Part shown: one piece after another, positions 1-60,506 of the stretch
Position numbering within the stretch: the first letter of the stretch is position 1
How the letters are laid out: each line of letters begins with the position of its first letter
Virus record (IMG/VR): IMGVR_UViG_3300010412_000013
Coordinates: 1 to 60,506 of that record
Strand: one strand, 5' to 3'
From: a virus
DNA: 60,506 nt
Position numbers and translations under genes: made by a program
The notes under the pieces: generated by a model
Databases searched by the model: none
What the model saw: only the letters and a program-made list of their open reading frames with translations
Told to the model about the DNA's origin: nothing

Positions 1-1416
1 AAGGATTTCGACACCACCAAAAAAATCCAGAAGTTGCTTGATACCAAGGTCACCATCTTTGAGAAATACGATGGAACCAAATTGACTCTGGTACGCAATG
101 ATGCCAAATGGTCTCCAAACTATGAAGATAACTGGATTGTGGCATTTAAAGGGAACATTCTGTACCCAGAAGAATTTGGTGGAATCAAGGCAACCAACCA
201 GATTGTCAAGAGTTCTATTGGAACGAGCCAGTATGCGCTTATTCACAAACACCTGAAAAAAGTTCATTCAAAGACAAAGGACATACCGACCAATACCGAG
301 TTCTTTATTGAATACCTGATGAACAAACCCACTCTCACAAGAGACTATACCCACAAGCATGGAATGATTTTGTTGGCTTGGTCACCTACCCGATTCAGTG
401 TGACCAACGGAAAATTGAAGACCGTATCGAGCCAGTTCAATGTAAAGAACAGGGAAAAATTTGCCAAGGAGCTTGGTCTGAATGTTCCAAGGGTTCTCTA
501 TGACAAGAAGCCACTTGGCGGTTTTGTGACAGGGAGTTTCGATACACCTGAACAGAAGCTGCTTGCCATCAAGGAAAAATTGCTTGCTATAGATTCGGAA
601 TTCGGTGGCAAGACAGAAGGCGTTGTTATCCAGTTGCTTCCAAATGGTGGCATATACAAGTTCCTACAGAATGACCAACATGACGATTTGGTCAGGTCAG
701 ACAAGAAAAGCCGCTATAAGATGTCACAGGAAGAAGAGTCCAAATACTATGAGTCTATCAGGAAAATAGTTGAGCCTATGGTCGACAAGGTTGACAAGAA
801 AGACCTGAAGACATCGTTGGGTATCCTGTCTCATGAAATCTATAGCATGAAGAACCTTCCAAAGCATGACAAGAAAGAGCCAATCAATGTTCAGGATGAC
901 ATGTTCCTGACTGCCAAGACATCGCTGATAAAGCGAATGGAAGGCAACAATGGTGCATTGTTTAGTGGAAGGTTCTCGCCTCCCACAAAGGCACACATTG
1001 CCATCATCGAAGACGCATTGAAAAAATACGATACTGTCACACTAAATATCGTCAAGTCAGGAAAACTGGATGAAAAGAATCCTTTCCCTTATGACCTGCA
1101 AGAGAAGATATGGAGAAGCGTTTTCCCAAAGCTGACCATCCAGTCAACGAATACAGGAAACCTGATAACCGCACTGAAAAAGGCAGAAAACAATATCAAT
1201 GTGGTTCTCACAGGAACCGACAGGCTTAATGAGTATAAATCCCAATTGGCTGCCAATCCTGATATCAAGGTGGTTGAAATCAAGAGAACCACCGAAGACA
1301 TATCAGCAACCAAGGCAAGGAATGCCATCAAGAATAACAACAGAGCCGAGTTTGAAAAGAATATGGATAGACGCACATGGAAATTCTATGACGAACTGAA
1401 AAAATATGTAGGATGA
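1..1416 (+). CDS. RNA/DNA ligase-like domain fused to NMN adenylyltransferase-like domain (5' partial)
   Basis: The frame is open from the first base, so the start lies upstream. Domain 1 looks like a covalent nucleotidyltransferase (ligase superfamily): motif I K-Y-D-G at bases 64-75 (lysine would carry AMP), a motif III-like E-F-F-I-E-Y, and motif IV T-E-G-V-V-I near base 610. Domain 2 (about base 955 to the end) is a HIGH-type nucleotidyltransferase: G-R-F-S-P-P-T-K-A-H at 967-996 and I-S-A-T-K-A-R at 1300-1320, the two signatures of NadM/cytidylyltransferase proteins that bind the nucleotide triphosphate. Known family chemistry is NMN + ATP to NAD, or CTP transfer. Which substrate is used here, and whether the ligase domain seals RNA, is inference. 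A degenerate paralogue of domain 2 follows 3 bases downstream. Confidence 0.7.
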   Translation, partial: KDFDTTKKIQKLLDTKVTIFEKYDGTKLTLVRNDAKWSPNYEDNWIVAFKGNILYPEEFGGIKATNQIVKSSIGTSQYALIHKHLKKVHSKTKDIPTNTEFFIEYLMNKPTLTRDYTHKHGMILLAWSPTRFSVTNGKLKTVSSQFNVKNREKFAKELGLNVPRVLYDKKPLGGFVTGSFDTPEQKLLAIKEKLLAIDSEFGGKTEGVVIQLLPNGGIYKFLQNDQHDDLVRSDKKSRYKMSQEEESKYYESIRKIVEPMVDKVDKKDLKTSLGILSHEIYSMKNLPKHDKKEPINVQDDMFLTAKTSLIKRMEGNNGALFSGRFSPPTKAHIAIIEDALKKYDTVTLNIVKSGKLDEKNPFPYDLQEKIWRSVFPKLTIQSTNTGNLITALKKAENNINVVLTGTDRLNEYKSQLAANPDIKVVEIKRTTEDISATKARNAIKNNNRAEFEKNMDRRTWKFYDELKKYVG

Positions 1417-1419
1417 TTT

Positions 1420-2310
1420 ATGAAAAAGTTATTTGATATACAAAAAGAGTCCATGAGCCACAAGAGAGGAAAGTCGGTTGTGTTTACTTTCGGTTCATTC
1501 AACCCCATTACTCGCAGTGATGCTTTTATTATTGAGGCTGTCTTGGAAAAAGCCAAACAAGACAAGATGGATACTTTCATATTCACCGAGAGAAAGCAGG
1601 ATGCTATTGACAATCCACTATCGTTTGAGAAGAAGGTTGGTCTGATGGAACAGGCATATCCCAATGTATATGTCAACAAGAACAGGGCTATAAGAACTGT
1701 TGTTGAGTCAGTCGCATATCTCGAAAATAATAAATACCAACATATACATTTCATTGTGCCATCCGATAGTGCAAAAAACATTCCAATCATGTTGGAGAAG
1801 TTTGATATATCGTACACAATTCAAGAATTTAATGGAGACGAGGGGGATAGGGATTCCATTAGGGAAGCGGTTTTCAACAGGGATGTTACCCTATTAGAAA
1901 AACATCTTCCTTCAAGACTCAGGGAAGATGCTGACAATATCATGAAGTCTTTGACCAATGGTTACAAGATATATTTGAGTGAAAGCGAAAGAACACCACT
2001 TCTTGATATTTCCATTGCAAGGGGTGACATCGTTCAAGCCAAGAATTCTGACATTCTTGAGGTGTTGGCAATATCAGGTAATCATGTAATATGTGAATCT
2101 GTCTTGACCGGAACTATTGATACTCACAGGATATCTTCTGTTGACAAGGTTCCATTAAGGGAGAGGCTTATTCAGAAAGATGGTGAATGGGCACTGGTAT
2201 CCAAGACCACCGGAAGGGTATTGCGTAAGTATGGAAAGAACAAACCGAGCGATGATGTCGTCACACAAGATGAAAAAGAAATTCAATTTTTTAAACACAT
2301 AAACAAGTAG
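1420..2310 (+). CDS. Degenerate cytidylyltransferase/NadM-like protein
   Basis: The N-terminal 170 residues resemble the HIGH nucleotidyltransferase domain of the preceding gene: F-T-F-G-S-F-N-P-I-T-R-S-D (about residues 23-35) sits where G-x-F-x-P-x-T-x-x-H is expected, and S-I-R-E-A-V-F-N-R-D where the ISxTxxR motif is expected. The histidine that closes the first motif is aspartate here, so activity is doubtful. The C-terminal 110 residues match nothing I recognise, but end in a short basic segment (G-R-V-L-R-K-Y-G-K-N-K) seen at the ends of some T4-like head proteins. The N-terminus M-K-K-L-F-D-I-Q-K-E-S-M is weakly like the leaders described below. It may be a structural or regulatory paralogue of the upstream gene. 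Confidence 0.55.
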   Translation: MKKLFDIQKESMSHKRGKSVVFTFGSFNPITRSDAFIIEAVLEKAKQDKMDTFIFTERKQDAIDNPLSFEKKVGLMEQAYPNVYVNKNRAIRTVVESVAYLENNKYQHIHFIVPSDSAKNIPIMLEKFDISYTIQEFNGDEGDRDSIREAVFNRDVTLLEKHLPSRLREDADNIMKSLTNGYKIYLSESERTPLLDISIARGDIVQAKNSDILEVLAISGNHVICESVLTGTIDTHRISSVDKVPLRERLIQKDGEWALVSKTTGRVLRKYGKNKPSDDVVTQDEKEIQFFKHINK

Positions 2311-2319
2311 GAACAAAAA

Positions 2320-2646
2320 ATGGGATGGCACGAACAAAACATAGATTCTGACTTAATTTCTTCAGTGCAAGGAATATTGGCAGAAAAAATTCAAATTGCA
2401 TTTAATGTTGTGGATACCATCAAATACATAGACGGAAATAAATATAAATCACTATCATTTAAGGATGATTCAATCGTCAGAAAATCTGGTGCTAAAATGG
2501 ATTTATCAACTCTCACAAAAGTGAACCCAACCAAGGTCGAAACTACAAAAAATGGAGAAATAGTTACATTCTCCGATGGGTCATCAATCAAATTAACAAA
2601 ATCATCATTTGGTTTTTATGAACTTGAACCAATAAGGAGCAAATAA
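2320..2646 (+). CDS. Small protein with WH-type N-terminal leader
   Basis: 108 residues, no family recognised. It begins M-G-W-H-E-Q-N-I-D-S-D-L-I followed by a predicted helix ending G-I-L-A-E at residue 22. The same pattern (W-H, then I/L-D, then a helix ending in a hydrophobic-x-E) opens three other unrelated proteins in this region (2648, 7206, 10434). The remainder is a basic, beta-rich domain. I infer that the first 22 residues are a removable targeting leader. Eight bases separate it from the preceding gene and it lies 1 base upstream of the next. Confidence 0.6.
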   Translation: MGWHEQNIDSDLISSVQGILAEKIQIAFNVVDTIKYIDGNKYKSLSFKDDSIVRKSGAKMDLSTLTKVNPTKVETTKNGEIVTFSDGSSIKLTKSSFGFYELEPIRSK

Positions 2647-2647
2647 A

Positions 2648-3376
2648 ATGGGATGGCATGATTTACAAATAGATAATTCGCTTATTGAAACCATAGTGAA
2701 TCTGATGGAAGCGGGTGGTTCAGGAATGTTCATGGTTCATAAGACACCACTGGACAAAGCAAAGGCAATGGCACAGAAAGTTCTTGGAGACAAGTTCGAT
2801 GAAATATTTCCAGACTTTGATAGCAGATATGAAAGTCTTGCATCATCTATCAAGAAATACTCTAAGGGCATTAAGAGAATTGATATGCCTGTCATCAATG
2901 CTGACCAGATTGCCAAATTTGATGATGACCTGAAGAAAGGAAGGGTTGACCTGTTTGCCCCATTCGCCAAAGGGAAATATGTAACACCAGACCACTTGGA
3001 TGATATCAATGCAGGTGAAGCATGGATTGAACTTGGTCTGAAAGATGGCAACAAGAACGATGATGTCGTAAAAGGAAAGTTGACAAAACTGCAAGCCGAC
3101 AAACTGAAGCCAATCCAGACAGAAATCCACTTTGATAAAATAACAGAGACCGCCAAGAAGTTTGGCAAGATGACCGATGGTTCTCCACCCACCAAGCTGA
3201 CGATTATTGTATCTGCCGACAACTATATCATCGATGGACACCACCGTTGGGGTCTTGCATTAATGACAAACCCTACCGTGAAACTACAGGCACTTGTTGT
3301 TCCATTGAAAATCGACAAGCTGCTTGAACTTACCCGTAACTATGGTGATGCCATAGGAAATGAACGTAACGCATAA
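2648..3376 (+). CDS. ParB/sulfiredoxin-fold protein with WH-type leader
   Basis: 242 residues. The leader M-G-W-H-D-L-Q-I-D ends N-L-M-E at residue 21. The C-terminal half carries I-I-D-G-H-H-R-W (about residues 195-202), the signature loop of ParB-N/sulfiredoxin-fold domains, which bind nucleoside triphosphates and in some phage proteins cut DNA. It is preceded by K-P-I-Q-T-E-I-H-F-D-K-I, matching the usual strand with P-(I/V)-x-x-I before that loop. No helix-turn-helix DNA-binding domain follows, so it is not a chromosome-partition ParB. Together with the leader this suggests a packaged nuclease- or nucleotidase-like protein (inference). Confidence 0.6.
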   Translation: MGWHDLQIDNSLIETIVNLMEAGGSGMFMVHKTPLDKAKAMAQKVLGDKFDEIFPDFDSRYESLASSIKKYSKGIKRIDMPVINADQIAKFDDDLKKGRVDLFAPFAKGKYVTPDHLDDINAGEAWIELGLKDGNKNDDVVKGKLTKLQADKLKPIQTEIHFDKITETAKKFGKMTDGSPPTKLTIIVSADNYIIDGHHRWGLALMTNPTVKLQALVVPLKIDKLLELTRNYGDAIGNERNA

Positions 3377-3386
3377 GAGAATAGCC

Positions 3387-3632
3387 ATGAATACACCAAG
3401 AGAATTTACACCACCAAAATTTTGTCCAGATGCTGTTGCATCAAACGCCGGTTGGTTGAACCCAAGGGATAATAGTCTAATTGTTCCCAATCGCGGATTG
3501 GCTACAAGGATGGCTGAATGGAAAGCCAGACAAAAGCAGGAAAAGGAACCTGAAGTTATAAATACCGTTGAGCAGGTTGTGGATGAACCAAAACCAAAAA
3601 GACAACCAAGAAAAACCAAAAAGAACTCTTAA
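3387..3632 (+). CDS. Small basic-tailed conserved phage protein
   Basis: 81 residues from the ATG at 3387; an in-frame ATG at 3360 lies inside the previous gene and lacks a binding site. The core reads F-C-P-D-A-V-A-S-N-A-G-W-L-N-P, a pattern (P-x-A-V-x-x-x-x-G-W-x-x-P) I associate with short proteins near T4-like head genes. The last 25 residues are Lys/Arg/Pro-rich, suggesting nucleic-acid contact. Function unknown. Confidence 0.6.
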   Translation: MNTPREFTPPKFCPDAVASNAGWLNPRDNSLIVPNRGLATRMAEWKARQKQEKEPEVINTVEQVVDEPKPKRQPRKTKKNS

Positions 3633-3644
3633 GGAGAGTTGAAA

Positions 3645-3917
3645 ATGTTGCACATCACAGAATTACTGAGACTGAAATCCGGATACGAGAATGCCATTGC
3701 GAAAGGAAGAGGCAACTCAGCTATGGAAGAGAAACTGGATAAGGTTCTTGCGCTTATCGAAAAGCACGACAAGATTGTAGCCGAAAAAAAAGCCAAGAAA
3801 AATCGTGTTGCTGAAGCACCTTCTGAAGAATCCTTCGTCGTTGAATCTGCCGAAGAATCTGAAGTTGAAGCCTCGGATTCTCCAAAGCCAAAGAAGACAA
3901 GTAAGAAGAAAGACTGA
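3645..3917 (+). CDS. Highly charged small protein, possible head/core protein
   Basis: 90 residues from the ATG at 3645, chosen because an AAGGAG site sits 8 bases upstream. It starts M-L-H-I-T-E, which contains a hydrophobic-x-E site at residue 6, then a long charged helix, an acidic Ser/Glu stretch and a Lys/Pro tail. This composition is usual for internal core proteins of T4-like proheads. It overlaps the next gene by the single base at 3917. Confidence 0.55.
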   Translation: MLHITELLRLKSGYENAIAKGRGNSAMEEKLDKVLALIEKHDKIVAEKKAKKNRVAEAPSEESFVVESAEESEVEASDSPKPKKTSKKKD

Positions 3918-4333
3918 TGATTCGTTTTGGTGAATTCAGGGAATCCTTGCTGTCTGAGGAAAACGACCCATTTATTACCCAACAGGATTTGATAAATCTT
4001 GAGAAGATGCTCGACAATTTGTATAGCAAGTTGGGTATAGATGTTGAATTCACCAAACACTTCCTTGATAGGGTCAACGACATTCGTAACGTGACCCAAA
4101 TCAGGTTGAGTGAATTATCAAACCTCTTTAAAAAAGAGTTTCTGAAATTTGGTGATGTTTTGGCTGATATTAAGGATGGGGTTGAGGCAGTTTTGTTTGA
4201 TGTATCATCCAATATTAATATACCGTTTGTAATGAAATGGAATCCACACACAAAAGAAATGGAACTTGTGGCAAAAACTGTCATGAGAAAGAAAAATTTC
4301 TTGACACAAAATAAACGCTATACAGTAAGATAA
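3917..4333 (+). CDS. Conserved T4-like phage protein with leader
   Basis: 138 residues. The leader M-I-R-F-G-E-F-R-E-S-L-L-S-E has a candidate protease site at residue 14. The body has F-T-K-H-F-L-D-R-V-N-D-I-R-N, then S-N-I-N-I-P-F-V and L-V-A-K-T-V-M-R-K-K-N-F. This combination recurs in cyanophage and other T4-like genomes next to head genes. The F-T-x-H-F-x-x-R core resembles RelE/BrnT-type RNase-fold toxins (F-T-x-H-A-x-x-R), so a small RNase-fold is possible, but I cannot show catalytic residues. Confidence 0.6.
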   Translation: MIRFGEFRESLLSEENDPFITQQDLINLEKMLDNLYSKLGIDVEFTKHFLDRVNDIRNVTQIRLSELSNLFKKEFLKFGDVLADIKDGVEAVLFDVSSNINIPFVMKWNPHTKEMELVAKTVMRKKNFLTQNKRYTVR

Positions 4334-4335
4334 AT

Positions 4336-4656
4336 ATGTCAATCAACAAACAAAATTTTATAAAGGCAGCAGGGATTATCAGTGCTGTGACATCTATCTT
4401 CGGGGCAGTCTTTGTGTTTGAGGACAGGTATGCACATTCACAGGAAATGGATGTAAAATTAAAACACCAAGACGAGAAAATACAATTTTTACAAGAGCAT
4501 CTTCAGACAACACAAATAAAGATACTTGAGTATCTGAAGGCACAGGCAATAACCAGAAAGACGGTTCTGGAAATGAAAGAAGATTCCGGCAGTTTGACTT
4601 CCGATGAAAGGGTCGAATTGAGGAACTTGAGAGACACACTTAAAAACTTACAATAA
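4336..4656 (+). CDS. Small inner-membrane protein with coiled coil
   Basis: 106 residues. One hydrophobic segment at about residues 10-28 is followed by a charged helix with heptad spacing (about 35-70). The ATG at 4336 follows the previous stop closely, indicating coupling. This architecture is seen in holin-like and i-spanin-like proteins. The true spanin pair is at 11456, so the role here is unknown. Confidence 0.5.
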   Translation: MSINKQNFIKAAGIISAVTSIFGAVFVFEDRYAHSQEMDVKLKHQDEKIQFLQEHLQTTQIKILEYLKAQAITRKTVLEMKEDSGSLTSDERVELRNLRDTLKNLQ

Positions 4657-4670
4657 GGCTGGATACGGCA

Positions 4671-7196
4671 ATGAGCAAAAAAACATTCTTTGACTTCGAT
4701 AATAACCTGACAGAAAATTACAGGCTGAAGAACATGTTCGGTGGTCTGAACATGGGTTCTCAGGCGGTTGATGACGGAAACTCTGACCACTTCTATATTG
4801 GTTGGGCAAATGAACTGAGAAGGTTGAATGCATTTATTGGTGCAATTGCCCGTGGTCGTTATATTGACCCCGATTCTGTTATTGCCAACCTTCGCACAAA
4901 ACTGTTTGTTATGGGGATAGTATTTGACCCAGTATCCATTGGTGACCAAGAAGAAGGTCAACACTTCCTACCATTAAGGCAATATGAAGGCATCCGCAGG
5001 AATACTGAAACCGGCGATATTGAAGAAGTGAACTACCTTGATGAAGCATTCCCTAATGGTGTTTATTTGCACCTAAACTGGTATCCCGACGAAACCGGAA
5101 TGACCAAGTTGTCCGGTAAGATTATTACTGGTGAAGAGCTTGACAGGATGGCACAAGACGACGAAGAGCTTGCTGCTGCCCTTTCTGAAAGCATGATTGA
5201 AGAAGAATGTGGTTGTGATGATGATGAAGAAGAAGACGGTATGGAAGATGATATGGAAGACGGAATGGAAGATGATGATGACCTGACAGAATCCGCATTA
5301 AGTGTTTACAGAGCAATCGACAATCACCCAAAGAAGAAAATCAGCGAACTGCCAAAAGAACAACAAGCAAAGGCGGCTACACTGGTTAAACAAATGAAAG
5401 ACAACCAGAAGTCTGGCGACCCAGAAAAGACCGTTGTTGCCTATCAGAACGACAAGGGTAAGATTGGTGTATACACAATCAACAGCCAACAACTGAAGAA
5501 CATGCTTTTGAGCAAGTCTGGATTCGTGTTGACTGAAGACGTTATTAACGAATCATTCAAACTCAAGCAAAAGGTTGTTGATAAAAAGACTGGTGATACT
5601 GGTGTTATTGCTGAAGTTGGTAAAGGAAAACTGAAAGGCGTATATTTGATTGTTTGGGATAATAGCAAGAAAGGCGTATCAAGTCGAAATGAAGATGAAA
5701 TAAAAGCTGATGGCAGTATTAAAGAAGGATTGACATCATTCTCAATGTTCAATGAAGCCCAGAAAACTGGTGGCGATAAGGCTTACCAAGAATTCTTGGC
5801 TAAGAAATTGAAATCTATGGGATATGAAACCATCAAGGATATTCCCGATGATGAAAAGGATGACTTCTTCAATTCTGTTGATAAGGAATGGAAAGCCGAT
5901 GATGAAGGGGATTCAATGAATGAAGCCGTGATGTTCAAGAGCCTTGGTTCTGATGAATACGACATTATCAGCAAAGGGAAATCTGTTGGAAGAATTCGTA
6001 AAAAGACCGGCAGCTTTGAAGCCGACTATATGATTGGTAAGCAAAGGATGATTCATCACACAGGTTCAGGTTCTTCGCTGAAAACCGTAGATGATTTGAA
6101 AAAAGTCGTAACAAAGAATCTGGTCAAAAACCTGACCGAAGCTGCCGTTTCAGCAAACCCAATTTCATTCAAAGTCAAGAAAAAACTTGATAATCTTGGT
6201 AGTGTTACTAAAATTGATATCAAGGCAAATAAAGTGACCATGATTGGTTGGGATAAGCCAGAGAGCCTTTCGGTTGCTGTTGGAGTAACTCCAAAGTCAG
6301 TAGAAATTTTGACCAAGGGAACCAAGAAGATTCAACGTGCTGTCTATGCAGACGGTTCTGTTCTTGAAGTTTCTGTTGGTGCAGACCCACTGATGAGTAA
6401 AACTGTTGGTGTTGGTGTTGATGATGATTGGGTTGGAATCAAAGCCATGGCACCCATGAAAGAAGAAGTGGGTGACAAGGAAGAATACCAGAAGAAGGTT
6501 AAAAAGGCACTGAAAGATGCCGGATATGATTCCATCAAGGATATTCCTGATGATGAAAAGGATGACTTCTTCAACAAGCTGGATTCAATGCACGTTTCCG
6601 ATGATGAAGAAGCCGGAATCTCTGAAGGATTTAAACCAAGCCTTGCTTCGAGTGGAGACGAAACTGACATACTCGTCAATGGAAAGAAGATTGGAAAAAT
6701 CCACAAACTTCCTGATGGAAGATATGAAGCAGTTTACAAAATGAATGGCGTTGAATTGAAGCAACACACAGGAACCGGAGCATTGTCACTGAAGACAGTA
6801 AATGACCTGAAGAAATTTGTGATGAACAACATTCAAAAAAATATGAATGAAGAAACCGAAGGCACAGAAAGAAGCCTGATGGATTTGCTTGCAGAAGCAT
6901 CACAGGTTGAAGCGTCTGTCTGGAAAGACATTGAAAAATTGTCAAAGATGACCGACAGAAATGATAAGACCGGTGCAGCAATACATGGTGCAAAAACACT
7001 GATGAAACAGGCATCACCAGAGCAAGTAAAGGAATTGAAGCGCCTACAAGGTCGTTTTGAACACTATCATGGAATGGAAAATGGAATGAATGGTATGCAA
7101 TCAAAGGATTTCCAAGGATTGGTTACTATATTGTGGCAAAAAGCGAAAGAAGTTCTTCCAGACAAATTGGCAAAAGCATTCAAGGATGCATTCTAA
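4671..7196 (+). CDS. Large repeat protein with many prohead-protease-like sites (polyprotein-like)
   Basis: 841 residues. A conserved N-terminal domain (about 1-165) is followed by an acidic Asp/Glu tract (about 180-210). Two copies of a roughly 115-residue module start near residues 372 and 606. Each opens Y-Q-x-x-x-x-K-x-L-K-x-x-G-Y, then I-K-D-I-P-D-D-E-K-D-D-F-F-N, then a beta-rich segment ending S-L-K-T-V-x-D-L-K-K. Between modules lie repeated hydrophobic-x-E sites: N-L-T-E (residues 12-15 and again before A-A-V-S), A-L-S-E, D-L-T-E, V-L-T-E, G-I-S-E, D-L-L-A-E. A gp21-like protease is known to cut after such sites in T4 core proteins, so I infer a scaffold or internal protein cut into several pieces. 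The exact function is unknown. Confidence 0.6.
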   Translation: MSKKTFFDFDNNLTENYRLKNMFGGLNMGSQAVDDGNSDHFYIGWANELRRLNAFIGAIARGRYIDPDSVIANLRTKLFVMGIVFDPVSIGDQEEGQHFLPLRQYEGIRRNTETGDIEEVNYLDEAFPNGVYLHLNWYPDETGMTKLSGKIITGEELDRMAQDDEELAAALSESMIEEECGCDDDEEEDGMEDDMEDGMEDDDDLTESALSVYRAIDNHPKKKISELPKEQQAKAATLVKQMKDNQKSGDPEKTVVAYQNDKGKIGVYTINSQQLKNMLLSKSGFVLTEDVINESFKLKQKVVDKKTGDTGVIAEVGKGKLKGVYLIVWDNSKKGVSSRNEDEIKADGSIKEGLTSFSMFNEAQKTGGDKAYQEFLAKKLKSMGYETIKDIPDDEKDDFFNSVDKEWKADDEGDSMNEAVMFKSLGSDEYDIISKGKSVGRIRKKTGSFEADYMIGKQRMIHHTGSGSSLKTVDDLKKVVTKNLVKNLTEAAVSANPISFKVKKKLDNLGSVTKIDIKANKVTMIGWDKPESLSVAVGVTPKSVEILTKGTKKIQRAVYADGSVLEVSVGADPLMSKTVGVGVDDDWVGIKAMAPMKEEVGDKEEYQKKVKKALKDAGYDSIKDIPDDEKDDFFNKLDSMHVSDDEEAGISEGFKPSLASSGDETDILVNGKKIGKIHKLPDGRYEAVYKMNGVELKQHTGTGALSLKTVNDLKKFVMNNIQKNMNEETEGTERSLMDLLAEASQVEASVWKDIEKLSKMTDRNDKTGAAIHGAKTLMKQASPEQVKELKRLQGRFEHYHGMENGMNGMQSKDFQGLVTILWQKAKEVLPDKLAKAFKDAF

Positions 7197-7205
7197 GGAG
7201 CAAAT

Positions 7206-7643
7206 ATGTCAAATAGTTGGCACCAAAATGATATAGATAAAGACCTGCTTTCCACCATTGAAAACGTGATGGAGAGCAAGGATTCTGTATCAGCACAAAG
7301 ATACAAGGAAGACCAGTTGTCGGATTCCAAGTTCGCTCAGTTGCTCGTAGATGCTGTTAAGAAGAACATCAAGTCATTGAAAATGGATAAGACCAATATT
7401 TCAATTGACCTGAATCGCATTAAAGTATCTGAACTGAATGACTTTGTATCCGGTAAACTTGACTCAAAGAAAATAAATACATATGCCTATATGGTTGCTG
7501 ATAAAGTGACTAGGGGAGAGGGTATTAGTGACAGGCACAAGATGTTAAGGGATTCGTTGTCTACTGATATATTCACGAAACTTGTTGGAACACCAGTGAT
7601 GAATCTTGTAGTGCAGGAAGCAAAACGTAGAAATATAATTTAA
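7206..7643 (+). CDS. Protein with WH-type leader, function unknown
   Basis: 145 residues. The start is fixed by an AAGGAG site 6 bases before the ATG. It opens M-S-N-S-W-H-Q-N-D-I-D-K-D-L-L, with the helix ending N-V-M-E at residue 23, the same leader type as at 2320, 2648 and 10434. The body is mostly helical and basic with no recognised domain. It sits directly after the large repeat protein, in a run of probable head-internal proteins. Confidence 0.6.
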   Translation: MSNSWHQNDIDKDLLSTIENVMESKDSVSAQRYKEDQLSDSKFAQLLVDAVKKNIKSLKMDKTNISIDLNRIKVSELNDFVSGKLDSKKINTYAYMVADKVTRGEGISDRHKMLRDSLSTDIFTKLVGTPVMNLVVQEAKRRNII

Positions 7644-7657
7644 CCAAAATACATACT

Positions 7658-8038
7658 ATGGAATTTGACGTGCTAACTGAACAAAACTTTACCATGTTTG
7701 CCATAAGGCACTATGACAATCCCCACTGCTATAGTGAGGATGAATTCAATGAAGACATATTCCGATTTGTTGCCTTGAAGAGGCTTCTAATCAAATATGT
7801 GAATACAGGTGAACTAAAAGAACGCCTGATATTGAATCACCTGACGATTCTTTATAATGTATTTGGCGAATCAACAACAAGGATGTTGCTCTACAAACTC
7901 CCCGAAAAGACATATCCATCATTAAAAACTTTTCTTGTGTTTATCAATAGGTTACATCAAAGCCCCACCAAACACGAAATTCCCTTACTGAATATTCCTA
8001 TTGATATAAATATAACCAAGAGATTACGAGAAATTTGA
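7658..8038 (+). CDS. Conserved T4-like phage protein (DUF7207-like)
   Basis: 126 residues. F-A-I-R-H-Y-D-N-P-H-C, then E-F-N-E-D, R-L-I-L-N-H-L-T-I-L-Y-N-V-F-G and the late K-T-F-L-V-F-I are the recurring blocks of a small helical family common in T4-like genomes but without known function. No strong ribosome-binding site is visible. A perfect late-promoter core (TATAAATA, 8005-8012) lies in its last codons. Confidence 0.6.
   Translation: MEFDVLTEQNFTMFAIRHYDNPHCYSEDEFNEDIFRFVALKRLLIKYVNTGELKERLILNHLTILYNVFGESTTRMLLYKLPEKTYPSLKTFLVFINRLHQSPTKHEIPLLNIPIDINITKRLREI
8005..8012 (+). promoter_or_regulatory. Late promoter core TATAAATA
   Basis: Exact match to the T4 late promoter, 35 bases upstream of the ATG at 8048. 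T4 late promoters consist essentially of this element, read by the gp55 sigma with gp33 and the sliding clamp; a gp33 homologue is present at 42622. It lies inside the end of the previous gene. Confidence 0.5.
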
Positions 8039-8047
8039 TGGTTATCC

Positions 8048-8623
8048 ATGTCAACAATTATTGATACATTCATTGCATTCAGGATACTGAAATTGCTTGC
8101 TTCCAAATGGGAGGAAACTGACGCATTCAAGTTGGGCATTATTGATGCGAAGGGAAATTTCCTGAAGAAGACAGGCGACCTCACCAATGCAGAAGAGCGC
8201 AAGGCATTTACAAAATTCCACGTTCTCGTCTTTAACCTGAAGAAGCTGATAGAAAAACTTCCATTTGGTTCTATGCGATTGGCATCCCTTGCAACCGCAT
8301 TGTATTTGTTGAAAGAGGAAGTGGGCGACACAGGAAAGGATGTTGAGTCACTCATATGGAATTTCATCAAGGATAATGGATACAAGCCAAACAATCTGCA
8401 TGAACACTTTTGCCTAGTTGAGACCATTGACAAGGGCGAGTATATCGTTATCAGGGATATCATTACCGATGATGGAGCATTGTTCAAGAAGGGCGAGAAG
8501 ATTATTGTGTCCAATCCAAAACCTATTGACAAGGTTCTTGGCAATGAAGTATTCACCGGAAAATCAAAAAAGAATAAACAGACTGTCATCTTTGTAGCAA
8601 AAGATGTGGAGAAAGTAAAATGA
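8048..8623 (+). CDS. Conserved T4-superfamily virion-associated protein
   Basis: 191 residues. Blocks F-R-I-L-K-L-L, F-K-L-G-I-I-D-A-K-G, F-T-K-F-H-V-L-V-F-N-L-K-K-L and A-T-A-L-Y-L-L-K-E-E match a family found widely in large T4-like phages, often as a minor structural protein. There is no enzymatic motif. It overlaps the next gene by 4 bases (ATGA). A late promoter core precedes it. Confidence 0.6.
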   Translation: MSTIIDTFIAFRILKLLASKWEETDAFKLGIIDAKGNFLKKTGDLTNAEERKAFTKFHVLVFNLKKLIEKLPFGSMRLASLATALYLLKEEVGDTGKDVESLIWNFIKDNGYKPNNLHEHFCLVETIDKGEYIVIRDIITDDGALFKKGEKIIVSNPKPIDKVLGNEVFTGKSKKNKQTVIFVAKDVEKVK

Positions 8624-8964
8624 CTATTGAACTGACATTCAAACAATTCATGAAATTGAATGAAGAACCCGTTTCCTCTGCCGCATCCAATGTCACTGGT
8701 GGTGGTGAAGTTGGTGGAACGGATACCATGGCTGCACCGACAGTTCCAATGCACATGTTTGCAAACTGTGCCGTGTTCGATGTCTGCAAAGACCGATACC
8801 ACAAATGTATACAGGGAAAGAAGCAATATGATAAATACGAGAACTATGTAGGAAACGATGAAATTGGTGAGGCTATTCGCCAATATGGTCGCAAGTATCC
8901 CAACAAAAGTATCATTGTCAGAGAAAAAGACACACACGCCATGGTGTTTCTAAGGAGAAAATAA
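8620..8964 (+). CDS. Leader-bearing small head-region protein
   Basis: 114 residues. The leader M-T-I-E-L-T-F-K-Q-F-M-K-L-N-E has a candidate cut after residue 15 (L-N-E), followed by a Gly/Ser-rich linker. A compact domain ends in C-K-D-R-Y-H-K-C and I-I-V-R-E-K-D-T-H-A-M-V-F-L-R-R-K. Similar proteins (ending with a T-x-M-x-Y/F-L-R-R element) occur near head genes of cyanophages. Function unknown. Confidence 0.55.
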   Translation: MTIELTFKQFMKLNEEPVSSAASNVTGGGEVGGTDTMAAPTVPMHMFANCAVFDVCKDRYHKCIQGKKQYDKYENYVGNDEIGEAIRQYGRKYPNKSIIVREKDTHAMVFLRRK

Positions 8965-9215
8965 TGTCAAAAGAATATACTGGACAGAATGCGGGTGCAG
9001 AATCCATGCGCGACCTGATTACCTATCTGAGAGAAGGTTGTGATACCTGTGGGGGTGAAAAGAAATGCGACAAAGACTGCACATGCGATAAATGCATGAA
9101 AGCCAAGGAACAGGTTGCTGAGGCATCCGACATAGGTGACAATGAATCCGTCGGAGACACCGAAGACGAGATTGCTGCCAAGAAAGCCGCTGCTGTCGAA
9201 AACGATGGTGTGTAA
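8964..9215 (+). CDS. Cysteine-rich small protein, probable zinc or metal site
   Basis: 83 residues. Cysteines are clustered as C-D-T-C-G-G-E-K-K-C-D-K-D-C-T-C-D-K-C (about residues 31-49), enough for one or two metal sites. An acidic, Ala-rich C-terminus follows. It overlaps both neighbours by 1 base, so it is translated within the same operon as the leader-bearing proteins. Function unknown. Confidence 0.55.
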   Translation: MSKEYTGQNAGAESMRDLITYLREGCDTCGGEKKCDKDCTCDKCMKAKEQVAEASDIGDNESVGDTEDEIAAKKAAAVENDGV

Positions 9216-10168
9216 TGAAGTCCTTCAAGACATACACACAAGAGAGACTTGACGAGAAAGTTTTCACTACCCGTTTCGTTGAATCTGAAATCAAGGATTT
9301 GCTTGTTCCTGCATTGGAAGGTGCAAAGAAAATGGGTAAACAACCTTTGATATATCGTGGATTCCATATCTCAAACACACACCCATTCAATTCACCTGTT
9401 GCCACAGTAACAACACTTGAAGCAAAAAAGGGAAAACTTATCGGCGCATACAAACGCTTACATGGTTTTGCTGATGGGTTTGATGAAGACGGAATTGTTG
9501 AAAAGACATTCAAGAAGCTGAAAATCAAAGACCCCGTATTTGCCACAAGAAACAAAAAGCTGGCAGAAATCTTTGGTTCATATCTTTACATTCTTATTCC
9601 TGTTGGCAACTATACGGTTTGGTATTCAAAAGAAATTGATGATGCCGTTGCAGCTATTGCCATTACCAAAAAATTTGGTGATAATCCAGACCCGAAAGAA
9701 CTTGCCTCAAAGTATGAGAGCAAGAGAAATACCACAACTGGTGTTGACAAGAAAAACGAATTGATATTCCAGTTCGATGATTCTCGTTATATGCTTTTCA
9801 ATCTACAGTCTTTGGCTTCATTCCAAATCAACAAGACGAGTGTCAAGAGCTATGCCGATGTTGTTGATATTTTAGAAAAAATTATTGCCGACCGAATCAA
9901 GCGCAAGATTGCATTTGACATGGGTCAACAAGCCTTTAATGCTTCTGGTAATGAAGAAGAAAAAATCACCCACATTCCAGATGCAGGGAAGACATCACAG
10001 GCTTTCATTTTAGACCAAGGATTACAAAAAATGATGCAGTTTGTGTTCAGAACAAAATACGGTTTTATCAGTTCGATTGGTGATGCAGATAATTTCAAGA
10101 CCCAAGCCGAAATTGACAAATACCTTAAATCAACAGAAGCTGACCTCAAGCTAATGGGGCTACTATGA
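9215..10168 (+). CDS. Possible ADP-ribosyltransferase-fold protein with leader
   Basis: 317 residues. The leader M-K-S-F-K-T-Y-T-Q-E-R-L-D-E closely resembles T4 internal-protein capsid-targeting sequences and has a cut site at residue 14. Downstream, L-I-Y-R-G-F-H (about 47-53), V-F-A-T-R-N (about 108-113) and Y-T-V-W-Y-S-K-E-I-D-D are placed like the R, S-T-S and acidic motifs of arginine-type ADP-ribosyltransferases such as T4 Alt. The serine motif is degenerate, so the assignment is tentative. T4 Alt is itself packaged and injected. Confidence 0.45.
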   Translation: MKSFKTYTQERLDEKVFTTRFVESEIKDLLVPALEGAKKMGKQPLIYRGFHISNTHPFNSPVATVTTLEAKKGKLIGAYKRLHGFADGFDEDGIVEKTFKKLKIKDPVFATRNKKLAEIFGSYLYILIPVGNYTVWYSKEIDDAVAAIAITKKFGDNPDPKELASKYESKRNTTTGVDKKNELIFQFDDSRYMLFNLQSLASFQINKTSVKSYADVVDILEKIIADRIKRKIAFDMGQQAFNASGNEEEKITHIPDAGKTSQAFILDQGLQKMMQFVFRTKYGFISSIGDADNFKTQAEIDKYLKSTEADLKLMGLL

Positions 10169-10437
10169 AACAGTTCAAAGACATTAAACACGACATATCC
10201 GTTATAAAGGAAGAACTCTACAAGAAGATGTTCAATAATGTGTACAAGTCAAACATTGATGAATTTGCCAAGGCAAATGACCTAATCATCCTGAAAGACA
10301 AAAGCGCCGGAATCGAGTTATGGTATGGCGTAAAGAAAGACAATAAAAAGGAATTGATATTCACATATAGTCCAGATGATTCTGAACTGTATTCTGATTA
10401 TACCGTAATGGATTTACGAAGAGGTATAGTAAAATGA
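10165..10437 (+). CDS. Small leader-like protein
   Basis: 90 residues. It opens M-K-Q-F-K-D-I-K-H-D-I-S-V-I-K-E with a hydrophobic-x-E at residue 16, as in its neighbours. The remaining 70 residues form a small alpha/beta domain with W-Y-G-V-K-K-D-N, not recognised. It overlaps both flanking genes by 4 bases. Confidence 0.5.
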   Translation: MKQFKDIKHDISVIKEELYKKMFNNVYKSNIDEFAKANDLIILKDKSAGIELWYGVKKDNKKELIFTYSPDDSELYSDYTVMDLRRGIVK

Positions 10438-10763
10438 ATAGTTGGCATGACCTGAACCTAGATGAAGAATTGATTGGCTTGGCTGATGAAATACTAATAT
10501 CAGAGGGGTTAAGTCAAATGTTAAATCTCGGTTGGAAACAAATGACACTATCTATGATAGTTGCCACAGACGACAAAAAATTTCTGAGCAATATCAAGGA
10601 TGCAATACATCAAGTCGGCATGGATTCTTTTGTTGATACTCTAAAGAAGGAACATAGAAAACTGTTCCTTGGGATTGTAAATAAACTTGAGAAAAATAAG
10701 GATTTTGTTAAGTCGGATAAGGAACTGAAAACACTGGCACATAAACTTGGGGCAAACCTGTAA
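10434..10763 (+). CDS. Small protein with WH-type leader
   Basis: 109 residues. It opens M-N-S-W-H-D-L-N-L-D-E-E-L-I-G and the helix ends I-L-I-S-E at residue 24: the fourth copy of the WH leader. The rest is a helical Lys-rich domain of unknown function. Confidence 0.55.
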   Translation: MNSWHDLNLDEELIGLADEILISEGLSQMLNLGWKQMTLSMIVATDDKKFLSNIKDAIHQVGMDSFVDTLKKEHRKLFLGIVNKLEKNKDFVKSDKELKTLAHKLGANL

Positions 10764-11440
10764 TGAAAACTTTTACAGAATACACAAATACGACAACACA
10801 AAAACCAAACCTCATGGAGCGAATGAACCTGTTGACAGAAGAACAGGTTGCTGACTTGGCTGGCTTTTCAGTAAACGAGGCTGTTTCAGCAATCGTTGAA
10901 ATGTCATGGATTGTTGAACTATATGATAATGGCGTATTGGTTCCGCTATGTGAAGGCGAAGAAACCGGTCTGGTTTCTGTATTGAACTCAAAACTGTCAA
11001 AACTTGGTCTGAATATCGAGAAGTCTCATAAGGGAAGTCTTTTTGATATCGCCAAACGTGGTGGTGCTTCCATGCTGAAACTCTTGGTTGCTGCCATGAA
11101 AGGAGACAAGAAGACCATGATGGAAATAGGAAACACCCAAATCACATTCGGTCAGGTTCTTGACTTCCTGTTGAAACTGGATATGAGTTATTTCCACTTT
11201 GTCACACCATGGATTCACACCATCGATGCGGTTCTAGGATGGGAATTGTGGGCTAATCTTCAAAAGCGTGTTGGTACTGCATCCGAGAATACCCGTCAGG
11301 CTGTGGTGAAAACCTTTGCCGATGCCATCCAGTTCCTGAAAGACAAGGCAGAGCTTTTGACAGGTTCATTGAAAAATGCTGTACTGAATACCATCAATGC
11401 ACTGGATAAAACCCTGTCACCAGACTTGAAGCATATCTGA
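10763..11440 (+). CDS. Leader-bearing head-region protein, function unknown
   Basis: 225 residues. It opens M-K-T-F-T-E-Y-T-N and has candidate protease sites L-M-E (residue 19) and L-L-T-E (26). The body is helical, with the amphipathic block F-H-F-V-T-P-W-I-H-T-I-D-A-V-L-G-W-E near residues 146-163 that could touch membrane. It is the last gene of the leader-rich run before the spanins. Confidence 0.5.
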   Translation: MKTFTEYTNTTTQKPNLMERMNLLTEEQVADLAGFSVNEAVSAIVEMSWIVELYDNGVLVPLCEGEETGLVSVLNSKLSKLGLNIEKSHKGSLFDIAKRGGASMLKLLVAAMKGDKKTMMEIGNTQITFGQVLDFLLKLDMSYFHFVTPWIHTIDAVLGWELWANLQKRVGTASENTRQAVVKTFADAIQFLKDKAELLTGSLKNAVLNTINALDKTLSPDLKHI

Positions 11441-11455
11441 CGACATATATACAGT

Positions 11456-11959
11456 ATGTACCTGACTATCATCACAGAGATGTTTCCCTTCCTGAAATCG
11501 ACCAAGTTCTGGGTGATTCTCATTGTGACTATTCTGTTGATAGGTTCGGTCGTGTTTTTGTACAATCGCTACACCGGAATGATAGAAGAAATCTCCAATC
11601 TCAAAAATCAAAATTCCGATTTGGAAAACCAAGTGAAGGAAAGAGATGACCAGATTGCAAGATATGAGATTGACATCAAGACCTATACGACCATCATCAA
11701 GTCAACCAATGCACAGAGAGATATGCTCGATGTAGAGTCCAAGAAATTGGAAAACAAGCTGATAAAGGATGGTAGGGATATTGGCTTCATTGCTCTTAAG
11801 AAGCCTGAGTTAATGGAAAAGATTGTGAACAAGGCGGCGAAAGACAGGTTGCGTTGTTTTGAAATTGCGACGGGTGCCGAAGTGAAGCCCGATGAAAAGA
11901 ACCTGAAGAAGAGTGACAGAAATAATGTTTGTGCGTATCTGTTTGATTATACTGATTAG
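11456..11959 (+). CDS. Inner-membrane spanin subunit (i-spanin, Rz-like)
   Basis: 167 residues. A single N-terminal transmembrane segment (about residues 18-36, cytoplasm first) is followed by a long periplasmic coiled coil (about 38-95). This is the Rz architecture: the protein pairs with an outer-membrane lipoprotein and fuses the two membranes at the last step of lysis. The lipoprotein partner starts inside the 3' end of this gene in another frame, which is decisive. Two cysteines near the C-terminus (R-C-F-E and V-C-A-Y) could form disulfides. Confidence 0.75.
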   Translation: MYLTIITEMFPFLKSTKFWVILIVTILLIGSVVFLYNRYTGMIEEISNLKNQNSDLENQVKERDDQIARYEIDIKTYTTIIKSTNAQRDMLDVESKKLENKLIKDGRDIGFIALKKPELMEKIVNKAAKDRLRCFEIATGAEVKPDEKNLKKSDRNNVCAYLFDYTD

Positions 11960-12281
11960 TTTTGTGAGTGGTTGTTCGTGGTTGTGTGGCAAACCCATTC
12001 AGTCAAATTACGAAAAGCCCTATATCACATTCGATGAACCTAAACCACTGACGATGGAAAGAGTGAACTTTGTCATTGTGACAAAAGATAATTCACAAAA
12101 GAAATTTGCAGAAATGGAAAAAGACAGGAAAGACCCTGTTGTCTTTGGTCTGTCGGATTCTGACTATGCTGCACTGGCAAGGAACATGGAAGCCATCCAA
12201 GGTCAAATCCTGCTCTACAAGAAAGTCATACAGTCATACAAAGACTACTACAAACCTACAGAAGAATCCAAGACGGAATAA
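11925..12281 (+). CDS. Outer-membrane lipoprotein spanin subunit (o-spanin, Rz1-like)
   Basis: 118 residues from the ATG at 11925 (an in-frame ATG at 11913 is an alternative). The signal peptide M-F-V-R-I-C-L-I-I-L-I-S-F-V-S-G-C has a lipobox F-V-S-G-C, so the mature protein would be a lipid-anchored outer-membrane protein. The first 35 bases overlap the i-spanin gene in a different frame. The C-terminus contains a helix that could pair with the i-spanin coiled coil. Confidence 0.72.
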   Translation: MFVRICLIILISFVSGCSWLCGKPIQSNYEKPYITFDEPKPLTMERVNFVIVTKDNSQKKFAEMEKDRKDPVVFGLSDSDYAALARNMEAIQGQILLYKKVIQSYKDYYKPTEESKTE

Positions 12282-12492
12282 GGGCATTTTAAATAATTTG
12301 AAATGTCTTTAATGGAATTAAACCTATTCTTGAAACCGCTACACCGGCAAGTGTAAATCCCCCAAAAGCAAAAGTCTAGTCCAAATGGATTATATCCAAA
12401 TCACCACTTTGGACTGAAATAATTTTGACTTAGTGACCCAATGCTACTAGAATTACAATAAACCCAACAATTGCCCCCAAGAGATAATTACC
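12282..12492 (+). promoter_or_regulatory. Gene-free spacer with hairpins between lysis and replication genes
   Basis: 211 bases without a convincing gene. It holds a perfect 8-bp inverted repeat, AGTCCAAA at 12378-12385 and TTTGGACT at 12408-12415, with extra pairing inside the arms, and a smaller hairpin around 12331-12353. No long T-run follows, so termination is uncertain. The next gene starts at 12493 with a weak AGAGAT site. Confidence 0.4.
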
Positions 12493-12897
12493 ATGAGTTT
12501 TCCCTATGATGTTTTAACCGTTCAAGAAGTCATTTTAAACGAGACCGAGTATCAGGAATCCTCTATCGAGAATCCTGTGAAGCCTGATATCTGGTTTTTT
12601 GTATTGGTTCGCAAGTGGCTTTTCTTTAAGAAATGGTATGCGACACCGGTAACGCGCCATGCCAATGCCGTGAGGGAACATATTGCCAATGGAGGCAAAT
12701 CTGGAGAACTGTTTCCGCCATTCTTTTCTGAGGGAAAATCTGTGGATTTGTGCAAGGGCTATTTTAACAAGCGTTTGCAGACCGAAATATTGACTGCCTG
12801 TGGTGTCTATATTTTGAGAAAGCAGGAAGATAAAACGAGAAATGTACTCGATTCCCTTATAAAGGAGTTGAGCAAATCGGAGAATAAAACCGAATGA
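12493..12897 (+). CDS. Hypothetical protein upstream of primase
   Basis: 134 residues, no recognised domain. One weakly hydrophobic aromatic stretch (W-F-F-V-L-V-R-K-W-L-F-F-K-K-W, about 35-49) is too charged for a standard membrane span. It overlaps the primase gene by 4 bases, so the two are probably co-translated. Confidence 0.55.
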   Translation: MSFPYDVLTVQEVILNETEYQESSIENPVKPDIWFFVLVRKWLFFKKWYATPVTRHANAVREHIANGGKSGELFPPFFSEGKSVDLCKGYFNKRLQTEILTACGVYILRKQEDKTRNVLDSLIKELSKSENKTE

Positions 12898-13931
12898 GTC
12901 TATACACAGATTCATATTACATCAATCTGCTATCACCCAAGCTGAGAAATTTCAGGCGCAAGGATAAGAACACTTGGAATTTCTCATGCCCATTGTGTGG
13001 TGATAGCAAGAAAGACCTGAAGAAAGCCAGAGGTTACATCTTTCAGAAGAAAGGTGGACTTTTCTTCAAGTGCCATAATTGTCAGCAAGGTTTGAACATG
13101 GCGAACCTTATCAAGGCTGTTGACCCGATATTGTATGACCAGTACGTCATGGAAAGGTTCAAGAATGGCAATGTGAGAGATATCAGGAAGAGTGATATTG
13201 AAACTGTTGTAGACTACAAGGCACCGGTATTCAAGAAGGTTCATGAAGTCTTGCAGGGAATGCAAAGGGTCAGTTCGCTTGATTGTGACCATCCGTGTCG
13301 GGTCTATGTGGCTAAACGCAAGATACCCGAAGCCTACTGGCGTGACCTGTGGTGGTGCGAAGACTTCAAGACTATTGCCATGCGATTGTCGAACGATAAG
13401 GAACGCTACAAGAAACTGCCTGAGAACGATGCCAGACTGGTGATAACCTTCCTGAATGAATCTGGCGAGCTTATGGGAATACAGGGAAGAACGATTGACC
13501 CAAACAATGACCTTAGATATATAACCCTAAAGGTCGATGATAATGTGCCAAAGATATATGGTCTCGACAAGGTTGACAGAACCAAGCCGGTCTATGTGGT
13601 TGAGGGACCTATCGATTCGATGTTTATCCCGAACTGTGTGGCTATGGCATGTTCAGCACTGGATACTGTTTCGGAGTTTGTTCCGAAAAAACAGTGTATC
13701 TTGATTCCTGACAGGGAACCGAGAAACAGGGAAATTGTGAACCAGATAAAGGGTTTTGTTGACGACGGTTGGAAGGTTTGTCTTATGCCCGATAGCCTGA
13801 AGTCAAAAGACATCAACGACTATATACTGAAAGACGGATTGACCCAAGATGAATTATTGGAAACCATTGAACAAAATTCTTCCGTTGGTCTTAGCCTGAA
13901 ATTAAAATTTGCTGATTGGAAAAAGGTGTGA
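12894..13931 (+). CDS. DNA primase (T4 gp61-like)
   Basis: 345 residues, the usual length of T4 gp61 (342). The N-terminal zinc finger uses C32-P-L-C35 and C60-H-N-C63, which bind template DNA. The central and C-terminal part is a TOPRIM catalytic domain: V-E-G-P-I-D-S-M-F with the glutamate at about 237, then L-I-P-D-R-E. Gp61 makes RNA primers for lagging-strand synthesis in complex with the gp41 helicase. The gp59 helicase loader is at 42980; no helicase lies in this window. Confidence 0.85.
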   Translation: MSLYTDSYYINLLSPKLRNFRRKDKNTWNFSCPLCGDSKKDLKKARGYIFQKKGGLFFKCHNCQQGLNMANLIKAVDPILYDQYVMERFKNGNVRDIRKSDIETVVDYKAPVFKKVHEVLQGMQRVSSLDCDHPCRVYVAKRKIPEAYWRDLWWCEDFKTIAMRLSNDKERYKKLPENDARLVITFLNESGELMGIQGRTIDPNNDLRYITLKVDDNVPKIYGLDKVDRTKPVYVVEGPIDSMFIPNCVAMACSALDTVSEFVPKKQCILIPDREPRNREIVNQIKGFVDDGWKVCLMPDSLKSKDINDYILKDGLTQDELLETIEQNSSVGLSLKLKFADWKKV

Positions 13932-13933
13932 TT

Positions 13934-14236
13934 ATGAAAAAAGAGAATGCAAGAATCTATCGTGAGATTGAATATGCCCAAAACATTACAAGAGGTCTTG
14001 AGGGTTTCAAGGGAAACTACATGGTGTTTATTGCCTACCTGATTGTTTTTGTTCGCTGTTTCCTGTACTACACCGAAAAAACATTCCTGTTTATCATGGC
14101 ATTGTTTTTAACGCCGGTTGCGTGGCATACCTTGAAGCAGTCTAATGAGAACGATATCACAAAATATATCAACACACCGGCTGACATATTCCTCGATTTA
14201 TACAAAGAGTCCAGACAGAATGACAAAGACTTCTGA
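13934..14236 (+). CDS. Small membrane protein
   Basis: 100 residues from the ATG at 13934 (GTGATT spacer after the primase stop). Two adjacent hydrophobic segments at about 27-45 and 52-70, with a short connecting loop and both termini probably cytoplasmic. Function unknown. Confidence 0.55.
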   Translation: MKKENARIYREIEYAQNITRGLEGFKGNYMVFIAYLIVFVRCFLYYTEKTFLFIMALFLTPVAWHTLKQSNENDITKYINTPADIFLDLYKESRQNDKDF

Positions 14237-14552
14237 TAAGCTAAATAAGCAGTGGTGGAATGCCGATTCGCCACACATCAAATACCATGATGAAGCCAAT
14301 GAATGGATTGATGATGCCAAGGAACAGATGGATTCCATGTACACGCGCATACGCGAACTGGAATCCTTCATCCTGTTTTTTGAGTCTGCCAATTGTTCCC
14401 AGAACCGATGCATGACAGCGGTAAAGGGAAAAGAAACTCAGTGGAACCACATAATCAATCTTATAGAGAAGCATGTCGGAATACTTGAAGACGAGAGATT
14501 CATTATCCCGAAAAAGCGAAAGGATGCAGAAAAAGAAAATGAGCATCGATAA
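14220..14552 (+). CDS. Coiled-coil hypothetical protein
   Basis: 110 residues from the ATG at 14220, which overlaps the end of the upstream gene by 17 bases. A heptad-rich helix spans about residues 30-55, followed by a Cys pair and a basic tail. No family recognised. Confidence 0.5.
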   Translation: MTKTSDKLNKQWWNADSPHIKYHDEANEWIDDAKEQMDSMYTRIRELESFILFFESANCSQNRCMTAVKGKETQWNHIINLIEKHVGILEDERFIIPKKRKDAEKENEHR

Positions 14553-14727
14553 TATCCACCATGACATAGACGAATATGTCATGCTATGCAAACAATTTGA
14601 AGAACCCATACAATACCATTTTATTGGAGACCGTAAGGTTCCCGATTGCTATTCAGAACATGCCAAGTCATTAATGGCTAGGCACCTGACAAAGGTGACA
14701 TCATATCATGCACAAAATGCATCTTGA
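14539..14727 (+). CDS. Small hypothetical protein
   Basis: 62 residues from the ATG at 14539; an AAAGGATG site 12 bases upstream overlaps an alternative ATG at 14524. Acidic, with several histidines. It overlaps genes on both sides, in line with the compressed small-gene string here. Confidence 0.45.
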   Translation: MSIDNIHHDIDEYVMLCKQFEEPIQYHFIGDRKVPDCYSEHAKSLMARHLTKVTSYHAQNAS

Positions 14728-14938
14728 CTTTCATATGAGAAAAGCCCTTCACATGCTTGAGCGTGAACGTCTGCCTGAGAGAAAGTTTAAATACTATCCG
14801 AAGCCATTTTACAAACAATCAATCAAGAAGAAAATCCTGAAGCGCAATCCTACCGGAAAGCAAAATCAATGGTTCCTCACAAAACCCGTATGGCGTGGCG
14901 GAAGGGAATGTGTACATAAGGTGATTCGGTTCCTCTGA
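14708..14938 (+). CDS. Small basic hypothetical protein
   Basis: 76 residues, strongly basic (Lys/Arg plus aromatic residues), which suggests nucleic-acid or ribosome contact. No known motif. Start overlaps the previous gene by 20 bases. Confidence 0.45.
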   Translation: MHKMHLDFHMRKALHMLERERLPERKFKYYPKPFYKQSIKKKILKRNPTGKQNQWFLTKPVWRGGRECVHKVIRFL

Positions 14939-14939
14939 T

Positions 14940-15128
14940 ATGTTCCAGTGCTTATGTGACTATGACCTCCTGAGAAAAGGATTGGCAGACAAGAATTGCC
15001 CAGTTTGCTATTCCGATTTTGCCGAACAGCAAAAACACTACCATCAACTTATCGAAGCGGTTAGGCAGTTTCGAGATAACCCTATTGGTGTCAACAAGGA
15101 ACGTATGTTCGAACTGGTGAAGAAATGA
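14940..15128 (+). CDS. Small Cys-containing protein, possible zinc site
   Basis: 62 residues. C4 and C6 in F-Q-C-L-C-D-Y-D pair with C-P-V-C at about 20-23, a plausible four-cysteine zinc site. A helix completes the protein. It overlaps the next gene by ATGA. Confidence 0.5.
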   Translation: MFQCLCDYDLLRKGLADKNCPVCYSDFAEQQKHYHQLIEAVRQFRDNPIGVNKERMFELVKK

Positions 15129-15289
15129 GCAACAAGCAATGGCATGGCGGAAAGGGTGATGCCGTTAGACCCAAAATAATTAAAATGAAGGAAGAAGACT
15201 TGCGTTGGGAGCTGGCTTTTGGTAAAGTATCGCCCGAACGCAAGCAAGAGATTCTCGATGAACTTGAAAAGATGAAGAATAAGAAATGA
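15125..15289 (+). CDS. Small conserved phage protein (KQWHGGKGD family)
   Basis: 54 residues. It opens M-S-N-K-Q-W-H-G-G-K-G-D-A-V-R-P, a signature found at the start of many short phage proteins of unknown function. A charged helix follows. It is joined to both neighbours by 4-base overlaps. Confidence 0.6.
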   Translation: MSNKQWHGGKGDAVRPKIIKMKEEDLRWELAFGKVSPERKQEILDELEKMKNKK

Positions 15290-15543
15290 TTACTCCAATG
15301 ATGATACTCAAGATGTTTGGTTTGTTTCTTGCTGGTGTTGGAACCGACTATGCATGGGCAAAATGGACACAAGCCAGTAACCAGCACAAGCCATACGTTG
15401 CTGCCAACTGGACACTGGCTATCTTCATTTTTGGTCTGATATATACCCTCACCATCGTAGACAGGCAGTGGCACCTTATCGCCAGTTACCTGTTAGGCGG
15501 ATGGATTGGAACTGTTATTGCTGTTAAGAAAAAACCGGAGTGA
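15286..15543 (+). CDS. Small membrane protein upstream of thymidylate synthase
   Basis: 85 residues with three hydrophobic stretches (about 4-20, 40-56 and 61-79) and a short basic tail. Related small membrane proteins appear in phage nucleotide-metabolism operons, but no function is known. Confidence 0.5.
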   Translation: MITPMMILKMFGLFLAGVGTDYAWAKWTQASNQHKPYVAANWTLAIFIFGLIYTLTIVDRQWHLIASYLLGGWIGTVIAVKKKPE

Positions 15544-15548
15544 TGTGA

Positions 15549-16391
15549 ATGCAAGCCTATCTCAATTTGTTACATGACATTCTCGACAATGGAACCGATG
15601 TCAGTGACCGTACTGGTGTCGGAACACGATGCGTATTCGGCAGGCAGATTCGATTTGACCTGTCAAAAGGATTCCCCGCAGTCACCACCAAGAAGCTGGC
15701 ATTCAATTCAATGAAGGCTGAACTCCTGTGGTTCATTTCCGGTTCAGATAATGTCAACGACCTTCGTGCCCTACAGTATGGCGAACAGAACCGCCATAAT
15801 CTTGACAAGGTGACTGTATGGGATGCGAACTACCAGAACCAAGCCATGGATATGGGTTATCGTGATGGTGAACTTGGACCAATCTATGGCGTACAGTGGC
15901 GCAACTTCAATGGTGAAGGCTGTGACCAGTTGCAGAAAGCCATCGAAACCATCAAGACCAATCCAGACAGCCGCAGGATTATCGTTAGTGCATGGAATCC
16001 TACCGAGCTACAATTCATGACACTTCCGCCATGCCATGTTCTTTTCCAGTTCAGGGTCATTGCCGGAAAGCTGAATTGTTTTATGTATCAACGTAGTGCT
16101 GATGCTTTCTTAGGTGTTCCATTCAATATCGCATCTTATGCCTTGTTGACACACATGGTAGCCCAAGTCTGTAAATTGGACGTTGGTGAACTTGTCATAT
16201 CGTTTGGTGACCTGCATATATACCAGAATCATTTTGACCAAGTGAAAGAACAATTGAGCCGCGAACCACTTCCGGCACCCAAGATATGGCTGAATCCTGC
16301 TATCACCAACATTGATGCTTTCAATGCGGCAGACATCCAGCTTTTGGATTATGAGAGCCACGATGCAATCAAAGCGCCGATGGCAGTGTAA
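15549..16391 (+). CDS. thyA: Thymidylate synthase (ThyA type)
   Basis: 280 residues, close to the usual 264-286. It methylates dUMP to dTMP using methylene-tetrahydrofolate. The catalytic cysteine is C162 in L-P-P-C-H-V-L-F-Q-F, and D-S-R-R-I-I, F-N-I-A-S-Y and the C-terminal I-K-A-P-M-A-V are also present. ATG at 15549 chosen by homology; the short SD is GAGTG. It precedes the ribonucleotide reductase gene, so the two build dNTP pools together. Confidence 0.93.
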   Translation: MQAYLNLLHDILDNGTDVSDRTGVGTRCVFGRQIRFDLSKGFPAVTTKKLAFNSMKAELLWFISGSDNVNDLRALQYGEQNRHNLDKVTVWDANYQNQAMDMGYRDGELGPIYGVQWRNFNGEGCDQLQKAIETIKTNPDSRRIIVSAWNPTELQFMTLPPCHVLFQFRVIAGKLNCFMYQRSADAFLGVPFNIASYALLTHMVAQVCKLDVGELVISFGDLHIYQNHFDQVKEQLSREPLPAPKIWLNPAITNIDAFNAADIQLLDYESHDAIKAPMAV

Positions 16392-16433
16392 GAATAACAA
16401 CAACAATCAGACAATGTTTTAAGGAATGCAGTT

Positions 16434-18362
16434 ATGTCCAATTATTTTGCAAAAACCAGTAATCCGCAGTATTCGAATTTTATTGCCCTGAGCCGTTATG
16501 CACGATGGCTTGAAGACAAGGGGAGACGTGAGACATGGGAAGAAACGGTAGACAGGTATATCAGTTTCTTCAAGAACAAGTATAAAGATAAGTCGATTAA
16601 CGAAAGTGTTTGGAATGAATTGCGTGATGGCATCCTGAATCTGGATGTGATGCCAAGTATGCGATGCCTGATGACAGCCGGTCAAGCATTGGAACGTGAT
16701 AATGTAGCCGGTTTCAATTGCAGTTATATTGTGGTTGACCATCCAAGGGCTTTTGATGAAGCCATGTATATCCTGATGTGTGGCACTGGTTTGGGCTTCT
16801 CTGTTGAACGCCAATACATTTCCAAGCTGCCAGAAGTATCAGAAGAACTCACACCCAGCAATACCGTTATAGAAGTGCCCGATTCCAAGAAGGGATGGGC
16901 AAAGGGTTTTCGTGAACTCATTTCGTTATTATATGCAGGTCACATTCCCAAATGGGATTTATCAAAAATTCGACCAGCCGGTGCCAGACTGAAGACATTT
17001 GGTGGCAGGGCATCCGGACCAGAACCATTGAATGAACTTTTCAATTTCACTGTCAACATGTTCAGGAAAGCCAAGGGCAGAAAACTGAACTCTCTTGAAT
17101 GCCATGACCTGATGTGTAAGGTTGCCGACATCGTGGTGGTTGGTGGTGTGCGCCGTAGTGCCCTGATTAGCCTGTCGAACCTGTCTGATGACCGTATGCG
17201 TACCTGCAAGAATGGTCAGTTCTGGCTGGATGAACCCCAGCGCAGTCTTGCCAACAACTCTGCCAGCTACACCGAGAGACCAGAATTCCAGACATTCATG
17301 AAAGAGTGGGTGTCTCTGTACGAATCCAAATCAGGTGAACGAGGCATATTCAACCGCGAGGCTTCCATCAAGCAAGCCATGAAGTATGGCAGAAGGGAAC
17401 CAGCAGACTTCGGAACAAACCCATGTTCAGAAATCATCCTGAGACCAAACCAGTTTTGTAACCTGAGTGAAATTGTTGTAAGGGCAGAAGATGACCTTGA
17501 ATCATTGAAGCGCAAGGCAAGGCTGGCATCCATTCTTGGAACACTGCAATCCGGCTTGACCGACTTCTCTTACCTGCGCTCACTCTGGAAGAAGAACACC
17601 GAAGAAGAAGCATTGCTTGGTGTATCCCTGACAGGTATCATGGATAATGAAATGCTGGCTGGCAAGAAAGATACTGAACAACTGAAGGCATGGCTTGAAG
17701 AACTCAGGGCGCATGTGGTTCAGGTCAACAAGGAGTTTGCAGAAATCATTGGTGTGAACCAGTCTGTAGCAACGACCTGTGTCAAGCCAAGCGGAACTGT
17801 TAGCCAGTTGGTGGATTCCGCATCTGGTATCCATGACAGGTTTGCTGAATTCTATATCAGGCGCGTTCGTGCCGATGGCAAAGACCCATTGGCTCAAATG
17901 ATGCGTGATGCCGGATTCCCCTGTGAGCCTGACCTGATGAAGCCAAGCAACTATGTCTTCTCATTCCCGATTCGTGCGCCGAAGGGTTGCAACATTGCGG
18001 ATTCGAGAACTGCCATAGAGCAACTGGAACACTGGAAGATATATCAGGAACACTGGTGCGAACATAAACCATCGGTCACTGTCTATTACAATGACAATGA
18101 GTTTTTCGGTATCGGTCAGTGGGTCATTGATAATTGGGATGTCATATCAGGAATTTCGTTCCTGCCAAGAACAGACCATGTGTATCAACAGGCACCCTAT
18201 GAGAAAATTACCGAAGAACAATTCTTGGCACTGGAAGCATCAATGCCAACAGATGTTGACTGGTCTAAGCTGGTCGATTATGAGAAAGAAGACACTACTA
18301 CCGGAACCCAGACACTCAGTTGCAGTTCTGGAGTATGTGAAATTGTTGATTTGGCAAAATAA
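16434..18362 (+). CDS. nrdJ: Adenosylcobalamin-dependent ribonucleotide reductase (class II, monomeric RTPR type)
   Basis: 642 residues. It reduces ribonucleotides to deoxyribonucleotides with coenzyme B12. C331 in N-P-C-S-E (thiyl-radical cysteine with N329 and E333), C342 eleven residues later, and C96 in F-N-C-S reproduce the Lactobacillus leichmannii C408/C419/C119 triad including the 11-residue spacing. The C-terminal S-C-S-S-G-V-C carries the two cysteines that relay electrons. SD AAGGAATG lies 8 bases upstream. Unlike T4, no separate radical-generating subunit is needed, so the phage depends on host B12. Confidence 0.9.
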   Translation: MSNYFAKTSNPQYSNFIALSRYARWLEDKGRRETWEETVDRYISFFKNKYKDKSINESVWNELRDGILNLDVMPSMRCLMTAGQALERDNVAGFNCSYIVVDHPRAFDEAMYILMCGTGLGFSVERQYISKLPEVSEELTPSNTVIEVPDSKKGWAKGFRELISLLYAGHIPKWDLSKIRPAGARLKTFGGRASGPEPLNELFNFTVNMFRKAKGRKLNSLECHDLMCKVADIVVVGGVRRSALISLSNLSDDRMRTCKNGQFWLDEPQRSLANNSASYTERPEFQTFMKEWVSLYESKSGERGIFNREASIKQAMKYGRREPADFGTNPCSEIILRPNQFCNLSEIVVRAEDDLESLKRKARLASILGTLQSGLTDFSYLRSLWKKNTEEEALLGVSLTGIMDNEMLAGKKDTEQLKAWLEELRAHVVQVNKEFAEIIGVNQSVATTCVKPSGTVSQLVDSASGIHDRFAEFYIRRVRADGKDPLAQMMRDAGFPCEPDLMKPSNYVFSFPIRAPKGCNIADSRTAIEQLEHWKIYQEHWCEHKPSVTVYYNDNEFFGIGQWVIDNWDVISGISFLPRTDHVYQQAPYEKITEEQFLALEASMPTDVDWSKLVDYEKEDTTTGTQTLSCSSGVCEIVDLAK

Positions 18363-18373
18363 GGAAAACTGAC

Positions 18374-18550
18374 ATGACAACCACAATAATAAAAACGAAA
18401 CAGACATGTCGCGAATGTCATGAGACCTATATACTGGCATGGTATGAAGGAGAGACAGAACCATTGTGTTGCCCCTTCTGTGCCGCAGCCATTGTTGATA
18501 TAGGTGATGACACTGATGACCAAGACCAAGAAGGTTATTGCGGGGATTGA
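18374..18550 (+). CDS. Small zinc-ribbon protein
   Basis: 58 residues. C-R-E-C-H and C-C-P-F-C give a four-cysteine zinc ribbon. The acidic tail overlaps the start of the resolvase gene by about 40 bases. Function unknown; might bind nucleic acid. Confidence 0.5.
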   Translation: MTTTIIKTKQTCRECHETYILAWYEGETEPLCCPFCAAAIVDIGDDTDDQDQEGYCGD

Positions 18551-19076
18551 TTATTCAATCACTGGACCAGCCGTAACTGTATGCGATTCGGATGACGAAT
18601 CGTTTCTCTCATGCAAGCACTTCTACCTGACAGACACCCTGAAATACTCTGAACAGTTTTTGGGTTGTGTGTCGGGTAGTTTGTTTCCTGCCTACAAGAC
18701 CGAAGAAGAAAGGTTCGACAGCATTTCTGCATGGGCAATGAAAATCTGTGAAGACCATGGGGTCGAAGAAGTCTGGATAGAAGGCTATTCGATGGGAAGC
18801 AAGGGAAAGGTTTTCAATCTTGCTGAGAACTGCGGATTACTCAAACACAAAATCTGGAAGTCCAGGATACCATTCCATGTAGTTCCACCGACCACCGTCA
18901 AGAAGTTCGCAACTGGCAAGGGCAACTCAGACAAGCAAGCCATGCACGATGCCTTTGTCAAAGAGACTGGTGTCAACCTGCACCAAGAAATAACTCCACT
19001 AAAGAAAGACGTTAGCTCACCTGTTTCGGATGTGGTCGATTCCTATTTCATCATGCGATACGGAAGGTCTAAATGA
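18507..19076 (+). CDS. RuvC-like Holliday-junction resolvase
   Basis: 189 residues from the ATG at 18507 (a GTG at 18504 and an ATG at 18516 are alternatives). RNase H-fold signatures in order: G-I-D-Y-S near residue 13 (first catalytic Asp), E-G-Y-S with its glutamate (second acidic site), P-T-T-V-K-K-F-A-T-G-K-G-N-S-D-K, and S-D-V-V-D-S-Y-F with the final Asp pair. These enzymes cut four-way junctions before packaging. T4 uses the unrelated gp49, so this phage may have substituted a RuvC-type enzyme. Confidence 0.75.
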   Translation: MTLMTKTKKVIAGIDYSITGPAVTVCDSDDESFLSCKHFYLTDTLKYSEQFLGCVSGSLFPAYKTEEERFDSISAWAMKICEDHGVEEVWIEGYSMGSKGKVFNLAENCGLLKHKIWKSRIPFHVVPPTTVKKFATGKGNSDKQAMHDAFVKETGVNLHQEITPLKKDVSSPVSDVVDSYFIMRYGRSK

Positions 19077-19089
19077 GAATGATTCTCAT
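19073..19089 (+). promoter_or_regulatory. Fur-box-like palindrome
   Basis: A perfect 8-1-8 palindrome, ATGAGAAT-G-ATTCTCAT, overlapping the resolvase stop codon. The core TGAGAATGATTCTCA differs from the 7-1-7 Fur consensus only at one symmetrical pair. It lies about 65 bases upstream of the -35 element at 19153. Binding by host Fur is a hypothesis. Confidence 0.35.
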
Positions 19090-19094
19090 ATAAG

Positions 19095-19153
19095 CATATC
19101 AATTTTCCTGATACATCTGAAATTCTATATCAAAAACTTTCATATCAATTTTC
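19095..19153 (+). repeat. 13-bp direct repeat in promoter region
   Basis: CATATCAATTTTC occurs at 19095-19107 and again at 19141-19153, 46 bases apart. The second copy ends on the -35 element of the promoter at 19153-19181, so the repeats may be operators. Confidence 0.5.
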
Positions 19154-19181
19154 TGGCAATATCCCATAGTCCAACTATACT
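19153..19181 (+). promoter_or_regulatory. Phage promoter, CTGGCA-17-TATACT
   Basis: -35 CTGGCA at 19153-19158, 17-base spacer, -10 TATACT at 19176-19181 preceded by AC. Four more sites in the window share this layout (19963, 22250, 34424, 52998), so this is a real promoter class. It drives the gene at 19215. Confidence 0.6.
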
Positions 19182-19214
19182 ATGAGTATAAGAATTTGAT
19201 TTGAGGATTTGATT

Positions 19215-19811
19215 ATGAGCAAGACCCCCCTGAATATGGAACAAGTCGGTATCTACGTTGCCAATATCCAGAAATGGCTGGATGAAGCCATTGAAAGCGA
19301 TTATGAACAAGGCTTGTCGTGGTATGCTGATGCCCGTGCCTTTGCTGCCAAGAAAGCCATCCAGTACGGTATAAAGCCCATTCAGGTGGCTACACTTATT
19401 TCAATTCTGTCGCCCCAAAAGAAATGGGAACAGAACCTTGAAGAAGTGTCGGCATTCCTTGAAGAATTCTACAATGGCGTGAAACCTGCCAAGTCGTATT
19501 TTGCCAGCCAGAAATCACTTGATGAATGTACAGCAGCTTTGCGTGATGGCTGGGTGATTCCTGCCCATAGGTCAAAGACCTTTGCCTTTGCAGACAACAT
19601 TGCCAATGAGAACAGTTCTCATGTGACCGTAGACCGCCATGCAATCAAGGTTGCCAATGACGACCTGACTGCCAAGGAAATATCCATCACTGCCAAGCGG
19701 TATCGCGAAGCCGAAGCCGCCTACAACATCGTGGCGCTGGAAGAAAACCTGAAACCATACCAGATACAGGCAATTACTTGGGTTGCCTATAAACGTGTTG
19801 TGGGGCGTTAA
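19215..19811 (+). CDS. Conserved phage HhH-GPD-like protein (DUF7178-like)
   Basis: 198 residues from the ATG at 19215 (GAGGAT site 9 bases upstream). Blocks G-L-S-W-Y-A-D-A-R-A-F-A, I-S-I-L-S-P-Q-K-K-W-E-Q-N and V-T-V-D-R-H-A-I-K-V recur in a phage family. The layout (helix, S-P-x-x-x-W-x-x-N, then V-D-R-H-A) is like HhH-GPD DNA glycosylases, which remove damaged or modified bases, but the glycosylase lysine is not evident. Function therefore unproven. Confidence 0.55.
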   Translation: MSKTPLNMEQVGIYVANIQKWLDEAIESDYEQGLSWYADARAFAAKKAIQYGIKPIQVATLISILSPQKKWEQNLEEVSAFLEEFYNGVKPAKSYFASQKSLDECTAALRDGWVIPAHRSKTFAFADNIANENSSHVTVDRHAIKVANDDLTAKEISITAKRYREAEAAYNIVALEENLKPYQIQAITWVAYKRVVGR

Positions 19812-19817
19812 GGAGCC

Positions 19818-19913
19818 ATGTCTATGAACCAGTCAAATGCTGTTCCACACAATGTTCCACAGCCAGTTCCGATGGTCAAAAACAAGGGAAGCAAGCTGAA
19901 GGATTTGTTATAA
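19818..19913 (+). CDS. 31-residue peptide
   Basis: Short reading frame with a strong AAGGAG site 5 bases before the ATG. It encodes a Pro/Val-rich peptide with a basic tail (K-N-K-G-S-K-L-K-D). The good ribosome-binding site is the main support; no homologue can be named. Confidence 0.4.
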   Translation: MSMNQSNAVPHNVPQPVPMVKNKGSKLKDLL

Positions 19914-19962
19914 TGAATCCGGTTTTTATGAAAAACCAATCTAAAAAAAGTGTGGTTCCTGA

Positions 19963-19991
19963 CTGGCGAAAGCCTGTATCTGGACTATACT
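19963..19991 (+). promoter_or_regulatory. Phage promoter, CTGGCG-17-TATACT
   Basis: -35 CTGGCG at 19963-19968 and -10 TATACT at 19986-19991, spacer 17, followed after 6 bases by GTGAATGAATGATA (19998-20011), which also follows the promoter at 52998 at the same distance. A GGTTTTT-atg-AAAAACC palindrome lies at 19921-19937. Serves the gene at 20034. Confidence 0.6.
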
Positions 19992-20033
19992 GATATTGTG
20001 AATGAATGATAACCTGTATTGAGGATTTTGATT

Positions 20034-20306
20034 ATGTCGTATAAAAAACTGGTTCTTGATGTTCTTTCCATTGCCAATGATGTAGACTTGGCTAAAAGCT
20101 ATGTTTCCATTATCGAAGATGCACCGGCTATTGATGCCAAGCGTCTGCACGATGCCCTCCTGAATCTTGGCTTCAAGAATGACAAGGCACATAGTACCTG
20201 TTCGGTCGCCCTGTATGAAGCCAATCTGGTCAAGGGCAACAAGCGAGTGAATATCGTTGCTGCCTCGTTTGCTGGTAGCTACATTGATGTGACTGTTACA
20301 ATCTAA
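20034..20306 (+). CDS. Hypothetical protein in accessory operon
   Basis: 90 residues from the ATG at 20034 with a GAGGAT site 8 bases upstream. Small alpha/beta protein: a helical N-terminus, then a basic strand-rich C-terminus (K-G-N-K-R-V-N-I-V-A-A-S). No family recognised. First gene after the promoter at 19963. Confidence 0.55.
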   Translation: MSYKKLVLDVLSIANDVDLAKSYVSIIEDAPAIDAKRLHDALLNLGFKNDKAHSTCSVALYEANLVKGNKRVNIVAASFAGSYIDVTVTI

Positions 20307-20317
20307 GGGGAATCGTT

Positions 20318-20689
20318 ATGAGCCTTTTTAACCAGAAAGATAAATTCATTCTTGAACAGGCGGTCTATCGTGCCGCCGATGTTCATGTGCCCGAATACAA
20401 TGGTGGTCAGTGGCTATGGCATGAAGACTTTGGCTGGTGGGAACCTGTTTTCGATGGCAAGGTCAAGGTCGAAGGTCTGAACAATTACTACTCAGGCGAA
20501 ATGGATGCCAAGACACTTGGTCTGGCATTGTCTACCCTGTTGCAGAACCACCTGTCATGGAAGTATGCCGAAGAAGGTGGCTTTGATGAAAGCCAGCGTT
20601 GGAGCGAACACTTCTATTCATTGCGTAATCACGCGATGGAAGTTCTGAATGATGACCAGTTGTCAGAATACTTTGCGTTTCTTGATTGA
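20318..20689 (+). CDS. Hypothetical protein in accessory operon
   Basis: 123 residues, acidic and rich in Trp (W-L-W-H-E-D-F-G-W-W, about residues 28-37). SD AAGGGGAA 6 bases upstream. Co-transcribed with the previous gene. Function unknown. Confidence 0.55.
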   Translation: MSLFNQKDKFILEQAVYRAADVHVPEYNGGQWLWHEDFGWWEPVFDGKVKVEGLNNYYSGEMDAKTLGLALSTLLQNHLSWKYAEEGGFDESQRWSEHFYSLRNHAMEVLNDDQLSEYFAFLD

Positions 20690-20700
20690 GGATTTTTGTT

Positions 20701-21003
20701 ATGACTATTGCCGTTAATGCCGTTAATGCCGATAAACTTGCCGTTAAGACCAAAGAGCTTGCCGATACTATCGCCGAGTTGAATCGTTTGTCTGCGGCAA
20801 TGGCAAGGAGTGCGCTTCTTTTGAAGATTGTTCCCGATGCATTCTCAAAAGGAAGCTGCAATCTTCGCTGGGTTCGTTTGAGTGGTGGCAATTCCGCTGA
20901 CAGGAAACTGGTCAGGGGATATATTATCTACGGTGACGGAACAGAAAGGCAGCTTGACCAGAAAGAGTTTGACCTTCTTGTTTTGAATGGGTTTTCAGAT
21001 TAA
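20701..21003 (+). CDS. Hypothetical protein in accessory operon
   Basis: 100 residues from the ATG at 20701 (GAGGAT SD). The N-terminus contains a short in-frame repeat (A-V-N-A-V-N-A-D) from a 9-base duplication, then a heptad helix (about 12-45) and a beta-rich end. No known motif. Confidence 0.5.
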   Translation: MTIAVNAVNADKLAVKTKELADTIAELNRLSAAMARSALLLKIVPDAFSKGSCNLRWVRLSGGNSADRKLVRGYIIYGDGTERQLDQKEFDLLVLNGFSD

Positions 21004-21020
21004 TAATAGGTGTTAATATA

Positions 21021-21203
21021 ATGACCAATGAAAAAACATTACCATATGACTTTGATTTGTGGCATGATATCAAGACCGAAGAAAGGCTACATGAAGAAAT
21101 ACATTATGCATGTAATAAGGTTCGAAGCCTTTTTGAGTTGTGTGAATACTATGGCATAAAATTTGATGACCATGGGATAGTCGTCAATCCTGTGGATGAA
21201 TGA
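21021..21203 (+). CDS. Small acidic hypothetical protein
   Basis: 60 residues, acidic, with L-W-H-D-I-K-T-E-E-R near the start. Preceded by a weak site (TAGGTG). It overlaps the next gene by 8 bases. Function unknown. Confidence 0.45.
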   Translation: MTNEKTLPYDFDLWHDIKTEERLHEEIHYACNKVRSLFELCEYYGIKFDDHGIVVNPVDE

Positions 21204-21630
21204 AATGTTGAATATTGTATCATGTAATGCCGATAGCAATTGCCTGAAGATTTATAAAGAGTATTCTATTGTCAGAGCAGTGAATGTGATTAGACTTTTT
21301 GTCACCGATAGAGCCGATGCCCCCGCTGGACATACCCTATTGATTGAACCCGAAGGAGTGAAAAATGTTCTTGGATTTTTGACCGGCGAAGAAAAAGAGC
21401 TTTATATGAATTTCGGCAAAAACCGTCTTGTGTCATTGACAAAAATTCCAAAGACCAAGCTGGTGTTCCGGTTTAACTTTGTGAATGAAGCCTACAGATT
21501 CGAATTGGGCGCTGGTCTGGTGAACAGTTTCTATGACATGTTGAAGTCATACAAGCCGAAAAATGACTTTCTTGAACATAATCCAGAAGATGCATATAAT
21601 GAAATTGAACGTGAGATGTTTAATCAATGA
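21196..21630 (+). CDS. Hypothetical protein
   Basis: 144 residues; an ATG at 21205 is an alternative start. The C-terminal half has F-R-F-N-F-V-N-E-A-Y-R-F-E, a strand-rich segment. It resembles its downstream neighbour in size and layout (hydrophobic strand, aromatic pairs, acidic tail), so the two may be distant paralogues. Confidence 0.45.
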   Translation: MNEMLNIVSCNADSNCLKIYKEYSIVRAVNVIRLFVTDRADAPAGHTLLIEPEGVKNVLGFLTGEEKELYMNFGKNRLVSLTKIPKTKLVFRFNFVNEAYRFELGAGLVNSFYDMLKSYKPKNDFLEHNPEDAYNEIEREMFNQ

Positions 21631-21980
21631 GCCACATCACATTAAAGAGTTGCTTGTTTCCTGAAGACATTGCGCTTGAGGTTAATGAAATTTTTGGTAC
21701 AATGATATTTCGCTGGATGAATTCCGGTAATTATAGCCCAGAATTCCGGATTCATTCTGAGCAGGTAAAAGACATTCGGAAATGGTTTACAAAGAAAGAT
21801 AATACATTCTACAAGATTACAATCGGTGAGAGCTGGATACAATTTAAGAAACAGGCTAACACCACATTGTATGTTTCTTATGGTTCTAATAAAAACCCCA
21901 CCTATGGCGTGACCATGCTAAAACCCCAGACCCAAGAATTCTATGATTTTTTTTGTGTGGTATGTGGGGGCAACCAATGA
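21627..21980 (+). CDS. Hypothetical protein
   Basis: 117 residues, mostly beta-strand with many aromatic residues. It overlaps the upstream gene by 4 bases and the amber-interrupted frame at 21977 by 4 bases, so all three appear to be one translationally coupled string. Confidence 0.45.
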   Translation: MSHITLKSCLFPEDIALEVNEIFGTMIFRWMNSGNYSPEFRIHSEQVKDIRKWFTKKDNTFYKITIGESWIQFKKQANTTLYVSYGSNKNPTYGVTMLKPQTQEFYDFFCVVCGGNQ

Positions 21981-22081
21981 GCATTAGACTACGGAGAGGC
22001 GATGATGCCTAGTGTACAATTACAAAAGATGACACCAACAAGTTGTATCGTCTGCTGAATGAATTTATTGGAAACAACTAA
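21977..22081 (+). pseudogene. 35-codon frame interrupted by an in-frame TAG
   Basis: The ATG at 21977 overlaps the previous stop (ATGA). The frame reads M-S-I-R-L-R-R-G-D-D-A, meets TAG at 22010-22012, then continues in the same frame with C-T-I-T-K-D-D-T-N-K-L-Y-R-L-L-N-E-F-I-G-N-N to TAA at 22081. The downstream part looks protein-like. It may be a nonsense mutation, a readthrough gene, or chance. TAG is a normal stop elsewhere here (for example at 2310 and 11959), so whole-genome recoding is unlikely. Confidence 0.4.
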
Positions 22082-22121
22082 ATATGTTTCCTAAAGTAAC
22101 TCTCTATGGGAGTAATGGAAA

Positions 22122-22241
22122 ATGATTGGGCAAGTTGTGGGGAGCTTCGTGCTTTTCCTGATTTTTGGTGGTCTGGCTACCAGCATCGCATTGCTGGCTG
22201 TTGTAGCGAACCGAGCCATCAAGGAAAAGAAAGACGAATAA
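22122..22241 (+). CDS. 39-residue single-span membrane peptide
   Basis: A hydrophobic segment of about 25 residues (S-F-V-L-F-L-I-F-G-G-L-A and on) followed by a basic-acidic tail N-R-A-I-K-E-K-K-D-E. GGAG lies 11 bases before the ATG. Composition fits a small inner-membrane peptide; role unknown. Confidence 0.45.
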   Translation: MIGQVVGSFVLFLIFGGLATSIALLAVVANRAIKEKKDE

Positions 22242-22247
22242 ACATTG

Positions 22248-22278
22248 GACTGGTAAGTTACCAGTCATTTGCTATAAT
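22248..22278 (+). promoter_or_regulatory. Phage promoter overlapping a perfect palindrome
   Basis: -35 CTGGTA at 22250-22255, 17-base spacer, -10 TATAAT at 22273-22278 with an extended TGC just before it. The -35 lies inside the perfect palindrome GACTGGTAA-G-TTACCAGTC (22248-22266), a likely operator. Drives the gene at 22307. Confidence 0.55.
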
Positions 22279-22306
22279 GTAATCATGTAGAAAAGGTGAA
22301 ATTATT

Positions 22307-22660
22307 ATGAGCATGACTTTCTGTAATGTACACCAGTGGAAGACCAACCTTGCTGCCGTGCTTGAAGCATCCGGCGAGACCGTCAAACTCGAATGCCCAA
22401 GATGTGCCGGTGAGGGTGTTGAAGAATGTTCAGAATGTGAAAATGAACATGATTGCAAAATGTGTGAGGGTTCCGGTGAAATTGAATATGACAGTGATGA
22501 ATTGATGGCAATCACCAATTCCGGCTATATCAATGACCTTTATTGCAAAGCCATGCTGGATGACATCAAGCGTTTCTGTGAATATGTCAATAAGCCAGAA
22601 CTCGAAAAACAACTGGTATCAGACTTCTTTGGACAACTTGGTAGACTGACCGCCAACTGA
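22307..22660 (+). CDS. DnaJ-type zinc-finger protein
   Basis: 117 residues. C-P-R-C-A-G-E-G (about 30-37), C-S-E-C, and C-K-M-C-E-G-S-G (about 50-57) form the C-x-x-C-x-G-x-G pattern of the DnaJ cysteine-rich domain, one pair being C-S-E-C without the glycines. No J-domain is present, so it is not a full chaperone; such fragments probably bind zinc and protein partners. It has its own promoter. Confidence 0.6.
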   Translation: MSMTFCNVHQWKTNLAAVLEASGETVKLECPRCAGEGVEECSECENEHDCKMCEGSGEIEYDSDELMAITNSGYINDLYCKAMLDDIKRFCEYVNKPELEKQLVSDFFGQLGRLTAN

Positions 22661-22667
22661 GTGATAT

Positions 22668-22857
22668 TGTCATGCCTTTGAAAAGCGTGAACCGAACACA
22701 AAGCCTGCAAGCTGAGGTGTGACGGACTCTATAGAAATGTGGTGATTTGGCACCAACCAAAATCGTTGCAGAGTTTTTTGACTGTAGCCAGATAAACCGC
22801 AATTTTCAAAGCACAGGATATACAAATAGACCTGTGGCGCTTTTCAAAGGCATGGCA
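22668..22857 (+). ncRNA. Candidate structured RNA closed by a 17-bp perfect inverted repeat
   Basis: In a 229-base stretch without a credible gene, CATGCCTTTGAAAAGCG (22671-22687) is perfectly complementary to CGCTTTTCAAAGGCATG (22838-22854); with one G-U pair the stem extends to 20 pairs. Inside are smaller hairpins: CACA...CCT/AGG...TGTG near 22697, TGGTG/CACCA around 22741-22756, and CACAGG/CCTGTG near 22812-22836. A multi-branched RNA of about 190 nt is the simplest reading. A small mobile element with terminal inverted repeats is the alternative. I do not match it to a known RNA class. Strand is inferred from the flanking genes. Confidence 0.4.
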
Positions 22858-22889
22858 CGATTGGTAACGCTTTAATATGGGTGATTTTT

Positions 22890-23096
22890 ATGGCACAGCG
22901 AAAAAAATTCTATAGTGTTTCATACGATGGCATGTATATGGGTGGCATAGCCATAGTGGTTGCCACAAGCCCAGACGAAGCCATCGAATTGGTCAGGAAT
23001 CATCCACAAACAGTCAATTTTGATAGCAAACAAGTTCCGCCTTATGTTACAGAAATAAAAGGTCCTGTTCTTTATAACGATACTGGTGATTATTGA
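22890..23096 (+). CDS. Small hypothetical protein
   Basis: 68 residues from the ATG at 22890. Opens with a basic segment, then F-Y-S-V-S-Y-D-G, A-I-V-V-A-T-S-P-D-E-A-I-E-L-V-R: a beta-alpha unit common in short phage proteins (D-E-A-I motif). No function known. First gene after the candidate structured RNA. Confidence 0.5.
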   Translation: MAQRKKFYSVSYDGMYMGGIAIVVATSPDEAIELVRNHPQTVNFDSKQVPPYVTEIKGPVLYNDTGDY

Positions 23097-23098
23097 AA

Positions 23099-23242
23099 AT
23101 GAATACTCTATCCGGCACCTTGTTGATTGTGTTTGGCTGTATATCATACATCATGACACCCGTCATGTTTGCCAATCTTCCAGCCATATTGGGAAGCCTT
23201 TATGTGGTTGGGCTTGGTGTTCATGTGATGGATGGGGTATAA
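23099..23242 (+). CDS. 47-residue membrane peptide
   Basis: Two hydrophobic stretches (about 4-20 and 25-42) cover almost the whole peptide. Start follows the preceding TGA by three bases. Function unknown. Confidence 0.45.
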   Translation: MNTLSGTLLIVFGCISYIMTPVMFANLPAILGSLYVVGLGVHVMDGV

Positions 23243-23246
23243 AAAA

Positions 23247-23909
23247 ATGAACAAACCAATCATCCTTGCTGACATTGACGGTTGTCTTTTGCAGTGGTTG
23301 TCAAAGATGCCGGAATTCCTGATGAAGAAAGGCATCGACCCGACAAAGGCTCGTGAATGTTTTGCCAGTGGCGAATACCTGACAGCCGCACAGATTCTTG
23401 GACTTCCGTCTGACCAAGCCATGGAACTTGTCAGGGAGTATAACTCGTCTGTCTATATGCGACACCTGACACCCTTCAAGGATAGTCTGGCTGTTGTCAA
23501 CCTTCTCAAAGAAGAATTCGACTTTGTGGCAGTCACTGCCATGGGAACCCATCCGCTGGGTGCCGAGTATCGAATGGAAAACCTGCACTTCTGGTATCCC
23601 AATGCATTCAAGGGAATCCATGTGGTTGACCTTGGCGAATCCAAGTACGACATCCTGAAAGAGTACCACAAGACCTTCTTCATTGATGACACGCCGAAGC
23701 ACATCAAGGAAGCCAAGGATGCCGGTCACATTGCTATCAGGATTGTTCGTGACAGCCGACCTGACATAACGAACTCTGTAAGGTTTGATTCCTTCCATGA
23801 GATTGGCTCGTTTATTGAAATGCACAAACACATGTCAAAGCCTCAGCAATTGGTTTTGCCGCCTTATTTGAAAATGTTTGAACCGTTGGGGGAAAGTCAA
23901 CTTGGCTAA
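23247..23909 (+). CDS. HAD-superfamily phosphatase (5'-nucleotidase-like)
   Basis: 220 residues from the ATG at 23247. HAD motifs in order: D-I-D-G near residue 9 (nucleophile aspartates), V-T-A-M-G about residue 97, a lysine in E-S-K-Y-D-I-L, and F-F-I-D-D-T-P-K-H with the acidic pair. These bind Mg and hydrolyse phosphate esters; a deoxyribonucleotidase or polynucleotide phosphatase role is plausible. The long helical cap lies between motifs I and II. The last 8 bases overlap the next gene, which starts at a TTG. Confidence 0.7.
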   Translation: MNKPIILADIDGCLLQWLSKMPEFLMKKGIDPTKARECFASGEYLTAAQILGLPSDQAMELVREYNSSVYMRHLTPFKDSLAVVNLLKEEFDFVAVTAMGTHPLGAEYRMENLHFWYPNAFKGIHVVDLGESKYDILKEYHKTFFIDDTPKHIKEAKDAGHIAIRIVRDSRPDITNSVRFDSFHEIGSFIEMHKHMSKPQQLVLPPYLKMFEPLGESQLG

Positions 23910-24138
23910 AGTACAATTGGTGGTTTATGAAACCCGCAAGGTCGTTGTTGATGTTGAACTGGATTGCTATCCAGAAGACAAGAGATGCCTGAAAGACATC
24001 ATCGAAATTGAGACCGAGGCATTTGAACAGAATGTTGATTACATGGACAACCTGACCGAAATGGCGGCGGAAAAGGGCTATGCCTATACCCACACATTCG
24101 AGGTTCTGTCTGCGTCAATTATTGAGGAAAATGAATAA
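23902..24138 (+). CDS. Small hypothetical protein with TTG start
   Basis: 78 residues from TTG at 23902, chosen because GGGGGAAAG lies about 7 bases upstream. Acidic alpha/beta protein with A-K-V-Q-L-V-V-Y-E-T-R. It overlaps the HAD gene and touches the next ATG at 24138. Confidence 0.5.
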   Translation: MAKVQLVVYETRKVVVDVELDCYPEDKRCLKDIIEIETEAFEQNVDYMDNLTEMAAEKGYAYTHTFEVLSASIIEENE

Positions 24139-24353
24139 TGGATAATCTGATACCAGTAACAATGGTGCATAATGGTGTGGTGCATTGCTCCCCGTCATGT
24201 CGGTATCTGTGTGTAAATCCCACACGGTCAACCAAAGCCTATTGTCGCGTCACTGGTGGAGAACTGGACTACTATGACTGGTTCATTGCCCGATGCCAAT
24301 ATGATTCCGACCAATACAACACGGTTCCCCTATCCATAGGAGAGAAAAAATGA
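24138..24353 (+). CDS. Small Cys/His-rich protein, possible zinc site
   Basis: 71 residues. V-V-H-C-S-P-S-C-R-Y-L-C and, later, Y-C-R-V supply four Cys and a His, the spacing of a small zinc module known in phage accessory genes. Overlaps the following gene by ATGA. Confidence 0.5.
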   Translation: MDNLIPVTMVHNGVVHCSPSCRYLCVNPTRSTKAYCRVTGGELDYYDWFIARCQYDSDQYNTVPLSIGEKK

Positions 24354-24583
24354 CACTTGAATTTGAAAGGGTAAGATGGTTCACGTCTGGATATGCAATT
24401 TCACCAACGACTGGTGTGGTTCTTGTTCGTGAACAGGAAACCCGTTTGCTGAAGGGATATACCGGCGCTGTTAGTGGAAGGGATGAACACGAAGACATCG
24501 AACAATTGATTCGCTGGGGTGCCCGTGCGCCCGAAGGCATGTTGCGTGGATTGTTCCCTGACGTTGAAGGAAAATACGCATGA
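24350..24583 (+). CDS. Small hypothetical protein
   Basis: 77 residues, no recognised domain; beta-rich start, then basic helices with two tryptophans. Four-base overlap with each neighbour. Confidence 0.45.
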   Translation: MTLEFERVRWFTSGYAISPTTGVVLVREQETRLLKGYTGAVSGRDEHEDIEQLIRWGARAPEGMLRGLFPDVEGKYA

Positions 24584-25263
24584 TTATCAGCGAACAGATA
24601 GCCTTTGCCGAAAGGTGTTACAATAAGCTGAGGGTTCTCGACCCGAATGTCTTTCTGGCTGGTGGTGCGCCATTCAATTGGTATCATGGAAAGGATGCCA
24701 AGGATTTGGACTTCTGGCTGACATCACCGGCTAACACTTGGGATGAGTTTGAGCATTGCCTGAAGATGCTGGGCTTTGGTGACATCAAGTCTTTGACCAG
24801 CACCAATTCTGCCTATAGTGCATTTCAGGCATCGCGGGGAATCCAGTTCATTGCCGACTGCTGTGTCGTGAATCCAGTTTTGGAGAAATTTGAAAATCTT
24901 GTTGATGCTGATATTGACAATATCAGGGTTCAGGTCATTTGCTTCTACAAGCCATACGACAGAAGCAATGCCATGCAGGGATTCGATTGTGATGTCTGCC
25001 GAATCAAGTATGACTTTGCCAAGAAAGACTACATCATGACCAGTGATGTGTTTACTGCCATGGCATCGAAGGTCTGTACATTCAAGAGAAAGAGTGATTT
25101 GGAAACAGACCACGGCAAGAGGGTTCAGGCTAAACTGTTGGGTCTGGATGACCGCTGGACTTTCCATTACGAAATAGATGATGGCGACAAGGAGAACAAA
25201 GCCCAACTACTCACTGAAATCTTCAGCGCATTGGACTTGCCAAAAACACTCGACATGATATAA
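24580..25263 (+). CDS. Pol-beta-fold nucleotidyltransferase-like protein
   Basis: 227 residues. V-F-L-A-G-G-A-P-F-N-W-Y (about 23-34) then K-D-L-D-F-W-L (about 40-46) match the G-G and D-x-D strands of nucleotidyltransferases related to tRNA CCA-adding enzymes. A later acidic strand is F-D-C-D-V-C-R-I-K. Such phage enzymes may repair tRNA or modify RNA/protein with nucleotides. Only one Asp of the usual D-x-D pair sits in K-D-L-D, so both acidic residues may be used. Substrate unknown. Confidence 0.6.
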   Translation: MIISEQIAFAERCYNKLRVLDPNVFLAGGAPFNWYHGKDAKDLDFWLTSPANTWDEFEHCLKMLGFGDIKSLTSTNSAYSAFQASRGIQFIADCCVVNPVLEKFENLVDADIDNIRVQVICFYKPYDRSNAMQGFDCDVCRIKYDFAKKDYIMTSDVFTAMASKVCTFKRKSDLETDHGKRVQAKLLGLDDRWTFHYEIDDGDKENKAQLLTEIFSALDLPKTLDMI

Positions 25264-25292
25264 AATAACCGAAACCAAACCGGAGAACCAAA

Positions 25293-25697
25293 ATGGGTAA
25301 CCCACAACCACTTCCAAAAAACATGTTCCGTAAGCCGCGCACCGACAGGCATTATGCCCTGTATGATGTCAAGACACAGATTCAGTCTCTGAAAGAGCAA
25401 TTCCTGTTCTATGCCATCTTTAACCGCAGTCAGTTCAATGATGACACCTATATCAAGGCGATTCATTCCCTGTGTAACCGAGTGGCGAAGTTCTACAAGG
25501 TCAAGTATCGCCCATCGGTTCTTGGCAAGCCGACAGCCGATGATGTCAATGCCCTGATTGCAGAACTGAATGACAAACTGGGTCTGAGCCAAGAGCCAAT
25601 CGACAAGGAAGACGCCCATGTTTCCGAGCTTGCCAACCAGCTTGCCGAGGTTTCTGAACAAACGGAATCCGAAGAAGTTCAGGAGAAATTGCAATGA
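25293..25697 (+). CDS. Hypothetical protein
   Basis: 134 residues with a good GGAGA site. The middle is a helical basic region, the last 50 residues are Glu-rich and probably disordered. Sits in front of a gene with which it shares an ATGA overlap. No family recognised. Confidence 0.5.
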   Translation: MGNPQPLPKNMFRKPRTDRHYALYDVKTQIQSLKEQFLFYAIFNRSQFNDDTYIKAIHSLCNRVAKFYKVKYRPSVLGKPTADDVNALIAELNDKLGLSQEPIDKEDAHVSELANQLAEVSEQTESEEVQEKLQ

Positions 25698-26011
25698 GCC
25701 GGAAAATCGACATAAATGACTTGTCGGAATTCATTGACCCTGCCGTGACGCAGGGTATGGATTCTACAGAGTTCCTGAGACATCTCATTCTGGATACGCT
25801 CCATGACAATGTTTGTCAGGTGACATTCACCAAAGAAGATGGAACCGAACGTATCATGTTATGCAGTCTACTGGAAGACAAGATACCCGAAGACAAGGTT
25901 CCAAAGGGAATCCAGAAAATTGCCAATCTTGAAGTTATCAGGGCATTTGACCTCGAAAAGAATGGCTGGCGAAGTTTCAGGGTAGATTCGGTCAAAACTG
26001 TCGAGTTCTGA
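25694..26011 (+). CDS. Hypothetical protein, end of early-type operon
   Basis: 105 residues, alpha/beta, no recognised motif. It is the last gene before a factor-independent terminator at 26024, so it probably ends the transcription unit that began near 22250. Confidence 0.5.
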   Translation: MSRKIDINDLSEFIDPAVTQGMDSTEFLRHLILDTLHDNVCQVTFTKEDGTERIMLCSLLEDKIPEDKVPKGIQKIANLEVIRAFDLEKNGWRSFRVDSVKTVEF

Positions 26012-26023
26012 CACAAAAAAGAT

Positions 26024-26054
26024 GCCGGATTCCTGCAATGGGCATCCGGCTTTT
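26024..26054 (+). terminator. Rho-independent terminator
   Basis: GCCGGAT (26024-26030) pairs with ATCCGGC (26044-26050), followed by TTTT. It closes the small-gene operon and is followed within two bases by a late-promoter element. Confidence 0.7.
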
Positions 26055-26055
26055 G

Positions 26056-26063
26056 CATAAATA
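26056..26063 (+). promoter_or_regulatory. Late promoter-like CATAAATA
   Basis: One mismatch to TATAAATA, followed by CC, as at 35634. It sits between a terminator and the gene at 26091, which has a strong AAAGGAGG site. The position makes it convincing. Confidence 0.6.
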
Positions 26064-26090
26064 CCCATAACACCCCAAAAGGAGGTAGTT

Positions 26091-26420
26091 ATGGAACCGA
26101 AATCAAACATCATCGTTTTTCCTACCACCCATGTCAATACAGGAAGTGTTGTTGCACCACCGGACTTCAGACAAAGACAAGTCACCGAATTCATTGCCAT
26201 GTTCCTTCAGGAATTCAACAATGAATTGATTACCAACATTGCCCTTAACGGTTTTGATGTTGACCATCCCTCCTATGTCACCAATATGGCAGTCATCACC
26301 CGATTGATTGAGGTCATGCTATATCAATGCAGTGATGTTCCACATGCACTTGATGATGTTCTCAATGCCATTGTTTCTGCATTTGATAAAAAGGGTGAAG
26401 AAGACAGCGACGATAAATAA
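26091..26420 (+). CDS. Conserved hypothetical protein
   Basis: 109 residues with the best ribosome-binding site in the window (AAAGGAGGTAG). Begins with an I-V-F-P segment, then helical. T4-like phages encode similar-sized proteins next to phoH, but I cannot name a function. The last codon overlaps another late-promoter-like element (26412-26419). Confidence 0.55.
   Translation: MEPKSNIIVFPTTHVNTGSVVAPPDFRQRQVTEFIAMFLQEFNNELITNIALNGFDVDHPSYVTNMAVITRLIEVMLYQCSDVPHALDDVLNAIVSAFDKKGEEDSDDK
26412..26419 (+). promoter_or_regulatory. Late promoter-like GATAAATA
   Basis: Matches TATAAATA except for the first base. It overlaps the stop of the preceding gene and lies 22 bases upstream of the ATG at 26442. 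Weaker than the element at 26056. Confidence 0.4.
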
Positions 26421-26441
26421 TCAAAACATTATGGAGTAATT

Positions 26442-26705
26442 ATGCCAACCTACGAATATCAATGTGATAAGTGCCAGACTTATTTCACTGCATTACTGAA
26501 ACTTTCGGAAAGAACCAAGCCGACAGAAGAACCTTGTGAGGAATGTGGAACCGAGCATTCGGTCAAGCAGGTCATCACCTGTGTTCCGCCATGGATTGAC
26601 CCAGTTCGTTTGGGTAGAGCCAAAGCACCAAGCGACTTTAGGCAAGTGTTAAAAGGAATGAAGAATTTTTACAAAGGTTCAACCATCAAAGAGGATATCA
26701 ATTAA
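26442..26705 (+). CDS. FmdB-like zinc-ribbon protein
   Basis: 87 residues. P-T-Y-E-Y-Q-C-D-K-C at the start and C-E-E-C about 20 residues on match the FmdB regulatory zinc ribbon. Found just upstream of phoH in several T4-like phages. May bind nucleic acid; role undetermined. Confidence 0.6.
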   Translation: MPTYEYQCDKCQTYFTALLKLSERTKPTEEPCEECGTEHSVKQVITCVPPWIDPVRLGRAKAPSDFRQVLKGMKNFYKGSTIKEDIN

Positions 26706-26708
26706 TCC

Positions 26709-27386
26709 ATGTCCAGAAAAAAAAGCGCACCGTTAAAAGAACATTACAAAAAAGTTCAACCAATAACAAAAAATCAGGAGGCGGCTTTTACATCATACAA
26801 AGAGGGTTATAATCTGGTTCTGTCTGGATATGCCGGAACCGGAAAAACCTATATCGCCATGGCAATGGCATTTGAGGCACTGTTCGATAACAGTTCGATA
26901 GACAATATTATCATTGTCAGGAGTGCCGTACCAACACAAGACTTGGGTCACCTCCCTGGGACTTTCGAAGAAAAGATTGCACCCTATGAAGAACCCTATG
27001 AATCAATCTGTTCGGATTTGTTCAAGGTCAAGGGTGTATATGACCACATGAAGGAGCTTGGCTATATCACCTTCATGCCAGTCTCGTTTATTCGTGGTCT
27101 CACCTTTGACAACTCAATCATTGTGGTAGACGAGTTTCAAAATTGCAATTTTCACGCTTTGGATTCCGTTATTACCCGTGTCGGCAACAATTCGCGCATC
27201 ATCTTCTCTGGGGATTCAACCCAATCCGACCTGAAAAAGACCAACGAAAAACATGATGTCATTGATTTTACTAACATTCTTGATACGATGCCTCAATTCA
27301 GGCACATCCAGTTTGGAGAAAATGACATCGTGCGTAGCGAATTGGTGAAAGACTATATAATAAGGAAACATAAAGCCGGAAAATAG
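26709..27386 (+). CDS. phoH: PhoH-like ATPase
   Basis: 225 residues. Walker A G-Y-A-G-T-G-K-T (40-47, lysine 46) and Walker B V-V-D-E-F-Q-N-C (139-146) with F-S-G-D-S-T-Q-S-D define the PhoH family, ATPases related to helicases and common in marine and T4-like phages. Role in infection is not known; RNA or phosphate-stress functions have been suggested. The start at 26709 is 4 bases after the previous stop. Confidence 0.85.
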   Translation: MSRKKSAPLKEHYKKVQPITKNQEAAFTSYKEGYNLVLSGYAGTGKTYIAMAMAFEALFDNSSIDNIIIVRSAVPTQDLGHLPGTFEEKIAPYEEPYESICSDLFKVKGVYDHMKELGYITFMPVSFIRGLTFDNSIIVVDEFQNCNFHALDSVITRVGNNSRIIFSGDSTQSDLKKTNEKHDVIDFTNILDTMPQFRHIQFGENDIVRSELVKDYIIRKHKAGK

Positions 27387-27388
27387 CC

Positions 27389-28372
27389 ATGCAAGAGTTC
27401 AACGACTTCAATCTATTACAAGAGGGGATTTCGCCCCTCTTGTTCCATATTACGAGCATAAAAAGCCTCTACGAAATGCTGAGTGGAGACAGGCTTTTCT
27501 TGCGCCCGTTGCTGAGGTCAATGGCAGACACTGTGGCTGACCCGTCAGGAATCTCGTCTACCGGAAAGGGTAAGGTTGAAAAGCTGTTCTTCCTGTCTAC
27601 TGCAAGAACCATGCATAGCCAGTACATCGACAGTTCATTCGACCGCTCCCGTGCCCATGTGGTTCTGGAACTGGATGGCAGGCTTCTGTCTACCCGTTAT
27701 TCCGGCAATCCCCTGGACTATTGGGGAAAAGACTTCCGCAACATGCTCAGTGGCAAGTATGAACAGGAAGACAGGATTTACCATACAGAACCCTATATCC
27801 CAAATGCCACAAAGTATATCAAGGCAATTCATATCCACATGCCCCAGACATACATTGACAAGCAGCTAAAAGAAAACGATAACATGAAGAAATTCATATC
27901 GGGTTCATTGCTTGTCGCCAAGAGAAAGGGCGTACCTGTACACTTCTACAATGACAAGGCAACCTTCTTTTCGAGAAGGAATCCGGTCAACTTTGACGTG
28001 TCGGCACTGAAAAGAACCGTTGAACCCTTCTCAAGTTCGATATACCGAGAAGACAGGAATAACACAGTTCTTGTGGCGAGGGGTCTTGCCCGATTCATGA
28101 CCGAGGTCGAGGATGTCAAGACCATGGACAAGGTTCTGGATGAACCCACAAAGAAATGGCTCAGGAACAACATGTTCAAGACAAGGGGGGATTTGGGTCA
28201 AACCGTACAAATCCTGTTCAACGACTTGTCGGATGTCTCAATTTCTACTGACGCCAGCCGAGATGCTGCAAAGCAGTTGGCAAAGGTCATGAGTAAGTAT
28301 CACATGAGAAGCCCTTCTGATTTTGGGGAACTTATCATTAACAAATACATTAAACTAACCAGAGGCATATAA
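27389..28372 (+). CDS. Leader-bearing possible ADP-ribosyltransferase-fold protein
   Basis: 327 residues. The leader M-Q-E-F-N-D-F-N-L-L-Q-E has a cut site after residue 12. The following L-L-F-H-I-T-S (about 17-23) has the strand-plus-histidine of H-Y-E-type ADP-ribosyltransferases and related 2'-phosphotransferases. K-L-F-F-L-S-T-A-R and H-V-V-L-E-L-D-G-R-L-L come next, as in a phage family of unknown activity. The conserved C-terminal acidic residue is not clear, so the assignment is tentative. It precedes the endolysin. Confidence 0.45.
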   Translation: MQEFNDFNLLQEGISPLLFHITSIKSLYEMLSGDRLFLRPLLRSMADTVADPSGISSTGKGKVEKLFFLSTARTMHSQYIDSSFDRSRAHVVLELDGRLLSTRYSGNPLDYWGKDFRNMLSGKYEQEDRIYHTEPYIPNATKYIKAIHIHMPQTYIDKQLKENDNMKKFISGSLLVAKRKGVPVHFYNDKATFFSRRNPVNFDVSALKRTVEPFSSSIYREDRNNTVLVARGLARFMTEVEDVKTMDKVLDEPTKKWLRNNMFKTRGDLGQTVQILFNDLSDVSISTDASRDAAKQLAKVMSKYHMRSPSDFGELIINKYIKLTRGI

Positions 28373-28373
28373 T

Positions 28374-28889
28374 ATGAAATATGAACCTAATGCATTGGTA
28401 CACGCACTGGCACCTAACTTCAAGATGTTTGAAATCGCCAAATCTTCAACCGCCACCCGTTATGGAATAGAGAATACCCCATCACCGGAAGTGGTAGACA
28501 ATGCCATAGAGCTGGCTGTAAACTGTCTTCAACCCATTCGCAAACAGTTTGGCGCGGTTCATGTGGAATCGTGGTATCGTTGCGAAGAACTGGAAAAAAT
28601 CATTGCCAAGTCAGGTTTTGAATCGTGGTGCAAGAAGAATGGTCGAAATGTGACCGACCCCAAGTCATGGGATGATTATTTTGCGGTCAAGTCTCACCCG
28701 AAAGGTGAGGCGGCTGACATTGAAGTGGGTGGATTGTCCAATGATGTTCTGTTCGAATGGTGCAAGAAGAACCTGAAATATGACCAATTGATTCGCGAAT
28801 TCCCGAAAGCTGGTGACCCTATGTCCGGCTGGGTTCATATTTCCTACCGCAAGGGCAACAACAGGCAAATGGCTTTCACGATTGGATAA
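28374..28889 (+). CDS. Endolysin, peptidase M15 (DD-carboxypeptidase/endopeptidase)
   Basis: 171 residues. H108 and D115 in S-H-P-K-G-E-A-A-D-I and H155 in G-W-V-H-I-S-Y are the zinc ligands of the M15 family (VanY/DD-peptidase type), which cut peptide bonds in peptidoglycan. No signal peptide or cell-wall-binding domain, so release would depend on a holin. In the same run as the leader-bearing genes. Confidence 0.8.
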   Translation: MKYEPNALVHALAPNFKMFEIAKSSTATRYGIENTPSPEVVDNAIELAVNCLQPIRKQFGAVHVESWYRCEELEKIIAKSGFESWCKKNGRNVTDPKSWDDYFAVKSHPKGEAADIEVGGLSNDVLFEWCKKNLKYDQLIREFPKAGDPMSGWVHISYRKGNNRQMAFTIG

Positions 28890-28892
28890 ATA
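28885..28892 (+). promoter_or_regulatory. Late promoter-like GATAAATA
   Basis: GATAAATAC overlaps the stop codon of the endolysin gene, 26 bases upstream of the ATG at 28919. Seven of eight bases match the T4 late consensus. Confidence 0.5.
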
Positions 28893-28918
28893 CAGGATAG
28901 CCAAACGGAATATAAGCC

Positions 28919-29296
28919 ATGCAAACACTAACAGAAGGGTTCAGCGTACAAGACGTTCTGGACAGACTTGAAATCATGAAGGATGTTCTTCCTATCGTCA
29001 GGAAAGAAGTTCTTTTATCATTCGACAACACGGCTGATAAGGTCTCCGCCTCCAACATAAACACAGTCTTTGATGCACTGGAAAGGTTCACGGGTCAATT
29101 GGAAAAGGGTGTCAAAGGCAAGAAAGCCCTTGATGACAAAGACAAGAAAGCCATCAAGAACTATGTATTCATCTACAATGATGTCGGCAATAAGGTCAAT
29201 TCACTTCTGAATGCAAAGAAAGCCAAACGTAGCCACAACCTGAAAGTAGGGTTCGACATGATGAATCATGCTGTCAGGGTTATATCACAGGCTTGA
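28919..29296 (+). CDS. Small helical protein with short leader-like start
   Basis: 125 residues. It begins M-Q-T-L-T-E-G-F, putting a hydrophobic-x-E site at residue 6, then three long helices with Lys/Asp-rich loops. A late-type promoter lies just upstream. No family recognised. Confidence 0.5.
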   Translation: MQTLTEGFSVQDVLDRLEIMKDVLPIVRKEVLLSFDNTADKVSASNINTVFDALERFTGQLEKGVKGKKALDDKDKKAIKNYVFIYNDVGNKVNSLLNAKKAKRSHNLKVGFDMMNHAVRVISQA

Positions 29297-29299
29297 ATC

Positions 29300-30058
29300 A
29301 TGCAATCATTTATCCAACACACACAACTCGATGAAGCCCTTTCAAAGGTCACTTATGAGCAATATACCGCCATCATGGAAGGAAGGCTTGATGAAGGCAT
29401 TATTGATTTTGCCGTTGGTCTGAAGAAAGACATAGCCAAGGTGTTTGCTGAATTTAAGGATGAAATCCAGAAACTGATTCAGGAATTTGGTGATGAAGCC
29501 AAGGATATTGCCAAGGGATTTGCCACCAAGAAGATGTTCTACATTTTCAGGGCATTCAAGTTCAGTGTGAAAGCCATGACAGCTATCTTGGTGAAGGTTG
29601 CCGGTCTGTGGAGAGAAAGCCTTGGTGCCATATTCGAGGAAATGGCAAAGAGTGGTATCATGAAAAAAATACAAAGTGGTGCCATGAAGATTGACGAGGT
29701 TCTTGCCAAGTACCCCATCCTGAAAAAAATAAGTGGTCCACTGGTTGCCGGTCTACTGATTTATATCTGGCTGAACATGTCATTTATTGGCGACCCGCAA
29801 TATGACCTTGACTTCATGTCTGTGTTCGGTGCGCTTGGTGGAAATTTTTCACTGGCTGACCTGTTCACTGGAAAATCCGGATTGATGTTGATTACATTGT
29901 TTAGTACAGGCGGATTTATATCTGCACCATGGTTGGGCAATACTGCTGCAAATATTGTGTTGGCATTGATGTATACCGCACTTACTGCCTACAAGAAAAA
30001 TCATCCGGTGGCTGTAAGGCTACGCAACAAACTGAAAATGGTGAGGGTGAGAGCATGA
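29300..30058 (+). CDS. Leader-bearing membrane protein
   Basis: 252 residues. Candidate protease sites at L-D-E (residue 12), I-M-E (27) and L-D-E (31) precede an amphipathic helical segment. Hydrophobic segments run near residues 150-167 (S-G-P-L-V-A-G-L-L-I-Y-I-W-L-N-M-S-F) and 198-235. A membrane protein with prohead-type sites is unusual; one possibility is an internal ejection protein that enters the host envelope with the DNA. Its 4-base overlap with the first ADP-ribosyltransferase-like gene links it to them. Confidence 0.55.
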   Translation: MQSFIQHTQLDEALSKVTYEQYTAIMEGRLDEGIIDFAVGLKKDIAKVFAEFKDEIQKLIQEFGDEAKDIAKGFATKKMFYIFRAFKFSVKAMTAILVKVAGLWRESLGAIFEEMAKSGIMKKIQSGAMKIDEVLAKYPILKKISGPLVAGLLIYIWLNMSFIGDPQYDLDFMSVFGALGGNFSLADLFTGKSGLMLITLFSTGGFISAPWLGNTAANIVLALMYTALTAYKKNHPVAVRLRNKLKMVRVRA

Positions 30059-31116
30059 AAAATTTTTCTGATATGTCAAAGGTCATTACCGAAAAGCGTT
30101 CACATTCTGATGTGAACCAGAGAACGTCTTTGTCGCATGAGTTTATGAAGGTCATCGATAACAACAATATCTATATTCACTTTTCAAACAAGAACATTAT
30201 TGGTGTTACAGCTAACCCTGATTACAATACACCTGCCGGTGTCTATGCATGGCAGTTGAATTCCTACAAGAAGGAAATAAAAGACAGGATTGCCGATAGT
30301 GTACATGATGCAAATAAAACGCTACAAAGAATTGATTCTGGTGAGTATGTTATCGATTCCCTTCCTGCAAAAATAGCATTCGAAAACACCAAACGAACTG
30401 CTGCCGGTCATGACATCTCGGTAAACATCGTGTTCCCTTACAGAGGCGATGCCAAATTTGTTCACATACTGGAAGCCAAGTCTGGTCTGAGGTGGTTTAG
30501 GTTAGGAAGTTCAGAGAGACTTTCTAGGCAGGAATTCTATAAAAACATGGAGATTCTTGAAACCTTCATACTGAATAATCCAACATATTCAAGCCTGTTC
30601 ACTGTGGGTGACATGTCAGACTTTGTGGATTTTCTTGAATCGTCCGAAAATGAACTAGACCACTACAATAACTTCTTTGCAAAAACTTATTACAATATGA
30701 GTATGGTCAGGAAAGAGGTTGACCGTGGCGCAGATGAAGCCAAGAGATGGTATTTGAGGCTGAATTATTTTGGTGCATTTGCTACATACAATCCATTTTC
30801 AAACAGAAGCATATTACTCTACTCACTGATTAATAGAATGAACAATTTTCTTCCTGAAGGCAGACAGGCTAACATGAAGAATGTGATTTTCAGGGAGATG
30901 GGTTATGATGCCATCCGTGATGATGGTTCAGGCGTTATATTCAATTGGGATGAACGCCATCAAGTTGTGTTCCTACACTCAGGCGCGTACAAGGTAAAAA
31001 CCATGCTTCCCAATACCGACATTTCAAGAAGCGAGAGGCATGAGTTATTTGGAAGGGGCAAGTCGAGACCAAAAGGCGAAAAGGGTTCTGGTGTAGGAGT
31101 AATTAATAAACCATGA
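30055..31116 (+). CDS. ADP-ribosyltransferase-like paralogue 1, with leader
   Basis: 353 residues from the ATG at 30055, which overlaps the previous stop. The leader M-K-N-F-S-D-M-S-K-V-I-T-E ends at a candidate cut after E13, then K-R-S-H. A strand with H42 (I-Y-I-H-F-S-N), Y64 in A-G-V-Y-A-W-Q-L-N and Q303 in H-Q-V-V-F-L give an H-Y-Q pattern. Just before the last motif is M-G-Y-D-A-I-R-D-D-G-S-G, typical of ADP-ribosyltransferase domains in phage polyvalent proteins. First of four tandem copies. Confidence 0.6.
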   Translation: MKNFSDMSKVITEKRSHSDVNQRTSLSHEFMKVIDNNNIYIHFSNKNIIGVTANPDYNTPAGVYAWQLNSYKKEIKDRIADSVHDANKTLQRIDSGEYVIDSLPAKIAFENTKRTAAGHDISVNIVFPYRGDAKFVHILEAKSGLRWFRLGSSERLSRQEFYKNMEILETFILNNPTYSSLFTVGDMSDFVDFLESSENELDHYNNFFAKTYYNMSMVRKEVDRGADEAKRWYLRLNYFGAFATYNPFSNRSILLYSLINRMNNFLPEGRQANMKNVIFREMGYDAIRDDGSGVIFNWDERHQVVFLHSGAYKVKTMLPNTDISRSERHELFGRGKSRPKGEKGSGVGVINKP

Positions 31117-32204
31117 AAAAATTTTCCGAAGTATCAAAAGAACTGAATGAGAAACGTGCCCATGCCGACATGAATCCCAAGGAAAGTGTTGTCAAGTATT
31201 TGCTGGACAATCTGAATAACAACAACGTTTACATTCACTTCTCGAATATCGAAAAGGTAGGAATCAATCCAAACACAAAATGGGCAACACCCATTGGTGT
31301 CTATGGATGGCAGTTGAACTACTACAAGAAAAAACTCATTCAGAATGTCGAAGACGTTAAAAATATTGCTGTCGATTTTTTCAAGGAATATAAACTGACA
31401 CCCAATTCAACACAGGCTGAGGTTGAAGCAAAGGGAATAGACTGGAAGAACTTTGTCTCTGCCGTGGGAATGTTGAATGGCACTTCTGGGGTTAAACTGG
31501 CTCGCGTATTTCCCTTCATGACTGAAGCAAAGTATATGCACGTTATCGAAGCCAAGTCAGGTCTCAAGTGGTTAAGGATTGGTGATTCAAGAACCAGTGA
31601 TAAGGAAGTTATGGATGGAGTGAAGATATTGGAAATGTTCATCCTTAAAGAAAGTGACAAGACAGTAGAAAACATGACTGGTCATAAGCTGGATGGCAGT
31701 TCAAACTATATGCGACTATTCAGGGAATCTGACTTTCCCGCACTCAAAAAGTGGTTCGGCTTATCTGAAGAAAAAATCAAAACAACTCTTGAAAGGCTAC
31801 AGAATAATCCGAATCCAGCCGAAATGAAGCCTTGGCTTGCCAGAGCCATAATCACTGATGTGATGGCACTACATACAACGAAAGATGGAAATGCCAAGTT
31901 CCTGTTTCAGTTGGTCAATGACATTTCAATGAATTTGGTAAAATCTCGCTTGCAGGCAGGCATCATGAAAACGACCATATACAGGGCTATGGGTTACGAT
32001 GCTATCCGCGATGATGGTACTGGTACATTCTATAGCATGAATGAGCCTGCCCAAGTGGTATTCCTGCACCCGAATGCCTACACGGTCAGGAAGACACTAA
32101 ATAATGATTCGGTTGAGAGAGAAAAGCGTAAAGCCCTTTTCGGTTTCGATTCCCAGACAAAAGCAGATTCATTTAAAAAAGCAAAATTCGAAAGCAGTTG
32201 GTAA
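31113..32204 (+). CDS. ADP-ribosyltransferase-like paralogue 2, with leader
   Basis: 363 residues. The leader M-K-K-F-S-E-V-S-K-E-L-N-E is followed by K-R-A-H-A-D-M-N. H42, Y64 (I-G-V-Y-G-W-Q-L-N) and Q314 in A-Q-V-V-F-L occupy the same places as in paralogue 1. F-P-F-M-T-E-A-K-Y-M-H-V-I-E-A-K-S-G-L and M-G-Y-D-A-I-R-D-D-G-T-G are conserved in all four. The C-terminus is longer and basic. It overlaps the previous gene by 4 bases. Confidence 0.6.
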   Translation: MKKFSEVSKELNEKRAHADMNPKESVVKYLLDNLNNNNVYIHFSNIEKVGINPNTKWATPIGVYGWQLNYYKKKLIQNVEDVKNIAVDFFKEYKLTPNSTQAEVEAKGIDWKNFVSAVGMLNGTSGVKLARVFPFMTEAKYMHVIEAKSGLKWLRIGDSRTSDKEVMDGVKILEMFILKESDKTVENMTGHKLDGSSNYMRLFRESDFPALKKWFGLSEEKIKTTLERLQNNPNPAEMKPWLARAIITDVMALHTTKDGNAKFLFQLVNDISMNLVKSRLQAGIMKTTIYRAMGYDAIRDDGTGTFYSMNEPAQVVFLHPNAYTVRKTLNNDSVEREKRKALFGFDSQTKADSFKKAKFESSW

Positions 32205-32207
32205 GTA

Positions 32208-33236
32208 ATGAAAAAGTTTTCAGAACTCACAAAGGTATTATCAGAGAAACGTGCCCATGCCGACATGAATGAAAAGGAATGGGTTGCCAAATATCTGATG
32301 GATAACATCAACAACAATAACCTGTACCTTCACTTCTCGAACATCAACAAGGTCGGCATCAAGCCAAGAAACGAATGGGATACGCCTCAAGGTGTCTATG
32401 GATGGCAGTTGAATGCATACAAGAAAACCATCAAGAAAATAGTCAGTGACGTGTCTGCTGATGCAAAGCAGACTATGGGTCAAAAAACCTACTTTGATAC
32501 CATGAATGACAAGGAGAAATACCTAACAACACAAAGAGCCAAGGGCGATGGAAGCGGAGTTTTTCTTACTGGTGTATTTCCATTCAGGGATGATTCCACC
32601 TACCTTCATGTGATTGAAGCCAAGTCTGGTCTCAGGTGGCTGAAACTTCATGGTGGAAACCACACACTTGATGACTTTCTGGACATCCTGAATGCCATCG
32701 AGATATATTGGTCACATAACGCAGACACTATGGGTTACATGAGAAGGGAAATGAATGCAGACAGAACTCCTGTTTATAAATTCACCCAAGAACAAATTTC
32801 CATGATGAAAAGGTACTACCAGCTTGACGACAGCGAAATACAGAAGGTCATTGAAAAGTTATATGACGAATACAAGACAAACAAACAAAGCCAGCTTTCT
32901 ACTATATGGTATTTCAGAAAAGAGTATATAATGTATTACATCTATAGCTATATGAATCGAGGTAATGCTTTTTCTGTTGGTGCTTATATGCTACTCAAAA
33001 TTGTTTGCAAAAAGCTATCAAGAAATGACGCACAGGTTGCCATTTCGATGAATGCCATCCTACGCGCCGCCGGTTTTGATGCGGTTCGTGATGATGGTGA
33101 AGGAATCCTGTTCAATGATGACGAGAGTAATCAGGTTGTGTTCCTACACGCAGGCGCGTACACGGTCAAGAAAACTTTGCTCAATACGTCACTGCCCCGT
33201 AGCACCAGAGCCAAAGTGTTTGGTAAGGGAGCATAA
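32208..33236 (+). CDS. ADP-ribosyltransferase-like paralogue 3, with leader
   Basis: 342 residues, the shortest copy. Leader M-K-K-F-S-E-L-T-K-V-L-S-E; H42, Y64 and Q309 match the other copies. The middle insert (about 150-250) is the most divergent part, so paralogues may recognise different targets. Here the G-Y-D-A-I motif reads G-F-D-A-V-R-D-D-G-E-G. Confidence 0.6.
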   Translation: MKKFSELTKVLSEKRAHADMNEKEWVAKYLMDNINNNNLYLHFSNINKVGIKPRNEWDTPQGVYGWQLNAYKKTIKKIVSDVSADAKQTMGQKTYFDTMNDKEKYLTTQRAKGDGSGVFLTGVFPFRDDSTYLHVIEAKSGLRWLKLHGGNHTLDDFLDILNAIEIYWSHNADTMGYMRREMNADRTPVYKFTQEQISMMKRYYQLDDSEIQKVIEKLYDEYKTNKQSQLSTIWYFRKEYIMYYIYSYMNRGNAFSVGAYMLLKIVCKKLSRNDAQVAISMNAILRAAGFDAVRDDGEGILFNDDESNQVVFLHAGAYTVKKTLLNTSLPRSTRAKVFGKGA

Positions 33237-33237
33237 T

Positions 33238-34395
33238 ATGCAATTCAAAGAATTCCCCAACCTTATGGAAAAACGCGCACACAGTGAACTCAATCCAAAA
33301 GATTGGGTGGCAAAGAATATCATGGATGTCATTGACAACAACAATATCTATATCCATTTTGGAAACATTGAAAAAGTTGGTATTGACCCAGTAACACAAT
33401 GGGAAACTCCAAATGGTGTCTATGCATGGCAGTTGAACGCATACAAGAAAAAGATAAAGGAAAGGGTTGCGGATTATAAGAATGCTGCCATAAAAACTCT
33501 TGGTGGATATGGTTTAAGTGAAAAATCCACTACTGCCGAAATTATGGCAGTATTGAAACAGGTTCCTGAAAACAATAGGGTTCTTGTTAATGCGCTGAAT
33601 ACTATCAGGGGGGATGGTACGGGTGTTAGTATAATGAACATCTTTCCATTCAGGGATGATTCCAAATATGTGCATATACTCGAAGCCAAGTCCGGCTTGA
33701 AGTGGCTGAAACTGTATAAGGGAAATGCTTCGATGGCTGACCTTAAACATGCCTGCGAAACACTTGAAATGTATCTGTTGAATTCAAACAAAGACATTTC
33801 CAAGGTAATTTCGTTTGACGTGTTTTCAGTTCTATCTGACGATAAAGAGGTTTTTGGCAAGAAGGTTTCATTTGACCAAAATGAAATGTCTTGGGTAAAA
33901 ATGATTTATGGTATTGATAATAAACATATCAAGGCAGTATTGAACACAATTGATAAAGGAAATGATTCAAAACTTGAGAGACTGTGGTATGTCAGGAAGC
34001 TGGTTGTCAATGTTGCCGAATATGTTGGTTATGACAGAAGCAATATCAATAAGGTGATTTACCATATTGTTGAAAGGGTTGCGCGTAGACTTGATACCAA
34101 TGACGCAAAGAGAGCCGCGATTAAAACGGTTCTGTTCAGAGCTATGGGATATGATGCCATCCGTGATGATGGTGGAGGCATTCTTTATAATTCTGGTGAA
34201 CCATCACAGGTCGTGTTCCTAACACCCAATTCATATATCGTCAAGAAGACGATGAACAATGATTCGTTGTCTAGGCTGAAACGTCAGGAGTGGTTCGGCT
34301 ATGATAGCCAGACCGGACAAGATTCTACCCAGAAGTTTGAGAACTCCCATGTGACGACAGCAAAGCTGGGTAAACCAGTGAAGGCATTCCAGTAA
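33238..34395 (+). CDS. ADP-ribosyltransferase-like paralogue 4, with leader
   Basis: 385 residues from the ATG at 33238, the longest copy. The leader is two residues shorter (M-Q-F-K-E-F-P-N-L-M-E), so the motif residues are H40, Y62 and Q324. It adds an extra helical segment in the middle and a basic tail. The last of four tandem copies; transcription then restarts at the promoter at 34424. Confidence 0.6.
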   Translation: MQFKEFPNLMEKRAHSELNPKDWVAKNIMDVIDNNNIYIHFGNIEKVGIDPVTQWETPNGVYAWQLNAYKKKIKERVADYKNAAIKTLGGYGLSEKSTTAEIMAVLKQVPENNRVLVNALNTIRGDGTGVSIMNIFPFRDDSKYVHILEAKSGLKWLKLYKGNASMADLKHACETLEMYLLNSNKDISKVISFDVFSVLSDDKEVFGKKVSFDQNEMSWVKMIYGIDNKHIKAVLNTIDKGNDSKLERLWYVRKLVVNVAEYVGYDRSNINKVIYHIVERVARRLDTNDAKRAAIKTVLFRAMGYDAIRDDGGGILYNSGEPSQVVFLTPNSYIVKKTMNNDSLSRLKRQEWFGYDSQTGQDSTQKFENSHVTTAKLGKPVKAFQ

Positions 34396-34423
34396 AGATT
34401 AACAAAATTTAATGTTTGTTTGG

Positions 34424-34452
34424 GTGGATAAAACAGGTATATAGGCTATAAT
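34424..34452 (+). promoter_or_regulatory. Phage promoter, GTGGAT-17-TATAAT
   Basis: -35 GTGGAT at 34424-34429 and -10 TATAAT at 34447-34452, spacer 17, preceded by GGC and followed after 6 bases by GTGAG, as in the other members of this class. Precedes the esterase gene at 34488. Confidence 0.5.
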
Positions 34453-34487
34453 ATCATTGTGAGTTGTCTTTTTAGTGAGTTTGAAAA

Positions 34488-35024
34488 ATGAGTAAAATCC
34501 TGATTATCGCTCTCCATGGCAAGAATAGCCATCCCAACAAGTCTGCCACCATCAAGGCTATTCGAGAACGATTCTCAAATGAGAACGAGTTTCGTATTCT
34601 TGCCCCTGCCTATGACTCCACAAAGCGTTTTGGGGAGCTTGTCGAATACTTTGACCTGTTGCTGCCCCGACTGAATAAAATCGCTGAAAAGCACGAAATT
34701 GTGGCTGTGGTGGGCACTTCCTTGGGTGGTTTCTGGGCACGTTACATTGCGTCTAAAATCACTGGTGCCGGTTGGATTGGTCTGAACCCCAGTATGTTAT
34801 TCTATGGTATTGGTGTGATTGGTTGTGGTTTTGGTGAAAACCCTAATACTCCCAAAAGACTGATTATTGCCGGTGATGATGATGTAGTCGACCCCAATGT
34901 GGCTGTCGACATGTTCCGTGGTGATGCCCACATAACCGTGATTGATGGCGGTCACCGTTTCACCGAGAATCTTGGCACCGTCTTGGCTCTTGTCGAGAAA
35001 TCAATATATACCCTTCACGATTAA
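34488..35024 (+). CDS. YqiA/UPF0227-like serine esterase
   Basis: 178 residues. L-H-G near the start, nucleophile elbow G-T-S-L-G-G (about 75-80), D-D-D-V-V-D with the acid and G-G-H-R-F with the base form the alpha/beta-hydrolase triad of YqiA-type esterases. These cleave small esters; substrate in infection unknown. Has its own promoter. Confidence 0.7.
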   Translation: MSKILIIALHGKNSHPNKSATIKAIRERFSNENEFRILAPAYDSTKRFGELVEYFDLLLPRLNKIAEKHEIVAVVGTSLGGFWARYIASKITGAGWIGLNPSMLFYGIGVIGCGFGENPNTPKRLIIAGDDDVVDPNVAVDMFRGDAHITVIDGGHRFTENLGTVLALVEKSIYTLHD

Positions 35025-35039
35025 CCGAGAGACTTTATT

Positions 35040-35213
35040 ATGCCCGAAGTGAGAGTAGGCTACTGCAAAAAACATTACTTGGTCTTTAACAAGGATAACA
35101 AGAAATTCCATTTGGTTCATGAAGATGGTTCAAATAAGATTGAGCTGAAATCACATGATATGTTTCATGCCAGACAAGAAATGAACAAAATCCTGTTACC
35201 AATAACTAACTGA
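35040..35213 (+). CDS. 57-residue hypothetical protein
   Basis: ATG at 35040, reached 15 bases after the previous stop with AGAGAC as a weak site. Small basic beta-rich protein (K-K-H-Y-L-V-F-N and K-K-F-H-L-V-H). No family recognised. Confidence 0.45.
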   Translation: MPEVRVGYCKKHYLVFNKDNKKFHLVHEDGSNKIELKSHDMFHARQEMNKILLPITN

Positions 35214-35226
35214 TAGGTAATTTATT

Positions 35227-35343
35227 ATGAAGACAAGTGATTATGATGATGTTATCAAAAACAAGCCAAGATATTCCGCCATATTCAAGGTAAGCAAGGT
35301 TCCTAATTGGGCAGCTAACCATTACTTACAAAACAATGAATGA
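35227..35343 (+). CDS. 38-residue hypothetical peptide
   Basis: ATG at 35227 with AGGTAA 7 bases upstream. The sequence is mixed polar, W-A-A-N-H-Y-L near the end. Supported mainly by position in the operon and ribosome-binding site. Confidence 0.4.
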   Translation: MKTSDYDDVIKNKPRYSAIFKVSKVPNWAANHYLQNNE

Positions 35344-35352
35344 GGTGACAAA

Positions 35353-35631
35353 ATGCCTAAAGTGAAATTTTATGTTCTGCAAGACACAAAATCCGGTTCA
35401 TTTTTTGGGCGCACTGTACCGTCAGAAAAAATCAGGCGCTATGCAAAAGACCTTTCTGATGAACCGGAGTTTTTCCATTCGGTCAAAAGCGCAAAGCAGT
35501 GTGCCAGAATAAACGAAAAGACATCATACCATCCAAATGGATACTGCAATGGTTTTGACCCCTATACGCCTGACTTCAAGGTCATGGAAATCGAAGCCGA
35601 CTTGTCTTCCTCACTGAAATATATTCCATAA
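35353..35631 (+). CDS. Hypothetical protein
   Basis: 92 residues, with a GAGGTGA site. Begins K-V-K-F-Y-V-L-Q-D, then a basic middle with two Cys. Ends directly before a late promoter and hairpin at 35634-35668. Confidence 0.5.
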   Translation: MPKVKFYVLQDTKSGSFFGRTVPSEKIRRYAKDLSDEPEFFHSVKSAKQCARINEKTSYHPNGYCNGFDPYTPDFKVMEIEADLSSSLKYIP

Positions 35632-35633
35632 CC

Positions 35634-35668
35634 AATAAATACCGGAAAGCCTAACGCAATCCGGTATT
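35634..35668 (+). promoter_or_regulatory. Late promoter-like AATAAATA overlapping a 9-bp hairpin
   Basis: AATAAATA at 35634-35641 followed by CC. AATACCGGA (35638-35646) is perfectly complementary to TCCGGTATT (35660-35668) with a 13-base loop. The hairpin would sit at the very 5' end of the late transcript; it is also terminator-like but has only TTCTC after it. Confidence 0.5.
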
Positions 35669-35673
35669 CTCAC

Positions 35674-36258
35674 ATGAAGCAATTCAAAGAACTCAGGCAG
35701 GAAGCCGACCAACACAAGAACCTGACAGAATCCTTCAAGAACCTGTTCGACAAGGATTCCGAAGAACGCAAGAAATATGCTGGCGAAGTCTGGAACATCC
35801 TGCAAACATCCTACGCCAAGATAGGTGGCATCAAGGGAAACGGTTTCAGGTCGATTGATGACATGATAGCCAGCATACCCTTCTGGAAGCTATCCATCCG
35901 CAATGGCATCGTGACAGCCGTGGCAATGTACAAAGACACCAATGGAAGGAAGCGTGTCGCCATAGGAACCAATGGAACCCCGCAGGGCAAGTCTGATATA
36001 GCCAATATCCTAGTGGCTGATATGCGTCAATACAGAGCCTATGCCGAAGTATCCGATGCATCCCTGAAGTTCATCAAGAAGCAGTTTTCTGAACAGGAAA
36101 TGGCAAAGTATTTCGTGCCAGTCGAGGTTGTCCAGAAGAAGGTTTTCCCTTATGAAGAAATCCGACCAGTTGACAAATTCAGCTACATGAGAAACATTGG
36201 TGGCGAATGGAAAGAGAAGGTCATGATTGGCAATGTCAATGCCCCAAGAATCCAGTAA
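35674..36258 (+). CDS. Leader-bearing conserved T4-like protein
   Basis: 194 residues. Leader M-K-Q-F-K-E-L-R-Q-E, with a first L-T-E site at about residue 19. The blocks E-E-R-K-K-Y-A-G-E-V-W, S-Y-A-K-I-G-G-I-K-G-N-G-F and R-K-R-V-A-I-G-T-N-G-T recur in a T4-like phage family with an acetyltransferase-like feel (small strand-loop pattern) but no proven activity. Expressed from the late promoter just upstream, as expected for a head-packaged protein. Confidence 0.6.
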   Translation: MKQFKELRQEADQHKNLTESFKNLFDKDSEERKKYAGEVWNILQTSYAKIGGIKGNGFRSIDDMIASIPFWKLSIRNGIVTAVAMYKDTNGRKRVAIGTNGTPQGKSDIANILVADMRQYRAYAEVSDASLKFIKKQFSEQEMAKYFVPVEVVQKKVFPYEEIRPVDKFSYMRNIGGEWKEKVMIGNVNAPRIQ

Positions 36259-36278
36259 CACTTTGGACTGGATTTTTT
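36249..36278 (+). terminator. Rho-independent terminator after leader-bearing gene
   Basis: AATCCAGT (36249-36256) pairs perfectly with ACTGGATT (36267-36274), followed by TTTT. The left arm includes part of the stop codon of the preceding gene. Confidence 0.7.
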
Positions 36279-36288
36279 GATTGCTGAT

Positions 36289-36313
36289 GGCTATACTCTC
36301 GGTGTAGCCTTTT
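36289..36313 (+). terminator. Second terminator hairpin
   Basis: GGCTATAC (36289-36296) pairs with GTGTAGCC (36302-36309) with one wobble pair, then TTTT. It lies 10 bases after the first terminator. A further AAGTCTT/AAGACTT hairpin is at 36327-36344, before the next gene. Confidence 0.6.
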
Positions 36314-36380
36314 GAAATATAACTTCAAGTCTTCTTTAAGACTTTATAGAATATGAATAACTATTGTTGGTGAATTGTTT

Positions 36381-37082
36381 ATGTCTTCATTCCAGAACCT
36401 GAAATCGAAAAAATTCCATCATGACGACAGTTTTGTCTTTGAGTCATTGGATAAAACCACTGACGAAGATGGAACCCGCTTCTATTGTACACCAACAGGC
36501 GAAAAATATGTCTCAATGACAACTGCACTGAAGTGGATGTCAGAGAAAGGTATCCGCGACTGGAAGAAAAAGGTCGGCGAGGAAGAAGCCAAGAAGGTTT
36601 CTGAACATGCGACCTACAAGGGCAATGGTCTCCACATGATGTGCGAGAACTACCTGAATAATGAATCAATTCGTAATCATACCGAAAGGTTCATTCCACA
36701 TAAGTTTGCCTTTACCCAAATCAAGCCATTGTTGAACCGAATAGACAATGTGATTGCCATCGAAAAGCCTCTCTATTCCCACAAGTACAAGTTGGCAGGT
36801 CAGGTTGACTGTATTGCAGAATTTGATGGTGTTCTGTCTGTTATTGACTTCAAGTCTACCGGAAAGCCAAAGAAGAAAGAATGGATTACATCCTACTTCA
36901 TCCAAGAGACTGGCTATGCCAAGATGTTCGAAGAAATGTTTTCTATAGAGATTCCCCAGATTGTGACCATCATGGCAAATATCAATGACCACAAGCCGCA
37001 ACTGTTTATTGAGCCTCGTGCCGAGTGGGATGAAGCATTCGATGTGGCTATCGACCATTACTACACAAAGGTACATAAGTAA
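36381..37082 (+). CDS. PD-(D/E)XK exonuclease (MGME1/Cas4-like)
   Basis: 233 residues from the ATG at 36381. The catalytic core is A-G-Q-V-D-C-I-A-E (with the Asp) then L-S-V-I-D-F-K-S-T with the D-F-K pair, and Q-E-T-G-Y further on. Similar phage enzymes are single-strand exonucleases of the Cas4/MGME1 type used in DNA processing. No iron-sulphur cysteines, which favours the MGME1-like branch. Confidence 0.75.
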   Translation: MSSFQNLKSKKFHHDDSFVFESLDKTTDEDGTRFYCTPTGEKYVSMTTALKWMSEKGIRDWKKKVGEEEAKKVSEHATYKGNGLHMMCENYLNNESIRNHTERFIPHKFAFTQIKPLLNRIDNVIAIEKPLYSHKYKLAGQVDCIAEFDGVLSVIDFKSTGKPKKKEWITSYFIQETGYAKMFEEMFSIEIPQIVTIMANINDHKPQLFIEPRAEWDEAFDVAIDHYYTKVHK

Positions 37083-37312
37083 TGGATTGGATTAATATTC
37101 TCATTGTTGTTTTTGGTTTGCCTGCTATCTGGATGGCAAACTTTCCCGAAGGTCACGGATTAAAGAGGTGGGCACCAGTCTTTGGTTTGGCTGGTCAACC
37201 TTTCTGGTTCTATGTGACATTCGTTGGTTCACAATGGGGAGCCTTTGCCATGACTGTGATATATACCACTGCATGGGCATATGGATTTTATAATCACTGG
37301 ATTAAGGGGTGA
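37082..37312 (+). CDS. Small membrane protein
   Basis: 76 residues with three hydrophobic segments (about 5-21, 35-50, 55-70). Starts on the last base of the exonuclease gene. Its last 18 bases belong to a 38-bp sequence repeated at 37621. Confidence 0.5.
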   Translation: MDWINILIVVFGLPAIWMANFPEGHGLKRWAPVFGLAGQPFWFYVTFVGSQWGAFAMTVIYTTAWAYGFYNHWIKG

Positions 37313-37332
37313 ATAATGGGAACCAATTATTA
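37295..37332 (+). repeat. 38-bp direct repeat, copy A
   Basis: Identical to 37621-37658. It includes the ribosome-binding site and first five codons of the gene at 37642. In copy A the ATG (37318) reads M-G-T-N-Y-Y-A-R-E-L and stops at 37346, so it is a start fragment. Confidence 0.85.
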
Positions 37333-37344
37333 TGCGAGAGAGTT

Positions 37345-37620
37345 ATGACAGATGAAATTATAAAGGCGATGTTTAGCAAACCAAAACAGCCGCCAGTTTT
37401 TGAAGTTGGGCAGACTGTAAGAGTGGTCTCAAGAATTGATGTGAACATGCCTGAAGAATTGAATTACTGGCTAAATGCTAAGTGCAAAGTATTGAGCATT
37501 GTTCCTCGTGGGTTTGGTTGCCGTGAATGGTGCTATGAGTTGCTGCACGAAAACGGCAGGCGGTGCGAGTTCAAGATTGAAGAATTAGATTTGCGATATA
37601 GAAAGCGTAAGTTCGCATAA
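37345..37620 (+). CDS. Hypothetical protein bounded by 38-bp repeats
   Basis: 91 residues from the ATG at 37345 (GAGAG site upstream). Small basic protein with a beta-barrel-like pattern (V-G-Q-T-V-R-V-V-S) and three cysteines. It occupies almost all the sequence between two exact 38-bp repeats, so it looks like a cassette inserted into, or amplified between, the start of the gene at 37642. Confidence 0.5.
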   Translation: MTDEIIKAMFSKPKQPPVFEVGQTVRVVSRIDVNMPEELNYWLNAKCKVLSIVPRGFGCREWCYELLHENGRRCEFKIEELDLRYRKRKFA

Positions 37621-37658
37621 CACTGGATTAAGGGGTGAATAATGGGAACCAATTATTA
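37621..37658 (+). repeat. 38-bp direct repeat, copy B
   Basis: Exact second copy of 37295-37332; its ATG at 37642 is the real start of the next gene. Confidence 0.85.
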
Positions 37659-37986
37659 CTTTCATGAACAACCAGACTGCGAATGTTGCGGAAGACCCTT
37701 CGAGGAAATCCATATCGGCAAGAGTTCGGGCGGCTGGTGCTTTTCGCTGCATGTCATACCAGAAATGGGAATCAACACATTGGCAGATTGGGAAAAACTC
37801 TGGACTAAAGAAGGCTCGTATATCAAAGACGAATATGGTCGTATTATTTCCATAGAAAACATGCGAGAAATCATAACCGAAAGGCGATGGCGCGGGGAAT
37901 TTCCCCAAAGGCACCAGATTGATGGAATACATTGCATCGGTCATGGTGATGGAACATGGGATTATGTTTTGGGGGAGTTTTCCTAA
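37642..37986 (+). CDS. Conserved phage/bacterial small protein (MGTNYY family)
   Basis: 114 residues. M-G-T-N-Y-Y, then C-E-C-C-G-R and H-I-G-K-S-S-G-G-W are the signature of a widespread small family, with a Cys cluster that could bind zinc. Function unknown. The ribosome-binding region and first codons form the 38-bp repeat. Confidence 0.65.
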   Translation: MGTNYYFHEQPDCECCGRPFEEIHIGKSSGGWCFSLHVIPEMGINTLADWEKLWTKEGSYIKDEYGRIISIENMREIITERRWRGEFPQRHQIDGIHCIGHGDGTWDYVLGEFS

Positions 37987-37988
37987 TC

Positions 37989-38225
37989 ATGTATCAACCA
38001 AGCGAATCCCTTTTCAAGAAGGTCATGCAGTTCACTTCCGAAGTCAGGAAACTTGACCCATCCTGTGTGGTGAAGGTTCACCAGACCGATGTGGACTGCG
38101 TTATATCCTGCTATTCGCTAAAGTATAACCAGTCAACTCAGTATGCTGTGTGGGATGTTTATCATGCCGGAAAAGCTACCGGAAAACATGAAGGTGCCAC
38201 AATAGGCAAGTTTAGAATTAATTGA
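37989..38225 (+). CDS. Hypothetical protein
   Basis: 78 residues from the ATG at 37989, two bases after the previous stop. Alpha then beta, one C-V-V-K-V strand; no recognised domain. Confidence 0.45.
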   Translation: MYQPSESLFKKVMQFTSEVRKLDPSCVVKVHQTDVDCVISCYSLKYNQSTQYAVWDVYHAGKATGKHEGATIGKFRIN

Positions 38226-38232
38226 GGTCATT

Positions 38233-38493
38233 ATGCCACAAAAAGTGTTATGTGAAATTCGCAGATGTCGATGGGTCGGAGAATGGCATCAAATGTTGAC
38301 CGCACCAAATCCGTTTGATGAAGGTGACATTCTGTATGCCTGCCCAAACTGTAAGGAGATTGGTAGTGTCGTTGTGTGTTGTGATGAACCAGACTGCAAC
38401 CAGCCAGCCAATTGTGGAACGCCAACAAAAGTAGATGGTCAGGCAGTATACAGAAATACTTGCAGCAAACACAGACCAAAGGATAAAACATGA
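38233..38493 (+). CDS. Zinc-binding phage protein
   Basis: 86 residues. C-P-N-C, C-C-D-E-P-D-C and N-C-G-T-P-T followed by T-C-S-K-H give nine or more Cys/His ligands, enough for two zinc sites. Recognised as a recurrent phage type with an A-N-C-G-T-P-T core; function unknown. Confidence 0.6.
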   Translation: MPQKVLCEIRRCRWVGEWHQMLTAPNPFDEGDILYACPNCKEIGSVVVCCDEPDCNQPANCGTPTKVDGQAVYRNTCSKHRPKDKT

Positions 38494-38756
38494 TTATTGA
38501 AATATACAGGGTTGGAATGTTAGGAATAGCCAGAGACGAATTAATCCGCGTCTATGACGAATATCCTGTTGCTGCATTACATGTTGGTGACCAAATGATT
38601 GTGTGGGATGGATATGAAAATACCTACATTGGCACAATCGAATCCAAAATACATGACCTGACAAAAAACAAGGTCAAGATATATCTGCGCGGTATGTCGA
38701 AATACACTCCACCAAAAGGTGAATATGATGACGAAGAAGATTCCGGTTGGTACTGA
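38490..38756 (+). CDS. Hypothetical protein
   Basis: 88 residues with an acidic tail; strand-rich. Overlaps the previous gene by 4 bases and the next by 32 bases. No family recognised. Confidence 0.45.
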   Translation: MIIEIYRVGMLGIARDELIRVYDEYPVAALHVGDQMIVWDGYENTYIGTIESKIHDLTKNKVKIYLRGMSKYTPPKGEYDDEEDSGWY

Positions 38757-39039
38757 TATAAAGACCCCACAGAACTTGGTTGATGCTATCTGGCTGGATG
38801 CCGAAGGGCTTTTCGTGAACCTGAATGTGGTCGATGGCAAATTGACAGATTCTGCCCAGATACATATTGAAAGGATATTTGAGGCACTGGATGAATTTGC
38901 AATTAACAATGGCTTAAACCGACCTATCCCTTTTGGAACCAGTGATAAACGAGGCGGTTGTTTTATGCCAAGAAAATACTTTGGGGTTGAATACAATGAC
39001 AGACACAAAAAAACCTACCTTTCCGAAGCTGCTGAATAA
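38725..39039 (+). CDS. Hypothetical protein
   Basis: 104 residues from the ATG at 38725, with AAAAGG about 7 bases upstream. Its start lies inside the previous gene. Alpha/beta without known motif. Confidence 0.45.
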   Translation: MMTKKIPVGTDIKTPQNLVDAIWLDAEGLFVNLNVVDGKLTDSAQIHIERIFEALDEFAINNGLNRPIPFGTSDKRGGCFMPRKYFGVEYNDRHKKTYLSEAAE

Positions 39040-39205
39040 GCTAACAGGTAACTATTGGGATGGCAAGACTTTTGATGACGCCATCATAAAAGACCTGATA
39101 TTTCCTAACTCATTGTCTAGGAACAGGCATTTCGATTCTATCTGGCATCCTGTCATAATGGACTACATTTCATTTGACAATCGTGTCTGGCATCCTGTAG
39201 AATAA
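38996..39205 (+). CDS. Hypothetical protein with repeated WHPV motif
   Basis: 69 residues from the ATG at 38996, overlapping the upstream gene by 44 bases. S-I-W-H-P-V and R-V-W-H-P-V-E near the end are a short internal repeat. Function unknown. Confidence 0.4.
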   Translation: MTDTKKPTFPKLLNKLTGNYWDGKTFDDAIIKDLIFPNSLSRNRHFDSIWHPVIMDYISFDNRVWHPVE

Positions 39206-39227
39206 ACGAAAATCAGAGGGCTAATGT

Positions 39228-39623
39228 ATGGCAAAGGTTATCATTGCTGGTGGTCGTGACTTCAATAGCATGAAAGTTCTTGAAGCCACAATGAAATATG
39301 TGATGGCACCTGATGGTGAAAATATTCAGGTTGATGAAGTCATTACTGGTTGTGCCGTTGGTGCCGATACGCTTGGCATGAAATGGGCAGAAGCCAATGG
39401 AATACCTGTGACCAAGATGCCAGCCTCTTGGAAGGAACATGGCAAGAAAGCTGGTATCATGAGAAACCTGCAAATGGCTCATGAGGGCGATGTTCTTGTC
39501 GCTTTCTGGGATACAAAATCGAAGGGAACTGGTCACATGATAAGCATTGCCCAGAAGAAGGGATTGAAGGTTATTGTGAGACAATACAACCTGCCGGAAA
39601 AGGCAAGGTGCATGGGTGTTTGA
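39228..39623 (+). CDS. SLOG-family protein (DUF2493/YspA-like)
   Basis: 131 residues. V-I-I-A-G-G-R-D-F (about 4-12) binds the nucleotide phosphate; T-G-C-A-V-G-A-D-T-L-G and F-W-D-T-K-S-K-G-T-G-H-M-I complete the DUF2493 signature. This SLOG-superfamily fold binds nucleotides or related ligands and sits in some antiphage systems. Followed immediately by a cytosine methyltransferase. Role in the phage unknown. Confidence 0.75.
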   Translation: MAKVIIAGGRDFNSMKVLEATMKYVMAPDGENIQVDEVITGCAVGADTLGMKWAEANGIPVTKMPASWKEHGKKAGIMRNLQMAHEGDVLVAFWDTKSKGTGHMISIAQKKGLKVIVRQYNLPEKARCMGV

Positions 39624-40741
39624 TGTACAAGCCATATTTCATGAAGGATGTGCATGACGCATCCGCACAAAACAAATTCACTGTCATATCGACATTCGCT
39701 GGTGGGGGAGGTTCCTCTACCGGCTATCGTCTTGCTGGCGGAAAACTGCTGTGTGTGAATGAATTTGTGCCAGAAGCCATTGCCACCTATCATGCCAACT
39801 ATCCAGACACACCAATACTGTCAGGCGATTTTAGGGAACTGAAAGCCGAAGACTTCCTGAATGCTGCTGGCATATCAGTAGGTGAGCTTGACATCCTTGA
39901 CGGTTCGCCTCCCTGCATGGCATTCACAGAGAACAATGGTGGAGGCTACAAGCAATGGGGAAAAGACAAGAACTACAGTGATGTGACACTGACCAATGCC
40001 GAAGACCTTTTCTTTGACTTCCTTGCCATGGCAGACCAACTGAAACCGAAGGTTATCATTGCCGAGAATGTCAGGGGCATAGGCAAGAGCCAACACAAGC
40101 ATTACTTCAACCGTATCCTGAACACCATGTCAGACATCGGCTATGTGCCGACAGCCAAGATGCTGGATGCATCTTACTTTGGTGTTCCACAATCAAGGCT
40201 GAGGTATTTCTTTGTCGGTATTCGAAAAGACATCGCTGCCGAGAAAGGCATCAACCGAATGAACATTGCCAAGAGGGTCTACCCGAAAGAGAATGACACC
40301 CAGACTGTTGTTGGTGATGCGATTCGAGACCTGATGACAGACCCGCAGAATATCCTTGATGGTGAATACCTTGAATCCAAGATGAAAACCATGTCGAAGT
40401 ATGAGTGGGTCAAGCAATTCAAGGGTGACAAGGTTGACAGACCAATAAAGATGTCTGAGATACACCCGAAAGGAAGTTTCTGGAACACAACAAGACTGTT
40501 ATGGAACTATCCTTGCTGGACAATCACCCAGACAGGATTGACCGAAGGATTGCAGACACATCTTCATCCAGAATATGACCGTGGCATTACCTTGATGGAA
40601 TCCAAGCGAATTATGAGCCTGCCTGATGACTATATCCTGACAGGCAAGCTGAACCAGCAATATGAAAGGGTTGGCAGGATGGTTGCCCCACTGCAAATGA
40701 AAGCCTTGGCTGAAAACATTTATGAGAAGGTGTTGAAATGA
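39623..40741 (+). CDS. DNA (cytosine-5) methyltransferase
   Basis: 372 residues from the ATG at 39623, which overlaps the previous stop. Motif I F-A-G-G-G-G-S-S-T-G (25-34) binds SAM, motif IV P-P-C with C98 attacks cytosine, motif VI E-N-V (148-150), motif VIII Q-S-R-L-R-Y-F and a variable target-recognition region follow. No restriction enzyme adjoins it. It could protect phage DNA against host restriction. Confidence 0.85.
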   Translation: MYKPYFMKDVHDASAQNKFTVISTFAGGGGSSTGYRLAGGKLLCVNEFVPEAIATYHANYPDTPILSGDFRELKAEDFLNAAGISVGELDILDGSPPCMAFTENNGGGYKQWGKDKNYSDVTLTNAEDLFFDFLAMADQLKPKVIIAENVRGIGKSQHKHYFNRILNTMSDIGYVPTAKMLDASYFGVPQSRLRYFFVGIRKDIAAEKGINRMNIAKRVYPKENDTQTVVGDAIRDLMTDPQNILDGEYLESKMKTMSKYEWVKQFKGDKVDRPIKMSEIHPKGSFWNTTRLLWNYPCWTITQTGLTEGLQTHLHPEYDRGITLMESKRIMSLPDDYILTGKLNQQYERVGRMVAPLQMKALAENIYEKVLK

Positions 40742-41451
40742 GATTTACTTTTGCCAATGAACCCGAAGGATTCGATGTACATATCAACAATTCGATTCGA
40801 GGCTATAGCGAACTCTGGACAGATGTTGTAAAGATGTCTGACTATTTCGTCTCTGAGGAATCGTTAATAATTGACATCGGATGTTCGACAGGCAAGATGC
40901 TGGTTGCCATGGCTGAAAGGGCACATGACAAAAATCTTGACCCAGTACATTGTTTGGGATTTGAGGTTGAAGAAGACTTCAGGCAACCGCTTGCAGATAA
41001 TTTCCTGAATTCGACAATCAATACTTCTGATGCGGTAACACTTGGGGTGAAGATGGAAGATATTGCCAATTTTGATTTTAGCAAATTGCCCTATGGCATA
41101 TCCTATGCCACTTCCATATTTACCTTGCAGTTCATCCAGAAGGAAAAACGCCAGAAGATTATCAGAGAAATCTACAATAACATGAAAGTCGGTGGTGCCT
41201 TTGTCTTTGCTGAAAAGGTCTATTCACCTAACGCCCAATTGCAGGATGTGATGACCTTCATGCATTATGACCATAAGTCAAAGAACTTTTCTGCTGAAGA
41301 AATACTAAATAAGGAAAGAACCCTGAGAAATATGCTGAGACCCAACACCCGTGAAGAATTGGAAGACATGATTGGAAAGGCAGGTTTCACATCGGTTCAA
41401 CCATTCTGGCAGAACTATAATTTTGTCGGGTATATCTGCATAAAGACCTGA
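40738..41451 (+). CDS. CmoA-like SAM-dependent methyltransferase
   Basis: 237 residues. L-I-I-D-I-G-C-S-T-G is the SAM-binding loop. F-T-L-Q-F-I-Q, F-A-E-K-V-Y-S-P, H-Y-D-H-K and R-N-M-L-R-P follow the order seen in CmoA, which makes carboxy-SAM for tRNA wobble-uridine modification. A CmoA-like role is inferred; the family also includes other small-molecule methyltransferases. Translationally coupled to the cytosine methyltransferase. Confidence 0.6.
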   Translation: MRFTFANEPEGFDVHINNSIRGYSELWTDVVKMSDYFVSEESLIIDIGCSTGKMLVAMAERAHDKNLDPVHCLGFEVEEDFRQPLADNFLNSTINTSDAVTLGVKMEDIANFDFSKLPYGISYATSIFTLQFIQKEKRQKIIREIYNNMKVGGAFVFAEKVYSPNAQLQDVMTFMHYDHKSKNFSAEEILNKERTLRNMLRPNTREELEDMIGKAGFTSVQPFWQNYNFVGYICIKT

Positions 41452-41466
41452 CAAGGGAAAAAACCA

Positions 41467-42420
41467 ATGAAAACAGTATTGTCAATAGATGGCGGTGGAA
41501 TAAAAGGAATAATCGCTGCATTGGCATTGGAAGAAATTGAGAGGCAAATAGGAAAGCCCATTTCAGACTGCTTCGACCTTATATGTGGAGTAAGCACAGG
41601 CGGAATCATTGCCTCAATACTGACCATACCTGATGACGACGGAAGACCAAAATATAAAGCCAGTGATGTCGTCAAGTTTTACAGGGAAGAGGGAAGGAGA
41701 ATATTCAGGAAGCGTTCGAAAATCCCGTTCTACTATCTGTTCAAATCAAAATATCGCCATTCGAGACTGAAGGATGCAATCCGTTCAAGGATAGGTGACC
41801 TTCCATTCAATCACCTGACAAACAGGGTCATGATACCCTGCTATGACCTGATAGAGAGAAGACCCTATTTCTTCAAGAACTGGTATCCTGATATTATTAA
41901 TGTGGCTACATACCAAGTAGCGACAGCCACTTCAAGTGCCCCAACCTACTTTGACCCACAGATATGCAACATGGGAAATGGTTCCACTAGGAAACTTCTT
42001 GTTGATGGTTCTGTTGCTGTCAATAACCCAACCGCCTGCGCGTATGCGGAAGCCAAGCGTCTCTGGGGCAATGAAGAGATTTTTGTGGTGTCAATAGGAA
42101 CCGGTGACGTGACAGACCCTATCGAGAATCAGAAGAGGTGGGGATTCCTTAATTGGTATCCAGAAGTCATTGAGGTTCTTGTTGATGCCCCAACCAATAC
42201 AGTAGACTATCAATTGAGGAACATGATACCAAGACACTATGTCAGGTTCCAGAACAAGATAAACTACTCTTCCGAAAAACTGGATGATGTGTCATTCAGG
42301 AACATAAGAAGGCTATTGACTGAAGGGAAGTCCTTTGTGGAATCGGATTACCACAAATACACTTTCACCATCACTGCACTAAAAAAACGATTGAAGGAAA
42401 AGACTGATGAAAAGGTTTAG
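41467..42420 (+). CDS. Patatin-like phospholipase
   Basis: 317 residues. G-G-G-I-K-G (9-14) forms the oxyanion hole, S43 in G-V-S-T-G is the nucleophile and D180 in L-V-D-G-S the catalytic acid. These enzymes hydrolyse membrane lipids. No signal peptide, so cytoplasmic. In bacteria, relatives are effectors of CBASS immunity (CapV); in a phage it might aid lysis or act in superinfection exclusion (inference). Confidence 0.8.
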   Translation: MKTVLSIDGGGIKGIIAALALEEIERQIGKPISDCFDLICGVSTGGIIASILTIPDDDGRPKYKASDVVKFYREEGRRIFRKRSKIPFYYLFKSKYRHSRLKDAIRSRIGDLPFNHLTNRVMIPCYDLIERRPYFFKNWYPDIINVATYQVATATSSAPTYFDPQICNMGNGSTRKLLVDGSVAVNNPTACAYAEAKRLWGNEEIFVVSIGTGDVTDPIENQKRWGFLNWYPEVIEVLVDAPTNTVDYQLRNMIPRHYVRFQNKINYSSEKLDDVSFRNIRRLLTEGKSFVESDYHKYTFTITALKKRLKEKTDEKV

Positions 42421-42622
42421 TCTATTGATTGTTATGTGTTGCTCCCTGACTGGCTGTGGAATATTTCCGGAAGAAGCCAGTGGAGAAGTTCATGATGTCT
42501 GTATCGTTGGATATAAATACAGGGTAAATATCTATCCCAACATGAAGGTCATATCATCGGCAAGACCCATCGTGGATAGTTATGGTAACATGATAACCTG
42601 CGTTACCAACTGGACTGATTAA
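42407..42622 (+). CDS. Small lipoprotein
   Basis: 71 residues. Signal peptide with lipobox C-S-L-T-G-C. Downstream D-V-C-I-V-G-Y-K-Y and I-T-C make the paired-Cys pattern shared with the lipoproteins at 56293 and 56571. Overlaps the patatin gene by 14 bases. Could alter the host envelope. Confidence 0.6.
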   Translation: MKRFSLLIVMCCSLTGCGIFPEEASGEVHDVCIVGYKYRVNIYPNMKVISSARPIVDSYGNMITCVTNWTD

Positions 42623-42975
42623 TGGTTGACAATGACATGGAATTCAGTAGAATAGTCAGAAACCTAATCAAAAATAACATGAGAGACCATATTATGTTTT
42701 CTGTGGTAGAACCCATAAGCGACCATGCTCAAATGACGAAAAATATCATTCTTGAAAAATTCCCAAGCCAACAACAGTTCTCGTTGATGATAGAGGATAT
42801 GGCTAAGGAACTCAACCAAACCTATGTAGACACAATAGTCTACTATTGTGAGAAGAATGAAATCGACATTGAATCCGTATCAAAACTTATCAATCCCACG
42901 CTCAAAGACAAGATTCAGATTGAATATGAAAATCTGAACATGCTCCCCAAGAAACCCAAACTGAAAAAACACTGA
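42622..42975 (+). CDS. 33: Late-transcription coactivator (gp33-like)
   Basis: 117 residues (T4 gp33 is 112). Q-T-Y-V-D-T-I-V-Y-Y-C-E-K-N-E-I-D-I-E-S, L-K-D-K-I and the C-terminal L-N-M-L-P-K-K-P match the T4-like gp33 family. Gp33 links the sliding clamp to the host RNA polymerase and gp55 to start late transcription. Its position upstream of gp59 and gp32 reproduces the T4 order, and TATAAATA-type promoters are present in this window. Confidence 0.75.
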   Translation: MVDNDMEFSRIVRNLIKNNMRDHIMFSVVEPISDHAQMTKNIILEKFPSQQQFSLMIEDMAKELNQTYVDTIVYYCEKNEIDIESVSKLINPTLKDKIQIEYENLNMLPKKPKLKKH

Positions 42976-42979
42976 CATC

Positions 42980-43624
42980 ATGTTTTTAAATGAGTCCGAA
43001 GGCTTCGAAGCCTATAAGACATACCTTGCCATAAAGCAACACTTTACCAAAGAATCTTATGACTTCTTCAAGTACGATGGTAAGGTCAGGGCGAAGAAAG
43101 ATACCTTCAAGAAGCGCAATGACAAGTATTTTTTTTCCAAGCTGAACAGGAACTATTCGGGCGATGACCTGATATGGTTTCTCGTTGCAAACTTTATTAC
43201 TGGTCAGGATGTGTGGATTGGTAATCTGGTAAACCAACCAGAGTACCATTCAAATTACATCAAGACCAAGCGAACGATTGAAAGCCTCGAATACACTTTC
43301 GGGAAAGACTTGCAGACACTGGTAGACCTATGTGATAACCAATTGGACTTCAACAGGATGTTCAAGGTGGTTGACAACAAGCATCCTGCTATAGTGAAAT
43401 TCGTGCTTCAGAACAAGATACAGATTGAAACCTTTATCCTTATGGATTGTGTTATAGGCTGTATCGACAGAATTGATGCTGTTTTGGATGAACCATATAT
43501 ATGGGGTAATCTGAAAAAGCGATGCAGAAAGTATAAACCCTTTCTGATTGATGATGAAGATATTCCTAAATTCGGGAAAATCATGAAAGACGTTGTTATG
43601 CAGATTGCGAATACAACTACCTAA
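42980..43624 (+). CDS. 59: Helicase loader (gp59-like)
   Basis: 214 residues (T4 gp59 is 217). Y-K-T-Y-L-A-I-K-Q-H-F, Y-D-F-F-K-Y-D-G-K-V and R-N-D-K-Y-F-F-S-K-L are diagnostic of gp59, which binds fork DNA and gp32 and loads the gp41 helicase. All-helical composition fits. Just upstream of gp32, as in T4. Confidence 0.85.
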   Translation: MFLNESEGFEAYKTYLAIKQHFTKESYDFFKYDGKVRAKKDTFKKRNDKYFFSKLNRNYSGDDLIWFLVANFITGQDVWIGNLVNQPEYHSNYIKTKRTIESLEYTFGKDLQTLVDLCDNQLDFNRMFKVVDNKHPAIVKFVLQNKIQIETFILMDCVIGCIDRIDAVLDEPYIWGNLKKRCRKYKPFLIDDEDIPKFGKIMKDVVMQIANTTT

Positions 43625-43630
43625 AACAAG

Positions 43631-43651
43631 CTATACAACAAACTATACAAC
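43631..43651 (+). repeat. Tandem 9-base repeat before gp32
   Basis: CTATACAAC at 43631-43639 and 43643-43651 (12-base period), directly followed by the GGAGAAAAC ribosome-binding site of gp32. Gp32 of T4 represses its own translation by binding a leader at this place, so these repeats may be its operator (inference). Confidence 0.45.
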
Positions 43652-43662
43652 CGGAGAAAACT

Positions 43663-44583
43663 ATGAGTAACTCATTCAAAGACTTCAAGAAAAACCGCAC
43701 CAAGAATGCCGAGGCAGTAAAAAGCGCGATGACCGAATCTGATTCGAAAGATGAAAGGTTCTGGAAGGCGACAGTCGATAAGGCAGGTAACGGTTTTGCA
43801 GTCATTCGATTCCTTCCTGCACCAGAGGGCGAAACAATGCCATTTGTTCACCTGTGGAACCATGGATTCAAGGGACCAAGCGGCAAATGGTATATCGAGA
43901 ATTCCCTGTCATCACTTGGCAAAAATATTGCTGACCCAGTGTCAGAAGCAAACTCTGCCCTGTGGAACCAGAACAAGGATGAAAATTGCCCAGACAAGAA
44001 AGTTGCTCGCGAAAGGAAGCGTAACCTGAACTACTACGCCAACATCTTGGTTGTTAAAGACCCTGCTTGCCCAGACAACGAAGGCAAGGTATTCCTGTAT
44101 CGTTTCGGTAAGAAAATCTACGAAAAGGTTCAGGCAAAACTCAAACCTGAGTATGAAGGCGAATCGAGCGTAACGGTTTATGATTTCTGGGAAGGTGCAA
44201 ACTTCAAGCTGAAAATCAAGCAGAAGGGTGGTTTCTGGAACTATGACGATTCCGAGTTTGAACCAGTATCAGCATTGATGGATGGTGACGATGAAAAACT
44301 GGAAGCACTCTGGAAAACGGAACATAGCCTTGAGGCAATCACTGCGCCAGAAAACTTCAAGACCTATGCCGAATTGAAGAAACGCTTTATTGAGACTGTT
44401 GGTCTTGATGACAAGGCGGTTCGTTTGATGGGATGGGCTGATGCGGGTGAAGCTGCTCCTGCCAAGTCTGAGAAGACTGCACAGGCAAAGGCAATCCCAA
44501 CTGCTGAGGAAGATGATATTCCATTTGATGTTGACGACGAAGATATGGATTATTTCAGCAAGGCTGCTGGCGAATCTGCTTGA
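43663..44583 (+). CDS. 32: Single-strand DNA-binding protein (gp32-like)
   Basis: 306 residues (T4 gp32 is 301). N-terminal basic cooperativity region, then core blocks F-V-H-L-W-N-H-G-F, K-W-Y-I-E-N, Y-Y-A-N-I-L-V-V-K-D-P and F-R-F-G-K-K-I-Y. The zinc site of T4 (Cys77, Cys87, Cys90) is absent: W-Y-I-E-N-S-L-S-S-L-G-K-N-I-A-D-P-V-S-E has Ser in place of Cys and no replacement. The acidic tail D-D-E-D-M-D-Y-F-S-K binds partner proteins. Gp32 coats ssDNA in replication, repair and recombination. Confidence 0.9.
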   Translation: MSNSFKDFKKNRTKNAEAVKSAMTESDSKDERFWKATVDKAGNGFAVIRFLPAPEGETMPFVHLWNHGFKGPSGKWYIENSLSSLGKNIADPVSEANSALWNQNKDENCPDKKVARERKRNLNYYANILVVKDPACPDNEGKVFLYRFGKKIYEKVQAKLKPEYEGESSVTVYDFWEGANFKLKIKQKGGFWNYDDSEFEPVSALMDGDDEKLEALWKTEHSLEAITAPENFKTYAELKKRFIETVGLDDKAVRLMGWADAGEAAPAKSEKTAQAKAIPTAEEDDIPFDVDDEDMDYFSKAAGESA

Positions 44584-44601
44584 GGTTTGGCAGAAAAAAG
44601 A

Positions 44602-44625
44602 AAGGGGCTTAATGCCCCTTTTTTT
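44602..44625 (+). terminator. Bidirectional terminator between gp32 and tail genes
   Basis: AAGGGGC (44602-44608) pairs with GCCCCTT (44614-44620), flanked by a T-run to the right and an A-rich run to the left. It can stop both the forward gp32 transcript and the reverse tail transcript. Confidence 0.8.
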
Positions 44626-46549
44626 ATTTTCCTGCATTTCTTCCATTTGTTCTTAGCGGAGAATAATCATTGGTTCCTGCATTATTATTGTTTTGTTGTA
44701 CCGTATTTCCACCTATGATAATCGGTGCCATGAATGGCATTTGTTTTTTCTTTTCTTCTTCATCCTTGAGTTTTTGTAGGAGTGCATCAAAAACTTCGGA
44801 TTGTTTTTTCTCCATCGGTGTTGGAGGAAGCGTTTTAATTGTCGTTGAGCCTCCCATTTGCACACCACTAAACTGACCAAAGTTTGGAACAACGCCCATT
44901 TTCGGTAAGTCAATTCCTAACCAATCGCTAAATTCCCCAATCTTTTCATCTAGCCATCCAAAAATAGATTCGAACATATTTCCAAGACTGTCGAACAGGA
45001 AGCCAATAACATTACCAAAGAAATTCCATGCATCTTCCATAAATGTTCCCTTGTCCATACTTACGAACATTTCACCAATACCTTCCACTATGCTCTTCCA
45101 TGAACTTTTTAGCATGTTCAAGAAAGGTTCTGTGAATTCTGTTTCCGACAGGAAACTTCCTAATTCATCGGCACCAAAGAACGAAAGTATCTTGCCTATA
45201 ATAAATGTTGGTAGGTCGACGAAGGCTTCCATGACCAATCCTATTGTTGATATGGCGAATTTTGCTGCACCACCAATCAAGGTAGTGACAGCAAAAGCCA
45301 ATCCCTGTCTCAATTTTGATGCTATTGAATCGCCACTAAATTCCTTCATCCAGTCTGAATTCAGGTTTTCCCATGCCGCACTTAGATAACTTAGTGGACC
45401 AATTAATTTCTGGAACACCTTTCCAACAAAACCAAACAGTTTCATTATGGGTTTTATAAATCTCGATTCACCAAGACCCTTAACCCAATGCTCCAACCTA
45501 TAAAAAGTATAAACAATTTCATCGAAAATTTTTTTTGCCATATTTACAAGATTGGGCAATTTCATCTTAAACATTTCTTTAAAAATGCTGCCCCAGAATT
45601 TACCGAATGCCGATAGTTCACTTCCAAAATTTTTCATAGAATTTATTGCATTTCCAATGCTTGAAGCTATTCCATTTATTTTATCGGCAACCGCACGAAC
45701 CGGTTTGATATTGGATAATATTTTTCCAAATTCAGTAAACACATTTTTTGCTTTCATGTGTTTCATTTCATGTATCAGGTGACCAAGTTCTCCCCAGAAT
45801 GTTCTGAAATACAATTTCATTTCATACATGGAATCCGGAACATGAAATGCTGCAATAAGCGCACCCACTGCTGTACTGAGAGCAAGCAAATTTCCAGAGA
45901 GAGCCAACAACCCACCTAACATTTTTGTAAAACCGACTTTTACAACAAAACCAGCTATTTCCGCCATATCTGCCAACCAACCAAGACCCATTGCGTCTAA
46001 AAGTTTATCTGTTTTGGTTGCTGCCCCATGACCCTTCTCGCCGCGCTTCTCCCTTAATGCTTCAAGTTCAGCATCTTTTGTTGACTTGAAATCCTTAAGA
46101 AAAGAAAGCATCCCATGAACCATGGGTTTTGTGGCGAGCGTAATACTCGGACCAATTATTTCCCATCCCTTCTTTATACTTTCTGTAGACTCTGACAGTA
46201 AAGTTTGGATTGTGGCAAGAACTGGGTTATATGAAACAAATTTTCCAATGATTCCTTTTGAAAAGAATTCCCCAACTTTAGTAACTGCCTTGGATATTTG
46301 GTCTCCCTGAGCTTTAAGGGCTTTATGCATTTCATCCCAATAACGCTGTTCGGCAGTTCTCGTATCTTCCGGCTTATTCATTTTTGTTAGAACCGAGATA
46401 GCATCCGTCATGGCTGACATTGATGCTGTCAACTGTTCAATGAGTTTTTCTCCAATTTCTGCCTTGGCTTTTTCCGCAGCGGCATCCTTTACACCCCTGG
46501 ACTTTGCTACGCTGTCACTGACATTGGTTGTTGGTGGTAGAGTTGGCAT
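44624..46549 (-). CDS. Tail tape-measure protein (gp29 role)
   Basis: 641 residues (T4 gp29 is 590). Long, mostly helical, with hydrophobic helical segments and Gly/Ala-rich stretches, e.g. L-S-A-F-G-K-F-W-G-S and V-V-K-V-G-F-T-K-M-L-G. The Gln/Asn-rich C-terminus (V-Q-Q-N-N-N-N) is disordered. Assigned by size, composition and position next to baseplate hub genes; the sequence itself is divergent from T4. It ends at the bidirectional terminator. Confidence 0.6.
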   Translation of the reverse strand: MPTLPPTTNVSDSVAKSRGVKDAAAEKAKAEIGEKLIEQLTASMSAMTDAISVLTKMNKPEDTRTAEQRYWDEMHKALKAQGDQISKAVTKVGEFFSKGIIGKFVSYNPVLATIQTLLSESTESIKKGWEIIGPSITLATKPMVHGMLSFLKDFKSTKDAELEALREKRGEKGHGAATKTDKLLDAMGLGWLADMAEIAGFVVKVGFTKMLGGLLALSGNLLALSTAVGALIAAFHVPDSMYEMKLYFRTFWGELGHLIHEMKHMKAKNVFTEFGKILSNIKPVRAVADKINGIASSIGNAINSMKNFGSELSAFGKFWGSIFKEMFKMKLPNLVNMAKKIFDEIVYTFYRLEHWVKGLGESRFIKPIMKLFGFVGKVFQKLIGPLSYLSAAWENLNSDWMKEFSGDSIASKLRQGLAFAVTTLIGGAAKFAISTIGLVMEAFVDLPTFIIGKILSFFGADELGSFLSETEFTEPFLNMLKSSWKSIVEGIGEMFVSMDKGTFMEDAWNFFGNVIGFLFDSLGNMFESIFGWLDEKIGEFSDWLGIDLPKMGVVPNFGQFSGVQMGGSTTIKTLPPTPMEKKQSEVFDALLQKLKDEEEKKKQMPFMAPIIIGGNTVQQNNNNAGTNDYSPLRTNGRNAGK

Positions 46550-46552
46550 ATA

Positions 46553-46948
46553 TTATTCTTCTTTTGACTCGTCTTCTTTTATTTTTGTTTTACGTTGATG
46601 TCTCTTGTCATTGAACCTGATATTGTCTCCAAACTTCATAAGTGCGGCTGTCATACCGGCAATGGGTGTCAGTAGGGCACCGATGATTGCAGCAACATCT
46701 ACACCAGAGTATTTATCGGGAGGGGCAAGTGCCAGACCAAAACACCAAGAAACGCAATAGATTGTCAGGGCAATAGCAACACCAACAGCAATCCTTTCAT
46801 AGAGGTCACCTTCATCTGTAATCTCAAACAGGTTTTTCAGGAAGGGTCTAATTACAGACCACAAAAAATCAAAACCGGCATTGATGAAGACCGAAGCCAC
46901 ATTTAATGCCGACTTAAATTTTTCAAGTTTGGTTTTTTCTTGATTCAT
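46553..46948 (-). CDS. Membrane protein in tail gene cluster
   Basis: 131 residues. Two hydrophobic segments around residues 50-70 and 80-100 with charged ends; strongly basic-acidic C-terminus. It lies between the small hub-assembly-like gene and the tape measure. Holin-like size and topology, but no direct evidence; T4 has no equivalent at this place. Confidence 0.5.
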   Translation of the reverse strand: MNQEKTKLEKFKSALNVASVFINAGFDFLWSVIRPFLKNLFEITDEGDLYERIAVGVAIALTIYCVSWCFGLALAPPDKYSGVDVAAIIGALLTPIAGMTAALMKFGDNIRFNDKRHQRKTKIKEDESKEE

Positions 46949-47072
46949 AGTATTCCTTCTCCTTCAATAACTTGTCTTCTAACAAGCTAATGATTACTTC
47001 TCTTTCCCAAGGAATCATATCATCAAGTTCGGTCTGTCTGTAGTAATTTCCGGATACGACGAAAAAATCCAT
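46923..47072 (-). CDS. Small tail-assembly protein downstream of gp26 (possible frameshift product)
   Basis: 49 residues from the ATG at 47072, with AGGA 6 bases upstream. M-D-F-F-V-V-S-G then E-L-D-D-M-I-P-W-E-R-E matches the short T4-like protein that follows gp26. Its frame is -1 relative to gp26 and stays open upstream through an exact T-TTT-TTT run (A8 at 47113-47120 on the plus strand) where gp26 ends, so a gp26 fusion by -1 ribosomal frameshifting is also possible. Both routes could be used. Confidence 0.55.
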   Translation of the reverse strand: MDFFVVSGNYYRQTELDDMIPWEREVIISLLEDKLLKEKEYYESRKNQT

Positions 47073-47107
47073 TTTCATCCTGTTCGCCAGATTATCATGA
47101 CAAAGGC

Positions 47108-47848
47108 TTAGGAAAAAAAATCCCCGATACCCGAAAACTCTTGCACATGTACCTTTCCACATTTTGGGCAAGTGAATTGTGTTTTATGTTCAAGTTTTGG
47201 AAGGTTCTTTACATAATCCGCGAACTGCTCTATGACTGTTGCGGGAAGCGAATCAATCCAATCTCGTTGTTCATTTGCCGGAACGTCAGAAAATTTCGTG
47301 ACTTCCGAATCTTTTGTTTTTTCATAAACATAATCTATACATTTACGCAGCAATTCAAACAATGCATTTGATGTAGAATCCTCAAGATGCTCCTGAATGG
47401 ATGAAAGTGTGTTGATATCAGGAACACGCAGTTTCAGGAAAATATTTCCGTCTACCGATATCTCCTTCTTCAGGTTTTCAATATTGGTAACCCTTGCATC
47501 CAACAGGTTGATTGAATACTCAATCTTCTGGTTACATGTTTGTCCATCACCAATGTCATTATTGCAGGTCAATGAAAATTCAGAAATCTCACCGACAGAT
47601 TTTGCTCTCAGGTTCAGGAAGAACCATTCCAAATCGACGCTGCTTAATTCATCTGTCTTGAGGTCTCCATTGGTACAGCTTTCAATGATAGACGACATGG
47701 CATTAAAGATTTGTCGGTCTTCTTTCGACTCCATTGCCATCAAAAGGATTTTTTCTTCCCTTGATACAAATGGTCTGAACTTTACTTTTTTTCCTGTCGA
47801 CGGTATTGTGCATTCATATGTCGGCAGGCTTATCTTTGGTAATGACAT
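47108..47848 (-). CDS. 26: Baseplate hub subunit (gp26-like)
   Basis: 246 residues (T4 gp26 is 208). L-P-T-Y-E-C-T-I-P-S-T-G-K-K-V-K-F-R-P-F, M-A-M-E-S-K and F-F-L-N-L-R-A-K-S-V-G-E are the gp26 family blocks. A C-terminal zinc-like pair C-P-K-C-G-K is present. The last codons include the T-run where the frame of the next small gene becomes accessible by slipping. Confidence 0.8.
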   Translation of the reverse strand: MSLPKISLPTYECTIPSTGKKVKFRPFVSREEKILLMAMESKEDRQIFNAMSSIIESCTNGDLKTDELSSVDLEWFFLNLRAKSVGEISEFSLTCNNDIGDGQTCNQKIEYSINLLDARVTNIENLKKEISVDGNIFLKLRVPDINTLSSIQEHLEDSTSNALFELLRKCIDYVYEKTKDSEVTKFSDVPANEQRDWIDSLPATVIEQFADYVKNLPKLEHKTQFTCPKCGKVHVQEFSGIGDFFS

Positions 47849-47880
47849 GGTATAATCTCCATAGTATTAAATGATTAATT

Positions 47881-48921
47881 TTATTTCAGGAAACTGAGAA
47901 TCGAATTGATTCCATTTCCTATGTGCAGCTTGTTTGCTGCATCAAGCACATTCGAATCACCTAGCTGCTCAATATCATCTTTCAATGATTTGAAATACTT
48001 GGCACCATCTGTGATGCTGCTTCCATTGTTATAGTATTTATTCACGGTCTTCTGTATTCGGTCAAGTATGTTTCCCGACTCCCCATCCGCATTCTTGTCA
48101 ACATTTTGTTCCATGAGTTTTAATTCGGCATCCAGTCGTGTCTTCTGAATGGCAAGCCTGTTCTCTGATGCTTGGTCTGCCGTAACTGTTTCTTCTTCCG
48201 GAGACTTGAAAGTCTCTAAAGGAAACTCTGCCTCTTCTGCATTGAAGTCCTCAACAATCCACCAAGCATATTTGAATGATGCGTTGAATTTTGCAAGTTC
48301 CCCAGAATCGTGGTTAAGCGCAATTGCTGACGAGTTTGATGGGAATGCCCCAATCAAACGAACCGCATAAACGGTTTCCAATTGCCTGTTCAGCATCTTG
48401 ATAACAATATCCCTTTTATAGTTTATGGGATAGTTGGAATTTCCTGTATTGATACTAACTGCCGTTGCCTGCCAAGCGTCGATTACCTTCTTCTCAAACA
48501 TGTCGGCACCACAACGAAACTGCATTTGCACCAAATCTGAACCATAGTCGTGGGCAAATGGAACAACAAAGTTGCCAATCCTTGGGTCTATTGTTGGTAG
48601 CAACCTGTTCGGCAAGTCTACTGACTCGACATTCATAATAAGCCTTTGTGACATTTCCTTGACACCGGCTGTTTTTAGTTGTGTTCTGACTTCTTGTGAA
48701 AAGTTTGGAACTTCAAATTCAATCTGGAAACGGCATAATTGCGCGTAACCATTGGTTTTCATATTCGAAACAAATTGCTCAAACAGTTTTGTTTTTTGGC
48801 GATAGACTTCATTCTCCAAGAAATTGCCATTGGTCTGCGAAGCAATAAATTCCGCTTCGGTCAAAGGTGCTTCATTTGGGTCGTAGAGAATTTCTTCTTG
48901 TGGATTTGTTGTGTCTGCCAT
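47881..48921 (-). CDS. Baseplate-tail tube junction protein (gp54-like)
   Basis: 346 residues (T4 gp54 is 320). F-E-V-P-N-F-S-Q, the M-N-V-E-S-V-D-L-P-N-R-L-L strand and Y-G-S-D-L-V-Q-M-Q-F-R belong to the tube-initiator family, which shares its fold with the tail tube protein and starts tube polymerisation on the baseplate. Here it lies with gp26, while gp48 is on the other strand. Confidence 0.65.
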   Translation of the reverse strand: MADTTNPQEEILYDPNEAPLTEAEFIASQTNGNFLENEVYRQKTKLFEQFVSNMKTNGYAQLCRFQIEFEVPNFSQEVRTQLKTAGVKEMSQRLIMNVESVDLPNRLLPTIDPRIGNFVVPFAHDYGSDLVQMQFRCGADMFEKKVIDAWQATAVSINTGNSNYPINYKRDIVIKMLNRQLETVYAVRLIGAFPSNSSAIALNHDSGELAKFNASFKYAWWIVEDFNAEEAEFPLETFKSPEEETVTADQASENRLAIQKTRLDAELKLMEQNVDKNADGESGNILDRIQKTVNKYYNNGSSITDGAKYFKSLKDDIEQLGDSNVLDAANKLHIGNGINSILSFLK

Positions 48922-48933
48922 CTTTCGTACCTG

Positions 48934-49530
48934 TTATTTTGTCATGCTTCTTGACTTGTTCCATACACTGCGCTTGTGTTCCTTGACAAAACGCTCGGTA
49001 GGAAGAAACAGGGTGATTTCCCATTCATTAGATGGAACCCTGACCATATTGCTTTTTATATGAGTCCAAAGATAACGCTTCACCACTGGTTTTATTAATT
49101 TTTTTCCGGAGAAGGATTTCAATTTTCTCCATGTGATTTCAAGCCTTGTTCTACTGTCATAATTGCTATCTGTTCTCATTTTCAAAATCAGGGCATATAA
49201 TATTGCCCTTTGCATTGGTGACAGATAGTGCAGGTTAATAGCCAGAAAACCCTTGGCATCCCAGTCTATGATGAACACCATCGGAAACACATCATAGTAC
49301 GGAAGTGTTTTCTTGTGCTTGGGGTCATAGACGAACATGAACATCTCGCCTGCTTTTTTTGGTTTTATCCTATAGTTGATATAGTCATTCTCAATCAATC
49401 TGGCAATGCGTAATCCTCGCTTTTCATTTATTTTACGCATGTTGGTTCGAAGCCATTCCCTTGACGCTGCGGTCTGGCTTGGAATCCCGTTGCTCAATAG
49501 GGCTTGTTTGACTGTATCTACGAATCTCAT
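48934..49530 (-). CDS. Conserved T4-superfamily virion/tail-region protein
   Basis: 198 residues. F-M-F-V-Y-D-P-K-H-K-K-T-L-P-Y-Y-D-V-F-P, N-L-H-Y-L-S-P-M-Q-R and the C-terminal E-W-E-I-T-L-F-L-P-T-E-R-F are the blocks of a protein present in many marine and T4-like phages, variously annotated in structural gene clusters. I cannot fix its T4 name. Confidence 0.6.
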   Translation of the reverse strand: MRFVDTVKQALLSNGIPSQTAASREWLRTNMRKINEKRGLRIARLIENDYINYRIKPKKAGEMFMFVYDPKHKKTLPYYDVFPMVFIIDWDAKGFLAINLHYLSPMQRAILYALILKMRTDSNYDSRTRLEITWRKLKSFSGKKLIKPVVKRYLWTHIKSNMVRVPSNEWEITLFLPTERFVKEHKRSVWNKSRSMTK

Positions 49531-49547
49531 GATGGTATTTATTGAAC

Positions 49548-50027
49548 CTAGCCGAGTTCATCTTCAGTGAATATCAGGAAACCCATGTTCTTTTTTATGC
49601 AGTAGGCTTCGGCTGCTGTCCACTTGGCTTGATTGACTTCATAGGTCAGGCATTCATTCAGGTATTTTTGAGTGACCTTGCTTTTCTTCTTTGGTGGCTT
49701 GGTCTGGGCTTTTGGCTTGACTTCTATCAGGAATTCCTTGGTTCCTGTTGTGGTTTTTACCTTTATCCAGAAGTCGACAAAATATCGATGGTACTGCCCA
49801 TCCTTTGGTGATATATAAGGTATGATGCATTCTTCTGATGACCATTCAAGTACACTAGGGTTCTTGTCACAATAAATCATGAACTTGAGTTCCCATGAAC
49901 TGCGATAGACGATGTTTTTCCAGTCTCCCCTATACTTCATAGGGTTTCTTATGGGATACCTTCCCTTATAGGTTCCTCTGTATCCCCTGTTGAACCTTGT
50001 CTTTTTTTTCTCTTGTTCAGTAATCAT
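49548..50027 (-). CDS. Head completion protein (gp4-like)
   Basis: 159 residues from the ATG at 50027 (T4 gp4 is 150). R-N-P-M-K-Y-R-G-D-W-K-N-I-V-Y-R-S-S-W-E-L-K-F, E-C-I-I-P-Y and H-R-Y-F-V-D-F-W-I-K match gp4. A longer in-frame extension to 50147 lacks a binding site and would run through the divergent promoter. The fold resembles a PD-(D/E)XK endonuclease; it finishes packaged heads before tail joining. Confidence 0.8.
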   Translation of the reverse strand: MITEQEKKKTRFNRGYRGTYKGRYPIRNPMKYRGDWKNIVYRSSWELKFMIYCDKNPSVLEWSSEECIIPYISPKDGQYHRYFVDFWIKVKTTTGTKEFLIEVKPKAQTKPPKKKSKVTQKYLNECLTYEVNQAKWTAAEAYCIKKNMGFLIFTEDELG

Positions 50028-50028
50028 A

Positions 50029-50036
50029 CATAAATA
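50029..50036 (+). promoter_or_regulatory. Late promoter-like CATAAATA in divergent tail region
   Basis: CATAAATA, 35 bases upstream of the gp48-like ATG at 50072, in the only spacer between the minus-strand and plus-strand tail operons. One mismatch to T4 late promoters. Confidence 0.55.
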
Positions 50037-50071
50037 GTTTTGTGTTTTAACGATATTTAGGTACAACTGCC

Positions 50072-51070
50072 ATGGCAGACAATAAAACCAAAACCCAGAA
50101 ATTGGTTGATAAGGCAAAATCAAATCCCTATCAGAAATACCGCACATTGATATATCCTAACGAACTTGGACAACCAACCGAGGGGCATACCAATTATATG
50201 CTCTTTAATATAAATTCTACAGTTTACCAGTCATCCGGAACATCCGATGCCAAGGATTTAGGCGGAAGTGTTGGTATCGTTACACAGTCCCCAACCGGAA
50301 GAAACCTGAACTATAACGTAAGTAATTTGGGGAAAATTAAAAAACCCATACCAAGAACCAATGTTTCCATTGCCCTTCCGATGACAGAAACCAGTGTCGG
50401 CGCAACCTATGATGCTTCATGGTCAAGTATAGATTTGGGTGTTGCGGGTGGAATGAAGGTAATGGGAACAAGTGTTACCGATGCTGCCAAAGAAATGGCT
50501 GAAGAAATTCAAAAAGGTTCTACATTTGCCGCAGAATTTGAAACAGCAAAAGCTGGAATTTCATCCAATGTTAGCCTTGGTCAGGTGGGTATTGCTGCGA
50601 TGCAGGCAGTTATGGGAGAACAAATAACACAGGCATTCAAACTTATACCAGACAGACAGGCAGAAAATGCCAGACAGGAAGTAATATTCAAGTCTGTATC
50701 AAACAGGACATTTTCGTTTAAACATACACTGGTTGCAAAATCACCACAAGAAGCAGAAACAATCCAAGCCATCATAGATACATTCAAATACGCAATGATG
50801 CCAAGCCTGCTTGGTGGTCAGAATGGTTATTTCGGATACCCTGATGAATTTGACATCACTTTCTGGCAAGTAGATGGCAATGGCAATGTAAGGGAAAACG
50901 ACTACATCCACAAGATATCAACCTGTGCATGTACGAAGGTCGATGTTGATTATGGTGGTGTAGGTCGTTATGCTGTCTATTATGATGGAAGACCTGTCGC
51001 CATCACATTGAACCTGTCATTCACAGAGCTTGAATTCCTGACAAAAGAACGAATCGAGGAAGGCTTCTAA
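50072..51070 (+). CDS. 48: Baseplate tail tube cap (gp48-like)
   Basis: 332 residues (T4 gp48 is 364). L-I-Y-P-N-E-L-G near the start, S-F-K-H-T-L-V-A-K-S-P-Q-E-A-E-T-I, Y-P-D-E-F-D-I-T-F-W and L-S-F-T-E-L-E-F-L-T-K match gp48, which caps the tube on the baseplate with gp54. First gene of the plus-strand tail operon. Confidence 0.7.
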   Translation: MADNKTKTQKLVDKAKSNPYQKYRTLIYPNELGQPTEGHTNYMLFNINSTVYQSSGTSDAKDLGGSVGIVTQSPTGRNLNYNVSNLGKIKKPIPRTNVSIALPMTETSVGATYDASWSSIDLGVAGGMKVMGTSVTDAAKEMAEEIQKGSTFAAEFETAKAGISSNVSLGQVGIAAMQAVMGEQITQAFKLIPDRQAENARQEVIFKSVSNRTFSFKHTLVAKSPQEAETIQAIIDTFKYAMMPSLLGGQNGYFGYPDEFDITFWQVDGNGNVRENDYIHKISTCACTKVDVDYGGVGRYAVYYDGRPVAITLNLSFTELEFLTKERIEEGF

Positions 51071-51072
51071 TC

Positions 51073-51570
51073 ATGTCGAAATATTTTGAACGAATTGGTG
51101 TTATTGAATATGATGTCTTGCTAAACCATAAGCCAAGAATCATCAAGAACATCATGCAAAAAATCGGGATACATGACAAGATAAAAAACACTAGGGAAGT
51201 TTTTATTGACTATCAGGTCGATGAAGGAGAAACGCCGGAAATCCTGTCACATAAAATATATGGGGATGTCAATTACCACTGGGTCATATTGTTGATGAAT
51301 GATATAGTCAATCCATATTATGATTGGGTAATGACCGAAGATGAAGTCAGGAAGCTGACAAAAAAGAGATATGAATCCGGATATGATGGTTTACATCACT
51401 ATGTCAATGACGATGGTCTTGTTGTCGATGAATGGAATATTGAAGCAATACCAGTAACCAATCTGGAATATGAGATATCAGAGAACGAGAAGAAAAGAAC
51501 CATTAAGATTCTTGACCCCGTATATCTGACGGTTGTTGAAAGCGAAATAAGGAAACTGTTCAGGTCATGA
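51073..51570 (+). CDS. 53: Baseplate wedge subunit (gp53-like)
   Basis: 165 residues (T4 gp53 is 196). Y-F-E-R-I-G, Y-D-V-L-L-N-H-K and the LysM-like E-T-P-E-I-L-S-H-K-I-Y-G-D-V-N-Y-H-W-V-I-L-L-M-N are diagnostic of gp53. Two bases follow the gp48 stop. Assembles the wedge that becomes the baseplate rim. Confidence 0.8.
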   Translation: MSKYFERIGVIEYDVLLNHKPRIIKNIMQKIGIHDKIKNTREVFIDYQVDEGETPEILSHKIYGDVNYHWVILLMNDIVNPYYDWVMTEDEVRKLTKKRYESGYDGLHHYVNDDGLVVDEWNIEAIPVTNLEYEISENEKKRTIKILDPVYLTVVESEIRKLFRS

Positions 51571-52913
51571 CAGATACAAAAAACCCAACAGGTCTATACC
51601 AGTATGAATTGGTGACTCTGAATATTATCAGTCATTCGGGGAAACGTATCAATATACTATCGATGTTCAGTGGCATTCTTATTGAAGAGGATTTGTTTTC
51701 GGCTGGTATGCATGGCGCGATATCCATCAATGATGCTACTGGATTGGCTGATACACTTCCGATTATAGGTCAGGAAAAACTGGAAATTGCATGGAAGACA
51801 AAGGGAGAAGATATTGAACCCATCGAATTGACATTTGATGTTATCAGTATTGTCGGGAGAACAAAACTAAAGAAGAGAATGGAAAACTACACATTGGAAT
51901 TCATTTCGCCCGAAGTGAATGTGAACGCAAAAACAAGGGTTAGCAAATCCTATTCCGGAACCGCATCGGATATTGTCTCGGAGATTTTCATAAAAGACCT
52001 GAAGTCCAAGAAGAGACTTACGGTTGAACCGGCAAAACACTTTCAGCGTTTTGTTTCTCCCCACATGAGACCTATGCAAGTCATTGATAATATTTCAATG
52101 GGTGCTGTGTCTGCCGCTGTTGGAACTTCCAAGAAAATGGGAGCAACCTATTTGTGGTATGAAACTACTCGTGGTTTCTGTTTCCAGACTCTTGAGCATT
52201 TGTTCACACTGGATTCTGTCAAGACTTTCAGCATGACACCAAGTTCAGTCGTCAGGGATGAAAATGGTCTAAGGAATATTGATTTTGAATCAAGGGAAAT
52301 CAAATCGTTTTCTGTTGTACAGTCATTCGATACACTCAACAAAACAAAAGAGGGTATGTACGCAAATACAACAATCATGCATGACCCAATCAATAAAACG
52401 ATTGAGGAATATGACTACAATTATATCAGGGATTATGAAAATCATTCGCACCTTGAGGGCAATATAAAATCAAGTATCATTTCTTCTGGTTCGGGAAATT
52501 CTGTGAAGAGTACCGGTGGCTTCATGTGTTCTCCCTATGTTGATGAATATGGAATGACTATCAGCGACTATACAAAAAGTGTTATAATCCTGCACCCGAA
52601 GGCAACCCGTCTGTGGGATGATGTCGACAGTGACCATTCGGAAGAATGGAAACCAAAGAGACGACCGCACATGGAGCAATTAAACAGTTTCGAGGTCGAG
52701 ATATCAATCATTGGTGATTCGGAAATACAGGTCGGTGATGTCGTCGAACTTTTGATACCCACAAGCGATGTTGTCGAGGGTCAAGCCAATATTTATTCTG
52801 GGATAATGTCCGGAAGGTATCTGGTGACAGCAATCACCCATTCATTAGGTCTGACTGACTATAGCCAGAAGCTGATTTTGAACAAGGAATCACTGGTGGT
52901 TCCCATAACCTGA
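51567..52913 (+). CDS. Baseplate hub protein (gp27-like)
   Basis: 448 residues (T4 gp27 is 391). Beta-rich hub-type domain (G-A-I-S-I-N-D-A-T-G at about 50-59; L-E-F-I-S-P-E; Y-S-G-T-A-S-D-I-V), then G-D-V-V-E-L-L-I-P-T and S-G-R-Y-L-V-T-A-I-T-H-S-L. These resemble the gp27/VgrG-like hub fold. Four-base overlap with gp53. Ends at a strong terminator. Confidence 0.65.
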   Translation: MTDTKNPTGLYQYELVTLNIISHSGKRINILSMFSGILIEEDLFSAGMHGAISINDATGLADTLPIIGQEKLEIAWKTKGEDIEPIELTFDVISIVGRTKLKKRMENYTLEFISPEVNVNAKTRVSKSYSGTASDIVSEIFIKDLKSKKRLTVEPAKHFQRFVSPHMRPMQVIDNISMGAVSAAVGTSKKMGATYLWYETTRGFCFQTLEHLFTLDSVKTFSMTPSSVVRDENGLRNIDFESREIKSFSVVQSFDTLNKTKEGMYANTTIMHDPINKTIEEYDYNYIRDYENHSHLEGNIKSSIISSGSGNSVKSTGGFMCSPYVDEYGMTISDYTKSVIILHPKATRLWDDVDSDHSEEWKPKRRPHMEQLNSFEVEISIIGDSEIQVGDVVELLIPTSDVVEGQANIYSGIMSGRYLVTAITHSLGLTDYSQKLILNKESLVVPIT

Positions 52914-52941
52914 ACTACTGTATAGCCTTACAGTAGTTTTT
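52914..52941 (+). terminator. Rho-independent terminator after hub gene
   Basis: ACTACTGTA (52914-52922) pairs perfectly with TACAGTAGT (52929-52937), then a T-run. The left arm overlaps the last base after the stop codon TGA. Confidence 0.85.
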
Positions 52942-52997
52942 GGTTATAATAATCTCGATTCTTATTCGAAACTATTCTAAAAATAATCACCCATTTT

Positions 52998-53026
52998 CTT
53001 GCGATATGGCATGGTTCGACTATAAT
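52998..53026 (+). promoter_or_regulatory. Phage promoter, CTTGCG-17-TATAAT
   Basis: -35 CTTGCG at 52998-53003 and -10 TATAAT at 53021-53026, spacer 17. After 6 bases GTGAATGAATGATA follows (53033-53046), identical to the sequence after the promoter at 19963. Drives the gene at 53068. Confidence 0.6.
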
Positions 53027-53067
53027 TATATCGTGAATGAATGATATTGATTATGGAGACTGAGAAT

Positions 53068-53865
53068 ATGTCTGATTTAAAAATTCCTTTCGGCAAGTAC
53101 CGTGGTCATAAATTGGCTCATGTAGCCATTTCTGACCCATCGTATGTCACCTATCTGGCTGGCATAGCCGACCCAAGACCCAATGGCGTTGCCGTTGTGG
53201 AAGCTGCCAAGGCTCTGGTTGCCTCTGGTCAAGTGGTTGTTCAACCCAGCTTCGATGGCGTTGCCCCCAGCAACCCAGCCGATGTTGTTCTGGCTTTCGG
53301 CAAGTACCGTAACTATCGTCTGGGTGAGCTTGCTGCCCGTGACCCGTCTTATATCGTGTACCTGTCGAACATGACCGATGCCAAGGGCGCGAATTCTGCC
53401 TTGGCTATCGCTGCCAGCAAGAAGCTGGTGGCTGAGAAAGCCATTCCTGAGCTGGTGGACTATCTGGCTGACAGGGAAGAAACCAACAAGTTTTCTTCCA
53501 TCATCAAGCAGAACTCTGACTATCAAGGTCAGGTGGGCGACCGCTTCGAGCGCGAAGTCAAGGTTGTCTTTGTTCGTCACATGGGCTATGCTTCCTATGG
53601 CTACCATGGTCATCATGGTGCTGCCAAGTATCTTGTGGTTGCTGTTGACAAGCAAGGCAACAAGTACAACACCTTCACGTCTTCTGAATGGGTTCAGGAA
53701 GATGGTGTCGAGGTGGGCGACATCCTGAAGATTACCGGAACCGTGACCCGTCACGAAGAAGAAAAATACGGTGCCCTTGCCGGTGCCAAGACCACTGTCC
53801 TGAACCGTGTCAAGGCAGTGTTTATCAAGAAAGTAAATGTTGAACAAGAAGCTGAAGTGGCTTAG
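53068..53865 (+). CDS. Protein with two DUF3820/ExoX-C-like domains
   Basis: 265 residues from the ATG at 53068 (GGAG at 53055 is 9 bases upstream; ATGs at 53041 and 53053 lack a site). F-G-K-Y-R-G-H-K-L with D-P-S-Y-V-T-Y-L (about 7-35) is repeated as F-G-K-Y-R-N-Y-R-L with D-P-S-Y-I-V-Y-L (about 75-105), the module found at the C-terminus of exonuclease X. The remaining domain is beta-rich. High GC and a strong promoter suggest abundant early expression. It probably binds nucleic acid. Confidence 0.65.
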   Translation: MSDLKIPFGKYRGHKLAHVAISDPSYVTYLAGIADPRPNGVAVVEAAKALVASGQVVVQPSFDGVAPSNPADVVLAFGKYRNYRLGELAARDPSYIVYLSNMTDAKGANSALAIAASKKLVAEKAIPELVDYLADREETNKFSSIIKQNSDYQGQVGDRFEREVKVVFVRHMGYASYGYHGHHGAAKYLVVAVDKQGNKYNTFTSSEWVQEDGVEVGDILKITGTVTRHEEEKYGALAGAKTTVLNRVKAVFIKKVNVEQEAEVA

Positions 53866-53875
53866 GAGAATCGTT

Positions 53876-54025
53876 ATGAATACCTATGAAGTTACCTACA
53901 AGACCAGCGAATTCACTTTTCGGATTCGCAATATCGTTGCCAATAACACTGGCGTTTCGTTGGCATTGTCGCTGAAAGCCTATGGCATTTCCGCTTCACA
54001 AATCGTTTCAATCAAAGAGGTTTGA
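53876..54025 (+). CDS. Small hypothetical protein
   Basis: 49 residues from the ATG at 53876, SD AGGAGA 7 bases upstream. Beta strands followed by a helix (V-S-L-A-L-S-L-K-A-Y-G). Function unknown. Confidence 0.45.
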   Translation: MNTYEVTYKTSEFTFRIRNIVANNTGVSLALSLKAYGISASQIVSIKEV

Positions 54026-54026
54026 T

Positions 54027-54305
54027 ATGAGCATTCGCCTGTTCAACCCCACTGGTCGCAAGACCGAGGCAAGGGTTCTCGAACTGCAAGGGAACCGTTA
54101 TTACTTCTCCTATGAAACCTGCATAGGTTTCGAGGGATACTCTTACGCCTCTGGCGATAAGAAGCTGCACAAGGTTCGCCTTGCCAATATCTGGGGTCAG
54201 ACAACCGGCAAGCATATCCGTGAGCTGGGGATTGATGGCTTCCAAGTAATGCCAGACCCAAACTTCCAAGAAGTCCTGAAAACAGCATGTATAGGTGATA
54301 TATGA
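54027..54305 (+). CDS. Hypothetical protein
   Basis: 92 residues from the ATG at 54027, with AAAGAGG 7 bases upstream. Beta-rich with many aromatic residues; no recognised family. Overlaps the next gene by 4 bases. Confidence 0.45.
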   Translation: MSIRLFNPTGRKTEARVLELQGNRYYFSYETCIGFEGYSYASGDKKLHKVRLANIWGQTTGKHIRELGIDGFQVMPDPNFQEVLKTACIGDI

Positions 54306-54595
54306 GCGTAGCACAAGAACTTGAAAAGCAATTGCAGGAACAGTATGTGGCTGGTATTGGTTCCAATCTGGTCGGATACATAATGGACTATGAAGGTGGT
54401 GACCTTGCCGTGGAAGATGTGGTAAAATTGTTCGCATATCTGGTTCAGACCGGCAAGGCATGGTCTCTACAGGGTCACTATGGTCGAACCGCACAATCCC
54501 TTATTGAGCAGGGCTTGCTGCAAGAAAATGGCTATGTCAATTTTGATGCGCTGGAAATCCTGATGATGGATGCCGGTGCGGGAGAAGAAGAATGA
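54302..54595 (+). CDS. Hypothetical protein
   Basis: 97 residues, helical with an acidic tail. V-G-Y-I-M-D-Y-E-G-G-D-L near residues 21-32. Coupled to the gene at 54592. Function unknown. Confidence 0.45.
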   Translation: MSVAQELEKQLQEQYVAGIGSNLVGYIMDYEGGDLAVEDVVKLFAYLVQTGKAWSLQGHYGRTAQSLIEQGLLQENGYVNFDALEILMMDAGAGEEE

Positions 54596-55206
54596 GTACA
54601 AAGATTTATGGCGGGTTTGTAATTCGCAATATGTCTTGGTCAGACTTGTGCAAAAAGTGTATGGAAATCAGTGATGCCATTGAAGTTGCCACAAGACCGA
54701 CCGTTGAAGAATTGATTGACAGGCTCTTTGTTAAGCGCGATGATGGTACACCGAACCTTAGCCAATCAACACTGGCTGACAAAGATGGTAAGGTTTTGTC
54801 TGTGTTTGACATCCATCAAATAATCTATGATGCCGACAAGAATGATTCCTACAATGCATTCCTGAATGAAGACTTGTCGGCAGTGTTTTACCCAGACCCA
54901 GACGGTTCTAATGACATCTATGGTTGTGTTTTTGGTAATGGAACACCAAAGAAAATCTTTTTTGAATTGTCTGGTGCAGAAGAATATGCCTACTGGAACA
55001 ATACTGATGAACCCGAAGGGATGACTGAAGAAGAATGGGATGCAAGAAAGAACAAGTGGGAAAAACTTGTTCCAAAAAACAAGTTCAGTGAATCCGGCTT
55101 CTGTTTTGAATTTGCAAAAAATAATGAGTTGTTCTTTGCTATCAGCATGGCGATTAACGATGAAAATGGCAACAAACGAAAAGGGGAAAAAACCAATGAG
55201 CTTTAA
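54592..55206 (+). CDS. Hypothetical protein
   Basis: 204 residues, Lys/Asp-rich and soluble, with F-Y-P-D-P-D-G-S-N-D-I-Y in the middle. Overlaps the next start by 11 bases. No family recognised. Confidence 0.45.
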   Translation: MSTKIYGGFVIRNMSWSDLCKKCMEISDAIEVATRPTVEELIDRLFVKRDDGTPNLSQSTLADKDGKVLSVFDIHQIIYDADKNDSYNAFLNEDLSAVFYPDPDGSNDIYGCVFGNGTPKKIFFELSGAEEYAYWNNTDEPEGMTEEEWDARKNKWEKLVPKNKFSESGFCFEFAKNNELFFAISMAINDENGNKRKGEKTNEL

Positions 55207-55585
55207 CATTTTCATTCCTTCTGTCGGAATGAAGTTCGTTGTATTGGAAGATGCCAAGGTAGAGCTTCCCAATACCTATGAGGGAATTGGTTATGCCGAC
55301 AACGTAGGTCTCATAAAAGACAATCAAGTCACCCAATGGTATAAGGATTACAATCAATATCTGAATAAAAACCATGTGCCAAGATTGCCTGAAGCCGAGG
55401 TGTTTCTTCCAAAGGGAACCGTATTCAGTCTTAACAAGATTTATGTCAGGAATGATGGATGGAACCATGACTATGTGACAATCAAGGTTTACGATAACCC
55501 GAATTTCAAAAGGGTCATACCAGTCAGTCTTGGCGAATTATCAAAAATTGATGTGGATTTTTTGGGGGATGAAAATGAGCAATAA
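55196..55585 (+). CDS. Hypothetical protein
   Basis: 129 residues from the ATG at 55196, with an AAAAGGGGA site about 7 bases upstream. Beta-rich. Overlaps both neighbours by about 11 bases. Confidence 0.45.
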   Translation: MSFNIFIPSVGMKFVVLEDAKVELPNTYEGIGYADNVGLIKDNQVTQWYKDYNQYLNKNHVPRLPEAEVFLPKGTVFSLNKIYVRNDGWNHDYVTIKVYDNPNFKRVIPVSLGELSKIDVDFLGDENEQ

Positions 55586-55784
55586 TCAAAACTTGTGGTG
55601 GGGTTACCTGCATATCAATGGCAGTGTTCAGGTCAAGCGTTACTTTGACGAGCGTGACCTTGATGATGCTTATGAGAGTGATTTTGTGGATTTGGTCATT
55701 CATCCATTTCCAGCCGATGGTCGAACCGATGCAATAGCAAAGGTGCATCAAAAAATTGAATCTGGTCAAGTTATTAGTCGCTGA
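55575..55784 (+). CDS. Hypothetical protein
   Basis: 69 residues from the ATG at 55575 (GGGGGAT upstream). Opens M-S-N-N-Q-N-L-W-W-G-Y-L-H-I-N-G, then a short helix. Similar short W-W-G-Y-L-H proteins occur in other phages. Function unknown. Confidence 0.5.
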   Translation: MSNNQNLWWGYLHINGSVQVKRYFDERDLDDAYESDFVDLVIHPFPADGRTDAIAKVHQKIESGQVISR

Positions 55785-55795
55785 GGAAATGTGTT

Positions 55796-56290
55796 ATGGA
55801 ACCTGATGGTGTTGTTATTGATGAAGTGAATGAGCGCGAAGAAGCCTACAAGAAACTTCTGGAATTCATGACCTTTGCCAGTTCTGAACATTTCAGGGCT
55901 GTGGCTATGGAAACTGCCAAGTCGAATCCGACATTCTTCATAAAGGCACTTGAGAAGAATGGATATTCTTTTGATGATGCCGTTATTAAAAATAAGGCAC
56001 CGTTATCTGATAGCAAAAATCCTGTCAATTTATTCCATCCAGAATATGGCACTGTGGCAATTATGTTGAAAGATATTTTACCGATTGCCTATCATATTAA
56101 AGAAACAAAAAAGGTTAATGCAATCAAGGCTTTCAGGGAAGTTACGGGTTTTGGTCTGAAGCAAGCCAAGACCTATTGTGATTCTTTTGAAGACTGGCTT
56201 GTTAATGTTGGGCTTTACCATATCAAGAATAGTAATCAAGAATTGATTCATGAAATTCAAAAACTTTCATTTACCATAAATCTGAGGTAA
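55796..56290 (+). CDS. Protein with ribosomal L7/L12 C-terminal-like domain
   Basis: 164 residues. K-K-V-N-A-I-K-A-F-R-E-V-T-G-F-G-L-K-Q-A-K (about 103-123) is the signature of the L7/L12 C-terminal domain, which recruits translation GTPases to the ribosome. The N-terminal 100 residues are unlike L7/L12. Phage versions may recruit host translation factors (inference). Confidence 0.6.
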   Translation: MEPDGVVIDEVNEREEAYKKLLEFMTFASSEHFRAVAMETAKSNPTFFIKALEKNGYSFDDAVIKNKAPLSDSKNPVNLFHPEYGTVAIMLKDILPIAYHIKETKKVNAIKAFREVTGFGLKQAKTYCDSFEDWLVNVGLYHIKNSNQELIHEIQKLSFTINLR

Positions 56291-56292
56291 TT

Positions 56293-56574
56293 ATGGACAC
56301 TATTAAGAAGTTGATTATCGCAGTGATTTTGATTATACTGTTTGTGTTTTTGTCTGGATGTGATGGTGTGGTGACCCCACAATCTTATGCAGTGGCATTC
56401 CAATTGTGCCAGCCGAATGATGGTGTCAAGTATATCGAAAACAACTTATGGGACGGAACCAAAGTCACATGCAACAACTATGCATATTTCGACAATACCG
56501 CTTTCGGCATTGAATATCGGAAGATGAACCAAGAGAACATTAACGAAAATTATAGTTCGGAGAAATCAAAATGA
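56293..56574 (+). CDS. Small lipoprotein
   Basis: 93 residues. Hydrophobic signal peptide with lipobox F-L-S-G-C, then L-C-Q-P-N-D-G and W-D-G-T-K-V-T-C. Same paired-Cys type as 42407 and 56571. Overlaps the next gene by 4 bases. Confidence 0.6.
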   Translation: MDTIKKLIIAVILIILFVFLSGCDGVVTPQSYAVAFQLCQPNDGVKYIENNLWDGTKVTCNNYAYFDNTAFGIEYRKMNQENINENYSSEKSK

Positions 56575-56756
56575 AGAAACTGTTAGCTTCCCTTGCCATT
56601 GTGTTGTCTCTGTCTGGTTGCGGCTGGTATGAGCGTCAGGTTGCTTCCCTTACAGGAACATCCGAAGTATGTTATGGTGGTGTTGCCTATATACAATTCA
56701 CGTCTGGCACGACAGTCAAGTATAATCCCGATGGAACCATTGCGACCTGCCAATGA
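56571..56756 (+). CDS. Small lipoprotein
   Basis: 61 residues. Signal peptide with lipobox S-L-S-G-C; E-V-C-Y-G-G-V-A-Y-I-Q-F-T-S-G and I-A-T-C at the end are typical of a widespread phage lipoprotein family. Possibly blocks superinfection or modifies the envelope. Confidence 0.65.
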   Translation: MKKLLASLAIVLSLSGCGWYERQVASLTGTSEVCYGGVAYIQFTSGTTVKYNPDGTIATCQ

Positions 56757-57289
56757 ACATTTTTTACACATCAATAATTGCGTCTGAGTGTGCCATGAAC
56801 CATTGTAAGGTTCATCGCAACAAGATGATTGTTGAGTATGCCCAACTTCTGTCTTCGGCACATCATATGCTTGATGGAAAGAATGCTATAAGTGGCATCT
56901 ATAGACTTACCCACAAGAATCATCCTTGTGCTATATGGGTCAGGAAGACCAGAAGCAATTATATGTGGCTATATGATTTGCTCGATGAACTTCTTGACCA
57001 GTATCATCGAGACACAGGCAAGGTTCATAAAACATCCTCTGTGTTTGGGAGACTCGAAAGGTTCCCGTCAAACATACCCGATGGCAATTTTACTGAACCC
57101 CCAGAATGTATGCCGGATGAATTCAAGTCTGAGACGACATCAATTTCTTACAAGAAATATCTGAACTATAAGTATCTCGACTGGACTACCAGACCGAAGC
57201 CAATCAAGGTCGAGTTTTTTGGCAAGACACCAAATTGGGTTTCTGGCTATCAGTCCAATCTTGGCAAACGAGTTGTCAGAAAAGACTAA
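56753..57289 (+). CDS. Conserved phage protein (MNIFY family), DNA glycosylase-like
   Basis: 178 residues. M-N-I-F-Y at the start, C-K-V-H-R-N-K-M-I-V-E-Y-A-Q-L-L-S-S-A-H, T-H-K-N-H-P-C-A-I-W-V and C-M-P-D-E match a family common in phages and often annotated as pyrimidine-dimer DNA glycosylase, but activity of this branch is not proven. No catalytic N-terminal threonine as in T4 endonuclease V. Confidence 0.6.
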   Translation: MNIFYTSIIASECAMNHCKVHRNKMIVEYAQLLSSAHHMLDGKNAISGIYRLTHKNHPCAIWVRKTRSNYMWLYDLLDELLDQYHRDTGKVHKTSSVFGRLERFPSNIPDGNFTEPPECMPDEFKSETTSISYKKYLNYKYLDWTTRPKPIKVEFFGKTPNWVSGYQSNLGKRVVRKD

Positions 57290-57334
57290 CCCTGTTAAAC
57301 TGCTCATAAATCAATCAAAAAACCTTTGGAGAAA

Positions 57335-57700
57335 ATGATGGCTATTATCTATCTTCTTGCTTGTATCGGTGCTGTGGCTATTGTGGCACTACCTTTCATA
57401 CTTTCAATGATTTCTGACATGAAATCTGTTATAGATTGTTATGAAGGCGGTGATGACGACTCCCTGTTAATGTTCGAGGAAAGTCAGGAGGAATTCCAGA
57501 ATTGTCTGAATGACTATGCTGCCGATGTTATCGAGAATGCCGTGACGGAAGCCAAGGTTCGCAAAGGTGTCACACACGACAAACTTCTTGAAGTGGCTAA
57601 TCGCCATCGTTCAGGTGAACTGGTTATTGTGATGAATACCGACAGCCTTTTTGATGGTCTCCAAATGCCCGTCGAAGCCGAGCCGGAGAAGGTAGAGTGA
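57335..57700 (+). CDS. Small membrane-anchored protein
   Basis: 121 residues from the ATG at 57335 (GGAG 5 bases upstream). One N-terminal transmembrane segment (about 3-24) and an acidic cytoplasmic/periplasmic domain. It overlaps the lytic transglycosylase start by one base. Possibly the holin-like partner of the lysis enzyme. Confidence 0.45.
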   Translation: MMAIIYLLACIGAVAIVALPFILSMISDMKSVIDCYEGGDDDSLLMFEESQEEFQNCLNDYAADVIENAVTEAKVRKGVTHDKLLEVANRHRSGELVIVMNTDSLFDGLQMPVEAEPEKVE

Positions 57701-58251
57701 TGAATCTGGCAAGGGTCATTGTGGTTGTTCTAGCCATAATGACATTCTCTGTCAGTGCCGGTGAAGTGCCAAGGCGAGTGGTGATAATCGACCAAGAACC
57801 ACAGACCGTTCTGGATATCAGGAATGCTTGGGTCGAAGCCATACTGACCGGTGTATATTCTGTAGACAAGAAACAGGCAAGGGAACTTGCACCAGTCATA
57901 ACCAATGCGGCATTTGAAAATGAGGTTCCGGTAGAAATACTGACAAGCCTGATTCACATCGAATCGTCTTTCAAGCCGGATGCAAAATCCAACAAGGGTG
58001 CCATTGGCTATGCCCAAGTGATGCCGCGATATTGGGATGGTGTTACTCCCTATAACATTCGCGACAAGTATGAAAACATCTATGCCGGTGCGTTCATACT
58101 GAGGCGATATTTCGAGAAGACTGGTTCATGGAGAAAGGCAATCGAAGCCTATAACATCGGCATAACCAATCACAGGAACAGAAGTTTTCTGGATAGTGCT
58201 TCACTATACCTGAGCAGAATTAAAAACAGTATCAAAAAACTTATTGACTGA
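57700..58251 (+). CDS. Lytic transglycosylase (SLT family) with signal peptide
   Basis: 183 residues from the ATG at 57700. Signal peptide M-N-L-A-R-V-I-V-V-V-L-A-I-M-T-F-S-V-S-A; catalytic glutamate in S-L-I-H-I-E-S-S-F-K-P, then G-A-I-G-Y-A-Q-V-M-P and A-Y-N-I-G. It cleaves glycan strands in the periplasm. May act in lysis or in local cell-wall opening during infection. A second wall enzyme (M15) is at 28374. Confidence 0.75.
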   Translation: MNLARVIVVVLAIMTFSVSAGEVPRRVVIIDQEPQTVLDIRNAWVEAILTGVYSVDKKQARELAPVITNAAFENEVPVEILTSLIHIESSFKPDAKSNKGAIGYAQVMPRYWDGVTPYNIRDKYENIYAGAFILRRYFEKTGSWRKAIEAYNIGITNHRNRSFLDSASLYLSRIKNSIKKLID

Positions 58252-58261
58252 GGTCTTGATT

Positions 58262-58666
58262 ATGAAAAATACCAATGAAGTTATGTTTGTCACCAGATAT
58301 ACACTCATTACAAATCCGTTTCGATATCTCAAGTTGCTGATGATTAATTTATTGCAGTTCATTTACTCGCCGATAGAGGCAGTTCAACTAATGATTAATT
58401 TGTCTAGGATGGAAACGATTGTAAAATCTTCGGACAAGATTAATGCCATTAATCGGTTTTGGATATCGATGTATTTTGGCATAACGTGTTTTGTTTCTTT
58501 CTTTGCTGTCTTGATGACAAGGTTCATAGATTTGGCTCTGTGTTTCGCATTCATCGACAAAAACCGTTCTGCCTATTTTGAGGAAACCGGAAAGAAACTG
58601 ACAAAGGATGAAATCAGGGAATACTCCAAACTTCTGAATGAAGAAGCCAAAGATATTTGGAAATAG
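58262..58666 (+). CDS. Membrane protein
   Basis: 134 residues from the ATG at 58262. Two hydrophobic segments (about 22-40 and 72-100) and a charged C-terminus. No family recognised. Follows the lytic transglycosylase, so a lysis role is conceivable. Confidence 0.45.
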   Translation: MKNTNEVMFVTRYTLITNPFRYLKLLMINLLQFIYSPIEAVQLMINLSRMETIVKSSDKINAINRFWISMYFGITCFVSFFAVLMTRFIDLALCFAFIDKNRSAYFEETGKKLTKDEIREYSKLLNEEAKDIWK

Positions 58667-58712
58667 TAATCATTCTTATTTGTAATGTCATTTGTTATGT
58701 TCCGGTGAAAAC

Positions 58713-59225
58713 ATGCCAAAAAGTCTCAAAGAGAGGGTGCGCCAAAAGCCACCCAAAAACCCCACAAAGCGTTTAACTATCGAACTGGTGCCACAGACTA
58801 GCTGGTTCAATAACGTGCGTTCTATCGTTACCCAAGAGGAATGGAACCATATCCGCAAGTTCATTTACCAACGTGCCGGATATGTTTGTGAAATCTGTGG
58901 TGGCAGGGGTTCAAAGCATCCTGTCGAGTGCCATGAGGTCTGGAAGTTCGAGGAAAGACCTGATAATGATTCTCATTTACAAACGCTGGTTGACCTGATT
59001 GCCCTTTGCCCAGCTTGCCACCAAGTCAAGCATATCGGTCTGAGCCTCCACAGGGGTCTGGGAGAGCAGGCAACCCGCCACCTGATGTATGTCAATGGCA
59101 TGACCGAAGACGAGGCTTATGCCTACATACAGGAGGCATTCAGGATTTGGGAAGAACGGTCCAATCACCAATGGGAAGTTGATATCTCTCGTCTGGGTGC
59201 TATACTAAAATCAGAGGGATTGTAA
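58713..59225 (+). CDS. HNH-type zinc protein
   Basis: 170 residues from the ATG at 58713. C-E-I-C-G-G (about 57), H-E-V-W (about 71), C-P-A-C-H (about 93) and K-H mark an HNH/zinc-ribbon nuclease fold typical of phage proteins that have lost or kept nuclease activity. The presumed catalytic His is present. May nick DNA. Confidence 0.65.
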   Translation: MPKSLKERVRQKPPKNPTKRLTIELVPQTSWFNNVRSIVTQEEWNHIRKFIYQRAGYVCEICGGRGSKHPVECHEVWKFEERPDNDSHLQTLVDLIALCPACHQVKHIGLSLHRGLGEQATRHLMYVNGMTEDEAYAYIQEAFRIWEERSNHQWEVDISRLGAILKSEGL

Positions 59226-59246
59226 ATTCCAAACAGCGAGGCAGAC

Positions 59247-59507
59247 ATGAAAAAAATAGTCAATTACTTTACCCGAAAGTCTGATGTATCGGAGGCATTC
59301 GTCATATACCAGAAGGCAGCAAACGTGATACATGGTGTTTATAAGTTTGACCAGACCTATTCTGCTGCATCCTATGCAAATCTGGCTTGCCGAAAAATCA
59401 GGAACCTGAAAATCACAAAAAGTCTATCGGATGAATTGTGTTGTGCAATCTCTGACCTGATAGAAGAAAAACTGGATGAAATTGAACTGGAATCCGAAAA
59501 GAACTGA
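59247..59507 (+). CDS. Hypothetical protein
   Basis: 86 residues, helical with a Glu-rich C-terminus. An alternative promoter-like TATACT (59211-59216) lies upstream, but its -35 is poor. No family recognised. Confidence 0.45.
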   Translation: MKKIVNYFTRKSDVSEAFVIYQKAANVIHGVYKFDQTYSAASYANLACRKIRNLKITKSLSDELCCAISDLIEEKLDEIELESEKN

Positions 59508-59518
59508 GAGAATTTGTT

Positions 59519-60307
59519 ATGTTTTTGCGTATACTGAGTGACATCCATCTTGAATCAAAGATGATGGAAATCCAACCAGAGATTGATGACTGCTACACGA
59601 CACTGGTGTTAGCTGGTGACATCATGCCAATCAAATGCCACCCGCGTTGGTCGCACATACGCGACCGCCTGCGCGAATTCATGACAACCGTTACCAAGCA
59701 ATTCAAGGAAGTCATTGTGGTTCTGGGAAACCATGACTATTACCACAACGAATTCCATGCTGCCAAGAAAGCGTGGAAAGACTTGGCGAATGAGTTAGGA
59801 TTCACCGTTCTGGATAGGGAAACCTTGATTCGTGATGACGTGGCAATCATTGGTGCAACACTCTGGACAGACTACAATGGTGCTGACCCATTCCTGATGC
59901 TGAATGCCAAGAACTACATGTATGACTATACGGTAATCAATGTTGATGGCAAAGGGATGACATCACAGTTCATTTATGACCATCACATGGCAGACAAGAA
60001 TTTCATCTTCTCTGAAATCTACAAGCACAAGGATGAAGGCAGGAAGGTTGTGGTGGTGACACACCATGCGCCATCATGGAAAAGTGTGACTGCCCGTTTC
60101 GTTGGTGATGGTGGCAATGGCTACTTTGTCAACCAGCTTGATGAAGACATTCTGGATGCCAAGCCTGACGTGTGGATACATGGTCATGTGCATTCCCAGC
60201 ATGACTATGCCATTGGCGATTGCCGCGTCTTGTGTAATTCCAGAGGCTATGCGGGTCACTACGAAGAAGTGGGCGAATTCAAAGAGCGTTTGATTATTGA
60301 GGTGTGA
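59519..60307 (+). CDS. Calcineurin-like metallophosphoesterase
   Basis: 262 residues. Motifs D-I-H (7-ish), A-G-D-I (33-36), G-N-H-D-Y-Y (about 70-75), V-T-H-H-A-P (about 181-186) and G-H-V-H (about 218-221) bind two metals. These enzymes cleave phosphodiesters; in a phage possible targets are cyclic-nucleotide signals or nucleic acid ends. The substrate is unknown. Confidence 0.75.
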   Translation: MFLRILSDIHLESKMMEIQPEIDDCYTTLVLAGDIMPIKCHPRWSHIRDRLREFMTTVTKQFKEVIVVLGNHDYYHNEFHAAKKAWKDLANELGFTVLDRETLIRDDVAIIGATLWTDYNGADPFLMLNAKNYMYDYTVINVDGKGMTSQFIYDHHMADKNFIFSEIYKHKDEGRKVVVVTHHAPSWKSVTARFVGDGGNGYFVNQLDEDILDAKPDVWIHGHVHSQHDYAIGDCRVLCNSRGYAGHYEEVGEFKERLIIEV

Positions 60308-60308
60308 T

Positions 60309-60494
60309 ATGTGCTATCGTTGTTCATGGGGATGTAAATCCTTCGACCCAAATTGTGATGCTTGTGAGGCACAAAGGGAAAATGATAATCCCTATAGTTC
60401 GTCTTCTTCCAGAAAGACCGATAACCAATCATCAACAAACCATGGATGGTATGTTGGAGATAATGATGACACCGAAGATGACAACCCATATTAA
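60309..60494 (+). CDS. Small Cys-rich acidic protein
   Basis: 61 residues from the ATG at 60309. Cysteines C-Y-R-C-S-W-G-C and C-D-A-C near the start form a possible zinc site, then a Ser-rich and an Asp/Asn-rich disordered tail. Near the end of the window. Function unknown. Confidence 0.5.
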   Translation: MCYRCSWGCKSFDPNCDACEAQRENDNPYSSSSSRKTDNQSSTNHGWYVGDNDDTEDDNPY

Positions 60495-60506
60495 ATGGAT
60501 TGATTA

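What the first reader, a model, noticed from the sequence alone, without database searches (positions are those of the whole stretch)
30055..34395. Four tandem ADP-ribosyltransferase-like paralogues with packaged-type leaders
The four copies conserve H (strand H-F-S/G-N), Y (G-V-Y-x-W-Q-L-N) and Q (Q-V-V-F-L) and the G-(Y/F)-D-A-(I/V)-R-D-D-G block, while the middle insert varies. This is the H-Y-Q pattern of phage polyvalent-protein ADP-ribosyltransferase domains. Tandem amplification plus variable insert suggests targets diversified, perhaps against host RNA polymerase, ribosomes or defence proteins.
Basis: partly seen in the sequence, partly recalled or inferred. Interest (0 to 1): 0.85.

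Follow-up and report, generated by a model that had tools for sequence, protein, structure and literature searches.

The report
Four tandem phage head-packaged ART-like effectors
A T4-like phage carries four side-by-side copies of a previously unnamed protein family that is predicted to be packed inside the virus head and injected into the bacterium as ADP-ribosyltransferase-type enzymes, with a constant catalytic core and strongly diverged inserts that may aim each copy at a different host target.

Summary
In detail: four adjacent + strand genes (30055-31116, 31113-32204, 32208-33236, 33238-34395), 33-41% identical, share the quoted H, Y and Q motifs. The folded cores are 53-60% identical and the two inserts only 18-23%. 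No Pfam or NCBIfam family covers them, but a motif scan of IMG/VR found about 45 relatives in other phages, many large or jumbo, often in tandem. A model built from 40 relatives (pLDDT 79.5) has an ART-like strand order. It matches ART-PolyVal phage proteins structurally, and a profile comparison agrees; no solved ART matched significantly. The short leaders end in (L/I)-x-E, the T4 gp21 cleavage motif; similar leaders occur on ART-PolyVal, GNAT and second ART-like proteins of the same phages, and a T4-type prohead protease is present in 16 of 35 related records. Best reading: a new family of head-packaged, injected ART-type effectors, expanded within this phage's own lineage. Catalysis, injection and targets are inferred, not shown.

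The parts
30055..31116 (+). Paralogue w1 (353 aa, pI 9.0)
   Evidence: ORF and motifs; pI
31113..32204 (+). Paralogue w2 (363 aa, pI 9.4); overlaps the end of w1
32208..33236 (+). Paralogue w3 (342 aa, pI 9.2)
33238..34395 (+). Paralogue w4 (385 aa, pI 9.2); the protein that was modelled. The longer reading from 33052 overlaps w3 and is not taken as the gene
30055..30093 (+). w1 leader MKNFSDMSKVITE, predicted cleavage after E13 (I-T-E)
   Evidence: L/I-X-E rule PMC9026906
31113..31151 (+). w2 leader MKKFSEVSKELNE, predicted cleavage after E13 (L-N-E)
32208..32246 (+). w3 leader MKKFSELTKVLSE, predicted cleavage after E13 (L-S-E)
33238..33270 (+). w4 leader MQFKEFPNLME, predicted cleavage after E11 (L-M-E)
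33346..33432 (+). w4 strands 1 and 2 (residues 37-65): H40 and Y62, T57-P58-x-G60-x-Y62
   Evidence: secondary structure; conservation
33454..33636 (+). w4 insert 1 (residues 73-133), 23% mean identity between paralogues
33637..33723 (+). w4 strands 3-4 block (residues 134-162)
33724..34107 (+). w4 insert 2 (residues 163-290), helical, 18% mean identity between paralogues
34108..34272 (+). w4 C-terminal core (residues 291-345): GYDAIRDDG...E321-P-S-Q324-VVF
27389..28372 (+). Separate ART-like gene with leader MQEFNDFNLLQE (L-Q-E); invariant H20, S70, E125-x-E127-x-R129 among eight relatives
28374..28889 (+). Peptidase M15 / endolysin-like gene in the same gene run
28886..28892 (+). ATAAATA, T4 late-promoter-like, 26 nt before the gene at 28919 that heads the run into w1-w4
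28919..30058 (+). Two genes of unknown function (28919-29296 and 29300-30058) directly upstream of w1
35635..36258 (+). ATAAATA (35635-35641) plus gene 35674-36258 with a leader-like start MKQFKELRQEA (not an exact L/I-X-E site)

Best explanation
The four genes encode a new family of phage ADP-ribosyltransferase-type effectors that are packed into the head of a T4-like phage and injected with the DNA. Each protein is made late and carried into the prohead core by an 11-13 residue leader. The T4-type prohead protease cuts it after (L/I)-x-E. The mature basic protein is ejected into the host, where an ART-like core would transfer ADP-ribose from NAD+ to a host macromolecule. The core has H40 on strand 1, Y62 on strand 2 and Q324 (or E321) at strand 5. 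The core is held constant while two helical inserts diverge between copies, which fits different targets or evasion of host counter-defence. The ORFs, motifs, duplication, core/insert contrast, leader pattern and genomic setting are shown. The ART-like fold is predicted with good support. Cleavage, injection, catalysis and target diversity are inferred.
For: The AF2 model from 40 relatives has pLDDT 79.5, pTM 0.77 and strands at 37-42 (H40), 61-65 (Y62), 144-150, 156-158, 307-311, 323-327 (Q324) and 333-340, with helical inserts. Named Foldseek hits among viral proteins are led by ART-PolyVal-like proteins (E 7.6e-4, probability 1.00; another at 0.97). hhalign of the family core against PF18760 proteins from the same phages aligns the GYDG...(V/A)xFxP module: score 30.7, P 0.0011, best of 60 column shuffles 21.1; with 25 such proteins 24.9 against a best of 17.8 in 100 shuffles. 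Near-invariant T57, P58, G60, Y62, D310, E321 and Q324 fit an active site. The leader pattern is found in 31 of 51 family genes and 18 of 213 distant genes in the same loci (Fisher P 8e-15). Similar leaders occur on ART-PolyVal, GNAT and second ART-like proteins. Prohead protease S77 is in 16 of 35 records. T4 precedents: Alt, an ART with a 7-residue propeptide, and internal proteins targeted by a 10-residue sequence and cut at L/I-X-E (PMC9026906). Iyer et al. argue that phage ARTs are often head-packaged, especially in myoviruses (PMC9503650).
Against: No solved ART structure is matched significantly (best PDB E 0.64; a RES-domain complex only at rank 43). TM-scores to the viral hits are low (about 0.2-0.5). 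No Pfam or NCBIfam model matches convincingly. The strand-1 histidine is Ser or Thr in most relatives, so NAD+ binding in the family as a whole is unproven. The window is a 60.5 kb fragment with no prohead protease in view. The leader regex was written after seeing the family, so its P value is optimistic, and leader enrichment in close neighbours alone is not significant (16 of 124 against 18 of 213).
Confidence: 0.62

Rival explanations
1. ART-like fold without transferase activity: the proteins are packaged core or internal head proteins that act by binding (as T4 IPI inhibits a restriction enzyme) or help head assembly.
For: The strand-1 residue drifts between Ser, Thr and His. All four are basic (pI 9.0-9.4) like the T4 internal proteins, described as basic in PMC9026906. 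Diverged inserts suit binding partners.
Against: Y62, D310, E321 and Q324 are kept at or near 100% while the rest diverges to about 20% identity, which is expected of an active site more than of a binding scaffold.
Confidence: 0.17
2. ART-fold enzyme that uses NAD+ but not to modify a macromolecule: an NADase or small-molecule transferase that drains or rewrites NAD-derived defence signals.
For: A Nudix gene with a leader-like start sits next to a family member in L127, and Iyer et al. (PMC9503650) describe phage NAD-ADPr countermeasures.
Against: Four copies with divergent inserts are not obviously needed to consume one small molecule.
Confidence: 0.1
3. Late-expressed enzyme that acts in the infected cell and is not packaged; the N-terminus is only a conserved terminal helix.
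For: Some relatives lack the leader (L013, L027 in phages G002 and G024, which also lack a recognised S77 protease).
Against: Similar leaders sit on unrelated domains in one cluster, and the cut motif matches the T4 rule in all four window copies.
Confidence: 0.1
4. The proteins are not ARTs at all but an unrelated alpha/beta family that shares a few strand motifs.
For: No significant PDB match, no convincing profile hit in Pfam, low TM-scores.
Against: Independent profile and fold comparisons both point to ART-PolyVal, and the strand-1/strand-2/strand-5 placement of conserved residues follows ART topology.
Confidence: 0.12

Closest known systems
ART-PolyVal (Pfam PF18760; Tox-ART-HYD2 clade of Iyer et al. 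2017)
   Same: Strand-2 Y and the GYDG...(V/A)xFxP C-terminal module; occurs in the same phages and even the same cluster (G021/G022) with similar N-terminal leaders
   Different: Not matched by the Pfam model; E-P-x-Q replaces the strand-5 D; strand 1 is Ser/Thr/His; large helical inserts
T4 Alt (head-packaged ART, Alt/VIP2, R-S-E clade)
   Same: Short cleaved propeptide, packaged and injected, ART (by literature, PMC9026906 and PMC5512222)
   Different: R-S-E active site against (H/S/T)-Y-(Q/E); no sequence similarity found; not reported as a tandem array of this kind
T4 internal proteins IPI-IPIII
   Same: Basic proteins with a 10-residue capsid targeting sequence cut at L/I-X-E; diverse anti-defence cargo under one leader (PMC9026906, PMC3012670)
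   Different: Small, not ART-like
PHROGs 17056, 5925, 25923, 35305
   Same: Match 4-5 of the 40 family members each (best E 7e-28), so part of the family was already clustered
   Different: All labelled unknown function; the window proteins do not match them

Membership tests
ART-PolyVal (PF18760) | Score above the curated cut-off of the profile | tested here: not met
   No PF18760 hit in the window proteins or in any of 40 family members at E 0.1
ART-PolyVal (PF18760) | Same fold | tested here: met
   Foldseek viral hits named ART-PolyVal-like with probability 1.00 and 0.97, though TM-scores are low; profile match above all shuffles. Rests on a predicted model
ART-PolyVal (PF18760) | H-Y-D active site (Iyer 2017) | tested here: not met
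   H only in the window copies and a few relatives, Y met, D replaced by E-P-x-Q (literature)
H-Y-[EDQ] ART clade | Histidine in strand 1 | tested here: inconclusive
   H40 in all four window copies; Ser or Thr in 41 of 46 aligned proteins
H-Y-[EDQ] ART clade | Tyrosine in strand 2 | tested here: met
   Y62 invariant, inside predicted strand 61-65
H-Y-[EDQ] ART clade | E, D or Q at the start of strand 5 | tested here: met
   E321 and Q324 both invariant; Q324 in predicted strand 323-327. Which is catalytic is open
H-Y-[EDQ] ART clade | NAD+ binding and ADP-ribose transfer | not testable with these tools
T4 Alt/Mod (R-S-E clade) | Arg / Ser / Glu active site | tested here: not met
   Corresponding positions are H/S/T, Y and E-P-x-Q
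T4-type capsid-targeted internal proteins | Short N-terminal leader ending at L/I-X-E | tested here: met
   All four copies; leader pattern in 31 of 51 family genes against 18 of 213 distant genes
T4-type capsid-targeted internal proteins | T4-type prohead protease in the genome | tested here: inconclusive
   S77 in 16 of 35 related records, none in the 60.5 kb window fragment
T4-type capsid-targeted internal proteins | Present in the virion in cut form | not testable with these tools
   Needs virion mass spectrometry

The most novel reading that the evidence does not exclude
A previously unrecognised, widespread class of injected ART effectors with a (H/S/T)-Y-Q or -E active site, in which phages repeatedly build tandem arrays whose constant catalytic core carries fast-diverging target-recognition inserts, forming an expandable arsenal against many host proteins or defences.
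Probability: 0.3. Interest if true: 0.78.

Novelty: new variant of a known kind. Interest (0 to 1): 0.6.

Why it matters
If right, a family with no Pfam or NCBIfam name, and only unknown-function PHROGs for some members, becomes a set of testable injected enzymes. The constant core with variable inserts offers a direct way to ask how phage ARTs choose targets. The shared leader also gives a simple sequence handle for finding other head-packaged effectors in T4-like and jumbo phages. The Ser/Thr/His variation at strand 1 tests how strict the histidine requirement of this ART clade is.

Tried and rejected
AF2 on the four window proteins alone gave a poor model (pLDDT 45) and was not used. The first IMG/VR scans with window-specific motifs found no relatives, and GYDAIRDDG gave two spurious loci, L005 and L006. 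tblastn of w4 found nothing in 50,697 phage records, and megablast of a 24 kb stretch found no near relative. The tblastn hits of a relative (L012) in Agrobacterium phage Atu_ph07 and Salicola phage SCTP-2 fall in its C-terminal part and are not family members: the family profile finds no match in either genome. hhalign in global mode gave nothing because of a wrong option and was rerun locally. PF18760 was not found in 200 genomes of the phylum of G042, which holds L099. Late-promoter matches (17, expected 10) are only suggestive.

Full report
What is there. Four ORFs lie head to tail on the + strand at 30055-31116, 31113-32204, 32208-33236 and 33238-34395. They encode proteins of 353, 363, 342 and 385 aa, pI 9.0-9.4. 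Identity is uneven: 60, 57 and 53% in three core blocks, and 23 and 18% in two inserts.

Who are the relatives. Pfam, PHROGs and NCBIfam give no hit for the four proteins beyond noise, and w4 has no tblastn match in 50,697 phage records. Two window-specific motif scans of IMG/VR found nothing. A looser pattern, TPxGIYAYP, found 62 stretches, most of which encode relatives. The family consensus is a short leader ending E-A-R, then (F/Y)-(V/I)-(S/T/H)-(F/M)-T, K-(L/I/V)-G-I-N-P, T-P-x-G-I-Y-A-Y-P, P-F-A-G, a large variable region, and G-x-D-G-x-x-D-x-G-x-G-I-I-H-x-x-E-P-x-Q-A-V-F-F. Four PHROGs of unknown function match some members, so part of the family had been clustered but never named. Only two bacterial genome contigs hold a relative.

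Fold. The model of w4 from 40 relatives has mean pLDDT 79.5 and pTM 0.77, against 45 from the four window sequences alone. Its strand order, with H40 in strand 1, Y62 in strand 2 and Q324 at the start of a late strand, follows ART topology. Among viral models the named matches are led by ART-PolyVal-like proteins (E 7.6e-4, probability 1.00; another with probability 0.97). TM-scores are low. No solved structure matches significantly; a RES-domain complex, a known ART-like fold, appears only at rank 43 with E 6.1. As an independent check, PF18760 proteins found in the same phages were aligned and compared with the family core by hhalign. The GYDG...(V/A)xFxP module aligns with score 30.7, P 0.0011, against a best of 21.1 in 60 column shuffles, and 24.9 against 17.8 in 100 shuffles with a larger set. 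I take the ART-like fold as likely, about 0.8, not proven.

Active site. G48, T57, P58, G60, Y62, W250, D310, E321 and Q324 are invariant in the 40-protein alignment. The window copies form their own clade with full support on a long branch, and His appears in a few other lineages on that tree. Iyer and colleagues give H-Y-D for polyvalent-protein ARTs (PMC5512222) and H-Y-[EDQ] for the wider clade (PMC9503650). The window copies therefore fit the wider clade on paper, while most relatives lack the histidine. Whether E321 or Q324 is the third residue cannot be settled without coordinates or mutants.

Packaging. Each leader ends in I-T-E, L-N-E, L-S-E or L-M-E followed by K-R. T4 gp21 cuts after L/I-X-E. 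T4 Alt, an ART, loses a 7-residue propeptide, and ten residues suffice to target IPIII into the head (PMC9026906). A leader regex matches 31 of 51 family genes and 18 of 213 distant genes in the same loci (the pattern was written after seeing the family, so the P value of 8e-15 is optimistic). In phage G021 a run of genes starting MR/MI/ML-x-x-E-(I/F) includes two family members, a second ART-like family, an ART-PolyVal, GNAT domains, one fused to a GH19 domain, and a Nudix gene with a similar start. Similar leaders on unrelated domains are best explained as a targeting signal. A T4-type prohead protease is found in 16 of 35 related records; the window fragment shows none. Some leaderless members occur in two near-identical phages that also lack a recognised S77 protease.

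Neighbourhood. In the window the leadered genes cluster between 27.4 and 36.3 kb, with one further regex match at 59247. The gene at 27389-28372 belongs to a second ART-like family with invariant H20, S70 and E125-x-E127-x-R129. In phages G021 and G022 a gene of that family lies next to a family member, and both families sit together on contig L098. The window primase is closest to T4-like Methylophilales and Synechococcus phages at about 41%. ATAAATA sites stand 26 nt before the gene at 28919 and 32 nt before 35674, which suggests but does not show late expression.

Copy number. Twenty-four of 38 related IMG/VR records show two or more matched stretches, a few of them single genes split in two. 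Tandem sets occur in G002 and G024 (four), G006 and G026 (three). G005 (561 kb) has 11 stretches. Records were chosen by the family motif, so these counts say nothing about phages in general.

Conclusion. The best-supported account is a new family of head-packaged, injected ART-type effectors, amplified in the window phage's lineage with a constant core and diverged inserts. It works like the T4 Alt delivery strategy with an ART-PolyVal-like catalytic domain, but it is not a member of PF18760 by score and lacks the R-S-E site of Alt. My estimates: fold about 0.8, packaging about 0.8, catalysis about 0.6; target diversification is a hypothesis.

Noticed in passing
window 27389-28372: A second ART-like family with a packaging-type leader; relatives in Vibrio, Dickeya, Pseudomonas and Salicola phages, and directly beside a family member in G021/G022 and L098.
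   Followed up: partly
window 34-1416 and 1420-2310: Nucleotidyltransferase-like genes; the first also has a weak RNA-ligase match and weak nicotinamide-nucleotide adenylyltransferase similarity, a possible NAD-related function.
   Followed up: no
window 34488-35024: UPF0227-type hydrolase right after the array.
   Followed up: no
L127 4291-17934 (G021 54-68 kb): Cluster of leadered genes: Nudix, two family members, second ART-like, GNAT, GNAT plus GH19, ART-PolyVal.
   Followed up: partly
L098 2403-3038: Leadered gene beside a family member that reads like a small kinase-like protein to me, but Pfam gives no hit.
   Followed up: no
L012 C-terminus (within 1083-2228): The C-terminal part of this relative resembles proteins in Salicola phage SCTP-2 (10 places) and Agrobacterium phage Atu_ph07 (6 places) that are not family members.
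   Followed up: no
L013 and L027 (G002, G024): Four tandem family members without the usual leader, in phages without a recognised S77 protease.
   Followed up: no
L025 and L063: The motif lies inside very long ORFs (1431 and 1207 aa), so the domain also occurs in large, possibly polyvalent proteins.
   Followed up: no
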